Below, in pieces: positions 1 to 64,000 of a DNA stretch of 64,000 bases (position 1 is the stretch's first letter; each line of letters begins with the position of its first letter). Origin of the DNA: Streptacidiphilus rugosus AM-16 (GTDB lineage Bacteria; Actinomycetota; Actinomycetes; Streptomycetales; Streptomycetaceae); contig NZ_JQMJ01000001.1 in the NCBI RefSeq assembly GCF_000744655.1, positions 1-64,000 of the forward strand, in the 5' to 3' direction. The notes beneath the pieces were generated by a model. The model was given only the letters and a program-made list of their open reading frames with translations. It searched no databases and had not been told where the DNA came from. A program made the position numbers and the translations under genes.

Positions 1-570
1 TGGCGAGGACAAGGGCTCGGGCGTGCAGTGATCGACACCGTGTCCGACGCGGCGGCCGCTGAGGAGTCCGTTGGGCTGCGGCTGGATGCGGACTGGCTGC
101 AACCGCAGGCGATCAGGTTCTACCTGCACCTGGGCTTCCAGGTGACGCACTGGAAACACGCCATCCACATGCTCCGCCGACCCGGAGCACCACGGCTGCG
201 GTACCAAACGGACGAAACCCGCGTGCGACGGCTTCTGATCGGTGACGGGGACGCGGAGCGGCTGCTGTGGACCGCCACCCGCGACGGCGACTGGCTGCGC
301 CTTGCCCTCCAGCCGGGCGAGCCGCCCCTTGGCCGTCTGGCGGAACGCGACGCGCTGGCAACCTTGGCGGTCCATCTGGCGCTGGAGGGGTTCCCGCTCA
401 TCCGCGACGCCGAGCGCTGGAAGGAGGCGTACCACTGGAGCGAAGGCGGCGAGCCAGAAGGGCTCGCACGCCGGATCTGGTTCTTCGAGCAGTACGCCCA
501 CCGGTGCGGTCACCGCGTGGACGCACCCCCGCAGGTACTGCCCGCCGGCCTGTGCTGGCCGACCTGGTAG
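1..570 (+). CDS. GNAT-family N-acetyltransferase, C-terminal part (runs off left edge)
   Basis: The frame is open to the first base, so the gene begins outside the window. The first readable residues, RGQGLGRAVID, form the R/QxxGxG/A acetyl-CoA pyrophosphate-binding loop (motif A of GNAT enzymes). About 25 residues later AIRFYLHLGFQ matches motif B. A GTG at 28 could start a shorter ORF but would discard the CoA loop, so I treat the gene as partial. After the GNAT core there are about 130 further residues, rich in W, R and E, in which I recognise no domain. The family transfers an acetyl group from acetyl-CoA to an amine; the substrate cannot be read from this part. Confidence 0.75.
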   Translation, partial: WRGQGLGRAVIDTVSDAAAAEESVGLRLDADWLQPQAIRFYLHLGFQVTHWKHAIHMLRRPGAPRLRYQTDETRVRRLLIGDGDAERLLWTATRDGDWLRLALQPGEPPLGRLAERDALATLAVHLALEGFPLIRDAERWKEAYHWSEGGEPEGLARRIWFFEQYAHRCGHRVDAPPQVLPAGLCWPTW

Positions 571-1302
571 GGAACAGCGTCCGCCCGGCCATGCCGGGCC
601 AAGCCCCGAGACCGACGCGGACGACGCAGGCGCGGGTGCCCCCATCGCAGTCCAGCTCGGCGATCAAGTCGCCCAGACGTCCGAAGTCTTCCAGGACACC
701 GAGCCCGCCGACGGCCAGGACGTCGACGGCAGCGTCCCAGACGGAGCGGACCGGCAGCCTGCACACCGCAGGCTGCCGCGGCAGGCGTGGCCGGATTCGG
801 TGCGCTGCGTGCTGCCATGACGACAGTCGGCCGAGGTCAAGCGCGGTGATACCGCGGCCCGCAGAGCTCGAGTGCGGTGGCAAATGACGACGGAATCGGC
901 ATGATCCAGGCCGGTGGGCCCGGATGACCGGACCACACGGACAACGTGCCCGGCTTCCCAGGGAAGGCCTCACTCGGTCCGTTGCTCAATGCGGAGGAAC
1001 GCGGGGAAAACCACGGCGCGAATCCGACGCCGAAGCGAGGGCCCAACTCTTCCACGACGCCAACCTGCCCCCCACGCCCGACATCCCGGCGATGACGGTT
1101 GCCTGGCTCAACGCCCAGGCATCCCCGTCCCCGAGCACACCAGCCGCACCCGCACCCCACGACCACCCAGGGTCCACCCCGGACTAACCACCTGATTCCA
1201 GCGGTGCAGGTCGCACGATCCGCGCCACTGCCATATGCGCGCCTCCGCCACCTCCTGCCGCGGCTCGCACCCGAAGGAACGGTCTGGACCCGCGCCCATT
1301 TC
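571..1302. other. Gene-poor stretch, possible decayed coding remnant
   Basis: No convincing gene lies in these 730 bases. An open frame on the plus strand at 924-1187 has a stretch (ESDAEARAQLFHDANLPP and following) with protein-like composition, but it has no clear ribosome site and no family I recognise. It may be the tail of an older gene. The other open frames are GC-driven. Confidence 0.4.
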
Positions 1303-1324
1303 ATTGTATTATCGATACTGCAAT
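1303..1324. promoter_or_regulatory. 22-bp imperfect palindrome in AT-rich promoter island
   Basis: An AT-rich island in very GC-rich DNA, 13 bases before the start at 1337. Arms ATTG...CAAT surround the perfect core TATCGATA, and 18 of 22 positions are self-complementary. TATTAT inside it could be a -10 element. The 9-mer TATTATCGA recurs at 14976-14984 upstream of the repeat-HTH gene. A regulator operator overlapping the promoter is the simplest reading (inference). Confidence 0.5.
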
Positions 1325-1336
1325 AGAGGAGCTGAG

Positions 1337-2287
1337 ATGCCACCGACCGCCACCGATGAGGTCCCCGCACCCGTCCGCCTGAAGCCGCTGCTCGTCATCC
1401 ATGCCCGCGTCACTGACCGCCGCGCCATCACCGCCGACCTGGCCGTCGCACTGCCCGACGCCGCGGGCGATGGAGCAGTCCCGGTGCTCGCGGTCCTCGC
1501 CCTGCACCTGGTCGAGCTGCGCCGCACCGGGGCCGATCCCGACCCGGCGGCCCTGCGTGCCGCACTGGCCCGCGCCTTCCCCGGGTTGCGCGGCTACCCG
1601 TACATGCCGGTCCACGACCCGCGTGTGGGCATCTGCGTCGACATCGCGCTGCACCCCGCCGGCGACGGCGGCTGGGTCGGCGTCCAACTGGCCGTCACCG
1701 AGCAGAGCACCGACGAGGGTCAGCACCCGTGGAGCCGGATCACCCGCCGCCACGGCATCCGTGCCGTCCTGCGCCACACCGAAGCCGAACTCGACGCCGC
1801 CGAACAGCACCAGCGCACCCTCGCCCGCACCGACCGATCCGCCGGTCCGCGGGCCGACCGCATCGCACAGCTGCGCGCGGCAATCGCGGCCGCGCTGCTG
1901 CAGGCCGAACACGACGTTCCTCCCGGCAGCCCACCGCCGCCCGCACTCGGCACCGGCGCCAGCCTCTCGACACGGGTGGAGACCGAGCCGCAGGTGCTGA
2001 CCGGCGCAGTCATCCAGCCGATCGCACTGCGCGAAGGCCAGGACGGTCCCGTCGCACGGCTGCATCTGGCCCCGGACACCCCGCCCGTCATCGGCGAGGT
2101 CACCGCGACCGTGCTGGTGTGCACCCTACGCGGCGACGCCGCCCACCAGGCCGCCGCCTCCCTCACTCCCGGCTCCCACGTCCTGGTCGTCGGCACCGTC
2201 ACCCACCGCCCCTACACCGGCGACGACCGCATCCCCCGTGTCGCCGTCACCCTCGACATCCAGCACATCGGCCAAGCCCTCGCCTGA
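1337..2287 (+). CDS. Hypothetical protein with C-terminal SSB-like OB-fold
   Basis: The ATG at 1337 follows AGAGGAG at 1325-1331, which decides the start. The 316-residue product has no signal peptide or membrane segment. The N-terminal half (about residues 15-140) and the Arg/Ala-rich helix (about 150-195) are not recognised. The last 70 residues read TATVLVCTLRGDAAHQAAAS..LTPGSHVLVVGTVTHRPY..RVAVTLDIQHIGQAL. This follows the strand order of single-stranded DNA-binding proteins (variable 'A..L.KG..V.V.G....R.Y', then an 'IG.SL'-type end). I infer a DNA-binding accessory protein of the plasmid or island. The next gene follows 90 bp downstream on the same strand. Confidence 0.6.
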   Translation: MPPTATDEVPAPVRLKPLLVIHARVTDRRAITADLAVALPDAAGDGAVPVLAVLALHLVELRRTGADPDPAALRAALARAFPGLRGYPYMPVHDPRVGICVDIALHPAGDGGWVGVQLAVTEQSTDEGQHPWSRITRRHGIRAVLRHTEAELDAAEQHQRTLARTDRSAGPRADRIAQLRAAIAAALLQAEHDVPPGSPPPPALGTGASLSTRVETEPQVLTGAVIQPIALREGQDGPVARLHLAPDTPPVIGEVTATVLVCTLRGDAAHQAAASLTPGSHVLVVGTVTHRPYTGDDRIPRVAVTLDIQHIGQALA

Positions 2288-2379
2288 CACCCGCCACACC
2301 GTCCCCAGCCCCGGAATCCCGGGGCCGGCCAACGAAAAACCGCACCCGGCGCCGGCCGGGATCAAGGAGGATTCACCCC

Positions 2380-2721
2380 ATGTCCGCCGACACCGCCACC
2401 GCCCTGCTCGACCTGGCCGCCCGCGCCGAGCAACTGACCGACCCAACCGGGCTACGCGCCCTGCTCGCCCAGGGACACCCCCTGTACTGCCAGGTCCAGG
2501 AAGACGTCCGCACCCACACCCGCGCCCAGGCCGCCGGCTGGAGCGACCAGCAGCTCGCCGAGCACGCCGCCGCGGAAGGCATCGCAGCCGCCCCGGGAAC
2601 GAGCCGAGAAGACCTCCTCGCCGACCTAGTCTTCGCGCGTTTCGACGCGACTCCTGCGGCGATCGCCTACCAGGCGCTGGCCGAACGCGCCCACGCACAC
2701 CACACCGACCTCATCGACTGA
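2380..2721 (+). CDS. Small hypothetical protein
   Basis: The ATG at 2380 is preceded by a strong AAGGAGG at 2364-2370. The 113-residue product is acidic, Ala/Leu-rich and predicted to be mostly helical, with no signal peptide, cysteines or membrane segment. It includes LTDPTGLRALLAQGHPLY near the N-terminus and GTSREDLLADLVFARFD near the middle. It probably shares a transcript with the OB-fold gene upstream (93-bp gap). I do not recognise the family. Confidence 0.6.
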   Translation: MSADTATALLDLAARAEQLTDPTGLRALLAQGHPLYCQVQEDVRTHTRAQAAGWSDQQLAEHAAAEGIAAAPGTSREDLLADLVFARFDATPAAIAYQALAERAHAHHTDLID

Positions 2722-2735
2722 CGCCACGATGGGCT

Positions 2736-2855
2736 GGTTACCACCCCCTGTCAGGTAACCAGTGCAGGTCAGTGACCTGGGCCACCAAGGTAACCAGCGC
2801 CGCACCGACCGAACCGTGACCGCGGGAGTCTGTACGGGTTACCCCAGTGGTGACC
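2736..2855. repeat. GGTNACC repeat cluster A
   Basis: Seven-base palindrome-like units occur at 2736 (GGTTACC), 2754 (GGTAACC), 2789 (GGTAACC), 2837 (GGTTACC) and 2849 (GGTGACC). A related GGTCAGTGACC lies at 2767. The last pair has the 12-base spacing also found at 20685, 23615, 23755 and 25516. The cluster lies downstream of a small gene and before a weak ORF, so its target promoter is unclear. It may be an operator or an iteron/partition site. Confidence 0.6.
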
Positions 2856-3277
2856 TCGCCGCGCTCCGATGTTCCTGTCCCAGAGGGCACCACGAGCCAG
2901 GGAAGAGAAGCGGCGAAGCCCGCGACGTCGAGCTCCTCGACGACGGCGGACACCACGCCGAGATCCACCGCATCCTCGGCAGCTCCGCCGACAGGGCGAT
3001 CTACAACCGCGAAGCGCTGCTCTGGATCCACAGGAACGTCGCCGGCGAAGGCCTGCGCTCGAACCTGCCCGCCTGGACCCTGGCCCGCGCCTGGCACGGG
3101 CGTTCCCTTCCGTACGAGCTGTTCGGCGACGTCGTCGTCACCGGCCGCACCGTCGACGGCAGCGCGGAGGCGATCTCCGCACGCCTGGCCGATCAGGCCC
3201 GCACTGTCACCGCCACCACCCGCGAGACGCTCCGGCGCTCACAGCGGCAGCACCCTCGGGCGTCCAACGAAGCCTGA
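2762..3277 (+). CDS. Hypothetical ORF, possibly a remnant
   Basis: The frame is open for 171 codons, but the first 50 residues run through the GGTNACC repeats and look non-coding. From about 2921 the translation is protein-like (VELLDDGGHHAEIHRILGSS, NREALLWIHRNVAGEGLR, SLPYELFGDVVVTG). I see no ribosome site for an internal start and no family. It may be the 3' part of a decayed gene. Confidence 0.35.
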   Translation: MQVSDLGHQGNQRRTDRTVTAGVCTGYPSGDLAALRCSCPRGHHEPGKRSGEARDVELLDDGGHHAEIHRILGSSADRAIYNREALLWIHRNVAGEGLRSNLPAWTLARAWHGRSLPYELFGDVVVTGRTVDGSAEAISARLADQARTVTATTRETLRRSQRQHPRASNEA

Positions 3278-3408
3278 CTGAACGAGCTGCTCGCCTACGC
3301 TGCACGCGACGTCCCGCCATGAAGCGCGGCCGACGGCAGATCGCCCTGGCGCCCGGCTGCGGTTCCCCGCGGTCCTTAGGGTTCAGCCTGGCCCGGCCTG
3401 CTCCGGCT

Positions 3409-3436
3409 GGTGTGCCTCGGCGCGCCGAGGCACACC
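3409..3436. promoter_or_regulatory. 28-bp perfect palindrome upstream of the MurF-like gene
   Basis: Two 14-base arms starting GGTGTGCCTCGG are perfectly complementary with no spacer, ending 70 bases before the ATG at 3506. With no loop it is a poor transcription terminator and a good dimeric-repressor site. Either role would separate the biosynthetic locus from the sequence to its left. Confidence 0.5.
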
Positions 3437-3505
3437 ATCTGTTTGCGCGGTGCGCGGGCGGTAGGTTCGGTAGACCAGTCCGTACGGAGGGATGGAGTCG
3501 CGCAC

Positions 3506-4879
3506 ATGCAGGCGATGAGTTTGGGCGAGCTTGCCGAGGTAGTCGACGGTCGGCTCGACCATGTCCCGGACCCGGCTGTGGCCGTCACCGGCCCGCTGGT
3601 GGTCGACTCCCGTAAGGCCGCCCCCGGCGCCCTGTTCCTGGCCTTCGCTGGGGAACACGTGGACGGCCACGACTTCGCCGTCAGCGCCGTGGAGTCCGGC
3701 GCGGCCGGCGTGCTCGCCTCGCGCCCGTGCGGAGCTCCGGCTGTGCTGGTGCCGGACGTCATGGCGGCACTGGCGAGGCTCACGCGGTGGCAGTCCGCGA
3801 GGATGCCGGACGTGACCCGGATCGGGATCACCGGCTCGTCCGGGAAGACCTCTACGAAGGATCTGCTGGCGCAGACGCTGGCCCGGGCCGGGACGACCGG
3901 CGCGACGGTGGGCTCCCAGAACAACGAGATCGGCGTGCCGATGACGGTCGCCAACTGCCCGGCCGACGCCAGGTTCCTCGTTCTGGAGATGGGTGCGCGC
4001 GGCGGCGGCCATCTGACCTACCTGACCGACATGGTGCCGCTGCACATCGCCCTGGTCCTGAACGTCGGTGCCGCTCACGCGGGCGAATTCGGCAGCAAGG
4101 AGGACACCGCGAAGGCCAAGGGCGAGCTGGTCGCCTCCCTTGCGGCCGACGGGCTGGCTGTACTCAACCTCGACGACCCGCTGGTGGCCGGGATGGCCGA
4201 CCGCTCGGCGGCCCCAGTCCTTTTCTTCGGCCGCACGGAGCAAGCCCAGGTCCGCGCCACGCAGGTCACGGTCGACGCTGAGGGCCGAGCACGCTTCTTG
4301 TTGACCACGCCCGCCGGCCAAGCCCCCGTGGCGCTGCAGTTGCTCGGTGAGCACCACGTCTCGAACGCACTGGCGGTGGCGGCCGTCGCCCACCACGTCG
4401 GCATGGCACCCGGCAAGATCGCGGCCGCCCTCAGTGGGGCAGTCGCGGCGACCGGTTCCCGAATGCAGCGGTACGACCGGCCGGACGGCGTGACGGTTAT
4501 CGACGACGCCTACAACGCCAACCCGGACTCGATGGCGGCGGCGCTGCGCGCGCTCGCGGCGATGCACGGCGAGCGCCGGACGGTCGCGGTACTCGGGGAG
4601 ATGCGGGAGCTGGGCGCCGCGTCCGCAGAGGAGCACCGTGCGATCGGTGAGCTGGCCGCGGCGCTCGGCACGGACGTGGTGGTCGGCGTCGGCAGCGATG
4701 ACGCGGCCGCCATGGTCGACGGCGCGGACAGCGGTGGGCGCGAGACGCATCTGGTCGCGGATCGGACGGCGGCGGCCGTGTTGCTGGGGGCGTTGCTGCG
4801 GCCAGGGGACCTGGTGATCGTGAAGGCGTCGTTGTCGGTCGGCCTGCAGCAGCTCGTCCAGGACCTCGTCGCGGTCTGA
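3506..4879 (+). CDS. murF-like: MurF-like UDP-MurNAc-tripeptide:D-Ala-D-Ala ligase
   Basis: The 457-residue product is full length for MurF. It has an N-terminal UDP-binding part (VVDSRKAAPGALFLAFAGE), the ATP-binding loop GITGSSGKTSTKD near residue 107, the central NNEIGVP and EMGARGGGHL segments, and the C-terminal domain with IDDAYNANPDSM and VLGEMRELG. Housekeeping MurF adds D-Ala-D-Ala to the muramyl tripeptide and normally sits in the mra/dcw cluster. Here it stands alone, convergent with a phosphonate-type operon. I infer either a resistant second copy that protects the producer or a ligase recruited to make a peptide-like product. ACGGAGG at 3484-3490 is 15 bases from ATG 3506; ATG 3515 is a possible alternative start. 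Confidence 0.85.
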   Translation: MQAMSLGELAEVVDGRLDHVPDPAVAVTGPLVVDSRKAAPGALFLAFAGEHVDGHDFAVSAVESGAAGVLASRPCGAPAVLVPDVMAALARLTRWQSARMPDVTRIGITGSSGKTSTKDLLAQTLARAGTTGATVGSQNNEIGVPMTVANCPADARFLVLEMGARGGGHLTYLTDMVPLHIALVLNVGAAHAGEFGSKEDTAKAKGELVASLAADGLAVLNLDDPLVAGMADRSAAPVLFFGRTEQAQVRATQVTVDAEGRARFLLTTPAGQAPVALQLLGEHHVSNALAVAAVAHHVGMAPGKIAAALSGAVAATGSRMQRYDRPDGVTVIDDAYNANPDSMAAALRALAAMHGERRTVAVLGEMRELGAASAEEHRAIGELAAALGTDVVVGVGSDDAAAMVDGADSGGRETHLVADRTAAAVLLGALLRPGDLVIVKASLSVGLQQLVQDLVAV

Positions 4880-4954
4880 GCGTTCGAGGGCGGACGCGGC
4901 GCTGCGCCGTGGCGGGAGGTAGCCACGACGCACCGCCCTATCTGTTGATGTTGG

Positions 4955-5833
4955 TCACTCAATGACGGCCGACCAAAGCTCCCGAGGGTTGGTCACCTCT
5001 CCCTCGGGGCCGGTGGTCGGCATCGTCAGGCGGCCGTGGCCGAACCGGTTGTTGTCCACGATGAGCATCTGCCCCACCTGGAGCTGGTGGACGTAGCGGG
5101 TGGCGGGGTCGTTGGCGGCCTGGGCGAAGCGCTCCAGCGCGGCGAGGTAGCCCTTGGTGAGCTCCTCGCCCAGGCCCATACCGGGGAGTTGATCACGGAT
5201 CACGAGGGAGAACCGCGCGCCGAGGTCGTCGTCGCCGGTGGCGTCCGGCAGCGGGTACAGCAGGGGCAGGGTCGACAGCTCGCTGTCGACGTGCTGGGCA
5301 GTGATGGTGATCGGCGTGCCGGTGAGCAGCTCCAGGTCGTCGGAGGCGGTGTCGGGGAACAGCTGACGGTGACGGGCGACCGCGTCGGACCAGCGCACGG
5401 CGATCGACTCGCCGGCCTGGCCGGGGGCGCCGGGCCAACCGTCCTTGGTCATCAGCATGGCGGTGTAGGCGGGGCGGTGCTTGGCGAACGCCCGGCCGGA
5501 ATGGGCGGTCAGAGGCCCGCCCTGCTCCTGGACACGGGAGCCGCCGGGCTGGCAGCGCACCACGTTGATCTGCGGGTGCAGCGCGTAGGCGGGCGAGTCG
5601 GAGCGCGCGCCGTAGTTGTCGAGCGGGGTACCGAGGTGGGCGAGGAAGTCGACGTAGAGATGCGGGTCGTCCACAGGGAAGTGCTTGACGAGCGCGGCGT
5701 GGCGCAGGGCGAGGCGGTCGGTGACCTGGTCGAGGACGTCGGTCGGGTTGGCGCGGACCTCGCGGGCGCAGATCGGGTCGCCGAACAGGTCGGTCCCGGG
5801 CTTGCCGTGGGTGCGGTCGCTGGTGTCGAGCAT
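4955..5833 (-). CDS. TauD/clavaminate-synthase-like Fe(II)/2OG enzyme with HxG motif (halogenase-like)
   Basis: The 292-residue product has the fold markers of clavaminate-synthase-like enzymes. The segment LTAHSGRAFAKHRPAYTAML (residues 109-128) corresponds without gaps to the family's 'L.LHTE.AF..HRPDY' block. GQMLIVDNNRFGHGR (254-268) carries the distal iron ligand His266, and Arg284 is a candidate 2OG-binding Arg. The usual acidic iron ligand is replaced by glycine (His111-Ser-Gly113). In Fe/2OG enzymes HxG or HxA leaves a coordination site for chloride and is the hallmark of radical halogenases such as SyrB2, WelO5 and BesD. This gene is the last of the operon, 3 bp after its upstream neighbour. 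It could instead be a catalytically altered hydroxylase. Confidence 0.75.
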   Translation of the reverse strand: MLDTSDRTHGKPGTDLFGDPICAREVRANPTDVLDQVTDRLALRHAALVKHFPVDDPHLYVDFLAHLGTPLDNYGARSDSPAYALHPQINVVRCQPGGSRVQEQGGPLTAHSGRAFAKHRPAYTAMLMTKDGWPGAPGQAGESIAVRWSDAVARHRQLFPDTASDDLELLTGTPITITAQHVDSELSTLPLLYPLPDATGDDDLGARFSLVIRDQLPGMGLGEELTKGYLAALERFAQAANDPATRYVHQLQVGQMLIVDNNRFGHGRLTMPTTGPEGEVTNPRELWSAVIE

Positions 5834-5836
5834 GGG

Positions 5837-6919
5837 TCAGTTCCCCTCGCAGGCGGCGGTGTTCCGGACGGTGAGGGCGTCCAGGTAGTGGGCGAGGCTG
5901 GCGTCGGTCGTGTCGCCGAGGACGGGGGTGTGGGGGCCGAGCAGGCTCTGGACGCGGGTGGTGAAGGTGGCGGGGTTGCGGGTGTAGGAGGGGGCGTAGG
6001 TGACGGGCAGGTCCTCGAGGCCGGCCTGGTGCATGAAGGTGTGAGTGCCGAGGGCTCCGGTGGCGTCTCCGCAGACGCAGAGCACGTCGGCGATCCGCTC
6101 GCGGATGCCGGGTTGGCGCAGGAAGGTGTCGTTGTTGCCCCACACCAGGTCGCCGCCGAGTTCGACGAGGACCAGGTCCGGGCGGTGTTCCACGGCGTAG
6201 GCGAGGCAGCGCTGGATGTGGATCTCGTAGCGGGTGGCGTCGGTGTAGGAGGAGGGTAGGCCGCAGTCGACCAGGTCGTAGCTGGCCAGTGCTCCGGCGC
6301 GCCGGTGGGCGAGGGAGTCGGTGATGCCGCCGGATCCGGTCGGCTTGACGGCCACCACGCGGAGCCCGGTCTGGGTGAGGTGGCTGATGAGGCGGCCCGC
6401 GAGGGTGGTCTTGCCGACCTCGGCCGCGGTGCCTGCGACCACGAGCAGCCTGGTCCCGGCGCCGGTCTGGGCGCCGGGTGTGCGCGCGAGGTGCGCGATG
6501 TTGAGGGTGCCGATCTGGGTGTGGACGAGGCCGATCGCCTCGACCGTCCCGGCGGCTTGCTGGCCGAGCGTGTTCCGGGGTGCCGGCGACCAGTCGAGCG
6601 TGCCGATGAGGCCGGACTGGCCGCCGAGCCAGGCCAGCTGCGTGCCGGCGACGATCGCCAGCCCTTCCCGGGGAATGCCGCCGGAGGCGTGGGTGGTGGA
6701 GTCGCGGTTCGCGAGGACGCCGAGCAGGACGGTGCCGGCGGTGACCGGGTGCTGGTTCTCGCGGTAGTCGACCAGCGCGGTGATGCCGCCCGGGTCGGTG
6801 ACGCGCACCGCGATGACGTCTCCCTCGGCTCCGGTGCCGTCCGCGATCTGGCACTGGTACGGGGACAGGTCCGCTCGGATCGTGGTCGCCTGCAGGGCGT
6901 TGAGGTCTTCGAGTCTCAC
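5837..6919 (-). CDS. P-loop NTPase, dethiobiotin-synthetase/DUF1611-like
   Basis: The GTG at 6919 overlaps the upstream stop (GTGA) and is preferred over longer upstream frames. The 360-residue product has an N-terminal domain of about 150 residues that I do not recognise. A BioD-like ATPase domain follows: VVAGTAAEVGKTTLAG (Walker A, about residue 160), VVAVKPTGSGGITD (the lysine-bearing switch region of BioD-type enzymes) and DLVLVELGGDLVWGNND (Walker B-like). BioD itself carboxylates diaminopelargonate, whereas DUF1611 relatives have other or unknown substrates. Translational coupling to the decarboxylase genes argues for a step on the same pathway, perhaps ATP activation of a carboxylate or amine (inference). 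Confidence 0.65.
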   Translation of the reverse strand: MRLEDLNALQATTIRADLSPYQCQIADGTGAEGDVIAVRVTDPGGITALVDYRENQHPVTAGTVLLGVLANRDSTTHASGGIPREGLAIVAGTQLAWLGGQSGLIGTLDWSPAPRNTLGQQAAGTVEAIGLVHTQIGTLNIAHLARTPGAQTGAGTRLLVVAGTAAEVGKTTLAGRLISHLTQTGLRVVAVKPTGSGGITDSLAHRRAGALASYDLVDCGLPSSYTDATRYEIHIQRCLAYAVEHRPDLVLVELGGDLVWGNNDTFLRQPGIRERIADVLCVCGDATGALGTHTFMHQAGLEDLPVTYAPSYTRNPATFTTRVQSLLGPHTPVLGDTTDASLAHYLDALTVRNTAACEGN

Positions 6920-7503
6920 CGCGGCTCCCCCTTCGTGTCGGCGGCCGCCTGGCGGGCCAGCGCGGTGGCGTAGTCGCGGGTGCGGAAGTCGGAGCGGTCC
7001 GGCGGCGCCCCTGTCTCGTCCTCGACGGCGTAGAGAAGGCTCGGGCCGGGCGCCAAGAGCGCCTGCTCCAGGCAGTGGCGCAGTTCGGGCTCGGTCGCTG
7101 CGGTGAAGGCCTGCGGGTAGAACAAGGTCGCGGCAGCGGACTGGACCGTGCTCGGTTGGCTGGGCAAGGGCTGGCCGCCGGTGGACCGGTAGACCCCGTT
7201 GCAGGACACGACGTGGACCAGGGGAAGGGCATGGGTACCGGTGAGCTGGGCGCTGCCCCAGCCCATGAGGTGGTTGCCGTCGCCTTCGAGCACGATGGCG
7301 GCGCGGCCAGTGGCCATGGCGTACCCGGCGGCGACGCCGGCGGCCAGGCCCATCCCGCCTTGCAGCGGCAGAACGCGGTCCTCGCCGGGAGCGGTGAGCG
7401 CCATGATCTCCCGGCACAGGAAGCCGTTGCTGACGAACAGCGGCAGCTGGTGGTCGCGGGCCGCCGCGAGGACGGCGGCGGCGATGGTGTGGCGCTGTGT
7501 CAT
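6916..7503 (-). CDS. Phosphonopyruvate (or sulfopyruvate) decarboxylase, beta subunit
   Basis: The 195-residue product is the TPP-pyrophosphate-binding half of a two-subunit decarboxylase. It has SNGFLCREIMAL near the start, LQGGMGLAAGVAAGYAMA, and EGDGNHLMGWGSAQL, the GDG part of the TPP/Mg motif, which is followed about 25 residues later by SCNGVYRSTGGQ. ComE and the C-terminal half of phosphonopyruvate decarboxylase are built this way. Its ATG overlaps the alpha-subunit stop by one base (TGATG), so the two are co-translated. The adjacent PEP-mutase homologue favours phosphonopyruvate, giving phosphonoacetaldehyde and CO2 and pulling the unfavourable mutase equilibrium forward. Confidence 0.8.
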   Translation of the reverse strand: MTQRHTIAAAVLAAARDHQLPLFVSNGFLCREIMALTAPGEDRVLPLQGGMGLAAGVAAGYAMATGRAAIVLEGDGNHLMGWGSAQLTGTHALPLVHVVSCNGVYRSTGGQPLPSQPSTVQSAAATLFYPQAFTAATEPELRHCLEQALLAPGPSLLYAVEDETGAPPDRSDFRTRDYATALARQAAADTKGEPR

Positions 7504-7976
7504 CAGTGGGCTCCTCCGGGCCGGACCAGCAGGGCGCAGTGCTCGCCGGCCTGCCGGTGTGCGGTGAACCACGCTTCGAGGTCGCCGGTGTGGTCGGTGG
7601 TGGCCCAGGAGACGCCGAGGCTGGTGAGGAGGCCGGTGGTGCGCTCGCCAGTGACGACGTGGTGGGGCAGGTGGTCGGTGCCGGTCCCGGCCCAGCCCAC
7701 CAGGAGGGCGAGGGGGACGGCGGCGTCGGCGGCGAGAGAGGTGAGGGCGTCGCAGGTGGTGAACAGGCCAGCGTTCTTCATGAACAGCAGCGGGCGGGCA
7801 CCGGCGAGGGTCATGCCGACGGCGGCGGCGACCGCGGTGTCCTCGCGGGGCGCGAGATGGACGGGGATGGAGATCCCGAGTTCGCCGACGAGGTCGGTCA
7901 GGTGGGAGTCGGGGACGCCGATCGCGCAGTCGAATCCGGCGCCGTGCAGGCGCTTCGCCAGGGTGTGGGTGGTCAT
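7503..7976 (-). CDS. Phosphonopyruvate (or sulfopyruvate) decarboxylase, alpha subunit
   Basis: The 157-residue product is the TPP-pyrimidine-binding half. It has GFDCAIGVPDSHLTDLVGEL near the N-terminus and HLAPREDTAVAAAVGMTLAG with the conserved Glu that activates the cofactor. GARPLLFMKNAGLFTTCDAL and LLVGWAGTGTDHLPHH follow. Residues and length match ComD or the N-terminal half of fused phosphonopyruvate decarboxylases such as Fom2. Split subunits occur in both groups, so the substrate assignment rests on the PEP-mutase homologue immediately upstream (9-bp gap). Confidence 0.82.
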   Translation of the reverse strand: MTTHTLAKRLHGAGFDCAIGVPDSHLTDLVGELGISIPVHLAPREDTAVAAAVGMTLAGARPLLFMKNAGLFTTCDALTSLAADAAVPLALLVGWAGTGTDHLPHHVVTGERTTGLLTSLGVSWATTDHTGDLEAWFTAHRQAGEHCALLVRPGGAH

Positions 7977-7985
7977 CGTCGGCTT

Positions 7986-8843
7986 TCAGAGGCAGGCGCT
8001 GGCGGCGCGGTCGGCGATCTGGAGCAGGTCCTGGACGTCGGCAAGGGGCGGGGCGCCGGGCGCGGTGAACGTGCCGGTGGCAGTGAAGTGCTGGGCCGTG
8101 GCGCGCATGGCGGCGAGGCTGGCGCGGGTGAGGTGGTTGGCGTAGATGGCCAGGCTGAACCCCGCGTGGGCGAGCTGGTGGCCGGTCAGGTGGGGGAAGG
8201 CGGTGGGCACGGTGACCAGCGGGGCTCGCTCGTCCCAGCCCGCTGCGGTGGCCAGGGCCTGCTGGCCGGTCTTGTCCTTGGAGTGCATGAGGATCGCGTC
8301 GGCTCCGGCCTCGATGTAGAGCGCGGCGCGCTCGAGGGCCTCGGTGACCTGGCCGCCGCAGATCAGGGTCTCGGTGCGGGCGATCAGAACGAGGTCCGGT
8401 GCGGCGTCGCGCAGGGCCTTGAGCTGGTCGCGCATCAGCTGCGCGTCGGCGAGCTGCTGCTCGCGGTGCAGCGCGAAGCTGTTGATCTTCGGGTAGGCGG
8501 AGTCCTCCAGGCACAGTGCAGAGGCTCCGGCGCGGCCGAGGTCAGTGGCGAAGCGGGCGGCGGTGGCGGCGGACCCGCCGGCGTTGTCGACGTCGATGAT
8601 CACCGGCAGGTCGCAGACCCGGCCGAGCGCGGTGACGACGTCGGCCAGGTCGCGCGGGCCCAGGACGTTCTCGTCGGGCAGGCCGAGCGCGGTGGACACT
8701 TCCAGGCCCGACACCCACAGCGCGTCGAAGTTAGCGTCGGTCGCGACGCTCGCGGCCATCGCGTTGGCCGCGCCCAGCGCGCGCAGCAGGTGGCGGTCGC
8801 TGTGGGCTGCGGTGAGGGTCTGGCTGAAGGGCGCGTTCGTCAT
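7986..8843 (-). CDS. Phosphoenolpyruvate mutase homologue with variant signature
   Basis: The enzyme rearranges PEP to phosphonopyruvate, forming the C-P bond that starts nearly all phosphonate pathways. The 285-residue product matches PEP mutases along its length: WVSGLEVSTALGLPDE (Asp57), the metal-binding VIIDVDNAGG (Asp84, Asp86), CLEDSAYPKINSF (113-123), VLIARTETLICGG, GADAILMHSK, PLVTVPT and the PEPM-type YANHLTRAS. The family signature is EDK-x5-NS; here Lys115 is Ser (EDS-x5-NS), while the PK lysine and the NS pair are kept. Related lyases carry a KKCGH-type motif that is absent here. The substitution may be neutral or may mean a shifted substrate. An AGGAAG site precedes the ATG. Confidence 0.82.
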   Translation of the reverse strand: MTNAPFSQTLTAAHSDRHLLRALGAANAMAASVATDANFDALWVSGLEVSTALGLPDENVLGPRDLADVVTALGRVCDLPVIIDVDNAGGSAATAARFATDLGRAGASALCLEDSAYPKINSFALHREQQLADAQLMRDQLKALRDAAPDLVLIARTETLICGGQVTEALERAALYIEAGADAILMHSKDKTGQQALATAAGWDERAPLVTVPTAFPHLTGHQLAHAGFSLAIYANHLTRASLAAMRATAQHFTATGTFTAPGAPPLADVQDLLQIADRAASACL

Positions 8844-8860
8844 GGCGGTCTTCTTCCTGT

Positions 8861-9976
8861 TCAGGCGGGCGTGGGCACGGTGAGGGCACGAGGGAGCGGC
8901 GCGTCGCCGGTCGGGGCGGTGGGGGTGAGGTCGCGGACCCAGTCGGCGAGCTGGTCGGCCCAACGCGGCGTGGCCACACCCGCGCGGACCTGGTACATCG
9001 CGGTGGTGGAGGCGAGGCGGTCGGCCACCTCGTGGACCGACTCCAGGCGGGGACGCCAGGACCAGCCGGGTAGCCAGCCGGTCGGCAGCCGGTCTCCGAT
9101 CAGCCGCTCCTGGAGGAACCGCCGGATCTCCGGCCCGGTCAGGCGGCGGACCGTCAGGCCCTCGCCGGCCGTGTCGATGCCGAGGTCCACGACTGTGGTG
9201 ACCTGGGAGGGTGGTGCGGCGATCGGGCAGCCGAACAGGGCGTCCAGCTCGTCGAAGAAGACCTCGATCTTCTGGTCGGCCGGGTTGCGGCGCGCCCAGT
9301 CCTCGGGGAGGCGGCGCATCACAGCGTTGTGACCGGCCGTGCCGGCCCCGATCCGCACGACGTGCGGCCACGTCGCGGCCTCCACGGCGGCTCCGGCCGG
9401 GGTCAGCAGGGTGGCGTCATTGCCCAGGGCTCTGAGGCCGCGACTGACCAGCTCGACGAAGACGGTGGTCTTGCCGGCCCCGCTGGGTCCGAGGAACACG
9501 CAGGCCTGGCCAGGGGCGGACTCCACGGCGGACGAGTGGGCGAGGATCGATCCCTGCGCCTCGACCTGGCGGCGCAGCGGGTACTTGAGCAGGTAGTGCA
9601 GGAACGGCAGGTGCGGGTCACCGGGGTCGAGCTGGGCGACGGTGACCTGTGGCCGGGCCACGGTGACCAGGGAGCGCGGCGGACCGTCGTGAAGCAGCGC
9701 CAGCCCCGCGGGGACGGCGATGCGCCCTCCGCCATGGGGCACCTTGAGCTGGTCCCGAGCGGGCACCGCCCCAGTGTCGGCGGCGGTGAAGACGCCGACC
9801 GTCGGGACTGTGAGACGCACCGGCGGGGAGACGAGAGCCCCGTAGGCGGTGAACGCGCGACGAAGGCGTTCCGCCAGGTCGGTGCGGTCGAAGACGGCAC
9901 GGACCTGGGCGTCGCGGTACGCGATCTCATAGCTGGCAGTAGGCTCAACTTCCCTACTGTCAATGGATGTTGTCAT
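8861..9976 (-). CDS. HPr-kinase/PEPCK-fold-like P-loop kinase
   Basis: This is the first gene of the minus-strand operon. The ATG at 9976 has GGGGAGAG in front of it. The 371-residue product has CVFLGPSGAGKTTVFVELVS (Walker A, about residues 158-177) followed by ALGNDATLLTP. This spacing is seen in HPr serine kinase-related proteins found in natural-product clusters. DQKIEVFFDELDALFGC in the C-terminal half may hold acidic active-site residues. No signal peptide or membrane segment is visible. In this context it may phosphorylate a pathway intermediate, parallel to the FomA/FomB kinases of fosfomycin clusters, although those belong to different folds (inference). Confidence 0.65.
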   Translation of the reverse strand: MTTSIDSREVEPTASYEIAYRDAQVRAVFDRTDLAERLRRAFTAYGALVSPPVRLTVPTVGVFTAADTGAVPARDQLKVPHGGGRIAVPAGLALLHDGPPRSLVTVARPQVTVAQLDPGDPHLPFLHYLLKYPLRRQVEAQGSILAHSSAVESAPGQACVFLGPSGAGKTTVFVELVSRGLRALGNDATLLTPAGAAVEAATWPHVVRIGAGTAGHNAVMRRLPEDWARRNPADQKIEVFFDELDALFGCPIAAPPSQVTTVVDLGIDTAGEGLTVRRLTGPEIRRFLQERLIGDRLPTGWLPGWSWRPRLESVHEVADRLASTTAMYQVRAGVATPRWADQLADWVRDLTPTAPTGDAPLPRALTVPTPA

Positions 9977-10064
9977 GCCGCTCTCTCCCCAGACGATCGA
10001 TGGGTGGATGCGTATGGTGCGTGATCGAGCACACACCGTCACGGATCGCGGGACAATGAGGGAG

Positions 10065-10083
10065 CCCTATTCAGCCCCTATTC
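10065..10083. promoter_or_regulatory. CCCTATTC direct repeat in the divergent intergenic region
   Basis: CCCTATTC occurs at 10065-10072 and 10076-10083, 11 bases apart (one helical turn), and a degenerate CCATTCGG follows. The repeats lie 22-41 bases before the XRE start and about 90 bases before the kinase operon start. A site for the divergently encoded XRE regulator is plausible but untested. Confidence 0.45.
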
Positions 10084-10105
10084 CATTCGGGAGAGGCCGG
10101 CCCCG

Positions 10106-11398
10106 ATGACGAGTCAGCTGAACGAGGATCTACGGGAAGCGCGCAGGTCGTCCGGCCTTCCGTGGGCGCGGTTCGCCCGGGAGGCGGGGTACGCGCCGTC
10201 GCATCTGCTGAACGTGGAGAACGGCAGCCGACGGCTCACGCCCGAGATCGCTGCCGCCTACGACCGTGTGCTCGGCACCGCGTTCGCCGCCGCGCTCCAG
10301 GACGCCGGCACGGCGGCTGCCGGGTCAACGCCTTGGGACACGGCGGGAAACCTGAGAGTCTTCGCCGAGTTGGCAGATGGGAGCAGCGTGGATCGCAGAG
10401 GATTCCTGACCGCGGGGATCGCCTTGTCCGCCTCGGCCGCCACCTGGGCCGCGTCGCTGCGGCAGCACGCCGCGCCCGACGAGCCGGCTCCGGAGCGCGG
10501 CGACCCGGAGCTGCTGGACCAGGTCGACAAGCGGCTCGACGACCTGCGTCACCTCGACGACGAGGTCGGCAGCGGGGAGGTGCACCGCCTCGCCCGCAAC
10601 GAGCTGCTGTACCTCGTGGTCCAGATCAAGTCCGGCCGCTACCGGGGGAAGGCGGTGGACCGGCTGCACTCGCTGGCGGCCGAGGCAGCCCGCCAGGCCG
10701 CGTGGAGCGCGTTCGACCAAGGCCGGCACGCGCTCGCGCAGCGCTTCTTCGACGGGTCCCTGCGGGCCTCGGCCCAGGCCGGCGATCCGATCAGCGGGGC
10801 GATCGCGCTGTCGTTCGCCGCCGTGCAGTGCTACTCCACCCCCGGGCAGGCGGGCCGGGCCGTCTCGCTCCTGGAAGCAGCCGGTACAGAGGTCAGGGAC
10901 AAGGCGACACCCCTGATGCACGCCATGCTCGCCGCGCGCAGAGCGCGCGCCCTGTCCAAGACCGGCACGGGGGCGAGGAAGGACTGCGCCCGCCAGCTCG
11001 CGCTCGCCCGCACCGCCCTCGGCAAGGGGTCCCGCGACGACGACCCGAGGAGCCTGTACTGGGTGACAGAGGGCGAGTTCGAGATGATTGCCGGGTCCTG
11101 CGCCCTGCAGCTCGGCGACCCGGCCGAAGCGGTGCACCGCTTCGAGGCCGCGATCAAGGCGTCCTATCCCGGCGACGAGGCCTACCCGCGAAGCCACGCC
11201 ATCTACCTGGCCCGCGCCGCCGAGGCGCACCTGGAGATGCACGACCTCGACGCGGCCGTCGCCAATGCGCGCCACGCTGCTCTGTGCCTGGGGTCGGTGG
11301 ACTCCGCCCGGTCGTCCTCTGAGCTGAAGGGGCTCCGCGGGAAACTCGCGGCACACACCTCGAACCCGGCCGTCCGCGACTTTCTACAGGTCGGATAG
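10106..11398 (+). CDS. XRE-family HTH regulator with TPR-like C-terminal domain
   Basis: The 430-residue product has an N-terminal Cro/C1-type HTH (about residues 5-62, LREARRSSGLPWARFAREAG and SHLLNVENGSRRLTPE). The linker SSVDRRGFLTAGIALSASAA, typical of Streptomyces HTH-TPR proteins, follows, and then a long helical repeat region with repeated 'A..R.ALA..RF' units. Such proteins usually act as cluster-linked regulators that sense a peptide or small ligand through the TPR part. It is divergent from the phosphonate-type operon with only 129 bp between starts, so it is the best candidate for its regulator. The 3' end overlaps the convergent HAD gene by 15 bp. Confidence 0.85.
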   Translation: MTSQLNEDLREARRSSGLPWARFAREAGYAPSHLLNVENGSRRLTPEIAAAYDRVLGTAFAAALQDAGTAAAGSTPWDTAGNLRVFAELADGSSVDRRGFLTAGIALSASAATWAASLRQHAAPDEPAPERGDPELLDQVDKRLDDLRHLDDEVGSGEVHRLARNELLYLVVQIKSGRYRGKAVDRLHSLAAEAARQAAWSAFDQGRHALAQRFFDGSLRASAQAGDPISGAIALSFAAVQCYSTPGQAGRAVSLLEAAGTEVRDKATPLMHAMLAARRARALSKTGTGARKDCARQLALARTALGKGSRDDDPRSLYWVTEGEFEMIAGSCALQLGDPAEAVHRFEAAIKASYPGDEAYPRSHAIYLARAAEAHLEMHDLDAAVANARHAALCLGSVDSARSSSELKGLRGKLAAHTSNPAVRDFLQVG

Positions 11399-12016
11399 GC
11401 GCAGGAGCTCACGCAGGCGCCGCGCCACCACCAGCTCGTCCAGGCCGAGCAGCACCTTGATGCCCAGAGCGTCCGCGACCGCGAGGTTCTCCTCGCCGTC
11501 GTCCACGAACAGGCACTCCGAGGCCGGCACGTCGAGCCGCTCAAGGGCCAGGCGGAAGATCGCCGGGTCGGGCTTGCGCACCCCGGCTTCCGAGGAGAGC
11601 ACGACCGCGTCGAACGTGCCGCCCAGGTCGAAGCCCGCGTAGGGGTCGTACGGCTCCCGCCCGAGGCTGTTCGACAGCACCGCGGTCCGGATCCCCGCGG
11701 CCCGCGCCTGACGGGCAACCGCAAGGACCGGGTAGGCGGGGAAGGCGTCGTGCAAGTAGCGGGCCATCAGGTTCTCCGGCTCGATGCCGACCAGCTCGGC
11801 GAAGCCGCTGTTCCAGTCCGCCTGGGTGATCAACCCGAGCTCAAGACGCTGGAAGAGCTCTTGCCCGCGCGGATCGGCCCAGCCACGCAGAAAGGTCCCG
11901 CGGGAGAGCTTCTCCCGATCCTCGAAGAACGAGATCACCTCGACCATGTTGGCGGTCAAGACCCCGAAGAAGTCCAGGATCAGGCCCGAGAACTTGGGTT
12001 TGCTGGGCGTCGCCAT
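11384..12016 (-). CDS. HAD-superfamily hydrolase (HAD-IA, YihX-like)
   Basis: The 210-residue product has HAD motif I as LILDFFGVLT (the nucleophile Asp kept, the +2 position Phe, as in YihX-type DxGxV variants). Motif II is TAVLSNSLG, the motif III lysine is in AGVRKPDPAIF, and motif IV is CLFVDDGEENL. The fold is a phosphatase, and the +2 position suggests weak or narrow phosphotransfer activity. It converges with the XRE gene and lies beside the phosphonate-type operon, so it could dephosphorylate an intermediate, but it could equally be an unrelated small-molecule phosphatase. Confidence 0.85.
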   Translation of the reverse strand: MATPSKPKFSGLILDFFGVLTANMVEVISFFEDREKLSRGTFLRGWADPRGQELFQRLELGLITQADWNSGFAELVGIEPENLMARYLHDAFPAYPVLAVARQARAAGIRTAVLSNSLGREPYDPYAGFDLGGTFDAVVLSSEAGVRKPDPAIFRLALERLDVPASECLFVDDGEENLAVADALGIKVLLGLDELVVARRLRELLRLSDL

Positions 12017-12098
12017 GGGCCCAAGGCTACGGTCCAGTCAGCCATTTGATCACCCTGTTAGCGTGCTCCGCACCGGTCTCCCGCAGTAGGAGCGATGG

Positions 12099-12887
12099 TC
12101 ACAAGACCGGGCTGCTGCTCAGCTGGATCTCGTAGGCGATCTCCCATCCGTCATCCGGAACGAGAATGTCGGCGGTCTCGACCGGGGAACCCGCATCGTC
12201 GTAGTAGATGCGCTCGATCAAGGTCGCTTGGGTTCCAGCCGCCACGCCGAGCAGCTCGGCCTGGTCCTTGTTGAGTCGCGTCGGTCGCGGAACCTCGACA
12301 GCGCGGACGACGGTAACGCCGATGTGCGCCATGCGCGCGACCACTCCGGCGCCGGCCAGCGGTCCGCCTTCGGGCAGGACCACCACGGTGCCTGAGGTGA
12401 TGGCCATCGGTTCCCAGCTGGTGGAGAGCATGACGGGCTGGCGGTCGGCGAAGAATTCATAGTCGGTCCGCACGCACAGGTCGCCCTCGGCGATACCGAG
12501 ACGGGCGGCGATGTGGGCGAGTGCGGGCGTCTTGGCGGCGCTGTTGGCCTCCCAGTCGCCGGCCATTCCGAGCGAGGCCATCTCGGAGCGGAACGGGCTG
12601 GTGGCGTGCTGCTCGCGGGCCCAGCTGCGCAGCATCCGGCGGCGCTGGCGTGGGGCGCGTACGTAGGTTCCGGATCCGGCGCGGCCTTCGAGCAGGCCTT
12701 GGGCGATGAGCAGTTCCTGAGCGCGGCGAATGACGTTCTCGCCCACGTCGCCGAACTCGTGGCCGAGCGTCGCGCGGGCGGGGAGGCGGTGCCCGACGGG
12801 CCAAGTTCCGTCGGTGATCCGCTGACGCATGGCGGCTGCGACACGCAGGTAGGGGGCATCGGCGGATGCTGAGGCGCCGTCAACCAT
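12099..12887 (-). CDS. GntR-family regulator, HutC/UTRA type
   Basis: The 262-residue product has an N-terminal winged helix (about 12-75: PYLRVAAAMRQRITDGTWPVG, LPARATLGHEFGDVGENVIRRAQELL, GLLEGRAGSGTYV) and a C-terminal UTRA ligand domain (FFADRQPVMLSTSWEP, GTQATLIERIYYDDAGSPVE). AAGGGAG precedes ATG 12887. Regulators of this type (for example KorSA of pSAM2) control transfer and maintenance genes in actinomycete mobile elements. The double CTAGTNNACTAG site just upstream argues for autoregulation and for control of the divergent gene at 12991. Confidence 0.87.
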   Translation of the reverse strand: MVDGASASADAPYLRVAAAMRQRITDGTWPVGHRLPARATLGHEFGDVGENVIRRAQELLIAQGLLEGRAGSGTYVRAPRQRRRMLRSWAREQHATSPFRSEMASLGMAGDWEANSAAKTPALAHIAARLGIAEGDLCVRTDYEFFADRQPVMLSTSWEPMAITSGTVVVLPEGGPLAGAGVVARMAHIGVTVVRAVEVPRPTRLNKDQAELLGVAAGTQATLIERIYYDDAGSPVETADILVPDDGWEIAYEIQLSSSPVL

Positions 12888-12929
12888 GCTGCTCCCTTGG
12901 TCTGCAGGAGAGTTCGACCGATTGACAAT

Positions 12930-12960
12930 CTAGTCCACTAGCTAGAACCTAGTTAACTAG
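12930..12960. promoter_or_regulatory. Double GntR-type operator, two CTAGTNNACTAG palindromes
   Basis: CTAGTCCACTAG at 12930-12941 and CTAGTTAACTAG at 12949-12960 share the frame CTAGT-NN-ACTAG, with centres 19 bases apart. They lie 43 bases upstream of the GntR start and 31 bases upstream of the divergent ATG at 12991. TTGACA at 12922-12927 could be a -35 hexamer for the rightward promoter. Confidence 0.75.
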
Positions 12961-12990
12961 CACTACCCAATGTAGTTGCGGGTTGATCGG

Positions 12991-13308
12991 ATGGTGACCG
13001 CCGTGAGCACAACACGCCCGACCGAAGCGGCGCGCTCGGCGGCAGAAGCGCTCACCGTCCTCGCCGGAACCGAGGCACGCGTCAGCGAGGAGTCCGGCTC
13101 CCTCGTCATCGAGGTCGATGTCACCGACCCCCTGCGACACGCCTGGCCGCTTCTGCTTGCGGTCCTCAACACCGGCGACGCCTTCGGGCTGCACTCCAGC
13201 AGCGCTGGACAGGTCGCCTGGCTCCGTCTGACTTTGAAGGGCACCACCGATGACCAACGCCCGGACCCGAAGCCGCCCATCCTCCCCAAGCAGCGCCGCG
13301 ACCTATAG
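12991..13308 (+). CDS. Small hypothetical protein
   Basis: The first gene of a rightward run of small genes, divergent from the GntR regulator and probably under its operator. ATG 12991 and GTG 12994 are both possible starts. The 105-residue product has no signal peptide. A conserved-looking middle (VIEVDVTDPLRHAWPLLLAV and GQVAWLRLTL) ends in a basic Pro-rich tail. I do not recognise the family. Confidence 0.6.
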   Translation: MVTAVSTTRPTEAARSAAEALTVLAGTEARVSEESGSLVIEVDVTDPLRHAWPLLLAVLNTGDAFGLHSSSAGQVAWLRLTLKGTTDDQRPDPKPPILPKQRRDL

Positions 13309-13480
13309 CGCCTGGGATCCGCTCGCCGGGCCCTACATCACGCACCCCTGCCGGACCGGGAATCACGACACCTGCCCGGGCGGCCTGAGCTACTACCCCG
13401 ACGGCTGGGAGGGCGCGAAGGTCGACGTCGTTTGCGCCTGCGAGCAGCCGGACTGTGCCTGCGCGACGGGTTCCCGATGA
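13250..13480 (+). CDS. Small Cys-rich hypothetical protein
   Basis: The 76-residue product has six cysteines in its second half (THPCRTGNHDTCPGG, VCACEQPDCAC), suggesting a small metal-binding or ribbon fold. AAGGG lies before ATG 13250, but the ORF overlaps the preceding gene by 59 bp, so the true start may be later. Its stop overlaps the next start as ATGA, which supports it as real. Confidence 0.55.
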   Translation: MTNARTRSRPSSPSSAATYSAWDPLAGPYITHPCRTGNHDTCPGGLSYYPDGWEGAKVDVVCACEQPDCACATGSR

Positions 13481-13569
13481 GTGAGGACCAGTTGCCCTCA
13501 GCGGTCCCCCCACACCCGCTCACCGGCGAGGCCGACGGCTCCACCCACCACACCGACCGCAGGATGTGA
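13477..13569 (+). CDS. 30-residue peptide ORF with LTGExDGSTHH motif
   Basis: An ATGA overlap with the upstream gene gives the start. The peptide contains PLTGEADGSTHH, which recurs as PLTGEFDGSTHH at 14309-14350 directly before the paralogue of the next gene. Both copies therefore share the order 'LTGE peptide, then DGVPWP protein'. Its small size and duplicated context are the only evidence, and function is unknown. Confidence 0.5.
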   Translation: MSEDQLPSAVPPHPLTGEADGSTHHTDRRM

Positions 13570-13573
13570 CGCG

Positions 13574-13996
13574 ATGACCGAGCCCGAGATGCGGGGCAGC
13601 ACCTCCTTCGGCCGCACGCGCGCACTCGCCAGTGGCTTCGACGGGGTACCGTGGCCGCAGTTCTGGCGTGACCTGCCCGCTCTGGTGGTCCCGCAGGTTC
13701 CGGGTCCGGAACGGCCCATCGAGCCAGCCGCGGGATGGTCGACTACCGCTTTCCTTCCGAACGCCAGCCCCAAAGCGGGCTGGTCGCTCGTGCAGCACGG
13801 GCGGGGCATCTCCGTGACGGCGCCAGATGGTGCAACCTGGTACGAGGGCTATCCGCTGCTGACCCGCGACTGGCGTCGTGCCGCTGCCGCCCTACGGACG
13901 GTTCTGCTGATCAGCGGACCGTTCACGCGGATCGACCAGTTCGCCACTGCCGCCGCGGCGGGCACTCTGCAGGTCCTGCTCGTCCCCGCGCGCTGA
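13574..13996 (+). CDS. DGVPWP-motif hypothetical protein, copy 1
   Basis: The 140-residue product shares with the gene at 14362-14769 the blocks GFDGVPWPQFWRDLPALVVPQ, PLLTRDWRRAAAALRTVLLISG and FTRIDQFATAAAAGTLQ. The two genes, their upstream LTGE-motif segments and their downstream double hairpins form a tandem duplication. There is no signal peptide, membrane segment or known domain. The start is 4 bases after the preceding stop. Confidence 0.65.
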   Translation: MTEPEMRGSTSFGRTRALASGFDGVPWPQFWRDLPALVVPQVPGPERPIEPAAGWSTTAFLPNASPKAGWSLVQHGRGISVTAPDGATWYEGYPLLTRDWRRAAAALRTVLLISGPFTRIDQFATAAAAGTLQVLLVPAR

Positions 13997-14010
13997 AGTT
14001 CTCTCATGCC

Positions 14011-14077
14011 CCGCCCGGTCCCCCGCCGGGCGGCCCCGCGGCCCCGGCCGCGCCCTCCCCCGTGGGGCGCACCGGGG
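14011..14077. terminator. Double GC hairpin after copy 1
   Basis: First hairpin: stem CCGCCCGG / CCGGGCGG with a 7-base loop (14011-14033). Second: GCGCCC / GGGCGC with outer CCCCGG / CCGGGG (14042-14077). The same arrangement follows copy 2. No T tract is present, which is common in this group. Confidence 0.6.
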
Positions 14078-14144
14078 CTGCCCTACGCCCTGCGGTTCTG
14101 GGCCGTTCTCGGCGAGCCTGCTTCCGGTCTCCGCCGTCACGGCC

Positions 14145-14365
14145 GTGATCTGCGTCGGCGCCACGCAGGCGGACGCACTGCAGGCGGCGGCGGACTGGGC
14201 GGCCGAGGCCCCGCAGATGCAAATCCACTCCATGGCCCTGGCCCAGATGCCCGGCCATCGCGAGGACACCTGGGAGCACCACGTGACGCTGACCGTCTCC
14301 AGCCGCGACCCCTCACCGGAGAGTTCGACGGCTCCACCCACCACATCCCCTGGAGGCCGCGGTGA
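14145..14365 (+). pseudogene. Frameshifted small gene upstream of DGVPWP copy 2
   Basis: From GTG 14145 the frame gives a convincing protein start (ICVGATQADALQAAADWAAE, SMALAQMPGHREDTWEHHVT, LTVSSRD). The continuation PLTGEFDGSTHHIPWRPR, homologous to the copy-1 peptide and ending at 14365, is in another frame. One more C in the CCCC run at about 14306-14309 would join them into a single ORF of about 74 codons. It is either a real frameshift or an assembly error. Confidence 0.55.
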
Positions 14366-14769
14366 GCGAAGCCGTCCTCCGCCCCGTCCCACCCACGGAC
14401 CCGCAACTCACCGGCTACGACGGCGTGCCGTGGCCGGAGTTCCTGCGCTCCCGTCCCGCCCTGGTCGTGCCGCAGCCCCCCGGCCTGATACGGGTGCTCA
14501 ACCCGGGTCAGGGCTGGTCCAGCTCCCCGCAGGCGGCCACCGGGCCCGTACATCCGGACTGGCAGCTGGCACTGACCGGACGTCGGCTCACCGGCCCAGG
14601 CCCCGGGCCCTGGTACGACGGAAACCCGCTGCTGACCCGCGACTGGATCCGCGCCGCCCGCGCCCAGCACCAGGTGCTCCTCGTCTCCGGTCAGTTCACC
14701 TCGATCGACCAGTTCGCGGCCGCCGCCGCAGGCGGCGCGCTGCAGCTGCTCCACGTCCGCGTCCGCTGA
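14362..14769 (+). CDS. DGVPWP-motif hypothetical protein, copy 2
   Basis: The GTG at 14362 overlaps the preceding stop (GTGA). The 135-residue product is a clear paralogue of 13574-13996: GYDGVPWPEFLRSRPALVVP, GNPLLTRDWIRAARAQHQVL, FTSIDQFAAAAAGGALQLL. The divergence between the copies shows that the duplication is not recent. Function is unknown; there is no signal peptide or membrane segment. Confidence 0.65.
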   Translation: MSEAVLRPVPPTDPQLTGYDGVPWPEFLRSRPALVVPQPPGLIRVLNPGQGWSSSPQAATGPVHPDWQLALTGRRLTGPGPGPWYDGNPLLTRDWIRAARAQHQVLLVSGQFTSIDQFAAAAAGGALQLLHVRVR

Positions 14770-14787
14770 GCGACCTACCCTCAAAGC

Positions 14788-14850
14788 ACCGTCCAGCTGC
14801 GGACGGTCCACCGGCCCCGGCTGCGCCCTCCCCCGAGGGGCGCGCCGGGG
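14788..14850. terminator. Double GC hairpin after copy 2
   Basis: ACCGTCC / GGACGGT with a 6-base loop (14788-14807) is followed by GCGCCC / GGGCGC flanked by CCCCGG / CCGGGG (14815-14850). The second hairpin is nearly the same sequence as that after copy 1. Confidence 0.65.
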
Positions 14851-14975
14851 CTCCGCGCGCTCGCCCATCGGTGGACAGCAGCGTCCGCTGCGGGGGCGGA
14901 CTGCAGGAAGCCGGCAACGTTGCTGCCATCTCGGCACCAGTCGGCGCGGGATTGCAGCGACGGCCACATTGCTTC

Positions 14976-23872: not shown

Positions 23873-24280
23873 ATGAGCACCATGACCACCGGGAGGCTGC
23901 TGGCCGTCGCGATGACGGCCGCAGCGCTCGCGGCCAGCACGCCGACCGCCGAAGCGACCGGCCAGTACCAGGCGATTTCCCTGGACGCGGCCTCTGGCGA
24001 CTCGTCAGTGACCGGGCACGCGCAGCTGGATGTGACCCGTGAGCACGGAGGATTCCGCGTGCGTGGCACCGTCACGGCCGACAGCGGCTGCGTCGAGCTG
24101 AAGCTGATCGAGTCCCACTGGGGTCTGTACGTCGGCGGAGACACGGTCGCGCGCGTGTGCGGCCACGATCACCATGTCTCCGTCAGCGCGTTCACCCGCC
24201 ACTCGGACGTGGTGCTGACCGCGGACATCGGCCCGGGCTACGACTCCCGCATCGTGAAGCTCACCGGGACCGGCGGATGA
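23873..24280 (+). CDS. Secreted hypothetical protein
   Basis: The 135-residue product begins with a Sec signal peptide (MSTMTTGRLLAVAMTAAALA, cleavage likely after ASTPTAEA). The mature part of about 105 residues is probably beta-rich (GFRVRGTVTADSGCVELKL, HVSVSAFTRHSDVVLTADIG) with two cysteines that could form a disulfide. The stop overlaps the next start as ATGA, so the two are one transcription unit, probably controlled by operator cluster C. Family unknown. Confidence 0.65.
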   Translation: MSTMTTGRLLAVAMTAAALAASTPTAEATGQYQAISLDAASGDSSVTGHAQLDVTREHGGFRVRGTVTADSGCVELKLIESHWGLYVGGDTVARVCGHDHHVSVSAFTRHSDVVLTADIGPGYDSRIVKLTGTGG

Positions 24281-24771
24281 ACCGTCACGGCCTCCGCGCC
24301 GCCACGGCGGCCCTCCTCAGCGCGGCCACCTGGTTCGCGGTGTGCGGCTGCGCCGCGCACCACCACTGGATGAACCCCGCCCTGTCACCGGCCGCCGCCA
24401 ACCCGAGCGCAACCGCGACCGCTTCACCCCCCGTGGGATTGGATGCCCCGGCCTCTCCGGCCGATCCGCGGATCTCCCGTTCGGCGGACCCGGCGAGCGA
24501 GCCGGCTTCCCCCTCTGCCTCCGGCAGTGCCTTCTCCGCGTCGGTGGGTACGCCCAGGCCCGCCGAGCCGGCCCCGCGCGCGGTCACGCTCCCCGCGCCG
24601 GACGCGCCGGCCCGGCATCACCACCCAGCACGCGGCACGACCGGATCCCACCCCCACGGTGGCGCGACCCACTCCACCGGTCGGCATGGTCCGTCTCCGT
24701 GTGACGCCCTCGCCCACGAGGGCGGGCTGCCGGGGAACCTGTACGCGCAGTGTCGGCACCTCTACGGCTGA
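24277..24771 (+). CDS. Secreted or lipoprotein-like Pro/Ser/His-rich protein
   Basis: The 164-residue product starts with a basic N-terminus and hydrophobic core ending in WFAVCGCAAHHHW, where VCGC may be a lipobox. A low-complexity Pro/Ala/Ser/Thr stretch of about 100 residues and a His-rich segment follow. A short conserved-looking end, CDALAHEGGLPGNLYAQCRH, has two cysteines. The layout suggests a surface-anchored protein with a flexible stalk. Function unknown. Confidence 0.6.
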   Translation: MNRHGLRAATAALLSAATWFAVCGCAAHHHWMNPALSPAAANPSATATASPPVGLDAPASPADPRISRSADPASEPASPSASGSAFSASVGTPRPAEPAPRAVTLPAPDAPARHHHPARGTTGSHPHGGATHSTGRHGPSPCDALAHEGGLPGNLYAQCRHLYG

Positions 24772-24828
24772 CGCACGAGCGCGCGGTGGCCGATGCGCTG
24801 CGCACCGGCCACCCTCCTCTCCTCCTGC

Positions 24829-24866
24829 GCTGCGCATGCGCACCTCCTCCCGTGCGCATGCGCAGC
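24829..24866. terminator. Bidirectional hairpin terminator
   Basis: A perfect 15-base stem, GCTGCGCATGCGCAC / GTGCGCATGCGCAGC, with an 8-base loop lies between the convergent ends at 24771 and 24903. Confidence 0.8.
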
Positions 24867-24902
24867 TGTGCTGCTGGGCGTGCGCAGAGCGGAGCGTTCG
24901 CG

Positions 24903-25082
24903 CTACCTCCGGCCGGCGATGTGCGCAATCAGGACCAGCGCGTAGGTCGACGCGCACGTCGTGATGACGCCCAGGGCGACGGTGCGCACGGGGTCGGCCC
25001 AGCGCGAGCGGGGCCGGTTCTGGGGGCGGGGCAGCGGACGGCTGGGCGCCTTCTTCGCGTGGGACTTCTTCTTCTTGGACAT
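24903..25082 (-). CDS. Small single-pass membrane protein
   Basis: GGAGG before ATG 25082 fixes the start. The 59-residue product has a very basic N-terminus (MSKKKKSHAKKAPSR) and one C-terminal membrane segment (VALGVITTCASTYALVLIAH). Its orientation, divergent from the big transfer operon and close to operator cluster D, suggests co-regulation. Function unknown. Confidence 0.6.
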   Translation of the reverse strand: MSKKKKSHAKKAPSRPLPRPQNRPRSRWADPVRTVALGVITTCASTYALVLIAHIAGRR

Positions 25083-25435
25083 GGCTGGCCTCCACGGATC
25101 GTGACGACAGGTCACGTCGGCCCGAGGGGGCTCGCGCCGCCCCGGGGGATTCCGACGCGGCGAAGACAAGCGGTCCGCCGAGGCTCCACCAACACCCGAA
25201 TCTGGCTGTGCTGGTCCCCGCCCCGTATGGGGCGGAGCGAAGGCTGGTGGCCGTCGACGGGAGCAGATCCGGGTCTTGGTAGAGACCTCGGTGACTGGTA
25301 GTGGGGGCGGGCCCGAAGGCGGCGAACGGCGCCCAGGCGCGCTGGTTAACCGGCCGGTCCGGGGTATCCAGGAACGTCACCAGTGCAGGTCAAGGCCGTG
25401 TTCCGCAGTTGGCTCCCGCTCCGGCGGCGGGCACT
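25083..25435. other. Intergenic, no gene seen
   Basis: The divergent upstream region of the 24903-25082 gene and the transfer operon. It has a GGTTAACC at 25344 and a CGTCACC-AGTGCAGGTCA segment at 25376, related to the GGTNACC repeats and to AGTGCAGGTCA at 2761. No convincing ORF is present. Confidence 0.5.
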
Positions 25436-25534
25436 GGTTACCTGCTGCCGGAGCCGGGCTGGTTACTGGTTACCTTGCCGTCGTTACGTTTTCGTGATGC
25501 CTGGCGGGTGGATCTGGTTACCGGAGCGGTGACC
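25436..25534. promoter_or_regulatory. GGTNACC operator cluster D before the transfer operon
   Basis: Units occur at 25436 (GGTTACC), 25461 (GGTTACT), 25468 (GGTTACC), 25516 (GGTTACC) and 25528 (GGTGACC). The last pair, GGTTACCGGAGCGGTGACC, matches 23755-23773 in 18 of 19 bases and ends 55 bases before ATG 25590. It is therefore well placed to control the whole type IV/Tad array. Confidence 0.72.
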
Positions 25535-25589
25535 TCGCGGGGGTTTGGTCGGGACAAAGAACCCGACCGCATCCCGGAGGCAGACCTCG

Positions 25590-26621
25590 ATGTCCCGCTC
25601 CCCCGCTCACCTTGATGACGAACTCGCCGAAGGCGTCGTCGCTGCTGTCGATCCCGGCCGGGCCTGGCGCCAGCGACGGCTACGCCGCGTCACTGTGTGG
25701 GCTGCGCTCGCGGCCGGGCCGCTGGCCCTGGTCGCGTCCTGCGCCTCCACCCGCCTCCCGGCTCGCGCACCCGCGCACACCGTCGCCGCCGCAGCCGCCG
25801 CCGCAGCCGCAGCCGCAGCCGCAGCCGCGCCGACCCTGGCGCAGGACCCGTCGGGCTTTGCGCAGCTGTTCGTCTCGCTGTGGCTGCGCACCGACGGCAG
25901 CGCCGACGACGCGCACCTGGCCGCGTTGCGCGCACTCGCCCCGAACATCGACCTGCGCACCACGCCGGAGTCCCCCGACAGTGGCACGACGTCGGTTGCG
26001 CAGTGCGCGTCGGTCCGCAGCACCCGGGTGCGCGACGGCTACTGGTCGGTGACGGTCGGCTGTGAGACCGACGGCCGGCTGAGCGCGCTGCGGTACTTCA
26101 CCGTCCCCATCCAGATGACTCCCACCGGCGGTGGGATCGGGTCGCTGGCGGTCGTCGCGCAGCCCGCCGCCATCGCGGCCCCGACAGCGGCCGACGTCCC
26201 GCAGGCGCTGTACCCGGACAGCGCTGCCGCGGGCACACCGCTCGCCTCCGCGGTGGGCGCCTTCGCCACCGCCTATCTGACCGGCCAGGGCGACCTCTCT
26301 GCACTGCTGTCCCCCGGCACCCGCATCCCGGCACCCGCCGCAGCGCTGTACTCGCAGGTGCAGGTGGGTCAGGTCAGTGTCGGGCAGCCGGGGATGGACG
26401 GCCAGGTGCCCGCGGACGGCACCGGCTGCGGGGTCTGGGTCCAGGTGACGGCGACCGACCAGAGCGGCAGCAGTTGGCCGCTGGGCTACGCGCTGCGGAT
26501 GCGCGCCCGGGCCGGGCGTTGGGAGGTCGCCGCTCTCGAGTCCGGCCCCGCCTTGTCCGCCCAGTCCGCTGCGACCTCGACCACGACGCCGTCGGTGGCC
26601 CCATCAGCGACAGCACCCTGA
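25590..26621 (+). CDS. TcpC/VirB8-like conjugal transfer protein
   Basis: CGGAGG at 25575-25580 selects ATG 25590. The 343-residue product has a basic cytosolic N-terminus (AWRQRRLRRV), one membrane segment (TVWAALAAGPLALVASCAS) and a 15-alanine stretch. Two periplasm-type domains of the NTF2-like fold used by TcpC/VirB8 proteins follow (FAQLFVSLWLRTDG, VGAFATAYLTGQGDLSALL and the C-terminal CGVWVQVTATDQSGSSW). Such proteins form the inner-membrane scaffold of Gram-positive conjugation channels. It opens the long operon. Confidence 0.75.
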   Translation: MSRSPAHLDDELAEGVVAAVDPGRAWRQRRLRRVTVWAALAAGPLALVASCASTRLPARAPAHTVAAAAAAAAAAAAAAAPTLAQDPSGFAQLFVSLWLRTDGSADDAHLAALRALAPNIDLRTTPESPDSGTTSVAQCASVRSTRVRDGYWSVTVGCETDGRLSALRYFTVPIQMTPTGGGIGSLAVVAQPAAIAAPTAADVPQALYPDSAAAGTPLASAVGAFATAYLTGQGDLSALLSPGTRIPAPAAALYSQVQVGQVSVGQPGMDGQVPADGTGCGVWVQVTATDQSGSSWPLGYALRMRARAGRWEVAALESGPALSAQSAATSTTTPSVAPSATAP

Positions 26622-26682
26622 CCACGCCTCTCGCCCTCTTGCTCCTCCCCCCTCTCCTGCTTCTCTCTCCGCGGAGTTCTTT

Positions 26683-26997
26683 GTGATCGAGCACCTCTAC
26701 ATGGCCGGCGCCCTGCAGAATCTGGGCACCAACGTGATCGGCATGTTCGCCGACTGGGCCAAGCCCGCCCTGGAGGCGGTCGTCGGCGTGGTCGTCGTCG
26801 TCAAGATCGTCCAAAGGTTCAGCATCAAGGCCGGGATCGGCGTCGCACTCGCCGCCATCGTGTGCCTGGGCCTCTACAACGACCGCGACCAGCTCGGCAC
26901 CGCAGTCACCAACGAGCTCCAGTCCGACACCCACGGCATGAGCCGGCTCCACTCCCCGATCCAGACCCTCCCCACCACGGCTGAGGCGCGGCGGTGA
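26683..26997 (+). CDS. Small membrane protein of the transfer operon
   Basis: The 104-residue product starts at GTG 26683. It has two membrane segments (ALEAVVGVVVVVKIVQ; GIGVALAAIVCLGLYN) and a short hydrophilic tail. Size and position between TcpC-like and TcpE-like genes suggest a TcpD or pilin-like channel component (inference). Its stop overlaps the next start (GTGA). Confidence 0.65.
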   Translation: MIEHLYMAGALQNLGTNVIGMFADWAKPALEAVVGVVVVVKIVQRFSIKAGIGVALAAIVCLGLYNDRDQLGTAVTNELQSDTHGMSRLHSPIQTLPTTAEARR

Positions 26998-27671
26998 CCA
27001 CCGCTGTGGAGGCACCGGTCGCGCGCTCCTACACGAGGGCGCGCCGGCATCCATGGGTGCTGGGCAAGCTCGGCGAGATCCGGCTGTGGCTCGGCCCCTA
27101 CTCGCGGCCACAGCTCGTCGTCGGCGGCGTCGGCCTGCTCGTGCTCGGCAAGACCATCTCCTGGTGGTGGCCGGTCTTCGGGCCGCTGCCGATCGTCGTG
27201 CTCGGGGTCGCGGTGTGGGCGGCGCGGTGCGCGCGGATCGGCGGCCGCGTCCCGGAGGCCGCGGTGTGGGGGTGGGCACTGGTCCTCACCCAGCCGCGCG
27301 CCGGCCGGATCGGCGGCCGCCCGGCCAAGCAGCCGCCCAGCACCCGGCTCGACGGCGGCTTCTACCTCACCGAGACCGGCACTGGAACCGGCCCGGCCGG
27401 TGAGGGCGTAGCGGCTGGGACGACCACGGCAAGGCGGTACGCGGCCGCGCCCAGCACCCGTGCTGCCCGCCGCTCCTCCGCCCCACCTCCACGTCCCCCG
27501 CAGCGTCCCCCGCGGACGCCGCGCCCGGGCCGCACCATCGGGCCGATGACCGCAGCCGTGGGCAGGAGCCGCACCGCGCCCGCCGATGTCGCCGCGCCGT
27601 CCCGTCCCCGTTCTTCGCTGGATCTGCTGCTGGAGCAGGCTGGCGCCCGCACCTCGAATAAGAAGGCGTGA
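26994..27671 (+). CDS. TcpE-like conjugal transfer membrane protein
   Basis: The 225-residue product has two adjacent membrane segments (QLVVGGVGLLVLGKTISWWW; GPLPIVVLGVAVWAARCA) in the first 90 residues, as in TcpE/PrgI-like subunits. A basic, Pro-rich cytosolic tail follows, ending SLDLLLEQAGARTSNKKA. In related systems this protein precedes the VirB4 ATPase gene, as it does here. Confidence 0.65.
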   Translation: MTTAVEAPVARSYTRARRHPWVLGKLGEIRLWLGPYSRPQLVVGGVGLLVLGKTISWWWPVFGPLPIVVLGVAVWAARCARIGGRVPEAAVWGWALVLTQPRAGRIGGRPAKQPPSTRLDGGFYLTETGTGTGPAGEGVAAGTTTARRYAAAPSTRAARRSSAPPPRPPQRPPRTPRPGRTIGPMTAAVGRSRTAPADVAAPSRPRSSLDLLLEQAGARTSNKKA

Positions 27672-27676
27672 CCTTG

Positions 27677-30286
27677 ATGCGTGTTCCGATCCGTCACATC
27701 GTCGACAACCTGGTGTGGTCGACCACCGGCACCGTGTGGGCGTTCTTCCGTGTGACCCCGGTGTCGAACCGCTACTCCCCGGCCCGGGTACGCGCGGAGC
27801 TCGTGTCGCGGCTGACGTCGATGGTCCGTCAGCTCGAGGGCGCGCCGCGCTGGTACGGGCTGGCCGCGCAGATCGACGCGGGCGAGGTCGGCACGCGCAT
27901 GATCGAGGGCATCGACCTGCAGCGGCATCCCGCCTGGGAGGAGACCGCCGATGCCTGCTTCGACCTCGTCGCGGACCAGGAGATGTTCCGGCGCACGCAC
28001 TGGCTCGCGGTGCCGCTCAAGGCCCCCACCCGGCAGGCCGCGTGGGCCGGTCAGCTCGCGGCGACGTGGACGGAGGTCGCCGACCTGCTCGGTATGGCCC
28101 CGGTGCAGGTGACCGAAGGCGAAGTGGACGTCTACCGGCAGCAGGCCCGCCACCTGGCCGCGGCGCTCGCGTCCGGACCGTCGCTTCGTCCGGCGCGCCC
28201 GGCGGAGATCGTGTGGATGTGCCGGCATGCGATCTGCCGAGGCCTGGATGCGCCGCTGCTCCTGGAGGCCGAGGAGGCACCGACCGGCGGGGGCCGGATC
28301 GTGGGCGGCACTTTGCGCTCCCCCTCCTATCTGGAGCTGGGGCAGGTGCGGCTCACGGAAGGCGGCCGCCCGTCGTCCGCCGGCGAGACAGGGTCCAAGG
28401 GGCCAGGGCGCGGGGCGCGGGGGCTGCACCGCACGGACGGGACATCACTGATCGCGCGGCGGTGGCTTCAGGTGGAGAGCGAAGCCGGGACCTCCTACCA
28501 GGCCCAGCTCGTGGTGGGTGAGCAGCCGGCGGTGGCGGCCGCGTCGGCGGCGGATGTGCTGGCGCAGTTGGAGGTCTGTCCGTTCCCGGTGGACTACGTC
28601 ATCGACCTCGCCGTCGTGCCGGCGGAGAAGGCAAAGTTGTCGGTGCGGCGCAAGAAGCGGGAGCTGGTGGACCAGGCCGACCAGTACGGCGCGGAGACCT
28701 CCGGCCTTCCGGACACGATCTACAACGCGGCCGGGGACCTGGGCGAGGAGAGCAGCCGCCTGGAGCAGACCACCAGCGAGGTCGAGGTCCAGTCGGTGAC
28801 CGCGCTCACCGTGTGGGCGACCACCCCGGCGGAGGCCGAGCAACGCGCCCGAACGCTCGCGGGGGCGTTCACCGCGCTGAACTACCAGATCGTGCGCCCG
28901 GTCGGCAGCCAGGAGATCCTCTTCTCCCTCTCGCTGCCCGGCACGGTGTCCTCGCCCAGGTTGCGGGAGTTCCGCCAGCACGAACTGTCCGGGGACTGGG
29001 CGCTGCGCGGGGCCGCGACCAGCGTCGACCTCGGTGATGAGCACGGCGCGCTGGCCGGGTTCAACCTCGACAGCGGCACCGCCCTCCCTGTGCTCATCGA
29101 CCTCGCCGGAGCCCCGGGACGTAACCGCTCCGCCTCGATGGGTGTGGTGGGGGAGCTCGGGTCGGGCAAGAGCATCGTGCAGAAGACCCTGGCAATCGCC
29201 GTGGTCGACCGCGGCGGGCAGGCCATCGTCATCGACCGCACCCCCCTGCGCGAGTGGGCCGCCTTCGCCCAGGCCGCCACCTCGGGCCGGGCGCAGATCG
29301 TGGACGCAGCCACCGCCACCGTCAGCATCGACCCGCTGCGGCTGTTCCCTCCCGCGGACGGCGCGCGGTGGGCGATGAGCTACCTCACCCTGCAGCTCGG
29401 CGTCGGCGCCATGTCGGCGGCCGGGGCGCTACTGAGTCACGCCGTCCACCACGTCGCCGCCACCGCCGCACCGAGCATGCGCGCGGTGCTGGACCACCTC
29501 ACCACGCTGGGAGAGGAGGATCAGGCGAGCCGGCGGGCGCAGGAGGCCGCACAGCTGGCGGACATGCTGCGGATCGTCGCCGAGGACCGGTTCGGGCAGA
29601 TGGTCTTCGACCCGGCCCTCGCCGCCCTGCGGTGGGAGAACCTGGACGGCGACATGGTGGTGTTCACCACCGCCGGCCTGCTGCTCCCCTCCAAGGAGGC
29701 GCTGGCCGATCCGAAGCTGCTGGCGCAGCAGCCGCTCGAGGCGCTGATCGGCCGCGCGGTCCTCTATCTGGTCGCGGCGGTCGCCCGGGAGGTCGCGTTC
29801 AAGACTCCCTCCCGGTTCGGGTGGATCGACATGGACGAGTGCTACTGGCTCACCTCCTCCACCGAGGGCGCGCACCTGGTCCACGAGATCGTCCACGACG
29901 GCCGCAAGCACAACGCCGGCGTCGGCCTCGGCTCCCACGACCCGAACGAGCTCGGCGACCAGACCACCCGCGGCCTGCTCGGCTACAAGCTCGTGATGCG
30001 GCACACCGACCCGGCACTGATCCGCCGTTCCCTTCAGTTCCTCGGCCTGGACCCCGCCGATCTCCAGCTGCTCGACACCGTCGCGGGCTTCTCGCCCAGC
30101 GGCGCAACCGACCGGCAGGGCGAGTGTCTGCTGCGCGACAACGCCGGCCGCCTCGGCAGGGTCCGGATCGAGATCCCCCCGGTCCCTCGCATCGAGGAAC
30201 AGATCGGGACCACGCCCTCGGACAGCGGCAGCGGCAGCGGCAGCGGCAGCGGGATGCTGCTCAAGAGCGTCGGGGCGTCAGCATGA
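27677..30286 (+). CDS. VirB4-like (TcpF-like) type IV secretion ATPase
   Basis: AAGAAGG at 27660-27666 is nearly on top of GTG 27668 but well spaced from ATG 27677, which I prefer (869 residues). The N-terminal half contains the SLTTDFC-type region of VirB4 relatives in altered form. The C-terminal ATPase has GVVGELGSGKSIVQKTL (Walker A, about 490-506) and AIVIDRTPL. FGWIDMDECYWLTS is the Walker B-like acid pair, and NAGVGLGSHDPNELGD fits the conserved sensor. A SGSGSGSGSG tail is encoded by a GGCAGC repeat near 30226. It powers channel assembly and substrate transfer. Confidence 0.82.
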   Translation: MRVPIRHIVDNLVWSTTGTVWAFFRVTPVSNRYSPARVRAELVSRLTSMVRQLEGAPRWYGLAAQIDAGEVGTRMIEGIDLQRHPAWEETADACFDLVADQEMFRRTHWLAVPLKAPTRQAAWAGQLAATWTEVADLLGMAPVQVTEGEVDVYRQQARHLAAALASGPSLRPARPAEIVWMCRHAICRGLDAPLLLEAEEAPTGGGRIVGGTLRSPSYLELGQVRLTEGGRPSSAGETGSKGPGRGARGLHRTDGTSLIARRWLQVESEAGTSYQAQLVVGEQPAVAAASAADVLAQLEVCPFPVDYVIDLAVVPAEKAKLSVRRKKRELVDQADQYGAETSGLPDTIYNAAGDLGEESSRLEQTTSEVEVQSVTALTVWATTPAEAEQRARTLAGAFTALNYQIVRPVGSQEILFSLSLPGTVSSPRLREFRQHELSGDWALRGAATSVDLGDEHGALAGFNLDSGTALPVLIDLAGAPGRNRSASMGVVGELGSGKSIVQKTLAIAVVDRGGQAIVIDRTPLREWAAFAQAATSGRAQIVDAATATVSIDPLRLFPPADGARWAMSYLTLQLGVGAMSAAGALLSHAVHHVAATAAPSMRAVLDHLTTLGEEDQASRRAQEAAQLADMLRIVAEDRFGQMVFDPALAALRWENLDGDMVVFTTAGLLLPSKEALADPKLLAQQPLEALIGRAVLYLVAAVAREVAFKTPSRFGWIDMDECYWLTSSTEGAHLVHEIVHDGRKHNAGVGLGSHDPNELGDQTTRGLLGYKLVMRHTDPALIRRSLQFLGLDPADLQLLDTVAGFSPSGATDRQGECLLRDNAGRLGRVRIEIPPVPRIEEQIGTTPSDSGSGSGSGSGMLLKSVGASA

Positions 30287-32712
30287 CGAAGTGTCTGCAG
30301 CACTGGCGCCCGAGTTGGTACGCCGTTCGACGGGCGGGCTTCCTCACCGGCACGGTCTTCGCGTTCCTGCTCACCGGCGCGCAGGTCGCCGCCGCGGCCA
30401 CCACAACTGATGGCGGGGGCGGGGGCATGCTCGCGCCGTTCAACGTGCCCTCCTCGGAGGGTGTGCCGCTGGACCACTACGCGTTGGTGTCCGATCCGGG
30501 CGGAGTGGGCGACTTCGAGCAGATGGCGCAGTCCTATCTGATGGCGATGCTGTTCTCCCTGGTGCGGATCATCGTCGGCCTGGAGTGCTGGCTGATCCAC
30601 TGGGCCTACAGCTTCCCCGTCACCAAGGCCCTGGCCGGCAAGTCGCAGGAGCTCGCCGACGGCTACCGCACCTGGGTCGTGGACCAGCTCGGCCTGCCCG
30701 GCATGCTGCTGGCCTGGGCGGTGGTGGTCTGCTCGGTGATGCTGCTGCGCGGCCGCACCGGCCGCGCCCTGGGCGAACTCGCCCTCACCCTCACCATCGT
30801 CGGTGTCGCCTCCGCCGGGCTGCTGCGCCCCGACGTCGTCCTCGGCTCCGGAGGCCTGCTCGACCAGGCCCGCCAGGCCTCCCTCGAGGTCGCCTCCGTC
30901 ACCACCAACCACGGCGCACCACCGCCCGCGAACGTCGATCCCGCCTCGATCTCCGGCCCGCTCCAGCAGACACTTACCTCCACCTTCGTCGTGCAGCCCT
31001 ACCAGCTCCTGCAGTTCGGCCGCCCCATCCCCCAAGGCGACAAGGCGTTCGACACTTACCTGGCCTCCGTCACCGCCAACGGCAGCGCCACCTTGCCTGG
31101 AGGGAACTGCGACAGCCTCACCGGCGCCACCAAACTCCTGTGCCAACAGGGTGCACCCGCCACGCCGGACTGCAGCGGCCTGTACCTCCTGGCGAAGCAG
31201 TTCTGCGAACAGGGCGCGCCGAGCAACTCGCCCGGTGACCGAGCCACAGCCCTCGCCGACCGCTTCAAGACCCTCGACCCATCCATCTCCGCCTACGTCG
31301 CCCCGCCGTCGTGGGACCGGGTGTTCGGCGCGATGCTGCTGCTGTTCGCCGCCCTGGTCGTGCTCGTCATGGTCGTGGCGATGGTGCTGGCCCTGTTCGC
31401 CGCGCAAGCCGCCGACGCGTTGTTGGCCGCACTCGACTACCCGGCGCTGGTGTGGGCGATCCTGCCGGGTCCCAGTCGCGGGGTGCTGTGGCGGTGGATC
31501 GGCTCGTTCGTGACCTCGATCCTGGTGCTGTTCGCCGCCTCGGTGTTCCTTCCCGTCTTCGGCCTCACCTGCACGGCGCTGCTGACCGGATCGGGTCAGG
31601 ATCTGATCACCCGGTTGTTCTTCATCGACCTGGTCGCTGTGGTCGCGCTCGGCTTCCACCGCCGCATCATGGCCGGCGCCTCCACCGCCGGCTCCCGGCT
31701 GGCGAACCGGATGCGCTGGGCACGGATCGGCGGCTCAGGCTCCGGCGACGACGCCACCCGCACCGGCCAGGTCATCGCCGGCGCCCTCGCGGGCGGGGGC
31801 GCGCTGGGTGGCGGGGCGGGCGGGTACGGCATGTTCGCCGCCGGGAACCCGGTCCAGGCCCACCTCGCACGCCGCGCCCGACTCCTGTCCGGCGCCCGGG
31901 CGCTGGCGGACATCCCCGGCTCCCCCCTCGGCGCCGGGCGGCTGCTCGGGGACATCGGCCGCGAAGCCGCCCACGGCCTCGCCCCACTCACCCTCACCGC
32001 GCGCGGGATCCACCACGCCTGGAAGGGCCGCGCGCTGACCCCGGCAGAGTTCGACGCCCGCCGCATCAAACCGGGCCTGGGCGGACAGCTCCCGGTCGGA
32101 TCACGGCTCCACAACCGGCTCATCCAGACCCGCGGCGGCCGAGTCATCCTCGGATCCAGCCGCCTGGCCTGGGGCGCCACCTTCGGCGCACCCGCCACCT
32201 GGACCCGCACCCGCCGCAAGATCGCCACTGTCCGCCGTGATGTCCGCGGCCAGGCCACCCACTACCGGCTCGAGGCCGCCAACTACTGGCACACCGAATG
32301 GAAGCCCGGCTTCGACGACATCACCACCCCGGTCCGCCTCGGCGGGAAAGCCGCCGCCCAGGCCGGCCTGAGGATGCACGTCGCCGCCGACGTCTACGGC
32401 CGGGCCGCTGGGACAGCGACCCGCACCGGCGCCGTGAACACCGCCACCGCAGCTGTCCTGCACTACGGCCCCTCCCAGCCCGCAACCTCTGGCGGTGCTC
32501 GCCCGGCGGCGGCCGCCCCGCTGCGCTTCACCCCACCCGCCGAAGGGTCGTCACCGCCGGGGAAGGTCTTCGCTGACGGGGCGGACGACTGGGGTGGCGC
32601 CGACTACCAGGCCGCGCGCCGCGTCTATGAGGAGTTCCAGCAGCAGTTGCGCCGGCGCGGAATCGCAGGCGACGGCGGGCCGGGCAGCTGGCAGAACGGT
32701 GGGCAGCCGTGA
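30283..32712 (+). CDS. TrbL/VirB6-like polytopic transfer protein
   Basis: ATG 30283 overlaps the previous stop (ATGA). The 809-residue product has a signal-like N-terminus and about seven membrane segments, including YLMAMLFSLVRIIVGLECWL, MLLAWAVVVCSVMLL, MLLLFAALVVLVMVVAMVLA and FVTSILVLFAASVFLPVFGL. An extracytoplasmic Cys-containing loop (GNCDSLTGATKLLCQQ) lies between them. The last 320 residues are a long basic, Ala/Arg-rich cytosolic domain. VirB6/TrbL proteins form the inner-membrane pore; the long C-terminal tail is typical of actinobacterial versions. Confidence 0.78.
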   Translation: MTKCLQHWRPSWYAVRRAGFLTGTVFAFLLTGAQVAAAATTTDGGGGGMLAPFNVPSSEGVPLDHYALVSDPGGVGDFEQMAQSYLMAMLFSLVRIIVGLECWLIHWAYSFPVTKALAGKSQELADGYRTWVVDQLGLPGMLLAWAVVVCSVMLLRGRTGRALGELALTLTIVGVASAGLLRPDVVLGSGGLLDQARQASLEVASVTTNHGAPPPANVDPASISGPLQQTLTSTFVVQPYQLLQFGRPIPQGDKAFDTYLASVTANGSATLPGGNCDSLTGATKLLCQQGAPATPDCSGLYLLAKQFCEQGAPSNSPGDRATALADRFKTLDPSISAYVAPPSWDRVFGAMLLLFAALVVLVMVVAMVLALFAAQAADALLAALDYPALVWAILPGPSRGVLWRWIGSFVTSILVLFAASVFLPVFGLTCTALLTGSGQDLITRLFFIDLVAVVALGFHRRIMAGASTAGSRLANRMRWARIGGSGSGDDATRTGQVIAGALAGGGALGGGAGGYGMFAAGNPVQAHLARRARLLSGARALADIPGSPLGAGRLLGDIGREAAHGLAPLTLTARGIHHAWKGRALTPAEFDARRIKPGLGGQLPVGSRLHNRLIQTRGGRVILGSSRLAWGATFGAPATWTRTRRKIATVRRDVRGQATHYRLEAANYWHTEWKPGFDDITTPVRLGGKAAAQAGLRMHVAADVYGRAAGTATRTGAVNTATAAVLHYGPSQPATSGGARPAAAAPLRFTPPAEGSSPPGKVFADGADDWGGADYQAARRVYEEFQQQLRRRGIAGDGGPGSWQNGGQP

Positions 32713-33830
32713 AGAAGCTGATCCTGCTCGGCTTCATCACCGCCGTGTGCGTCATGGCGACCATGGTCCTCCCACTCGGCATGGCCGCGACCACCTCGGC
32801 CAGCGCGTCCGACGGGTCGGCGGCCGCAGTCGCGGGCCTGCCCCCGGTCCTCGGCCAGGCCTACACACTCGCCGCCACAAAGGTCCGTAGCCTGGTGCCC
32901 GGTTGTCAGGGCATGCGGTGGGAGATCCTGGCCGGGATCGCGGAAGTCGAGACGACCCAGGCCGCCGGGCACCAGATCGCCGCCGACGGGCAGATCACCC
33001 CGCCGATCTACGGCCCCCTCCTGGACGGCTCCGGCGCGGGCGGCAACACCACACCGGTCATCAACACCAATGCAGCCGAGGTCACCCTGGACGGCGGCAG
33101 CCACTACGCCCGCGCCCTCGGACTGTTCCAGTTCATGCCCGCCACCTGGCTCGCCGACGGCATCAACGCCCGCAACACCCGCACCCCCGCGGACCCGGAC
33201 AACGCCTTCGACGCCGCCCTCACCGCCGCGGTCTACCTGTGCGGGAACGGCCACGACCTCACACAGCCCGCCCAGCTGACCGCCGCGCTGCTCTCCTACA
33301 ACCACTCCGACGCCTACGTACAGCAGGTGGAGGCGGCGATCGCGCAGTACGACGCCCTGGCCGCCCTCCCCACCACGGTGCCGGCCAGCGGCCGGGCAGC
33401 CATCGTGCTGCGAGCCGCGGCCGCGCAGTTCGGCGTCCCCTACTCCTGGGGCGGCGGCAACGCGTACGGTCCCACCCGCGGCCAATGCTGCTCCCCCGGC
33501 GGCCAGGACGGCAGCCGCATCACCGGCTTCGACTGCTCCGGCCTGACCCTCTACGCCTACGCCCAGGTCGGCATCACGCTGCCGCGCACGGCCGCCGAGC
33601 AGGCCGGCGTCGGCCACCGCATCCCCGCCTCCGCCGGGCTCGCCGCCCTCCGTCCCGGCGACCTGATCTTCTACGGCTACATCCCCGGCGAGGACGCCTC
33701 CATCTACCACGTGGCCATATACGCGGGCGGTGGCATGCAGGTCGCCGCGCCAAGGCCAGGCGAAGGCGTCCTCGAACAACCAGTCGACATCAAATCGTCC
33801 ACATTCGCCGGAGGGACCCGGATCTTGTGA
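32709..33830 (+). CDS. Bifunctional lytic transglycosylase / NlpC-P60 peptidoglycan hydrolase
   Basis: The 373-residue product starts with a signal peptide or anchor (ILLGFITAVCVMATMVLPLG). A transglycosylase domain (WEILAGIAEVETTQ with the catalytic Glu, GLFQFMPATW, LSYNHSDAYVQQV) is followed by an NlpC/P60 endopeptidase. That domain has ITGFDCSGLTLYAYA (catalytic Cys), YHVAIYAGGG (catalytic His) and GDLIFYG. Such two-domain hydrolases (Tn916 Orf14/TcpG-like, VirB1 role) open the wall for the channel. The GTG overlaps the upstream stop. Confidence 0.87.
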   Translation: MKKLILLGFITAVCVMATMVLPLGMAATTSASASDGSAAAVAGLPPVLGQAYTLAATKVRSLVPGCQGMRWEILAGIAEVETTQAAGHQIAADGQITPPIYGPLLDGSGAGGNTTPVINTNAAEVTLDGGSHYARALGLFQFMPATWLADGINARNTRTPADPDNAFDAALTAAVYLCGNGHDLTQPAQLTAALLSYNHSDAYVQQVEAAIAQYDALAALPTTVPASGRAAIVLRAAAAQFGVPYSWGGGNAYGPTRGQCCSPGGQDGSRITGFDCSGLTLYAYAQVGITLPRTAAEQAGVGHRIPASAGLAALRPGDLIFYGYIPGEDASIYHVAIYAGGGMQVAAPRPGEGVLEQPVDIKSSTFAGGTRIL

Positions 33831-34438
33831 AGACATCTCAGATTCTCGGGCTCAGCGCAGCGCTGGCCTCCGTCGGTCTCATGCTGCTGAGCGTGGGGCC
33901 GGGCACCACACCACACGCCCGGAACACCGCCGCTACCGCTCCAGTCCCGAGGAAGTCCGCACCGGGCTCGGCCGGCACCCCGTCTCCGGCCTCCCCCACT
34001 TCCACCGCTGGGGCCACAGCCACCGGCACCCCTGCCATCGCGGTCACCGGCACGGCAGTCCTTCCCAGCAACGCGCTCGCACCGGACGACGGCCCGGCCG
34101 GCGATCACCTGATCCAAGCGATGCTCGACGCCCACAGCCCCCACAACCTGCCCAAGACGCTGGAGCAGCGCCTGGACCAACTCGGGCGCGCCGTCTGGCT
34201 CGCCGACCTCACCGGTGAAGGTCGCGCCCAGTGGCCCCGCTACTTCGCCGCCCCTGGAGCGTCCGGCTTCAGCGACATCCGCATCCAGGCCGCCGCAGCC
34301 CGCGGCACCGGGCCCGGGCGGGTATCGGTGACGTTGCTCTGGGCAGGGACCTCCCCCGCGGGGGATCCCGAAGTCGGACTGCCCGCGACCGTCCAGCTGG
34401 CACAGCAGGACGACGGCGGCTGGGAGCCGGTCCGATGA
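33827..34438 (+). CDS. Membrane-anchored hypothetical protein of the transfer operon
   Basis: GTG 33827 overlaps the hydrolase stop (GTGA). The 203-residue product has an N-terminal anchor (ILGLSAALASVGLMLLSVGP), a Pro/Ser/Thr-rich stalk of about 60 residues and a globular end (LEQRLDQLGRAVWLADLTGE, VSVTLLWAGTSPAGDPEVGL). Its fold is unknown. The position suggests an extracytoplasmic accessory of the channel. Confidence 0.6.
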   Translation: MKTSQILGLSAALASVGLMLLSVGPGTTPHARNTAATAPVPRKSAPGSAGTPSPASPTSTAGATATGTPAIAVTGTAVLPSNALAPDDGPAGDHLIQAMLDAHSPHNLPKTLEQRLDQLGRAVWLADLTGEGRAQWPRYFAAPGASGFSDIRIQAAAARGTGPGRVSVTLLWAGTSPAGDPEVGLPATVQLAQQDDGGWEPVR

Positions 34439-35325
34439 CGGCGCCCGAGCTGACCTGTCGGATCCTCACCGCACTGCTCCGACGCCAGGCGGCCGGCACC
34501 GACCAACTGCTCGCCTTGCTGCGCGAGGAGAACCCGACGAACCAGGGGCTCCTGGACGGGCGACTGAGAGCTCTTCACGAGCAGCAACTCGTAGCCCGGA
34601 TCGATGGCGTGTGGCTGCTGACAGACGACGGCCTGGCCGTCGCCCGCAGCAACCCTGTCGCCGGTCTCGCCATCGAGACACCCCTCACCGCACCGGCCGC
34701 CGCGGGCAACGGCGGCCGGGCCGATGCTGTGACCTCGCTGGCCTTGTCGTTCCTGCAGGCCCATCGTGCCGCTTTCGGTGACGCCCCCTTCGAGTGGGAG
34801 CCCCGGCCGCGCTTGCGCTCAAGGGACAGTGCGGGAGGTTGCCGCGAGGTCCGGCCGACCGCCGCAATGAAGACCTTGATCCACCGACGACATGTCCTTG
34901 AACCCGTGCACGCTCTCGTCGATCTGTGGGCGGACCAGCATGAACCCGAAGCCGCAGTCGCCCGGCTGCGCCTCTACGCCGAGCTGACTGCGAGCGAAGG
35001 CGATCACCCGGCGAAGGGGCCGTGGCGGCGATGGTTCGGCAGAGCGCCTCTCCTTCTCATCGCCCTCCCCAGCGATTCCGCAATCGGCGCCGTTGGACAC
35101 GCCTTCCGGGAGGCAGCCAGAGCCGACCTCCGCGTACAGGGTCTCTTCGACAACATGTCCATCGGCGTCGTCAGCGTTGATGCCGTCACGCAGGCGGGAG
35201 CTGACGCTGCGGTCTGGTGGTCCCCAGTCGACGGAAGAGAACAGGTGTGGCAAGAGCTGCGCTGCGGTAAGGAACGCGCACAGCGGGCGTCATGTGCCAC
35301 GAGCGTTTGTCACCCAACAAGGTGA
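34435..35325 (+). CDS. Winged-helix, replication-relaxation-like protein
   Basis: ATG 34435 overlaps the preceding stop (ATGA). The 296-residue product has an N-terminal winged helix (LTCRILTALLRRQAAGTDQL, LDGRLRALHEQQLVARIDG) followed by a helical domain (VHALVDLWADQHEPEAAVAR, WFGRAPLLLIALPSDSAIG). The layout resembles the replication-relaxation protein at 17054-17941, but the nuclease-type acidic motif is not obvious. A second DNA-processing accessory is possible. A gap of 166 bp without a gene follows before the next start. Confidence 0.55.
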   Translation: MTAPELTCRILTALLRRQAAGTDQLLALLREENPTNQGLLDGRLRALHEQQLVARIDGVWLLTDDGLAVARSNPVAGLAIETPLTAPAAAGNGGRADAVTSLALSFLQAHRAAFGDAPFEWEPRPRLRSRDSAGGCREVRPTAAMKTLIHRRHVLEPVHALVDLWADQHEPEAAVARLRLYAELTASEGDHPAKGPWRRWFGRAPLLLIALPSDSAIGAVGHAFREAARADLRVQGLFDNMSIGVVSVDAVTQAGADAAVWWSPVDGREQVWQELRCGKERAQRASCATSVCHPTR

Positions 35326-35491
35326 TTTCGGACAGCCGCAGGAACCGCCCACCGAGGCAAGCTGCTGAACACCAGCAGCTGACAGCCCTGCGCGACTCCG
35401 AGCCGATTGACCAATGCACGACAATCAGTCACGCAAAAGCAGTACGATCCGTTCAAGATCACTCTACGCTGAGCAAAGGGGGCCTCCCACC

Positions 35492-36082
35492 GTGCAGCAG
35501 AATCAACTGCCGTTCGCACCCGTACGAGCCCGACGCCGACACCTGGTCGCGTCCGCTGCAGCAGCGGCTTGCCTTCTCCTCAGCGCCTGCGGGAGCTCGG
35601 CCAAGCACGTCGCGACGTCGACCGACACCGCCCTCCCGACCCCCAGTGCCTCCCCCTCGCCCAACCCCACGGACACAGCGAAGGCAGCCCTCCTCACCGC
35701 GTACCAAGGCTTCTGGAACACGGCGATCCAGGCGTGGAGCCAGGGCAGCCTCGATGGCATCCCCATCAACAGGTACGCCGTTGAGAACGCGGACTACCTG
35801 ATCCGGTCAGGCTTGCAGTACTACGTGTCGCAAGGGTTGGTCATGCGCGGCCGCCCAATCCTGTCGCCCACAGTGTCAGTGCTGAACATGACGGCGAAGC
35901 CGTACACCGCCACCATCACAGACTGCATCGACACCACGAACTTCTACCCCGTGGACAAGAGCACCGGGAAGCCCGTAGCGCTGACGAGCCCGGAGCACAG
36001 GCATCCGGGCACCTACAAGGCCCGATTCGACGTTCAGTGGTGGATTATCAGCGGGTCAATCGACAGGAGCCGCACGTGCTGA
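35492..36082 (+). CDS. Putative lipoprotein of the transfer operon
   Basis: GTG 35492 follows AAAGGGGG. The 196-residue product has a lipoprotein signal (RRRHLVASAAAAACLLLSAC, lipobox LSAC), a Pro/Ser stalk and a domain with TAKAALLTAYQGFWNTAIQA, NADYLIRSGLQYYVSQGLVM and TATITDCIDTTNFYPV. This resembles the secreted NTF2-like proteins often encoded in actinomycete transfer and pilus loci. It overlaps the next gene's start. Confidence 0.7.
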   Translation: MQQNQLPFAPVRARRRHLVASAAAAACLLLSACGSSAKHVATSTDTALPTPSASPSPNPTDTAKAALLTAYQGFWNTAIQAWSQGSLDGIPINRYAVENADYLIRSGLQYYVSQGLVMRGRPILSPTVSVLNMTAKPYTATITDCIDTTNFYPVDKSTGKPVALTSPEHRHPGTYKARFDVQWWIISGSIDRSRTC

Positions 36083-37017
36083 ACGTGCGCCCCACCGTCG
36101 TCGCTGCCTCAGTCTTAGCCATCGTAGGTTGGGCTGTCCCGCTGCAGGCTTCTGCCGACTCTGGTGGCGGTGGCGGCGTGACCTGTCCGGTGGGACTAGG
36201 CGACTGCACCGTTGCCGCTTCAGGTCCGTCGTCGCAGCCGACAGAACCCGCCATCGGAGGAAGCGGTGGCTCCGGAGGCTCAGGCGGTGGCGGGTGCTCC
36301 TTCCATGGCCATAGCTTCCCCTGCTACGACCCCGTGTTCGGCTGGTTCGACGGCGAGGACGGCTGCTACTACCAGCTCATGAGCCCCCAGCCGCCTGCAG
36401 GAACCGCCTACTGGGCCGGTCACCAACCGGGCGACGGCGCCATCTACTCCGAGAACTGCCCTCTGATCGCAGGCAGTGGCCTTCCTGGGGGTGCCGGCCG
36501 GTGGTTCCAGAATCCTCCGCCCGGCTACGGAGGCGGCGTCGACGTTCAAGCCTTGGCGCAGCAGGCCGTCTCGAAAATGGCACTCGTGGGTCCTGCCGTC
36601 GGGATAGCTCCGCCACCTGGGACGAAGGGCGTGGTGGGGCTCCCGGTGTGGCTGTGGGACAACGTCTCACCGACCACCTGGGGGCCGAACACCGCGGCCG
36701 CATCTGCCGGCGGTGTGACGGTGACCGCGACCGGGTCGGCGACGCAGATCGTCTGGACCATGGGCGACGGGGCCACGGTCACGTGCGACAACCCCGGTGT
36801 GGCCTATCAAGCTTCCTTCGGCGCGCAGGTTCCGGTGTGCGGTCACATCTACACGGCGACCTCCGACAAAGAGCCGGGCGGGAAGTACACGATCACCGCA
36901 ACGAGCACCTGGGTCGTGGACTGGACCGCGACCACCGGGCAGACCGGGCAGATCACCGTGACGCGGCAGTCCAACTCGGCCGTTGAGATCGGCGAGCTGC
37001 GCACCGTGAACAACTAG
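36076..37017 (+). CDS. Secreted PKD-like protein
   Basis: GTG 36076 overlaps the lipoprotein stop. The 313-residue product has a signal peptide (TVVAASVLAIVGWAVPLQAS), a Gly/Ser linker (GGSGGSGGSGGGGC) and a Cys-rich part (CSFHGHSFPCYDPVFGWFDG). The C-terminal part has PKD-like strands (VTVTATGSATQIVWTMGDGA, VPVCGHIYT, YTITATSTWVVDW). It is predicted to lie outside the cell and could be a surface or pilus-associated adhesin (inference). The next gene starts 27 bp downstream. Confidence 0.65.
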   Translation: MLNVRPTVVAASVLAIVGWAVPLQASADSGGGGGVTCPVGLGDCTVAASGPSSQPTEPAIGGSGGSGGSGGGGCSFHGHSFPCYDPVFGWFDGEDGCYYQLMSPQPPAGTAYWAGHQPGDGAIYSENCPLIAGSGLPGGAGRWFQNPPPGYGGGVDVQALAQQAVSKMALVGPAVGIAPPPGTKGVVGLPVWLWDNVSPTTWGPNTAAASAGGVTVTATGSATQIVWTMGDGATVTCDNPGVAYQASFGAQVPVCGHIYTATSDKEPGGKYTITATSTWVVDWTATTGQTGQITVTRQSNSAVEIGELRTVNN

Positions 37018-37044
37018 ACGACGAGCGGGGATCGAGGACAGACG

Positions 37045-37701
37045 ATGGTGACGAAACCGCGCACCGCGCCTGATGCTGGTGTGCTGCCGGTGCCCGGCCT
37101 TCCGGACGCGCCGCGGCGTGCACGGCGGCCGGTGCTGATGGCGGCCGGTCTGGCGCTGGCCGCAGTCGGAGGTCTTGGCGCGTACGCGATGGTGAGTCAG
37201 GCCGGGGACCGGATGCCTGTGCTGGCGTTGGCGCACGCGGTGCCGAGGGGGCAGGTGATCGGCCGCTCGGATCTGGCGGTGGCGCAGGTAGCCCCGGACC
37301 CGGCGCTGGCTCCGATCGCGGTCTCCGATGACGGGCTGGTGCTGGGCAAGCAGGCCGCGATGGATCTGCCGGCGGGCTCGCTGATCACACTGGCGTCAGT
37401 GACAAGCAAGGCCCCATCCAGTGCGGGAAAGACCGTGGTGGGGGTGCTGGCGAAGCCGGGCCAAGTGCCCGCCGGGCTGCTGCAACCCGGCGACAGCGTC
37501 ACGGTCGTAGAGACCCCAGCGGCCGGGGCGACGAAGGTCAGCCCGGTCCCGGAGACGGTCACCGCGGTGGTCGTCTCCGTCGTGGGTCCGGACGCCAACG
37601 GCTCCCTGGTGGTGAACCTGGCCACCGATGCGGGCAGTGCTCCACAGCTGGCGGAATGGGCCGCGCTGGGGCAGGTCGCGATCACCGTGCAGGGGCACTG
37701 A
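37045..37701 (+). CDS. SAF-domain pilus assembly protein (CpaB/RcpC-like)
   Basis: The 218-residue product has one N-terminal membrane segment (VLMAAGLALAAVGGLGAYAM) and a SAF domain (ALAHAVPRGQVIGRSDLAVA, MDLPAGSLITLASVTS). A second strand-rich region follows (QVPAGLLQPGDSVTVVETPA). CpaB proteins stabilise the outer part of Tad pilus machines. It marks the switch from the type IV secretion set to the Tad set in the array. Its stop overlaps the next ATG by one base (TGATG). Confidence 0.75.
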   Translation: MVTKPRTAPDAGVLPVPGLPDAPRRARRPVLMAAGLALAAVGGLGAYAMVSQAGDRMPVLALAHAVPRGQVIGRSDLAVAQVAPDPALAPIAVSDDGLVLGKQAAMDLPAGSLITLASVTSKAPSSAGKTVVGVLAKPGQVPAGLLQPGDSVTVVETPAAGATKVSPVPETVTAVVVSVVGPDANGSLVVNLATDAGSAPQLAEWAALGQVAITVQGH

Positions 37702-38553
37702 TGACGGTCGTCGCGTTGGTGTCGGGAAAGTCCGGTGCGGTCACGGTCAGCGCCCTGGCCCTGGCGTTGGCGGCGCCGAGGAGGTCGGTGCTGGCGGAGC
37801 TGGACCCGTCGGGTGGAACGGTCCGGCCGGGGTTCCAGCAAGGATATGGGTCCACGGCCGCGATCGGGTTGCACCGGCTGGCGACCGCGGAACGGTCGGG
37901 GACGTTGGGGCACGACTTCGTCCGGCATCTGGTGCCGCTCCACGGCGGCGACATGTCCCGCCGGCTGCTGCCGGGGCTGACCGACCCGTCCCAGGCGTCG
38001 GCGATGGCCGGGGTCTGGGACCAGTTGGTCCGCGCCTGGCCGGTGCTGGAGGGCGACGCCGCGGACATCGTGGTCGACGCCGGCCGGGCGGTGGTGGACT
38101 CCGGCGGGCTGAGCGCGGCTCGCTCTCCGGCGGCGGTGCTGCGGCGGGCGGACGTGGTGCTGCTGGTGGTGCGTCAGACCCTGGCGCACGTGGTCGCCTC
38201 CGCGCCGGTGGCCGCCCTGTTGGCCAGGGATCTGCAGCAGCACGGGACCGGTGCGGACGCGCTTGGTCTGTTGCTGGTGGGTGAGGAAAAAGCCCCGCCC
38301 GCCAGCGAGTGAGATCAGCCAGCATCTGCGGCTGCCGGTGCTGGCCCACTTCGACTGGGATCCCGCCACGGCCAGGGCGCTCGCGCACGGCCCTCGTTCG
38401 GCGCGTGACCTGTCGTCGCGTTCGACGCTGCTGCGGCAGGCGCGCTCCAGCTGGGATCAGATCGGTGCGCTGGCCAACTGGCGCCGGGTCCAGCTCGCCC
38501 CGGCCGGGGCCCCGTTCGGGTCGGTCTACCAGGGTGGGGGCTTCGGTGGCTGA
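37701..38553 (+). pseudogene. TadZ/CpaE-like MinD-type ATPase, +1 frameshift
   Basis: The first frame (37701-38312) gives a MinD-like protein (VVALVSGKSGAVTVSALALA, AELDPSGGTVRPG, IVVDAGRAVVDSGG, VLLVVRQTLAHVVASAPVAA). It then stops after VGEEKAPPASE. The expected C-terminal part (ISQHLRLPVLAHFDWDPATA, SSRSTLLRQARSSWDQIGAL) continues in the next frame to 38553. Removing one A from the A5 run near 38287 restores one ORF of 283 codons. The Walker A loop is degenerate (SGKSGAVT). It is either a true mutation, a programmed shift or a sequencing error. Confidence 0.7.
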
Positions 38554-40111
38554 CACCCTGCCCCGCGGTACCGCGCCGAGGGACCCGAACGAGCATCTGC
38601 GGGCGCGGTTCGAGCAGGCGCTGCAGCAGTCACGGCCGGCTCCCCCACCGACCCTCCTCCCGCCACCGCCGGCCCGCTCGGGCACATCGGGGCCTGCGGC
38701 ACTTCCCGTCGCGGCCCTCCCAACGGGCGGTGGGGCCGGGCTGTTACCGGTCGACTTCACTGTGATCGGGGAGCTGCGCGGGCAGGTCGCCACCCAGCTG
38801 GCGGCCCGCACGGCCGAGGCCGGTGCGCTGGAGGTCGAGGACCGTGAGCAGCTGGGCTGGCAGCTGGTGGTCGAGACGGTCGCGCGGTGGGGCACCGACT
38901 ACGCGGCCACGACGAAGCCGCTGAGCAAGGCGCAGGAGAGCGAGGTCGCGCAGGCGGTCTTCGATGACCTGTTCCGCGCTGGCCGTTTGCAGCCGCTGCT
39001 GAACGACCCCGGGGTGGAGGACATCCGGATCTGCGGCAACGACCCGGTCGAGGTCATCTACCAGGACCGCCCCAGGGCGATCCTGCCGCCGCTGGTGGCC
39101 TCCGACGCCGACCTGGTGACGCTGATCAACCAGCTGGCCCGCACCCAGGGACAAGGCGAGCGGACCCTGTCGCCTGCGGGGCCGACGCTGAACATGCGCC
39201 TGGTCGACGGCTCCCGCCTCACGGCCGCCTACCTGGTCACCCCGCGCCCGCAAGTCGTCATCCGCAAGCACCGCCTGCGCTCCACCCACCTCGGTGACCT
39301 GGTCGGCTGGGGCACCCTCGACAGCGTTCTGGCACAGTTCCTGGCCGCAGCCGTCCGCGCCCGCAAGAACATCTTCATCGTCGGCGGCCAAGGCGCCGGG
39401 AAAACCAGCCTGCTGCGCGCGATGTCCCGCGAGATTGCGCCCGGGGAACGGATCGGGACGCTGGAGTCGGAGTTCGAGCTGTGGCTGCACGAACTCGAAG
39501 GCGGACCCCAGGTCGTCCCGTTCGAGGAACGCGAGGGCAACGGCGAACGCGACGCTCAAGGCAGACTGCTGGGCCAGATCACCATGGCCGACCTGTTCCC
39601 GCAGTTGCTCCGCATGTCGCTGCGCCGCGTCATCGTCGGCGAGGTCCGTTCCGTGGAGGTCGTGCCAATGCTGCACGCCATGAACGAGGGCGAGGGCGGG
39701 TCGATGTGCACACTCCACGCCCGCACCGCCCGCTCCGCGATCGACCGCGTCGTCACCCTGTGCCTGGAGTCCGGCATCGGGATGACCACCGAACTGGCAT
39801 ACCGCCTCATCGCCCAGGCCGTCGACTTCATCGTCTACATCCGCCAGGTCGACGAGACCGAGATCGGCGGCGTCAAGCACCGCTTCGTAGAAGAGGTCCT
39901 GGAGGTGACCGGCATCGGGGAAGGCGGCCGCCCCGCCGTGCAGCGGATCTTCGCGCCCCGCGGCGACGGCGAGGCCCGCGAACCCCGAGGCGTCCCCCAC
40001 ACCACCCCGCTGTGCATCGACGATCTCGAACGCGCCGGCTTCAACCGCCAATGGCTCCACAACCCGGCCGGGTCCTGGGGCCCCAAGCCGCAGACAGTGA
40101 GGCCCCTGTGA
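38546..40111 (+). CDS. tadA-like: TadA/VirB11-like pilus ATPase
   Basis: GTG 38546 overlaps the end of the preceding coding frame by 8 bp. The 521-residue product has a Pro-rich N-terminus, the N-terminal domain DPGVEDIRICGNDPVEVIY, and Walker A IFIVGGQGAGKTSLLRAM (about 275-292). An Asp/His box-like GERIGTLESEFELWLHEL, SLRRVIVGEVRSVEVVPML as Walker B, and a His-containing MCTLHARTARSA follow. It powers pilin assembly in Tad systems. It is clearly closer to CpaF/TadA than to conjugative VirB11 because tadB and tadC follow. Confidence 0.87.
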   Translation: MADTLPRGTAPRDPNEHLRARFEQALQQSRPAPPPTLLPPPPARSGTSGPAALPVAALPTGGGAGLLPVDFTVIGELRGQVATQLAARTAEAGALEVEDREQLGWQLVVETVARWGTDYAATTKPLSKAQESEVAQAVFDDLFRAGRLQPLLNDPGVEDIRICGNDPVEVIYQDRPRAILPPLVASDADLVTLINQLARTQGQGERTLSPAGPTLNMRLVDGSRLTAAYLVTPRPQVVIRKHRLRSTHLGDLVGWGTLDSVLAQFLAAAVRARKNIFIVGGQGAGKTSLLRAMSREIAPGERIGTLESEFELWLHELEGGPQVVPFEEREGNGERDAQGRLLGQITMADLFPQLLRMSLRRVIVGEVRSVEVVPMLHAMNEGEGGSMCTLHARTARSAIDRVVTLCLESGIGMTTELAYRLIAQAVDFIVYIRQVDETEIGGVKHRFVEEVLEVTGIGEGGRPAVQRIFAPRGDGEAREPRGVPHTTPLCIDDLERAGFNRQWLHNPAGSWGPKPQTVRPL

Positions 40112-41070
40112 CTCCTTCGTTGATGGCCCTGATCGCCGCAGTGGCCGCTGGCGCCAGCGCGATCGGACTCCTGGTGGCCGTCGCGGCCTGGGCGGGATGG
40201 CTGGGAGACGAGCATGCGCGGCGGCGCGGCCGCGGCGAGCGGAAGCTGCGGGCCCTGGCCGGGCTGGACGGCGGAGCCGGGCGGGCTGCCTGGTGGGCCG
40301 GGCACCGCACCAGGGTGCTCACCGGGCTCGCGGTGCTGGTGGTCGTGTGGCTGGCGACAGGCTGGCCGATTGCCGGGCTGCTGTCCGGGATCGCCGCGGC
40401 GAACATCAGCTGGCTGTTCAACCCGGGCCGTGAGCACGCCGAGAAGATCAACCGGCTGGAGGGGCTGGAGGAGTGGGTGCGGCGCATGTCCGACATCCAC
40501 ACCGTCGGCCTGTCCCTGGAGGGTGCGGTCATCCGCTCGGTGGCCACGGTCCCGGACTCGATCGCCGCGCCGGTCCGGCTCCTGGCCGGACGGCTGGGCG
40601 CTGGCTGGCCGCCCGATGGCGCCTACCGGGCCTTCGCGGACGACCTGGACGACGTCACCGCCGACATGATCGTCGCCCTGATGCTGCTTCACGTCCAGGA
40701 CCGCGGCGCAGGCCTGGGCAAAGCCCTGAAGGACCTGTCCGCGTCGGTGGCCGAGGAGGTACTGATGCGGCGCAAGGTCGAGGCCGACCGGGCCAAGCCG
40801 CGCGCCAACATGCGCTGGATCACCGTGTTCTGCCTGGTCGTATTCGGGCTGTCGATGTTCTCGGGCGCTTACGTCGGCCCCTACAGCAGCGTCGGCGGAC
40901 AACTCGCCATGATCGCCTTCGCGGTCGTGTTCGTGCTGCTCCTGGTGTGGATGCGCCGGATGGCGAACCTGCGACCCGTGCCCCGCTTCCTCTCGCCGGC
41001 CGACCGCACCCTCTCCCCCGCCGAACGCGCCCACGCCGCCGACGAGCGGACGGGAAGGAGCCAGAGGTGA
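40108..41070 (+). CDS. tadB-like: TadB-like pilus platform protein
   Basis: GTG 40108 overlaps the tadA stop. The 320-residue product has membrane segments at both ends (ALIAAVAAGASAIGLLVAVA; TGLAVLVVVWLATGWPIAGL; ITVFCLVVFGLSMFSGAYVG; MIAFAVVFVLLLVWM). A cytosolic T2SF domain lies between them (LEEWVRRMSDIHTVGLSLEG, MIVALMLLHVQDRGAGLGKA). TadB and TadC form the inner-membrane platform on which the TadA ATPase acts. Confidence 0.83.
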   Translation: MTPSLMALIAAVAAGASAIGLLVAVAAWAGWLGDEHARRRGRGERKLRALAGLDGGAGRAAWWAGHRTRVLTGLAVLVVVWLATGWPIAGLLSGIAAANISWLFNPGREHAEKINRLEGLEEWVRRMSDIHTVGLSLEGAVIRSVATVPDSIAAPVRLLAGRLGAGWPPDGAYRAFADDLDDVTADMIVALMLLHVQDRGAGLGKALKDLSASVAEEVLMRRKVEADRAKPRANMRWITVFCLVVFGLSMFSGAYVGPYSSVGGQLAMIAFAVVFVLLLVWMRRMANLRPVPRFLSPADRTLSPAERAHAADERTGRSQR

Positions 41071-41963
41071 TCTCCGTTGTCCCGGCCGTTCTGGCCGGCA
41101 CCGCCGCGGGGGCCGGTATCGCGATCGCGGTCGCCGCCGCGCTCCCCGGCCGCTCCGACCTGGGCGACGTCCTGGCCCGCCTGGACGCCTCCCGCCTCGA
41201 CGTCATCGCCCCACCCACCCAAGCCAGCACCGCGCACGGGGTCTACGAGCGGATCGGCTCAACAGTCTTGGCCCGGTTCGGCACGCTCGGGCTGCCACGG
41301 CGCGAGCTGGAGATCCTGCGCGAGTCCCCCGCGCTGTGGCTGGGCCGCAAAGTCGCCGTCGCCCTGTATGGGCTGATGCTGCCGCTGCTGGGCGGCGCGG
41401 TGCTGGCCGCCATGAACGAGCCGCTGTCCTTCACCGTCCCGGGAGCCGCGGGGCTGGTGTTCGCGGCGGTGTTCTGGTTCCTGATGGACGTCCGCATCCG
41501 GCAGCTCGCCGCCGAGGCCCGCCTGGAGTTCCGCGTCGCGGTCGCCTCCTACCTCGAGCTCGTCGGCCTCGAACGCGCCGCCGACGCCGGTCCCACCGAA
41601 GCCCTCAAACGCGCGGCCGCCGTGGGCGACGGCTGGGTGTTCGAACGGATCCGCGACGCCCTGCTGCGAGCCGAACTCGCCGGCATCGCCCCCTGGGACG
41701 GCCTGCGCCACCTCTCGCAGGAGATCGGCGTGCCCGAGCTCGGCGCCCCCGCGGACATCATCGCCGTGGCCGGCGAGGAGGGCGCCTCCGTGCACTCCAC
41801 CCTGCAGGCCCAGGCCCGCTCGCTGCGCGGCGTGCTGCTGACCGATCAGCAGGCCCAGGCCAACACCGCCTCGGAAAAGATGGTCGTCCCCGTGGCAGCC
41901 CTTGTCATCCTCATGACCGTCTACATCGCCTACCCGGCCATCGCCCGCATCATCAACAGCTGA
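41067..41963 (+). CDS. tadC-like: TadC-like pilus platform protein
   Basis: GTG 41067 overlaps the tadB stop. The 298-residue product has an N-terminal membrane segment, a central pair (VAVALYGLMLPLLGGAVLAA; GAAGLVFAAVFWFLMDV), a T2SF domain (RVAVASYLELVGLERAADAG, EGASVHSTLQAQARSLRG) and a C-terminal segment (VVPVAALVILMTVYIAYPAI). This is the normal length and layout for TadC. Confidence 0.83.
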   Translation: MISVVPAVLAGTAAGAGIAIAVAAALPGRSDLGDVLARLDASRLDVIAPPTQASTAHGVYERIGSTVLARFGTLGLPRRELEILRESPALWLGRKVAVALYGLMLPLLGGAVLAAMNEPLSFTVPGAAGLVFAAVFWFLMDVRIRQLAAEARLEFRVAVASYLELVGLERAADAGPTEALKRAAAVGDGWVFERIRDALLRAELAGIAPWDGLRHLSQEIGVPELGAPADIIAVAGEEGASVHSTLQAQARSLRGVLLTDQQAQANTASEKMVVPVAALVILMTVYIAYPAIARIINS

Positions 41964-42010
41964 CCCGCACGACTTCCCTGTCTTCTTTCACGCCGCCCGG
42001 GAGGCCCGAC

Positions 42011-42220
42011 GTGTTCACCGACCCCGCCCTCACTGCCCTTCTGCACCTGCTGCGCACGCGGGCCGACCGCGTCCGGGCGCTGCACCGCGATCGGGACCGG
42101 GACCGCGGTGCACTGTCGATCGAGCTGGCGATCCTGGTGGCCGCGCTGGTCGTCATCGCCGGAATCATCGTCGTGATCGTGACGAACAAGGCCACCCAGA
42201 AGGGCAACGCCATCCCCTAA
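42011..42220 (+). CDS. Flp-type pilin
   Basis: The 69-residue product has a basic leader ending RGALSIELAILVAALVVIAG, i.e. a class-III-type prepilin processing region with Glu five residues into the hydrophobic helix. A short tail ATQKGNAIP follows. Size and position after tadC fit the major or minor pilin subunit. No prepilin peptidase gene is visible in the window, so processing would rely on another locus. Confidence 0.75.
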   Translation: MFTDPALTALLHLLRTRADRVRALHRDRDRDRGALSIELAILVAALVVIAGIIVVIVTNKATQKGNAIP

Positions 42221-42272
42221 CCACCACATCCGCTTGCCTTTCCCGTCAACCTCACCGGAGCGCGCCTCACCC

Positions 42273-42740
42273 ATGACCTCCTTCCCCTCCCCGAGATCCA
42301 GCCGCGGCGCCACCCGCACGCAGCGTCTGCCGCGCGCACACCAGCGGCTCATGCGTGCGCATCGACGGCTGCAGAAGCGCACGGAGGCGGGGGCGTTGTC
42401 GCTGGAGCTGGCGATCCTGGCGCCGGTGGTCATGCTGCTGCTCTTCACCATCGTGCAGGCAGGGTTCTACTACTACGCCCGCGACGCGGCCCTTACCGCC
42501 GCCCAGCAAGGCGTTGAGACCGCCCGCCTGCGGGGCGCGACGCTCGCCGATGGGGAAACGCAGACCTGGGACCTGCTGAGCCGCACCGGCGGCAGCATCA
42601 CCGGCCCGGCCGTGACCGGCAGCGACAGCGGACAACTGGTCGCCATCACCGTCACCGGACAGGTGCCCTGCTGGCTCCCCGGCGTCAGCTTCACGGTCAG
42701 TCAGACCGCCACGGCAGCGAAGGAGCAGCCGGGACCATGA
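42273..42740 (+). CDS. tadE-like: TadE-like pseudopilin
   Basis: The 155-residue product has a long basic leader, then EAGALSLELAILAPVVMLLL (the TadE signature: prepilin-type cleavage region plus membrane helix) and FTIVQAGFYYYARDAALTAA. The extracytoplasmic part is small and beta-rich. TadE proteins prime or anchor the pilus. The stop overlaps the next ATG. Confidence 0.8.
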   Translation: MTSFPSPRSSRGATRTQRLPRAHQRLMRAHRRLQKRTEAGALSLELAILAPVVMLLLFTIVQAGFYYYARDAALTAAQQGVETARLRGATLADGETQTWDLLSRTGGSITGPAVTGSDSGQLVAITVTGQVPCWLPGVSFTVSQTATAAKEQPGP

Positions 42741-43279
42741 CGTTTCCCTGGCTCCCGGGCTCGGCCTTGCATGCACGCGGCGGCGGCCGCTGCCGAGACA
42801 ACGGTGCGCTGTCGCTGGAGCTGGCGATCCTGGCGCCGGCCATCTTGATGTTCCTGGCATTGATGATCGTGTGCGGGCGGATCTACCTGACCGGCAGCAC
42901 CGTGGATGACGCCGCCCGGGACGCCGCCCGCGCCGCCTCTCTGCAGAACGACCCGGGCGCTGCGCGGACCATCGCGCTGCAGGTCGCCAGCCAGTCGCTG
43001 GCCACGCAGGGACTGCACTGCCTCACCACCGACGTCCAGGTTCCGACCGCCGCGTTCGCCACCCCGCTCGGCCAGCCCGCTTCTGTGACGGTGACCGTGA
43101 CGTGCCGGGTGAACCTGTCCGACGTCGGCTTTCCGGGCCTACCCGGCAGCAAGGTCCTCACCGGGTCCTTCACCAGTTCCCTGGACGAATACCGGCCCCG
43201 GACCGCACTCGGCCCGGGCTTGCCAGTGACCGGCGACCTGTCGTTGGGAAGGGATGCTGATGCACGCACCACGACGTGA
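42737..43279 (+). CDS. tadF-like: TadE/TadF-like pseudopilin
   Basis: The 180-residue product repeats the TadE-type pattern (DNGALSLELAILAPAILMFL, then VCGRIYLTGSTVDDAARDAA). The extracytoplasmic domain has two cysteines (GLHCLTTDVQ, VTVTCRVNLSD). The near-identical helix of this and the previous gene suggests duplication within the operon. It overlaps the next start by 26 bp. Confidence 0.78.
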   Translation: MTFPWLPGSALHARGGGRCRDNGALSLELAILAPAILMFLALMIVCGRIYLTGSTVDDAARDAARAASLQNDPGAARTIALQVASQSLATQGLHCLTTDVQVPTAAFATPLGQPASVTVTVTCRVNLSDVGFPGLPGSKVLTGSFTSSLDEYRPRTALGPGLPVTGDLSLGRDADARTTT

Positions 43280-43697
43280 GCGAACCGGCAAATTGCAGGT
43301 CCGGGTGGGCCGGGAGCGGGGCAGTCTGTCGCTGTTCACGGCGATCGTCATCCTCGCCGTGCTGGCTGTGCTGGCTCTGGTTGTCGACGGCGGTGGCCGT
43401 CTCCAGGCCCTGGCCAAAGCCGAAGGCACCGCGCAGGAAGCGGCCCGCACCGGAGCCCAGTCCCTCAACGCCGGCGACGCGCTGACCGGGCACGGCTTCA
43501 CCGTCGACCACACCGCGGCGATCGCGGCCGCGAACGCCTACCTCAAGGCGGCTGGCGTGTCCGGCACGGTCACCACGGTCGGCAACCGCATCGAGGTCAC
43601 CGTGAACGCGCCGTTCACGCCGCTGTTCCCGCTGCTGGGCGCCGGGACCGTCACCGGCCACGGCAGCGCCCTGCTCCTCTACCAGCCCGGAGGCTGA
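43254..43697 (+). CDS. TadG-like pilus protein (short)
   Basis: Start 43254 is the longest; ATG 43260 is better spaced from GGGAAGGG and may be used. The 147-residue product has RGSLSLFTAIVILAVLAVLA followed by VVDGGGRLQALAKAEGTAQEAARTG, the TadG/Flp-associated pattern. A short extracytoplasmic domain follows, without the von Willebrand domain of full TadG. Confidence 0.72.
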   Translation: MLMHAPRRERTGKLQVRVGRERGSLSLFTAIVILAVLAVLALVVDGGGRLQALAKAEGTAQEAARTGAQSLNAGDALTGHGFTVDHTAAIAAANAYLKAAGVSGTVTTVGNRIEVTVNAPFTPLFPLLGAGTVTGHGSALLLYQPGG

Positions 43698-43698
43698 G

Positions 43699-46600
43699 AT
43701 GGCCGCCATCAAACTCGTGCGCGCCCTGGCCGCCCTGGCCGCGATCGCCCTGCTGGAACTCGGCATCCCCACCGCCTTGCTGGCCGTCGGCGTGCTCCCG
43801 TCCTGGGCACAGCTGACCGGGGCGCTGACCGGGCCGGACAACGGCACCCTGTTCCTGGGCGCTCTCACCCTGCTCGGCTGGGGAGCCTGGGCCGCCCTGA
43901 CCCTCAGCTTCACTGTCGAGGCCACAGCCGTGCTGCGGCACCGCAGCGCACCCCGGCTCCCGGTCCTCGGCGTCACCCAGCATCTGGCCGCGTCCCTGGT
44001 CGCCGCGATCGTCGTCCTGCTCCCCTCCACCGGCGCTCTTGCCAGCGCCGCACCCGCGACCGCCGCCACACTCCACCTCCCGCACGCCACCCGGGCGACG
44101 CCCGAGCGGGCCGCGGCAGGCGCCGCGAAAGCGGCGGCCACTAGGACGCCTGCCGGGCAGGCCGGGCAATCCCACACCGTGGCGTCCAGCGACGAGACGC
44201 TGTGGGGCATCGCCGAGCACTACCTGGGCGACGGGCTGCGCTGGCGGGAGGTCGCGGCCCTCAACAACGGCGTCCCCCAGGCCGACGGACAGAGCCTCAC
44301 CGCCCACACCGTGCACCTGGTCCCGGGCTGGACACTCCGCCTGCCCACCGGTGCCGACAGCCGCCATCCCCTCAAGCGGGACGGCGACTCCTCGCGTGCC
44401 GTCACAGACAGGGACGACCACGCCGACGGCGCCAGCACCCACGGCCGCGGCGAGCGCGTCCACATCGTGCACCCCGGCGAGACGCTGTCCCAGATCGCCG
44501 AGACCGACCTCGGCAACGCGGACGACTATCCCGCCATCTACGCAGCCAGCACCCACACCGTCCAACCCGACGGCGAGCACCTGACCGATCCCGACCTCAT
44601 CCTGCCCGGATGGCACCTGACCATCCCCCAGCCCAGCATTCCCACCGCCGACCCGACCAGTACACCCGGGGGCCCAGGGACAGTCCATGTCGGGGGCGGC
44701 CACTCCCCCGCGCCGACGGCTCCGAGCGACAACCCCACTGCGGCACCGACAACAACGCCCTCCCCGTCACCGACCGCAGCCCCGGAAACTGGGCCCGTGG
44801 GCGTCCCCGCCACCTCCGCTACGCCGGCGCCTTCGCAGGTCCTCACCTCTCCCGCGGCTGGCGCGTCAGGCGCGCCCACGGCGACGCCGAGCACCGCCGG
44901 CACGACGCCCTCGACCTCTGCGTCGGCGACTACTGCCGCAGCACCAGCCTCCGCAGAAGACTCCCCGGCAGCGAGCGAACTGCGCATCGGCGCGGCGATC
45001 GCCGCGCTCCTGGCCTCCGGTCTGATGGGCGGGTACGCAATCAAGCGAGCCCTGCAGCAGCGCAACCGGCGCCCCGGCCAGACCATCGCCGTCCCGGCCC
45101 AGACCAGCAGCTTGGAGCAGATCCTCGCCAGTCAGGCCGACCCCGCCAACGCCGAGTTGCTCGACATCGCGCTCCGCACCATGACCACCCATCTGCCCCA
45201 CGGTGAGCCGCTCCCGCAAGTAGAGGCGGCCCGGATCGAACGGAACCGCATCCAACTGAGGGCAGACGGGGCTCCGGTCCCGCCGTTCACCCACGGCGCG
45301 GACGGCTGGTGGAACCTCGACCCCACCGCCGAACTCCTCCACTCCGCCGCCGCTGCCGACGTGGCGGCCCCCTACCCGATGCTCGCCACCCTCGGCAAAG
45401 AACCGGACGGCACCCTGCTGCTCCTCAACCTCGCCGCGATCCGCACGCTCCTCCTGGACGGCACCGCCCAGCAGGTCCGCGAGGTCGCCCGCGCACTCGC
45501 CCTAGACGCCGCCACCAGCCCATGGGGCCAAGAACTCCAAATCCTCAGCGCCGGCCTCATCGAAGCAGACCTGCCCCAGATGATGGCCACCGGCCGCATC
45601 CGGCGCCTCGACCAGATCGCTGATGCCGTCACCGACCTGGCCGACCTGCTCCTCACCGCGCACCAAGACCCCGACGCCTCCATGCCATGGATGCTGGTCG
45701 CCAGCGACGACGTCGACGAAGAAGCCGCCTGGGAACTCGCGGGCCTGGTCTCCCGCGCTCCCCACGCGCCGGTCGCGCTCGCCCTGCCGACCAAGAGCCT
45801 GGGTCCACTGTTCCCCGAGGCGTTGCGCATCGACTGCGCGACCGACCGGCCGCAGCAGCTTCCCCACACGGCAGCGCCCGTAGTGCTGCAGCGCGTCACC
45901 GAGACCGAGTACCAGATCCTGACCGAGGACCTGCACACCACCGAGCAGCCCGCGATCCCGGCCACCGGGGCTTGGACCCATGTCGCCGACGACACCAGGG
46001 AGCTGGTGCAGCCGATGGCCCAACAGGTGGCGACAGAAGAAGAATCAGCAGCGGAAGCCCCTGCGACGGCCAGCGCCCACTCCGGCGACGTGGCGGGTGG
46101 AGCCGTCACCCCGTTCCTTGCCTTCGCCGGGTCCCACACCGACTCCGCCGCACGCGCGACGTCGGTGCCCGTGCTGCCCCTCGCGCCGGTGGCCTCCGAC
46201 CCGGCGACGCCCGCCGCGTCGCTGGCCGCCGACGGAACCGAGGAATCGACAGCCCTGCCGGTCGACGTGCCGCCCCGGATGGCTCCGATCACCGAGCCCG
46301 CCGACCTGCACGCCCCGGAAATCCGTATCCTCGGGTCCGTTGACGTCACCGGCCTGGGCAGCAGCGGCCGCGGAAAGCGCCTCGCCGAGGTCGCCGCCTA
46401 CCTCTACCTCCGCCCGGGCCGCACCCGCGCCGACCTCGCCGAAGCAATGAGCCCGCGTACACCGTGGACCGAGAACAGCGTCAAGCAGCGCCTCCACGAC
46501 CTGCGCAACCTGCTCGAGAACACCCCGGACGGAACACCGCGACTGGCACGCAACGCCCGCGACGGCATCCTGCCGACGATGACCGGCGTGCGCTGCGACT

Positions 46601-47037
46601 GGGCGCGCTTCCAGAAACTCGCCGAACGCGGGCTGCTCGCCGGTCCAGCAGGCATCGACGACCTCGAGGCCGCGCTGGCGCTGGTCCGCGGCCGACCCTT
46701 CGCCGGCAGCACGGCCGCGTGGAGCATGCCTGACGCCCAAGAGATGGTCTCCCGCATCGTCGACACCGCCCACACCATCGCCCGCTACCGCACCACCACC
46801 GGGCACCACCAGCAGGCGCGGGCGGCGATCGCAAAGGGCATCGACATCCACCCGAGCGCGGAACTGCTCTACCGGGACTGGATCGCCCTGGAGGCCATCG
46901 ACGGCAGCCGCGCAGACGTCCAGCGAGTGATCTCCCGCCTCCAGGAAGAACTGCGCGCGTTGGACGTCGAGATGGAGCACTCCACACAGACGCTCATCGA
47001 GGCCGTGTACGAGCGGGACCTGAAGGGCAGCGCCTGA
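43699..47037 (+). CDS. LysM- and BTAD-containing membrane protein
   Basis: The 1112-residue protein closes the operon. It has three N-terminal membrane segments (about 8-115) and two LysM modules (about 157-215, SHTVASSDETLWGIAEHYLG; and 254-312, VHIVHPGETLSQIAETDLGN). A Pro/Thr/Ser-rich stretch and a fourth membrane segment (about 431-450, GAAIAALLASGLMGGYAIKR) come next. A cytosolic region then ends in an OmpR-type winged helix (from about 873, APEIRILGSVDVTGLG) and a bacterial transcriptional activator domain (ELLYRDWIALEAIDGSRADV). The topology would join a wall-binding outside to a SARP-like DNA-binding inside. It may sense wall or channel state and regulate the locus (inference). Confidence 0.8.
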   Translation: MAAIKLVRALAALAAIALLELGIPTALLAVGVLPSWAQLTGALTGPDNGTLFLGALTLLGWGAWAALTLSFTVEATAVLRHRSAPRLPVLGVTQHLAASLVAAIVVLLPSTGALASAAPATAATLHLPHATRATPERAAAGAAKAAATRTPAGQAGQSHTVASSDETLWGIAEHYLGDGLRWREVAALNNGVPQADGQSLTAHTVHLVPGWTLRLPTGADSRHPLKRDGDSSRAVTDRDDHADGASTHGRGERVHIVHPGETLSQIAETDLGNADDYPAIYAASTHTVQPDGEHLTDPDLILPGWHLTIPQPSIPTADPTSTPGGPGTVHVGGGHSPAPTAPSDNPTAAPTTTPSPSPTAAPETGPVGVPATSATPAPSQVLTSPAAGASGAPTATPSTAGTTPSTSASATTAAAPASAEDSPAASELRIGAAIAALLASGLMGGYAIKRALQQRNRRPGQTIAVPAQTSSLEQILASQADPANAELLDIALRTMTTHLPHGEPLPQVEAARIERNRIQLRADGAPVPPFTHGADGWWNLDPTAELLHSAAAADVAAPYPMLATLGKEPDGTLLLLNLAAIRTLLLDGTAQQVREVARALALDAATSPWGQELQILSAGLIEADLPQMMATGRIRRLDQIADAVTDLADLLLTAHQDPDASMPWMLVASDDVDEEAAWELAGLVSRAPHAPVALALPTKSLGPLFPEALRIDCATDRPQQLPHTAAPVVLQRVTETEYQILTEDLHTTEQPAIPATGAWTHVADDTRELVQPMAQQVATEEESAAEAPATASAHSGDVAGGAVTPFLAFAGSHTDSAARATSVPVLPLAPVASDPATPAASLAADGTEESTALPVDVPPRMAPITEPADLHAPEIRILGSVDVTGLGSSGRGKRLAEVAAYLYLRPGRTRADLAEAMSPRTPWTENSVKQRLHDLRNLLENTPDGTPRLARNARDGILPTMTGVRCDWARFQKLAERGLLAGPAGIDDLEAALALVRGRPFAGSTAAWSMPDAQEMVSRIVDTAHTIARYRTTTGHHQQARAAIAKGIDIHPSAELLYRDWIALEAIDGSRADVQRVISRLQEELRALDVEMEHSTQTLIEAVYERDLKGSA

Positions 47038-47058
47038 CCAACCGTCCCGGACAGCACG

Positions 47059-47087
47059 AAGCCCTCAGCCATCTGGACCGAGGGCTT
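47059..47087 (+). terminator. Terminator of the transfer/pilus operon
   Basis: AAGCCCTC / GAGGGCTT with a 13-base loop, 22 bases after the stop at 47037, followed by TCTCGTGT. A diverged copy lies at 54330-54354. Confidence 0.75.
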
Positions 47088-47272
47088 CTCGTGTGTCCGG
47101 AGCCTGTCCGCCCAGACTGTGCTCGCCGTCGTGCGAAGTCCGTCGAGCTGGTGGCACGTACCACCCACCCCACCGTCACACACCACGAGAAAACGCGCAC
47201 TCCGGCAGGGCCGCCCGAGCATCACCGCCAAGACCCCGTAGGGAACGTGGTCTCGACCGTCAGTGCGGGGTA

Positions 47273-47457
47273 CTGAGCCCCACATCCTGGGCCTCCCACG
47301 CCTCCTTGAAGCCCGGGAGATAGCGGCGAAGGTGACCGGAGCTGAGGGCTTCGCCGGACCTGCCCCCGACGCCGTGCTGCTCGAAAAGCCACTTGGCGAG
47401 TTGGTCTCCGTCGGGTTTTCTCCCTTATGGGGGTGGTGCGGCTGGGTTTGCCGGCCT
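47273..47457 (-). pseudogene. 3' remnant of a DUF2637 (SpdB2-like) gene, copy 1
   Basis: On the minus strand the frame reads DQLAKWLFEQHGVGGRSGEA, then LSSGHLRRYLPGFKEAWEAQ and ends a few codons later. This is the C-terminal domain typical of Streptomyces DUF2637 spread proteins. The 5' part is removed by the ISAs1 copy starting at 47458. The homologous segment at 55623-55970 shows the same order after the same terminator. Confidence 0.65.
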
Positions 47458-48244
47458 CAGGGCCCCGGAGTGTTCCGGGAATGTCCGGTTTGATCATGTG
47501 ATGCCGTGGAGTCGCAGGACGGTGGCGGGGTTGGTGTGGGCGCGTCTGGCGCTGGCGGCGTTGACCCAGCCGAGGGTGCGGAGGGTGCCGCGGACGATGT
47601 CGCCGAGGACGGCCATGACGGCGGGTGTGTTGCGGGTGCGGATGGTGCGGGCGTCCTCGCCGAAGATGACGTCGCGGACCCGGTGGACGCTGTTCTCGAT
47701 CGTCCAGTGGCCGCGGGCCCAGGTGGCGATCTCCTCGGGGCTCGCCTGCTCGGCGGGCAGGTCGGTGACGGCGTAGACGACCTCCTCGCTCCACTTCTTC
47801 GCTCCGAGCAGGCGGCGCCGGCGACGGATGCGGACGACCTGGCGGGCATGGTGGAACAGCAGTCCGTTCACGCTCGCGACCTGGAGTTCGCGGATCTCCC
47901 CGCGGCCGTGACCGCGCTCGCTGGTGCGGTGCAGGACCGGGATCTGCTTCCAGGGAAGCGACTTGAGCTGCCGGGCGAGGTTCTTCTGGTTCCCCTTCAC
48001 GCTCAGCAGGTAGTGGGCGCCGCGCTCTTCGACGAGGTAGCGGGCGTGCTCGCGCTGGGCGTGCAGGGCGTCGAGGGTGACCACGGCGTCTTCCAGTTCC
48101 TCGTCGGGGATCTGTTCCATCAGGGCTGGAACTCGGGGATCTAACCCGAAAGTAGGGCCATGCCATCGCGCGGCAGCCCTGCTGGCTTCACCGGGGCCCC
48201 GTGTGGCAGTGGGTCTCAGCCGGCCGCCGTGCGCGGACTGATGG
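47458..48244 (-). mobile_element. ISAs1-like element fragment, copy 1 (787 bp)
   Basis: These 787 bases recur nearly unchanged at 62381-63167. The left end (CAGGGCCCCGGAGTGTTCCG) looks like an ISAs1 terminal repeat. The last 28 bases encode the end of an IS110 transposase (ISPRTAAG then stop), so the duplicated unit spans an IS110/ISAs1 junction. Confidence 0.7.
47494..48150 (-). pseudogene. ISAs1-family transposase, N-terminally truncated, copy 1
   Basis: The translation holds the ISAs1/H-repeat C-terminal half: PDEELEDAVVTLDALHAQRE, ARYLVEERGAHYLLSVKGNQ, VYAVTDLPAEQASPEEIATW, ARGHWTIENSVHRVRDVIFG, EDARTIRTRNTPAVMAVLGD. The N-terminal domain is absent, because upstream sequence belongs to IS110 and group II intron fragments. 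It is probably inactive. Confidence 0.8.
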
Positions 48245-48785
48245 GGAGGCGGTCCGGGAAAACCCACTGGTGGCAACACCAGCAGGGCGTCCCGGGCCGA
48301 CCTCACAACCTCATTGCCGACCCCGCGTTTCTACTGGTCGCGTGGGTCCGGGTGCGGGGCAACAAGGGAGCCCGGACGGCCGGAGTGGACGGCGAGACCG
48401 CCTACTACGTGGAGACCGTGCGGGGCGTCGGGGTCTTCCTCGACGGGTTGCGGTCCGCGATCAAGGACCGCAGTTTCTGCCCTCTCCCGGTGAGGGAACG
48501 GATGATCCCCAAGGCGGGCGGCAAGCTGCGTCGCCTGGGGATCGCGACCGTGACCGACCGGGTGGTGCAGGCGTCCCTGAAACTGGTGCTGGAGCCGATC
48601 TTCGAGGCGGATTTCCTCCCGTGCTCCTACGGGTTCCGCCCCAACCACCGGACCCACGACGCGGTGGCCGAGGTCCGCCACTTCACCTCCCACTCCTACG
48701 AGTGGATCGTGGAGGGCGACATCAAGGCCTGCTTCGACGAGATCTCGCACACGGCCCTGATGGACCCGGTGCGCGCTCGCGTCGG
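48241..48785 (+). pseudogene. Group II intron reverse transcriptase fragment
   Basis: The frame encodes the N-terminal half of an LtrA-type enzyme: KGARTAGVDGETAYYVETVR, RSFCPLPVRERMIPKAGGKL, RRLGIATVTDRVVQASLKLV, YGFRPNHRTHDAVAEVRHFT, EGDIKACFDEISHTALM. Homology stops at VRARVGG, before the catalytic YADD box, where the IS3 fragment begins. Maturase and endonuclease domains are missing. Confidence 0.82.
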
Positions 48786-49069
48786 CGGAGCGTCGCGTTG
48801 TCCTTGCGCACCGTCTTCAGTTCCGCTCGCAGGGCCGCTATTTCGGCCTGGAGCTCGTCCTGGGTCTTTTTCTTCTCGTCCACTCGATGATCTTTCGCGG
48901 CCGTGCTGGTCGTGCCGCCGGTCCGGCGGTCGGCGCGGATCCAGTTCCGCAGCGTCTCCGGGTTCACACCAAGATCGCGGGCAACTTGCACGATCGTGAG
49001 GTCGGGGTCCGAGTGGTACAGCGCGACCGCGTCGGCCTTGAACTCGGACGAATAGACCTTCATCACCAT
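48779..49069 (-). pseudogene. IS3-family orfA fragment
   Basis: From ATG 49069 (or 49063) the frame reads MKVYSSEFKADAVALYHSDP, LTIVQVARDLGVNPETLRNW, then EEKKKTQ-like leucine-zipper helices (ELQAEIAALRAELKTVRKDN). This is the HTH_Tnp_1 and zipper of IS3 OrfA. It ends at the junction with the RT fragment, and orfB is absent. Confidence 0.75.
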
Positions 49070-49279
49070 AAGTGACTCCTTCACTGCGACCCTCATCGGG
49101 CCGATCGAAGGTGTCCACTCATCGGGTGGAGGGCCCCCACCACTACCACTACAGCGACTGAGTTCCGCCGGCGCGGTTGCCGCGTGCCTGGCACCTCGGC
49201 GCCGCGCCGTCACAGCGTCCGTCGCCGCACTCGCGTTCGCCGGCGGCTCCGCGTCCAGGGAGCGAGGTAGTCGCACCGG

Positions 49280-49426
49280 CACCGGCTCAACCGCAGCGGC
49301 GACCGGCAGGCCAACGCCGCTCTCTTCCGGATCGCGCTCACCCGCGGCGAGCCGCGCACCGTTGCCTACATCGAGCGACGCACTGCACAGGGCAAGACCA
49401 AGCGCGAGATCATCCGTTGTCTCAAG
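49280..49426 (+). pseudogene. IS110-family transposase, C-terminal scrap
   Basis: The frame reads HRLNRSGDRQANAALFRIAL, then TRGEPRTVAYIERRTAQGKT and KREIIRCLKG. This is the conserved tail of the transposase_20 domain. It is cut on the right by the IS6 element at 49427, and the left side has no homologous frame. Confidence 0.65.
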
Positions 49427-50281
49427 GGTGTTGTCACGTAAACGAGTGCTTGATCATCTGATGGTGTGCCGGGGCGTGGTGGGGCCCGGTCCCGGGTCTG
49501 TGGTCAGGCTGCTGTGGTCAGGCCGGTGGCGCCGGTGACCTGGTCCCAGATGGTGAAGCGGAGGGTCATCTCGTGGCGGTGGCCGGAGGCGGTCATCAGA
49601 TGACGGCCGGTTCGGAAGTGTGGTGAGATGCCGCTGAACGCGGACAGGAACCGTTGTGCCGCACCTGGCGATCGGAAGCCCCTCATCGCGCGTTCACGCT
49701 GCCTCGTGGGCTGGTGGGAGTTCTCGGCCCGGTTGTTCAACCCTTGCGAGAGCGGTGCTCCACCGAGGACATCAGCTCGCGGTGGGCCGCGCCGTAGGAG
49801 CGGAGTTTGTCGGTGACCAGCACCCGCGGCACCCGACACTGCTTCTTCATCAGCTTCGTCAGGAACCGCTTGGCGGCCTTCGCGTCCCGCTTCGACTGCA
49901 CCAGGATGTCCAGCACGTTCCCGCGCTGGTCAACGGCCCGCCACAGATAGTGCCGCTCGCCGCAAATCTTGATGAAGACCTCATCCAGGTGCCACTTATC
50001 GCCGGCCGCGGGCCGGCGTAGCCCGTTCGCGTAGGCCTGCCCGAACTTGTGGCACCAGCGGCGCACCGTCTCGTGGGAGAGGATCACGCCGCGTTGGAGC
50101 ATCGGCTCCTCGACCTCGCGGAAGGAGAGCGGGAAGCGGAAGTACCGCCACACGCAGTGCGCGATGACCTCCGCCGGGTAGCGGTGGCGCTTGTACGACG
50201 GCACTGTCGACGGCACGAACGCCCCCTCGGGATGATCAACCACAAGATCATCTCACGCTCGCCCGTTAACGTGACAGCACC
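49427..50281 (-). mobile_element. IS6-like insertion sequence
   Basis: Ends are imperfect inverted repeats. The left begins GGTGTTGTCACGTAAACG, and the right, read on the minus strand, begins GGTGCTGTCACGTTAACG. Total length is 855 bp, normal for IS6. No direct target duplication was seen, as expected if flanks have recombined. Confidence 0.72.
49504..50243 (-). pseudogene. IS6-family transposase, frameshifted
   Basis: The first frame (50243 to 49737) gives RHRYPAEVIAHCVWRYFRFP, LSHETVRRWCHKFGQAYANG, KWHLDEVFIKICGERHYLWR and VTDKLRSYGAAHREL. It stops after SSVEHRSRKG. The expected continuation LNNRAENSHQPTRQRERAMR, GFRSPGAAQRFLSAFSGI is in another frame ending at 49504. One indel near 49745 separates them. 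D, D and E of the catalytic triad are all present across the two frames. Confidence 0.82.
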
Positions 50282-50480
50282 TGACAAGACCCTCCCAACG
50301 CATATCGGCACCCGCCCCGGCCTTCATCTTGTCGGTCGGCTTGCAGGGCCGACGTTCTCAAGTCCTGAGCTCGACGTCTGCTGCCGTCCTCACCGTCAGT
50401 GCTGGCCGTCGCCAGACCGCACTAGACCACCGCCTGGCAACTGGCTTACCGCCAGGCTCGTGGCTGGGGTGTGGGGGTGT
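50282..50480. other. Short intergenic stretch, nothing recognised
   Basis: This is the space between the IS6 right end and the LuxR gene stop. It holds no ORF or hairpin that I can support. Confidence 0.4.
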
Positions 50481-53450
50481 TCATGCGGGGGCGGATTGGA
50501 GGGCGGTGCGAAGTTGTCGGCGACTGGTGAGTTGGAGTTTCGTGTAGACGTGGCCGAGGTGGTACTCGACGGTTTTGGGGCTGACGTAGAGCTCTTGGGC
50601 GATTTCTTGGTTGGTGTGGCCTTCGGCGGCGAGGTGGGCGACGGCATGTTCGCGTTCGGTCAGGCCCTGCGCCCGGTCCTGGCCGGGCACTGCGGGGGGG
50701 GTGGTGCCGAGGTTGGTGAGGTCGGCGGTGGTGTGTTCGGTGTGGGGAGTGGCTCCGAGTCGGGTGAACAGCTGGTGGGCGTGGTGGAGGTGGGTGGCGG
50801 CGTCGCGGCGGTCGCCGGCCTGACCGGTGGCCATGAGGAGGTGGGCCAGGTCGCGGTGGGCGAAGGCGCGGTGCAGGGGGATGTCGTCACCCTCCAGGGC
50901 GGGGGTGTCGAGGGCGCGCTGGTAGTGGGTGCGGGCCATGGCGGTGTCGCGGTGGGCGCGGGCGAGGCGGGCGTGGAGCCAGTGGCTGGTGCAGGCCAGG
51001 GCGGGCACGGTGGTGCCGGGGTCGGGGTTCGTGAGCTGGTCGAAGGTGTCCATGGCCTGCTGGGCGCGTTCCAGATCCTGGAGGGTGGCGGGGCGTGCGG
51101 GGTCGGTGCTGGTGTGGGCGTCGACCAGCAGCGGCGCCCACACCAGCACCATGGCGCGGGTCATCCCGGGCGAGGCGGGGTCGAGCGGGGCCAGGGCCCG
51201 GGCCATGCCCGCCCGGTTGCCACGTGCCTGCTCCAGCACCGCCTCTCCCAGCACGGGCAGAATCGCATTGAATTCCGGAAACAGGGGGACGGACCGCCGG
51301 GCCTCGGTCAGGTGTGCGCGGGCGCGCCCGTGGTCGCCCCGCTGGGCGTGGACCATGGCCGCGATCACGTGAGCGAACACGAGACCCTCGGGCTGGGCGG
51401 TGGTGTCGGCGACCACCACGGCCTGGTCGGCGCCGATCAGCGCGTCCTGCCAGCGGCCGCCCAGGTACCGGGCCCACGCGAGCATGTAGTGATCGACCGG
51501 CGTGATGCGCAGGTCGGCATCGGTGTGCTGCCGGACGGGGTAGGTGGTCAGGTCCTCGTTCCCGGCCTGCAGCCGCCCGGCGAGCACATGGCAGCTGCCA
51601 CGGTAGAGCAGCAGTTGACTGTCCAGGGCGGTGACCTGGGGGGCCCGGTCGGGCAGGCAGGCTTCGTCAATCACGGCCAGCGCCGCGGCCGGTCCGTCAC
51701 TGAAGATCGCGCCGAGGGCGAGCAGTCCCCGGATGAGCCGAGCGGTAGGCGTGTCGGGGGGGAGCTGGTCCAGCAGGGGCCGCAGCAGCCGCACCACCTG
51801 GGGCCCGTCGCACCGGTAGAGGTGGACCGTGGCCAGCGACATGGCGGCGAGGACGGTGGTGTCCGCGTCGGGCGCGGTGGTGAGGGCGCAGGTGAGCAGG
51901 TCCTGGGCGGTGCGTAGGTCGCCGCGCTGCGCGGCGAGGAAGCCGAGCACGGTGTCGCGGCGCGGTGAGGGGGCGCAGGCCTGCAGCCGGCCCTGCAGCG
52001 GAGCCAGCCGGGCGGTTGCCTGTCCAAGCTGCAGGAGGTGCGTGGCGGCGGTCAGGAGCTGGTGTTCGTGCTGGTCGCGCGTGAGGGCGAGGCCGGCGGC
52101 CCACAGCAGCAGGGTGGCGGCCCGCCCGAGGCGGCCCCCATCGGCTAGGTGTTCGGCTTCGGCGGCAAGTTCGCCGGAGAGTTGGGGATCGGTGCTGGTG
52201 GTGGCGGCGACGCGGTGGGCCCAGGCCTCGTCCACGCTGACCAGGCCAGCGGCGCGGGCGTGCAGGGTCTGACGCTGTCCCGGGGGCAGTGCTCGGTAGA
52301 TCGCATCACGCTGCAGGGCGTGGTGCAGGCGTAGCGGGGTGGTGGGGTCGTCCGGGCGCCACTGCACCAGACCGCACTCCAGTGCCGGGCCCAGGGCCGT
52401 GGAGGCATCATCCATCCCGGCGAGGGCGGTAATGGTGGCCAGGGGTGCGGGGCGGTCCAGGACGGCCAGGGCCTCGACCAGACCGCGGGCATCCGCGGGC
52501 AGGCGGTTGAGGGTGTGGCGGATGACCGCGTCCAGACTGGCCGGCACCGGCAGCGGATGGGAAAGGTCGGCGAGCTGGGCCGGGGTGACCTGCGCGAGCA
52601 GGGAGTGCAGGTGCAGGGGATGCCCGGCCGTGGCTTCCTGGAGCCGGGCCACCGCGGCCGGCCCCAGCCGCGCGGCCCCGTGACCGGCGGCCAGCTGCCG
52701 GGTCTCCGCACCGGTCAACCCGGTCAGCTGAACCTGCTCGACGCGGACCGCGCCACGCAGCACCCTCTCCTGCCAGCCGCGCCCGCCCACCTCGCCCTCG
52801 GCCGCCCCACCCGCAGGCCCGGCCGTGTTCGTTCGGGCGGTGAGCACCAGCAGGAGCGGCTCGCAGTACAAGCGGCGCTGCATGAACCCGAGCACGCTCG
52901 TGGACTGCTCATCGGCCCAAGGCACATCGTCGATGACCAGCGCGAGCGGGCCGGTGTCGGTCGCAGCGGCCAGTACCTCCAGCAGGCCTCCACCCACCGC
53001 GAGCGGCGACGCGGCAGGCGTCAACGATCGGACCAGGTCCTTGGCCCCCGCTGTGTCCACCGGCAGCCTGCGCAGCAACTGGTCCACCACCCCGTAGGGG
53101 AGGTCCTGCTCCGCTGGATCGCAGCTGGCCCAGCACACCCCCAGCCCGTCCCCACCACCTGCGAGGGCGTGACGCACCAGGGCGGTCTTCCCGATCCCCG
53201 CTTCCCCCTCGACCGTCATCACCCACGGCTCACCCCGCGCTGCCTCGGCCCGGCAGCGGGCCACCTGGGCCAGCTCCGCCTCCCGGCCCACCAAACCCTC
53301 CCCCCACCCCCCGGGCAAGTCCTCCCCCAGGCCAGACGCCACCGCCGCCCCGCCCACCGGCGATCCGAGGTTCACATCCACCACGGCCTTCCACACAAAG
53401 CCCGACAGTTCGAGGATAGGCCGCACCGACAGAGTCGCAAGATCGGGCAA
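50481..53450 (-). CDS. LuxR-family regulator of the LAL type
   Basis: The frame starts with TTG 53450; GTG 53396 or nearby GTGs are possible starts. The product of up to 989 residues has an AAA-type ATPase (LVGREAELAQVARCRAEAAR, VEGEAGIGKTALVRHALAGG as Walker A at about 80-99, LALVIDDVPWADEQSTSVLG as Walker B). A long TPR-like helical middle follows, and a C-terminal LuxR HTH (LTEREHAVAHLAAEGHTNQE, IAQELYVSPKTVEYHLGHVY). LAL regulators usually activate a biosynthetic cluster beside them. Here the flanks are IS6 and ISL3 fragments, so it looks separated from its original targets. Confidence 0.85.
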   Translation of the reverse strand: MPDLATLSVRPILELSGFVWKAVVDVNLGSPVGGAAVASGLGEDLPGGWGEGLVGREAELAQVARCRAEAARGEPWVMTVEGEAGIGKTALVRHALAGGGDGLGVCWASCDPAEQDLPYGVVDQLLRRLPVDTAGAKDLVRSLTPAASPLAVGGGLLEVLAAATDTGPLALVIDDVPWADEQSTSVLGFMQRRLYCEPLLLVLTARTNTAGPAGGAAEGEVGGRGWQERVLRGAVRVEQVQLTGLTGAETRQLAAGHGAARLGPAAVARLQEATAGHPLHLHSLLAQVTPAQLADLSHPLPVPASLDAVIRHTLNRLPADARGLVEALAVLDRPAPLATITALAGMDDASTALGPALECGLVQWRPDDPTTPLRLHHALQRDAIYRALPPGQRQTLHARAAGLVSVDEAWAHRVAATTSTDPQLSGELAAEAEHLADGGRLGRAATLLLWAAGLALTRDQHEHQLLTAATHLLQLGQATARLAPLQGRLQACAPSPRRDTVLGFLAAQRGDLRTAQDLLTCALTTAPDADTTVLAAMSLATVHLYRCDGPQVVRLLRPLLDQLPPDTPTARLIRGLLALGAIFSDGPAAALAVIDEACLPDRAPQVTALDSQLLLYRGSCHVLAGRLQAGNEDLTTYPVRQHTDADLRITPVDHYMLAWARYLGGRWQDALIGADQAVVVADTTAQPEGLVFAHVIAAMVHAQRGDHGRARAHLTEARRSVPLFPEFNAILPVLGEAVLEQARGNRAGMARALAPLDPASPGMTRAMVLVWAPLLVDAHTSTDPARPATLQDLERAQQAMDTFDQLTNPDPGTTVPALACTSHWLHARLARAHRDTAMARTHYQRALDTPALEGDDIPLHRAFAHRDLAHLLMATGQAGDRRDAATHLHHAHQLFTRLGATPHTEHTTADLTNLGTTPPAVPGQDRAQGLTEREHAVAHLAAEGHTNQEIAQELYVSPKTVEYHLGHVYTKLQLTSRRQLRTALQSAPA

Positions 53451-53550
53451 ACTGTCGTCCCAGGACCGGACCGTCCACCAGTTGCTTCCCCCTCCTGCAA
53501 TCCCACCCCTTGAACAACACCCACTTGCCCAACGGGGTGTGTCATGAATT

Positions 53551-54090
53551 AGGCTCTTCCAAGATTTTCGTAGCGAGTGATCGCTTCAACTCGCCTGTGG
53601 TGTCGCCTGGTTGGCGGTGAGACGCTGGCTGTGTGCGTTGTTGTGCTGGGGGACCTGCTGCCGCAGCTGGCCGCGGTGTGGGTCGAGCGGGTGGAGGCCA
53701 GTGACGATCTGCTGAGGATCACGGCCCGGACCAGGGATGACACCCCGGCGGCATGCCCAGCGTGTGGGCAGCCGTCGCGCTGGGTGCACTCCCGGTACGA
53801 GCGGCATGTCGCGGACGAGGCGGTGGGCGGCCGCCCAGTCGTAATCGACTTATCTGTACGTCGCCTGTACTGCGAGAACCCGGCCTGTGAGAAAGTCACC
53901 TTCATCGAACAGGTCTCGGGCCTGACCCGGCGATACCAACGTCGTACGCCGGCCCTGCAGAGGGTCGTCGACGCGGTCGCCATCGCGCTGGCCGGATCGG
54001 CCGGAGCCCGCCTGCTGAGCGTGCTGCACCACGTACTGTCCTGGGCGTGCGTGCTGAACTGCCTGATGCGCATCACGCTCCCCGCCCGAC
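53551..54090 (+). pseudogene. ISL3-family transposase, C-terminally truncated
   Basis: The left end GGCTCTTCCAAGATTTTCGT at 53551 looks like an ISL3 terminal repeat. The frame encodes the N-terminal zinc-binding part (ACPACGQPSRWVHSRYERHV, LYCENPACEKVTFIEQVSGL, TRRYQRRTPALQRVVDAVAI, ALAGSAGARLLSVL). Homology ends near 54040 and the BTAD remnant takes over. The catalytic core is missing. Confidence 0.78.
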
Positions 54091-54310
54091 CTGCGCCGCG
54101 AGTGCCCTCGGGGTCGACGTAGAGCCCGCGGCCGAGATGCTCTACCGGGACTGGCTTGCCCTCGAGGCGTCCTGCGGCAACCGCGCCGAAGTCCTGCGCA
54201 TCATCTCCCGCCTCCAGGAGGAACTGCGCACCTTGGACGCCGAGATGGACCACACCACCGAGGAACTCATCGAAGCCATCTTCGAGCACCAACTGAAGGG
54301 CAGCGCCTGA
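54090..54310 (+). pseudogene. 3' remnant of a second LysM-BTAD gene
   Basis: The frame reads ALGVDVEPAAEMLYRDWLAL, EASCGNRAEVLRIISRLQEE, LRTLDAEMDHTTEELIEAIF and EHQLKGSA. This matches the end of the protein at 43699-47037 residue for residue, with scattered conservative changes. The similarity continues through the stop and terminator to 54503. It is the end of a related but distinct transfer/pilus operon. Confidence 0.8.
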
Positions 54311-54329
54311 CTCGCGCAAGCAGCACGAC

Positions 54330-54354
54330 GCCCTCGGCCATCTGGACCGAGGGC
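54330..54354 (+). terminator. Terminator, diverged copy of 47059-47087
   Basis: GCCCTCGG / CCGAGGGC with a 9-base loop after the BTAD remnant, followed by TTCTCGTG. Compensating changes keep the stem relative to copy 1. Confidence 0.72.
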
Positions 54355-54553
54355 TTCTCGTGTACCCGGAGCCTGTCCGCCCGGGCTGCGCTCGCCGTCG
54401 TGCGAAGTCCGTCGAGCCGGCGGCACGTACCACCCACCCCACCGTCACACACCACAAGAAAACGCGCACTCCGGCAGGGCCGCCCGAGCATCACCGCCAA
54501 GACGGGTGCCCTTTAACAACCGTGTCACCAGCCGCCACAAGGCCGCGCTGGGC

Positions 54554-55463
54554 TCACTGGGCTGCTGAGATGCGGGCTGCGTAGACCCGACAGGCCTTCC
54601 GCACCGCCGACGCGCTGCCGTCCTGGACAACGTCCGCACACTGGGCGAGAGCGGCCCGGTGCAGCGCCAGAGCCGCCGTGACACGGACAGAGTGGCCTTG
54701 GCCTAGGCGGATCGTCCATCCTTCGCCCAGCGCTCCCCGGATCGCTTCGTCGCCCTCGGCGTCCAGGTGTGTCGCAAGCAGTCCGGGGACGTCGATCGTG
54801 ACGGGGCCGGTGCTGCCATTGGGTGCAGTCTCCGGCGGCACAGGGTCGGTCTCGTGGGTTCGTGGGGCGGGGACGGTACGGGAGCCGTCTGCGTCCAGTA
54901 CCCGGCGGATCGTGCGCGGGGCAACGCCGTGCTGGCGGGCGAGGGCCTTGATGGCGGCGCCCTCGTGGTACTGGCTGACGACGGCCTGAGCGGTGCTCGG
55001 GTCCAGAGCGGTGGGACGCCCGAGCGTCTTCCCGGAGGGCAGCCGCGGCTACCCCTTCGCGGGTGTTCTCCGAGATCATGTCCCGCTGGAACTCCAGCAC
55101 TCCGGCGAGCATCGTGACGAACAGCTTCGTCATCGGGTCGTCGGCCGCGAGGTCCATCCCAGCCCAGGCCCCGGCGGCGACCCGCAGGTGGAGGCCGCGG
55201 CGCTGGAGGAGGGTCCGGACGTCGAGGATGTCGCGCACCGAGCGGAAAAGCCGCGCGGCGTCGGCAAGCCGGACCGTGTCGCCGACGGCAGCCGCGTTCA
55301 GCAACTGGAGGAAGCCGGCGCGCTTGAGCGGGTGGAGGCCACTGGACGTCGCTGGATCCTCGAACGCGGTGGCGCCGCCCGCGAGGTAGGTGGCGAGGGC
55401 GTGCCGCTGGCGGGCGTTGGTCTGCTTGACGGTCGAGTGACGCAGGTATAGGAGGTCGGTCAC
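54554..55463 (-). pseudogene. Serine recombinase (resolvase/invertase), frameshifted
   Basis: The first frame from 55463 reads LLYLRHSTVKQTNARQRHAL (probable catalytic Ser10), RAGFLQLLNAAAVGDTVRLA, DDPMTKLFVTMLAGVLEFQR and DMISENTREGVAAA. It then loses homology. The next frame continues GKTLGRPTALDPSTAQAVVS, QYHEGAAIKALARQHGVAPR, TIRRVLDADG (the C-terminal HTH) and an extra domain of about 95 residues to 54554. An indel near 55034-55045 separates them. Otherwise all parts of a small serine recombinase are present. It lies between the BTAD-terminator remnant and a 90-bp palindrome. Confidence 0.78.
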
Positions 55464-55538
55464 GCCCGCAGGTTAGGCGAAATGGTGGGGGCGGAAGTGT
55501 GGATGGCCCGGACTGGATTCGCGGCGCGTTCCGTCGCT

Positions 55539-55628
55539 CTCTGATTGGATTGTGACGGCGCATCGGACAGGGGGCGTAATCGGTCGATTACGCCCCCAGT
55601 CCGATGCGCCGTCACAATCCAATCAGAG
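55539..55628. repeat. 90-bp near-perfect palindrome
   Basis: Two 44-base arms with a 2-base centre at 55583-55584 and a single mismatch. The outer ends read CTCTGATTGGATTGTGACGG, and the arms meet at GGGGGCGTAATCG. It marks the right border of the resolvase-bearing insert and interrupts the DUF2637 gene after its RRYL codons. It may be two terminal repeats fused head to head, or a recombination or replication site. Confidence 0.8.
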
Positions 55629-55970
55629 GTAGCGGCGAAGGTGACCGGAGCTGAGGACTTCGCCGGACCTGCCCCCGACGCCGTGCTGCTCGAACAGCCA
55701 TTTCGCGAGTTGGTCACCGTCGGGGAAGGCGCCGTGCTGCTCGGTGTAGTCGACGAACGCCACCCGATAGCGGTCCACCGCGCTCCCTCGCCGGGCCATC
55801 GCCTTGACTGCTCCCGCCGGTTCGGAAGTCGGGATCGGCTCCGCTACCTGGGTGTCGGGCGGGCCATCCACCTCGCCGGAGGCGTCACTCTCCTCCACGG
55901 CCGCCGACTCCGCCCGGGGCGGTTCAGCGGCGGCAGCAGGGAGCTGGGCGGAGCTCGAAGCGGCACTCAC
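55623..55970 (-). pseudogene. C-terminal part of a DUF2637 (SpdB2-like) protein, copy 2
   Basis: The ORF gives a low-complexity Ala/Pro/Glu stretch followed by DRYRVAFVDYTEQHGAFPDG, DQLAKWLFEQHGVGGRSGEV and LSSGHLRRYL. It ends inside the palindrome instead of continuing PGFKEAWEAQ as in copy 1. The N-terminal membrane domain is not in frame here; a candidate lies at 57700-57831. Confidence 0.65.
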
Positions 55971-56363
55971 GCCCTGCTAAGTCAGGTCTGCTTGTGCCGC
56001 AGACGGATCGCTCTCAACCTCGGCCGTTATGACCAGGTCATCGCTTCCTAGCGCTGCGACGGGCTCCTCACGTGGGCCTCCGCATTCGTCGGCGGCGAGG
56101 CGGGCCGTCGTGTGCCGGGCTTGGATTGCCCGGAAGGCAGACCGTTGAGGCAGGCCACACAGGGGAATCGCCTTGCACACTGGTTGTGCCGACTGCACGC
56201 GGGGAGAGCCGGCATGCGAGTCTCGCGTCTTCGGACGCCGGGGGTGTGGCCCCCTCCTCCCCCGTGGTGGGCCACACGGCCTCCGGTCTGCCCACGCACA
56301 GCAGGCCGGAGGCCCTTCGCGTCTGAACCCCGGCCGTTGTCGCGATCGCTGCCGCCCGGCGGT
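55971..56363. other. Intergenic, no gene seen
   Basis: This stretch contains a GC-rich inverted segment near 56265-56310 (GTGGGCCACACGGCC... and GGCCGGAGGCC) that could terminate transcription from either side. No ORF here has coding character. Confidence 0.35.
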
Positions 56364-56873
56364 TCAACCGAGCTTGCTCCATTCGGTGTTGTCGCCGCGC
56401 GGGATCCATCGGACACCCGTGAGCGCGTCCTCGACCGGCTGCACAGCCTTGACGCGGTCCTTCAGCCGCTGGCCTTCCTCTGCGTACATGGCGAGCTGCT
56501 CCTCGATCTGCTGCGGCTCGTAGTGGTCGCCGAGCTCGACGCGGGCTCGGGAGTAGGCGTCACGGAGGCCTTGGATTTGGGCGTTGATGAGGTAGCGGGT
56601 GTCGCGCGCCAGCATGAGGGTGTGCTTGCGGTGGACCTGCCCGGAGAGGCCTTCCCGCCAGGCCCCGGGGCACTGGTCGATGAGCCATTTGGAGGCCGCG
56701 ATCTCCCAGTCGGGGGTGCCGGGGGCTGGGACTCGTTCGGGCCAGCCGGCTGGGGGCGGAAAGGTCGGACGGTCGCCCACGTGTTCGAGTGAAGCACTAC
56801 GGAGGACTCCGTACCAGTCACGGAATGCGAGAGCAGGATCGCAGGTAAAGACTGGCACCCAGAGGGTTGGCAA
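56364..56873 (-). CDS. Hypothetical cytoplasmic protein
   Basis: The product of up to 169 residues is acidic and helical (WEIAASKWLIDQCPGAWREG, HRKHTLMLARDTRYLINAQI, QGLRDAYSRARVELGDHYEP, QQIEEQLAMYAEEGQRLKDR). Codon use is consistent along the frame. The start is uncertain: TTG 56873 is the longest, and a GTG lies slightly downstream. It lies divergent from the chaplin-like gene with only 19 bp between the two starts. Function unknown. Confidence 0.6.
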   Translation of the reverse strand: MPTLWVPVFTCDPALAFRDWYGVLRSASLEHVGDRPTFPPPAGWPERVPAPGTPDWEIAASKWLIDQCPGAWREGLSGQVHRKHTLMLARDTRYLINAQIQGLRDAYSRARVELGDHYEPQQIEEQLAMYAEEGQRLKDRVKAVQPVEDALTGVRWIPRGDNTEWSKLG

Positions 56874-56892
56874 TTACCCCAGAGGAGCAATT

Positions 56893-57159
56893 ATGATCCA
56901 CACGCTCAGCCGCAAAACCGCCGCCGCCACGGCCACAGCCGTGCTCACACTCGGCGGCGTGGGCCTCGTACTCGCCCCATCCGCACAAGCATCCGGCATC
57001 CAACGCGTCTCCGGCTGCCAGTCGAGTTCCTCTGGATCTGCCTATGCGTTCGGCTGTGCCTTCGGATCCGGGGGCTTGTTCTCCGGCCAGGTGATCCAGA
57101 TACCGATCTCGCACTCGATCAACATCTGCGGCCCTGGAAACTACTGCTCCAACAGCTGA
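56893..57159 (+). CDS. Chaplin-like small secreted peptide
   Basis: GAGGAG lies before ATG 56893. The 88-residue product has a signal peptide (LSRKTAAATATAVLTLGGVG, cleavage near AQASG). The mature part has SGGLFSGQVIQIPISHSINI then CGPGNYCSNS. The chaplin domain reads 'G..SGN.VQVPVH.PVNVCGN...', so the first half matches well. The second half (VNVIGLLNPAFGNTC type) is missing. Two further cysteines lie earlier in the mature part (SGCQSS, FGCAFG). It is probably a surface-active or wall-associated peptide, or a decayed chaplin. Confidence 0.65.
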   Translation: MIHTLSRKTAAATATAVLTLGGVGLVLAPSAQASGIQRVSGCQSSSSGSAYAFGCAFGSGGLFSGQVIQIPISHSINICGPGNYCSNS

Positions 57160-57313
57160 CCATCCAGTGCGCCAACAGTCAGGCCGGTCTGCTCCCGTGT
57201 GTCGGCGTAGGCCAGCCCGTCGTGTTGTTGGTCGTCTCCGCAGTGGCGGGCGGTTGCACTGTCTTCGACGGTAGGGGCGGCCACTGACAGCGGCGGGGCC
57301 CGATCAGTCTCGG

Positions 57314-57520
57314 CTACGTCTGCACCTCGAAGAGCCGACGGTCCTTGTTGCAGTGGCCGGTGCAGTTCTTGGCGTACAAGCGCATCATGTTCTCGGCTTC
57401 GTCCAGCGACTGGAAGAGCTCGATCGTCCGCGATTGGGGCCCCGGCGGAAGGGACGCGCCGGAGCAGTCCCGAACGACGGCGTACGCACCCTCTCCCTCG
57501 ATCCAGGCGTACGGGCGCAA
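57314..57520 (-). CDS. Small hypothetical protein
   Basis: The 68-residue product has protein-like composition (RPYAWIEGEGAYAVVRDCSG, RTIELFQSLDEAENMMRLYA, KNCTGHCNKDRRLFEVQ) with three cysteines, two in a CTGHC arrangement. No family recognised. Confidence 0.5.
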   Translation of the reverse strand: MRPYAWIEGEGAYAVVRDCSGASLPPGPQSRTIELFQSLDEAENMMRLYAKNCTGHCNKDRRLFEVQT

Positions 57521-57584
57521 GGCACACGCGGCGCGAGCACGCCAGGTCCTATGGTTCCGGGCGCAACGATGCGAATGCGGGTGA

Positions 57585-57671
57585 TCACGACGCCTTCCGT
57601 GGTGCCCGCTTGGCCGGGGCCGCGGTCACGTAGGCCTCCCGCTCCGACTCCAGGTCGTAGTCCTCGCTCAT
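57585..57671 (-). CDS. 28-residue ORF, possible fragment
   Basis: The ORF reads MSEDYDLESEREAYVTAAPA then KRAPRKAS. It may start at 57680 instead. Its position just downstream of the DUF2637 N-terminal fragment suggests a small gene of the same spread operon or a piece of the decayed gene. Confidence 0.35.
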   Translation of the reverse strand: MSEDYDLESEREAYVTAAPAKRAPRKAS

Positions 57672-57689
57672 CGCGGCCATGAGGGACCG

Positions 57690-57831
57690 CACCATCTTGC
57701 ACTCCCGGCTGGGCCAGCCGGAACACGGCGGTGTAGGAGCCGACAAGCCCGATCAGCGCGATGATCACGGTGCCGAACACCACTGTAACCACCAGGGCCT
57801 TCTGGCCGCAGCTCACCCCTCGGCGTTCCAT
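57690..57831 (-). pseudogene. N-terminal fragment of a DUF2637 (SpdB2-like) membrane protein
   Basis: From ATG 57831 the frame reads RRGVSCGQKALVVTVVFGTV then IIALIGLVGSYTAVFRLA. This matches the first membrane helix and the GSY..V..LA motif of DUF2637 spread proteins. Homology is then lost, and the IS3 element starts 5 bases upstream of the ATG. Confidence 0.6.
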
Positions 57832-57907
57832 GAACGGGCCTTCGCCCTGATGGGTGGACACGCTGATACTGGATCTGCTTGATCCGGAGGAAGCGAGAAC
57901 ACCGCCG

Positions 57908-58264
57908 ATGGCGATGAAGGACTACTCGGACGAGTTCAAGGCCGATGCCGTGGCCTTGTACGAGTCCACGCCCGGGGCGACCTACAAGGACATCGCCGCT
58001 GACCTGGGCATCAACAGGGCGACCCTGCGCGAGTGGGTGCTGCGGGACCGCGACCGCCGCGGCATCGCGCCCACCGACGCCCGGCGGGGCGGGACGGCAC
58101 TGGCCCGGGCGGGACAACCGGCCGCCTCCGACGATCCCGACGAGCGGATCCGGCAGTTGGAGGCCCGGGTGGCCGAGCTTGAGGCGAGCGAGCAGAAGCT
58201 GGCCACCGAACGGGACATCCTGCGGAAGGCGGCCAAGTATTTCGCCGGCGAGACGAACTGGTGA
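57908..58264 (+). CDS. IS3-family transposase OrfA
   Basis: ATG 57908 or 57914 starts a product of 116-118 residues with the HTH_Tnp_1 motif (YSDEFKADAVALYESTPGAT, YKDIAADLGINRATLREWVL) and a C-terminal leucine zipper (RIRQLEARVAELEASEQKLA, TERDILRKAAKYFAGE). It binds the terminal repeats and normally dimerises with OrfB or acts as an OrfAB fusion. Confidence 0.87.
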   Translation: MAMKDYSDEFKADAVALYESTPGATYKDIAADLGINRATLREWVLRDRDRRGIAPTDARRGGTALARAGQPAASDDPDERIRQLEARVAELEASEQKLATERDILRKAAKYFAGETNW

Positions 58265-59154
58265 GCCGCTTCCAGTTCGTCCATGACCACCGGGACGCCT
58301 ACGAGGTGAAGCGGCTGTGCCAGGTCCTGGAGGTCAACCGGTCCAGCTACTACAAGTGGCTCGGCGGCGCCGAGGCCAGAGCCGACCGCCGACGCGAGGA
58401 CCAAGTCCTCGCTGAGCGGATCCGCCGGATCCACGCCGATTCCGGTGGTGCCTACGGCTCTCCGAGGGTGACCGCGGAACTGCGTGGAAACGGAGAACGG
58501 GTCAACCACAAGCGGGTCGCCCGGGTCATGCGGACCCACGGCATCGTCGGCATCCGCCTGCGCAGAAGGGTCCGCACCACCGTCCCGGACCCGGCCGCGA
58601 CCCTCGTCCCGGACCTGTTCCAGCGGGACTTCAACGCCCCGGAGCCGGGACGCAAGTACATGGGCGACATCACGTATCTGCCGCTGGCGGGCGGGGAGTT
58701 CCTCTACCTGGCGACCGTGCTGGACTGCTTCAGCCGCCGGGTCGTGGGCTGGTCCATCGCCGACCACATGCGCACCGACCTGGTCGCCGACGCGCTGCGG
58801 ATGGCAGCCGCGACCCGCGGCAACCTGGACGGGGCCGTGTTCCACAGCGACCACGGGGCGCAATACGGGTCCCAGGCCTTCGCCGACCTGTGCTCGGAGC
58901 TGGGCGTCACCCGGTCAATGGGCTCCGTCGGCAGCAGCGCGGACAACGCTGCCTGCGAGAGCTTCCACGCTTCACTGAAACGGGAGACGCTCCAGGGCAC
59001 CCGCGACTACAGCGACCCTGCCACCTGCAGGAGGACCGTCTTCGCCTGGCTGACCCGCTACAACACCCGTCGGCGTCACTCCGCCAACGGTCAGCTCAGC
59101 CCGAACGAATACGAACAGCGACAGCACACGGCTAAGCTCACGCTCGCCGCGTGA
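58261..59154 (+). CDS. IS3-family transposase OrfB (DDE integrase core)
   Basis: GTG 58261 overlaps the orfA stop. The 297-residue product has the HTH_21 region (RIRRIHADSGGAYGSPRVTA) and a complete rve core with all three acids: YMGDITYLPLAGGEFLYLAT, FHSDHGAQYGSQAFADLCSE and SADNAACESFHASLKRE. The end NTRRRHSANGQLSPNEYEQR is typical. It appears intact, so it is a possible source of rearrangement in this region. Confidence 0.9.
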   Translation: MSRFQFVHDHRDAYEVKRLCQVLEVNRSSYYKWLGGAEARADRRREDQVLAERIRRIHADSGGAYGSPRVTAELRGNGERVNHKRVARVMRTHGIVGIRLRRRVRTTVPDPAATLVPDLFQRDFNAPEPGRKYMGDITYLPLAGGEFLYLATVLDCFSRRVVGWSIADHMRTDLVADALRMAAATRGNLDGAVFHSDHGAQYGSQAFADLCSELGVTRSMGSVGSSADNAACESFHASLKRETLQGTRDYSDPATCRRTVFAWLTRYNTRRRHSANGQLSPNEYEQRQHTAKLTLAA

Positions 59155-59438
59155 CAACCAACCGCGTGTCCACCTTCACGGGCGAAGGCCCTACGTCCCT
59201 TCGTGCAGTCGTGTCCGTGTTCAATCATGAGGCTTCAGCTTCACCCACCCCGGTGGGTGCTCGTCCCAGCCCCTCGCTCCTTCTCGAAGCGTTGGGGGTG
59301 ACGTGCGGACGGCGACTATATGACCGCTGAACGGCGCCCTCGCCGGATGGCCAACATCCCGGCACCAAGGACTGCCCGCGGCGTTAGGGTCTCCGTGACA
59401 GGCCATACGGCATGCTGCGCCTCTGGGGGGAAAACAGT

Positions 59439-61832
59439 ATGGGAGCGCGGAAGCAGCTGGCGGAGCTGCTCAGCGACGCACAGCGGCGCGGGGACTTCAG
59501 CACCCGTATTGAGATGCCGGCCCGCGTGCTGCACATCGAGGTCGACGGGGTGGGGGAACTGCCGCTGCCGCTGCGTGCCCCGGTCACCAAGAAACTGATC
59601 GCGCAGGCCCGGCAGGCATCTTTCGGCCGGGGCGAGCGGACCCTGTCCGACACCAGCGTCCGCGACACCTGGGAGATCACTCCGGACCGCATCACGCTCG
59701 GCGGCATTGACTGGGACCGCACCCTGGACGTCGTTCTCGATGGTGTCCGTACTGCGCTGGGCCTGCCGCCCACCACCGTCCTGCGTGCCGAGCCGCACGC
59801 ACTGCTCGTCTACAGCACGGGCCAGTTCTTCCTGCCGCACCAAGACTCCGAGAAGGACGACTCTATGGTGGGCACCCTGGTCGTCTCGCTGCCCTCGCAC
59901 CACACCGGCGGCGAACTCGTCGTCTCGCACGCCGGCCGCAGCGTCGTCCACCAGGCGTCGCGGGAGAAGCTGACCTTCACCGCCTTCTACGCGGACTGCC
60001 TGCACGAGGTCAAGCCCGTCAAGTCCGGCTACCGCGTCACCCTCACCATGAACCTCCTCGCTGAACGCATCCGCCCGTCTGGCGAAGACGGCGGGGACTC
60101 GGTCGCCGACCTGGCTCACTGCCTGACCGAACACTTCACCGAGCCGGCCGAAGAGCGCTACGCCTACGGCCGGCAGAAGGCCGCGCCACCGAACCGCCTC
60201 GTGTACCTCCTCGACCACGAGTACACCCAGCGCGGCCTGGACTGGGATCGCCTCAAGGGAGCCGACGCCACCCGCACCACCCTGCTCCGCCAGGCCGCCG
60301 CAGAGGCGGATTGCGAAGGGGTCCTCGCGTTGGCTGAGGTGAAGGAGACCTGGGACGCGCATGAGCCGTACGATCGCTACGACTACTACGGCGAGGTCGA
60401 GCACTACGACGACTGTGAGGACGAGGAGTGCGAGGGTGAATGCCTCCTGGACCCCGACGGGGAACCCGGTGCCGAACGGCCTCGCAGCGGCGACTTCTCC
60501 ACCTACGAACTGAACGAGCTGATCGACGACGAGATCACGCTGAGCTGGTGGACCCGCCCGGACGGCACCGGCGGCGAGCAGATCAACCTGCCCGTCGCGT
60601 ACTCCGAGGTGTGCGCCACCACCGAGAACAAGGACCTGACGCCCTACCAGTCCGAGTACGAGGGCTACATGGGCAACTACGGCAACACGCTCGACCGCTG
60701 GTACCGGCGGGCCGCCGTGGTCTTGTGGCCTCGGCAGCGGTCGTTCACGGCCCGCGCCGAGGCCGGCTCCGAGGGCGCACTGCGGGAACTTCAGGACCAC
60801 CTGGACGCCGGGAACCTCGACCAGGCGCGCACGCTCGCCCGGTCGCTCGCCCCGTTCTGGAAACACCACGGTTCGGGCGAGGTGGCCGCGTCACTCTTCG
60901 CCGCCGCCCTGCCCGTCGCGGTGGGACTGCGGGAAGCGGACACCGCCACGATGCTCCTCGCGCCTTTCGGGGTGGAGTCTCTGAGCGAGCGGCACGCCCC
61001 GGGTCTCGCGGCAGCGGCCGCGCGGTACGGAAGAACATGGGCGCGCGGGGCCGTCAGCTGCTGGTTCGCCACGGTTGGCGCGTGCACATGGACGGACCGC
61101 GCGGCGTGGCTCGAATCGCTGCCCGGCCTGTGCACCGCGCTGCGGGCCGCCGACGGCGATGGGGAGGCGATGGCCTCGCCGCTGGCCGAGGGCGCCTGGC
61201 AAGCAGTGGGGCAACAGATCACCAGCTGGCTCGGCGTCGGCCGCGAGACGGAGCGCCGCACAGGTTTGGAGGGGCTCGGCGCATCACTGGCCCGCGTCCT
61301 GCAGGCGGCAGGGCCCGAGACCGCCGGCACCATCGCCGCCATTCTGTGCGGCCTGCCGGACACCGTCCTGGAATGCCTGCTCCCCGCTCTGCGCACAGCG
61401 GCCCTCCATCAGGCGACCATGCGCGAGAGCGCACCTGCCGCCCGCGCCTTCCAGACCCTCGCCGACCACTGCGAGGACCGGCTCGTCGCGGCACTGACCC
61501 GCCCCGTACGCGCGGCCGACGACTGGTCTCTCACCCCGGCCGGGACATGCCGGACTGGCTGCGGACTCTGCCTCGACTTGGACGCTTTCCTCACCTCCCG
61601 TACCCGCCAGGTCATGGAGTGGCCGCTCGCGAAGGACGGACGCCGCCACCTCCACAACCGCATCGACCAGGCCGGCCTGCCCGTCTCTCACACCACCCGG
61701 CGCCAGGGACGCCCCTACGTCCTGGTCCTGACCAAGACCAAAACCGTCTTCACCCGCGAACAGGCGACCCGCGCCCGCGCCGAGACCGACCTGGCGTGGC
61801 TGCGGGACAAATGGGCCCGGTCGCGCGGCTGA
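59439..61832 (+). CDS. Large 2OG-Fe(II) oxygenase-domain protein
   Basis: ATG 59439 follows a G6 run at 59426-59431. The 797-residue product has a prolyl-4-hydroxylase-type dioxygenase domain near residues 100-210: FFLPHQDSEKDDSMVGTLVV (iron ligands His134, Asp136), HTGGELVVSH, then CLHEVKPVKSGYRVTLTMNL (His189, 2OG-binding Arg199). An acidic insert (YDRYDYYGEVEHYDDCEDEE) and about 400 helical residues of unknown fold follow. A Cys cluster CRTGCGLCLDLD lies near the end. Large proteins of this plan occur sporadically in actinomycetes; the substrate is unknown but a macromolecule is likely. Confidence 0.72.
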   Translation: MGARKQLAELLSDAQRRGDFSTRIEMPARVLHIEVDGVGELPLPLRAPVTKKLIAQARQASFGRGERTLSDTSVRDTWEITPDRITLGGIDWDRTLDVVLDGVRTALGLPPTTVLRAEPHALLVYSTGQFFLPHQDSEKDDSMVGTLVVSLPSHHTGGELVVSHAGRSVVHQASREKLTFTAFYADCLHEVKPVKSGYRVTLTMNLLAERIRPSGEDGGDSVADLAHCLTEHFTEPAEERYAYGRQKAAPPNRLVYLLDHEYTQRGLDWDRLKGADATRTTLLRQAAAEADCEGVLALAEVKETWDAHEPYDRYDYYGEVEHYDDCEDEECEGECLLDPDGEPGAERPRSGDFSTYELNELIDDEITLSWWTRPDGTGGEQINLPVAYSEVCATTENKDLTPYQSEYEGYMGNYGNTLDRWYRRAAVVLWPRQRSFTARAEAGSEGALRELQDHLDAGNLDQARTLARSLAPFWKHHGSGEVAASLFAAALPVAVGLREADTATMLLAPFGVESLSERHAPGLAAAAARYGRTWARGAVSCWFATVGACTWTDRAAWLESLPGLCTALRAADGDGEAMASPLAEGAWQAVGQQITSWLGVGRETERRTGLEGLGASLARVLQAAGPETAGTIAAILCGLPDTVLECLLPALRTAALHQATMRESAPAARAFQTLADHCEDRLVAALTRPVRAADDWSLTPAGTCRTGCGLCLDLDAFLTSRTRQVMEWPLAKDGRRHLHNRIDQAGLPVSHTTRRQGRPYVLVLTKTKTVFTREQATRARAETDLAWLRDKWARSRG

Positions 61833-62099
61833 GGGTGGCTGTTGATGTCAGGGCGAAAGTCTTGGCCCGCCAAAATTCGCGGCAGGCTCGACAGATCACG
61901 GTGGCCGTCAAGGCTGCCTGACCTTGCAGTACTTGATCCGCGTTACTTCGGGACGAACAAGAACCCACATTGTGACCCTCCGCCCGGCCGGTGATTGTCT
62001 CCTCCAGAAGGAGTCGATCACCACACCCGGTCTCGGAAGGAGCATCAACTCCGACCCTGTCAAACCCCGCTCACCAGAGAGAACGAAGTTGGGACACGC
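61833..62099. other. Intergenic, no gene seen
   Basis: Lower-GC sequence with no supported ORF. It separates the oxygenase gene from the convergent Uma2 remnant. Confidence 0.4.
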
Positions 62100-62380
62100 T
62101 CAATAGGGGAGCAATTCGGACGTGTCGAGGGCGAAGTTGAAGGGGGCCGGGACATGGATCTTCTGGCCGAAATCGGCGTCTTCCCGCATGCGGTAGCGGT
62201 TTCCGTCGATCTCCTGAAACAAAGTCGCTGTTTTCTGCTGAGCATCCACGATCAGGTACAGCGGGATACCCATGAGGGGGTAGTCCCTGAGCTTTCCGGT
62301 CCAATCGTTCTCCGGGTTGGACGGGGACACGACTTCCACGGCGATCAGTGCGAGATCTGCGGGCGTGGTGTTCCTTCCGG
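62100..62380 (-). pseudogene. Uma2-family (DUF820) endonuclease, 5'-truncated
   Basis: The frame reads PADLALIAVEVVSPSNPEND, GKLRDYPLMGIPLYLIVDAQ and QKTATLFQEIDGNRYRM, ending LDTSELLPY. The EVVSPSN box and the following IPLYLIVD belong to the PD-(D/E)XK core of Uma2 proteins. The upstream half is replaced by the ISAs1 copy at 62381. Confidence 0.78.
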
Positions 62381-63167
62381 CAGGGCCCCGGAGTGTTCCG
62401 GGAATGTCCGGTTTGATCATGTGATGCCGTGGAGTCGCAGGACGGCGATGGGGTTGGTGTGGGCGCGTCTGGCGCTGGCGGCGTCGACCCAGCCGAGGGT
62501 GCGGAGGGTGCCGCGGACGATGTCGCCGAGGACGGCCATGACGGCGGGTGTGTTGCGGGTGCGGATGGTGCGGGCGTCCTCGCCGAAGATGACGTCGCGG
62601 ACCCGGTGGACGCTGTTCTCGATCGTCCAGTGGCCGCGGGCCCAGGTGGCGAGCTCCTCGGGGCTCGCCTGCTCGGCGGGCAGGTCGGTGACGGCGTAGA
62701 CGACCTCCTCGCTCCACTTCTTCGCTCCGAGCAGGCGGCGCCGGCGACGGATGCGGACGACCTGGCGGGCGTGGGGGAACAGGGGTCCGTTCGCGGAGGC
62801 GACCTGGAGTTCGCGGATCTCCTCGCGGCCGTGACCGTGCTCGCTGGTGCGGTGCAGGACCGGGATCTGCTTCCAGGGAAGGGACTTGAGCTGCCGGGCG
62901 AGGTTCTTCTGGTTCCCCTTCACGCTCAGCAGGTAGTGGGCGCCGCGCTCTTCGACGAGGTAGCGGGCGTGCTCGCGCTGGGCATGCAGGGCGTCGAGGG
63001 TGACCACGGCGTCTTCCAGTTCCTCGTCGGGGATCTGTTCCATCAGGGCTGGAACTCGGGGATCTAACCCGAAAGTAGGGCCATGCCATCGCGCGGCGGC
63101 CCTGCTGGCTTCGCCGGGGCCCCGTGTGGCAGTGGGCCTCAGCCGGCCGCCGTGCGCGGACTGATGG
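62381..63167 (-). mobile_element. ISAs1-like element fragment, copy 2 (787 bp)
   Basis: Direct repeat of 47458-48244 with only scattered substitutions and exactly the same two end points. Left neighbour is the Uma2 remnant, right neighbour the IS110 element. Confidence 0.72.
62417..63073 (-). pseudogene. ISAs1-family transposase, N-terminally truncated, copy 2
   Basis: Same residues as copy 1 with a few substitutions (for example PEELATW for PEEIATW, GWVDAAS for GWVNAAS). The frame is fused by read-through to the IS110 fragment upstream, which has no biological meaning. Inactive for lack of the N-terminal domain. Confidence 0.8.
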
Positions 63168-63844
63168 TGACGTCGTGCCCGAGGGCTTCCAACTGGCGGA
63201 TGAGCCCGCGGGTGCGGGTGGCCTTGTCCGTCAGGCGCTGGTGGTAGTCGGCCCCGAGGTCGTGGAAGCGGGCTTGGGGATCGCCCGAGGAGGTGCCAGA
63301 CGATGACGAGCATAGATCGTGCCACCGCAACCAGGGCCTTGCCGTGCCCTCGGCGTCTGACGAGTCGTTTGTAGCGGGCCCCGAGGAAGGTGTCGGTGCG
63401 TGCGGCTGCCATTGCCGCTTCACCGAGAACGGCCTTGAGCCAGGGGTTGCCCTGACCGGTGCCGCCCGGGAAGGTCTTTCCTGCCGACTGGATGGTGCGC
63501 GGTGAGAGCTTCGCCCACGAGACCAGGTGGCCCGGAGTGGGGAAGACGCTCGTGTCGAGTCCGATCTCCGCGAGGATGATCTGCGCGGTGATCGCGCCGA
63601 TGCCCGGGATCTCGTCCAGCCGCTCCGCCGGAGTGAGAGCGCCACCGACCGAAGCTGGCCTCTTGGCGTCGAGGTCCGCCTGTGGCCCTGACAGCTGTGT
63701 TAGAGACGTCTCGATGTGCCGTGTCAGGTCGTCGATCTGGCTCTGCGCGTGGTCGATCGCCCCAAGCAGGGTGCCCAATACGTGACTGGATAGGTGCCCG
63801 ACCGGGTCTGAGTTGATCTTCTGGTGCTTGACCGCGAAGATCAC
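63139..63844 (-). pseudogene. IS110-family transposase, C-terminal domain, frameshifted
   Basis: The first frame (from 63844) holds the transposase_20 domain: LDEIPGIGAITAQIILAEIG, FPTPGHLVSWAKLSPRTIQS, AGKTFPGGTGQGNPWLKAVL, RLVRRRGHGKALVAVARSML, VIVWHLL. Homology then moves to the next frame at about 63290 (DPQARFHDLGADYHQRLTDK, LIRQLEALGHDVTISPRTAA), ending at 63139. The N-terminal DEDD RuvC-like domain is absent upstream of 63844. Confidence 0.78.
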
Positions 63845-63850
63845 GGGCTG

Positions 63851-64000
63851 TGCCTGCCGAATCCACGCTGCCGACCTACGAGGAGATGTCCTCGCTGGTC
63901 GTCGAGCTCAGCGGCAGGTTGGAAAGGGCCCTCGACGAGCTGGCTGGTGTCCGCACGGAGCTGGTGGAGGCGAAGGCCCGGATCTTGGACCTGGAGGTCC
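63851..64000 (+). CDS. N-terminal coiled-coil ORF, perhaps IS66-type transposase (runs off right edge)
   Basis: From GTG 63851 or ATG 63887 the frame reads TYEEMSSLVVELSGRLERAL, DELAGVRTELVEAKARILDL and is still open at the edge. The heptad-rich 'L...L..AR.RI.EL' start is typical of IS66 transposases before their SSKPPS box, which would lie outside the window. Confidence 0.5.

Follow-up and report, generated by a model that had tools for sequence, protein, structure and literature searches.

A TauD-like protein family with Gly or Ala in place of the carboxylate iron ligand, a candidate radical halogenase lineage in phosphonate-type gene clusters

The window, that is, the whole stretch of 64,000 nucleotides analysed here, encodes a TauD/clavaminate-synthase-like Fe(II)/2-oxoglutarate (2OG) protein in which HSG replaces the HxD/E motif, and relatives in Streptomycetaceae and Pseudomonas likewise have Gly or Ala at the position of the carboxylate ligand. 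We put the probability that these proteins represent a new lineage of radical halogenases, with the halogen either kept in the product or used cryptically, at about 0.5. This assignment is drawn from sequence patterns: the loss of the carboxylate is conserved, the other ligands are kept, both Gly and Ala forms occur, the genes are under selection and they lie in specialised-metabolism clusters, a combination that points to a radical halogenase. We go no higher because the motif is insufficient in itself and because halide, substrate and product are reached by inference. The gene, its key codons and its surroundings are as follows.

4955..5833, minus strand: TauD/clavaminate-synthase-like Fe(II)/2OG protein of 292 aa, HSG replacing HxD/E, GGPLTAHSGRAFAKHRPAY
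5495..5503, minus strand: codons CAT TCC GGC of H111-S112-G113, the proximal His and the missing carboxylate
5492..5494, minus strand: R114, adjoining the vacant ligand position, in 13/13 family rows
5036..5038, minus strand: H266, distal iron ligand, from the alignment
4982..4984, minus strand: R284, taken as the 2OG-binding Arg, aligned with Arg in 64/70 controls
5837..6919, minus strand: P-loop protein with a dethiobiotin-synthetase/MobB-like C-terminal domain
6916..7503, minus strand: C-terminal part of a TPP enzyme, phosphonopyruvate decarboxylase-like
7503..7976, minus strand: N-terminal part of a TPP enzyme, phosphonopyruvate decarboxylase-like
7986..8843, minus strand: PEP mutase homologue, EDSx5NS in place of EDKx5NS
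8861..9976, minus strand: HprK-like P-loop protein (weak match), first gene of the putative operon
3506..4879, plus strand: extra murF copy, convergent with the operon

The family assignment made in the sequence-only reading was borne out, as the window protein matches the Pfam TauD/TfdA profile PF02668 with E = 5e-9 and 36.9 bits against a curated cut-off of 27 (a Pseudomonas homologue scores 28.5 bits against the same cut-off), and its predicted fold is the double-stranded beta-helix of TauD/TfdA. The facial triad HxD/E...H of the hydroxylases is absent, HxG or HxA being found in 13/13 rows of the family alignment (A3), and the protein is filed under TauD/TfdA on the grounds of its fold and profile match rather than of hydroxylase chemistry. 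The proposed replacement of the Glu/Asp ligand by Gly113 also holds (HSG at 5503-5495, inside 5480-5520): the G113 column contains the D/E of control TauD proteins, and G113 stands opposite the D of the HTD motif of TmpA within the gap-free part of the family profile. In the model of the window protein, residues 97-113 have pLDDT below 50, which makes the HSG loop unreliable there. H111, H266 and R284 are invariant in 13/13 family rows, in keeping with the earlier naming of His266 and a candidate 2OG Arg; the same columns in the controls have His in 69/70, His in 69/70 and Arg in 64/70, respectively. The family therefore has Gly/Ala for the triad carboxylate with both His residues kept, as in halogenases, together with a presumed 2OG-binding Arg that is placed by alignment only and has this role in the TauD family.

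Our controls were 70 TauD-family proteins drawn from genomes in the window's bacterial family and order: for 30 genomes the top match was taken, and a further 40 proteins were picked from weaker matches among those listed. HxD/E occupies the aligned columns in 66/70; three others have gaps there, their ungapped sequences giving HSD, HSD and HTD, and one has YxE. Overall, D or E was found in 69/70 and HxG/A in 0/70. The R114 column most commonly holds V or N in the controls, with R in at least two (L104 and L128), and to our knowledge an Arg beside the vacant site has no counterpart among known halogenases, which counts against a halogenase. Further residues invariant in the family are W148, N282, W287 and S288, the last in a column that is Arg in 52/70 controls.

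HxG or HxA was present in 15/15 members whose motif was read, a count that leaves out L040, L043 and L006 (a C-terminal remnant). The 13 rows of A3 divide into seven HxG and six HxA proteins, with HSG (6), HTG (1), HSA (3), HTA (1) and HNA (2), while L016 (HSG) and L017 (HSA), aligned in A1/A2 only, agree. The homologue at L015, 76% identical to the window protein, shares HSG. Since L015, all 13 rows of A3, L016 and L017 carry HxG/HxA, the HSG of the window protein is neither chance nor a base error.

Within the bacterial family of Streptacidiphilus, matches were found in 7/394 genomes, the window's own included. The homologue in G049 is 77% identical to the window protein; G041, G057 and G083 have two paralogues apiece (36-45% identity); G206 has a C-terminal piece only and G320 a distant protein, L007 (E 7e-4), which carries HTD and was placed outside the family. 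A profile search of genome contigs gave 11 loci from seven Streptomyces/Kitasatospora strains and two Pseudomonas, of which L019, L020, L022 and L025 duplicate DNA of G049, G057 and G041. A search of genome contigs with the single protein returned no relative, whereas the alignment-based search did. In a class-wide sample only the window's own genome matched (1/394), and plasmid sequences gave no match. Among Pseudomonas, 12/298 genomes matched at E 1e-5, one strongly (G748 itself), the remaining 11 with E 4e-7 to 9e-6 and partial coverage of the model.

In a tree of the 13 rows and 33 of the 70 controls, the family rows fall on one side of a branch with support of 100/100. The HxG rows form a subclade (99/99), the HxA rows form no single clade in the best tree (two changes), and the nearest control is L101, an HTD protein (81/79). 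Because the 13 rows form one clade next to an HTD protein, loss of the carboxylate appears to be a single event, with the caveat that the tree is midpoint-rooted, contains several long control branches and includes L028/L029 of odd composition. The values of dN/dS, 0.16 to 0.41 in 8/8 gene pairs computed, indicate purifying selection and therefore argue against neutral decay. Alternatively, the protein could have lost its redox chemistry and serve as a binding partner in the pathway, for instance of the dethiobiotin-synthetase-like P-loop protein. Loss of a catalytic ligand is a usual sign of a pseudoenzyme, the stem of the family clade is long (1.89), and the TauD and P-loop genes lie side by side in the window, L015, L011, L014, L016, L021, L023 and L024. 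They are apart in the Pseudomonas clusters and, for the HxA gene, in L026, and invariance of both His residues and the Arg in 13/13 rows would be unexpected if metal binding had been lost; we regard such a pseudo-oxygenase as improbable.

SyrB2, WelO5, BesD, AdaV and plant DAH are Fe(II)/2OG radical halogenases that combine His-x-Gly/Ala, a distal His and 2OG. The present family shares these features with the known radical halogenases, in line with the general rule, given in passages of PMC12346261, that Fe/2OG halogenases have Gly/Ala in place of Asp/Glu, although it apparently lies on another branch of the superfamily from those five. The sequence-only reading had called HxG/A the defining trait of such halogenases and the window protein a candidate one. 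The first statement stands as a general rule but not as a sufficient sign. In the portions of PMC2767507 that bear on this point, the D414A and D414G variants of prolyl 4-hydroxylase were not turned into a halogenase, and according to parts of PMC12346261 a truncated plant HxG paralogue, DAH-like, was judged non-functional; HxG/A alone is thus insufficient for halogenation. The same parts describe the Asp/Glu to Gly/Ala change as key, yet likely preceded by many others. The second statement gains from the conserved loss of the ligand in a clade with both Gly and Ala forms and is limited by the same insufficiency of the motif. None of the 33 PDB sequence matches is a chain named halogenase and no halogenase occurs among the best 50 structural matches listed, absences that exclude and prove nothing, and none of the literature matches listed is by title a TauD-branch halogenase.

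In the mechanism we propose, a catalytically competent Fe(II)/2OG enzyme of the TauD/TmpA branch, having lost its carboxylate ligand, would hold iron through two His residues and 2OG, and a small anion, with chloride the likeliest, would take the vacant position. Activation of O2 would then yield a Cl-Fe(IV)=O species that abstracts hydrogen from an intermediate of the phosphonate pathway, candidates being phosphonoacetaldehyde, phosphonoacetate or an amide thereof. Chloride would subsequently move to the carbon, and the halogen may be kept in the product or act as a cryptic leaving group.

The suggested phosphonate-type setting was supported by the genes for a PEP mutase homologue and a phosphonopyruvate-decarboxylase-like enzyme, though the former has EDSx5NS. 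TIGR03297 is the best model for both TPP halves (E 4e-21 and 1e-18; 75.6 and 67.2 bits), each of which falls below a cut-off of 312.5 bits set for the whole protein. Gene order in L015 is the same as in the window operon, and clusters of the family hold a PEP mutase homologue, a phosphonopyruvate-decarboxylase-like enzyme and a dethiobiotin-synthetase-like protein. A homologue of the P-loop protein is present in 11/11 clusters examined; its Pseudomonas version matches DUF1611 weakly, and none of the literature matches listed for DUF1611 with phosphonate contains DUF1611. EDSx5NS occurs in the window PEP mutase homologue and the L015 copy (7005-7862), the other 4/6 aligned sequences having EDKx5NS, and 6/6 keep the K and N that come further on in the loop. 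The window homologue scores 209 bits against an NCBIfam cut-off of 319.55, and its closest solved relatives are phosphonopyruvate hydrolase and PEP mutase. As this homologue lacks EDK and lies below the cut-off, the phosphonate substrate is only inferred, and phosphonate chemistry of the window operon is likely, not secure, judged from the family as a whole. Mining by perfect EDKx5NS match, as described in sections of PMC12723261, would miss both the window operon and L015. At 17938-63043 the window has VirB4-like, TadA-like pilus and several transposase-like genes, named by eye from the sequence, on a contig of 632 kb; the operon may be plasmid-borne.

Among the clusters of the family is one that has been published. 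Parts of PMC12723261 report that deletion of pepM-ppdAB in Kitasatospora fiedleri abolishes phosphonate signals, that the structure of the phosphonate is unsolved and that pepM lies at 3403515-3404408, together with kfp05 (ATP-grasp), kfp07 and kfp17 (TauD), kfp10-13 (PAPS genes) and kfp20 (aminotransferase). The PEP mutase of L011 (G083:C1) lies at exactly the pepM position and the gene order agrees; by these coordinates and this order, Kfp07 corresponds to the HxG member at L011 and Kfp17 to the HxA member at L012. Kfp07 and Kfp17 belong to the same family as the window protein, with 40% and 33% identity to it, but the K. fiedleri cluster is far larger, and its aldehyde dehydrogenase, ATP-grasp, PAPS and ATCase genes were not seen beside the window operon.

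In the parts of PMC12723261 concerned, kfp07/kfp17 are proposed to hydroxylate phosphonoacetate to 2-hydroxyphosphonoacetate, citing earlier Burkholderia work. This suits an Fe/2OG oxygenase that works without halide, its third site filled by water, by the phosphonate or carboxylate of the substrate, or by D203 or E142, both invariant acidic residues that could act as replacement ligands, and that hydroxylates, desaturates or rearranges phosphonoacetate derivatives. D203 is invariant in a stretch missing from 70/70 controls, and the nearest solved relatives of the window protein are hydroxylases, among them TmpA (2-trimethylaminoethylphosphonate hydroxylase, PDB 6npb/6npc), which has HTD where this family has HxG/A and is 19% identical over the aligned part. 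However, the missing ligand is unmentioned in sections 9 to 12 of PMC12723261, its main text contains no 'halogen', 'chlor', 'carbamoyl' or 'pyrB', nearly all sampled controls keep the carboxylate (69/70), and, in the relevant portions of PMC2767507, small molecules failed to rescue the hydroxylase activity of D414A prolyl 4-hydroxylase. We consider such an oxygenase unlikely, and an open anion site, most probably that of a radical halogenase, fits the sequence better than phosphonoacetate hydroxylation.

An open site can also take other anions, since the H6H D219A variant both chlorinates and azidates according to parts of PMC12346261, and an enzyme transferring another anion, or using the site for other group transfer, has to be weighed beside the halogenase. 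The ODS25 cluster lacks the PAPS-making genes and the HxG gene alike, but no anion-supplying gene was identified and PAPS genes were not seen in the gene calls around the window operon; this alternative seems very improbable. At L026 13619-17571 there is a cluster without an HxG TauD gene and without the CysC/CysN/CysD found in sister clusters.

The larger clusters and the Pseudomonas clusters carry an aspartate carbamoyltransferase (ATCase) gene, seen for instance at L012 1682-2728 and L028 8744-9799. Apart from an argF-like gene, G083 and G057 have no OTC/ATC-family match other than the cluster ATCase. This suggests an ATCase-directed product such as an analogue of PALA (N-phosphonoacetyl-L-aspartate). 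We do not take it to prove that the product resembles PALA: in G101, where the TauD family profile finds nothing, a cluster-type ATCase (77%) is likewise the sole companion of an argF-like gene, and an ATCase of this type can therefore occur independently of the cluster. One ATCase search missed G083, G041 and G057 despite their cluster ATCases, and its negatives are weak. Literature searches on ATCase, PALA and phosphonate gave nothing relevant among the matches listed, and those on phosphonoacetyl with phosphonate biosynthesis or Streptomyces clusters no match. Between the HxA TauD and ATCase genes lies an ORF of 69 to 93 aa with a conserved SLDTAV(A/S)SLKEVEQRNVSSVQLVAL stretch, which is possibly a peptide substrate or scaffold; its L012 copy has no Pfam match. 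The copies are:

L012 2845-3054
L013 13009-13218
L024 523-747
L026 10789-11037
L027 10794-11075

The extra murF beside the window operon is 58% identical to the chromosomal murF. Paralogous copies at L015 11042-12415, L018 7461-8840 and L191 9055-10428 are 78-82% identical to the window copy, chromosomal copies 54-59%. Two genomes have the paralogue next to the operon, a third has it next to a TauD remnant, and one copy occurs without the operon. Extra murF genes are also found in G049 and G206; a second extra copy in G049 (C84) has no phosphonate operon around it in the 13.5 kb fetched. The extra murF is possibly a self-resistance gene; the operon-free copy in G049 and two murF matches in 3/11 other genomes searched led us to treat this as no more than a lead. 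A chloride transporter was likewise set aside as support, a ClC-type gene (by eye) lying beside the cluster in L011 and L016 but not being seen among the L014 gene calls.

In the literature searched, no bacterial halogenated phosphonate was found, a point against halogenation, the only name being fosfonochlorin, a chlorinated fungal compound. Part of a phosphonate review (PMC13302981) gives it from Fusarium. Matches for phosphonate with halogenase held nothing relevant by title and abstract start.

Somewhat more tentatively than for halogenation as such, we propose a separate radical halogenase lineage of the TauD/TmpA branch devoted to phosphonates, in which HxG and HxA proteins share a pathway in Streptomyces/Kitasatospora and HxA proteins act alone in Pseudomonas, giving bacterial halogenated phosphonates or cryptic halogenation, with antimetabolites possibly directed against aspartate carbamoyltransferase. 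Were the proteins halogenases, they would constitute a lineage of their own, probably acting on small soluble phosphonates, and could give biocatalytic access to alpha-halophosphonates, compounds prized in chemistry for mimicking phosphate. Otherwise they would be naturally carboxylate-free Fe/2OG-type enzymes, and the rule used to spot halogenases in genomes would be broken. Either outcome matters for solving the structure of the K. fiedleri phosphonate, where hydroxylation is what has been proposed in print.
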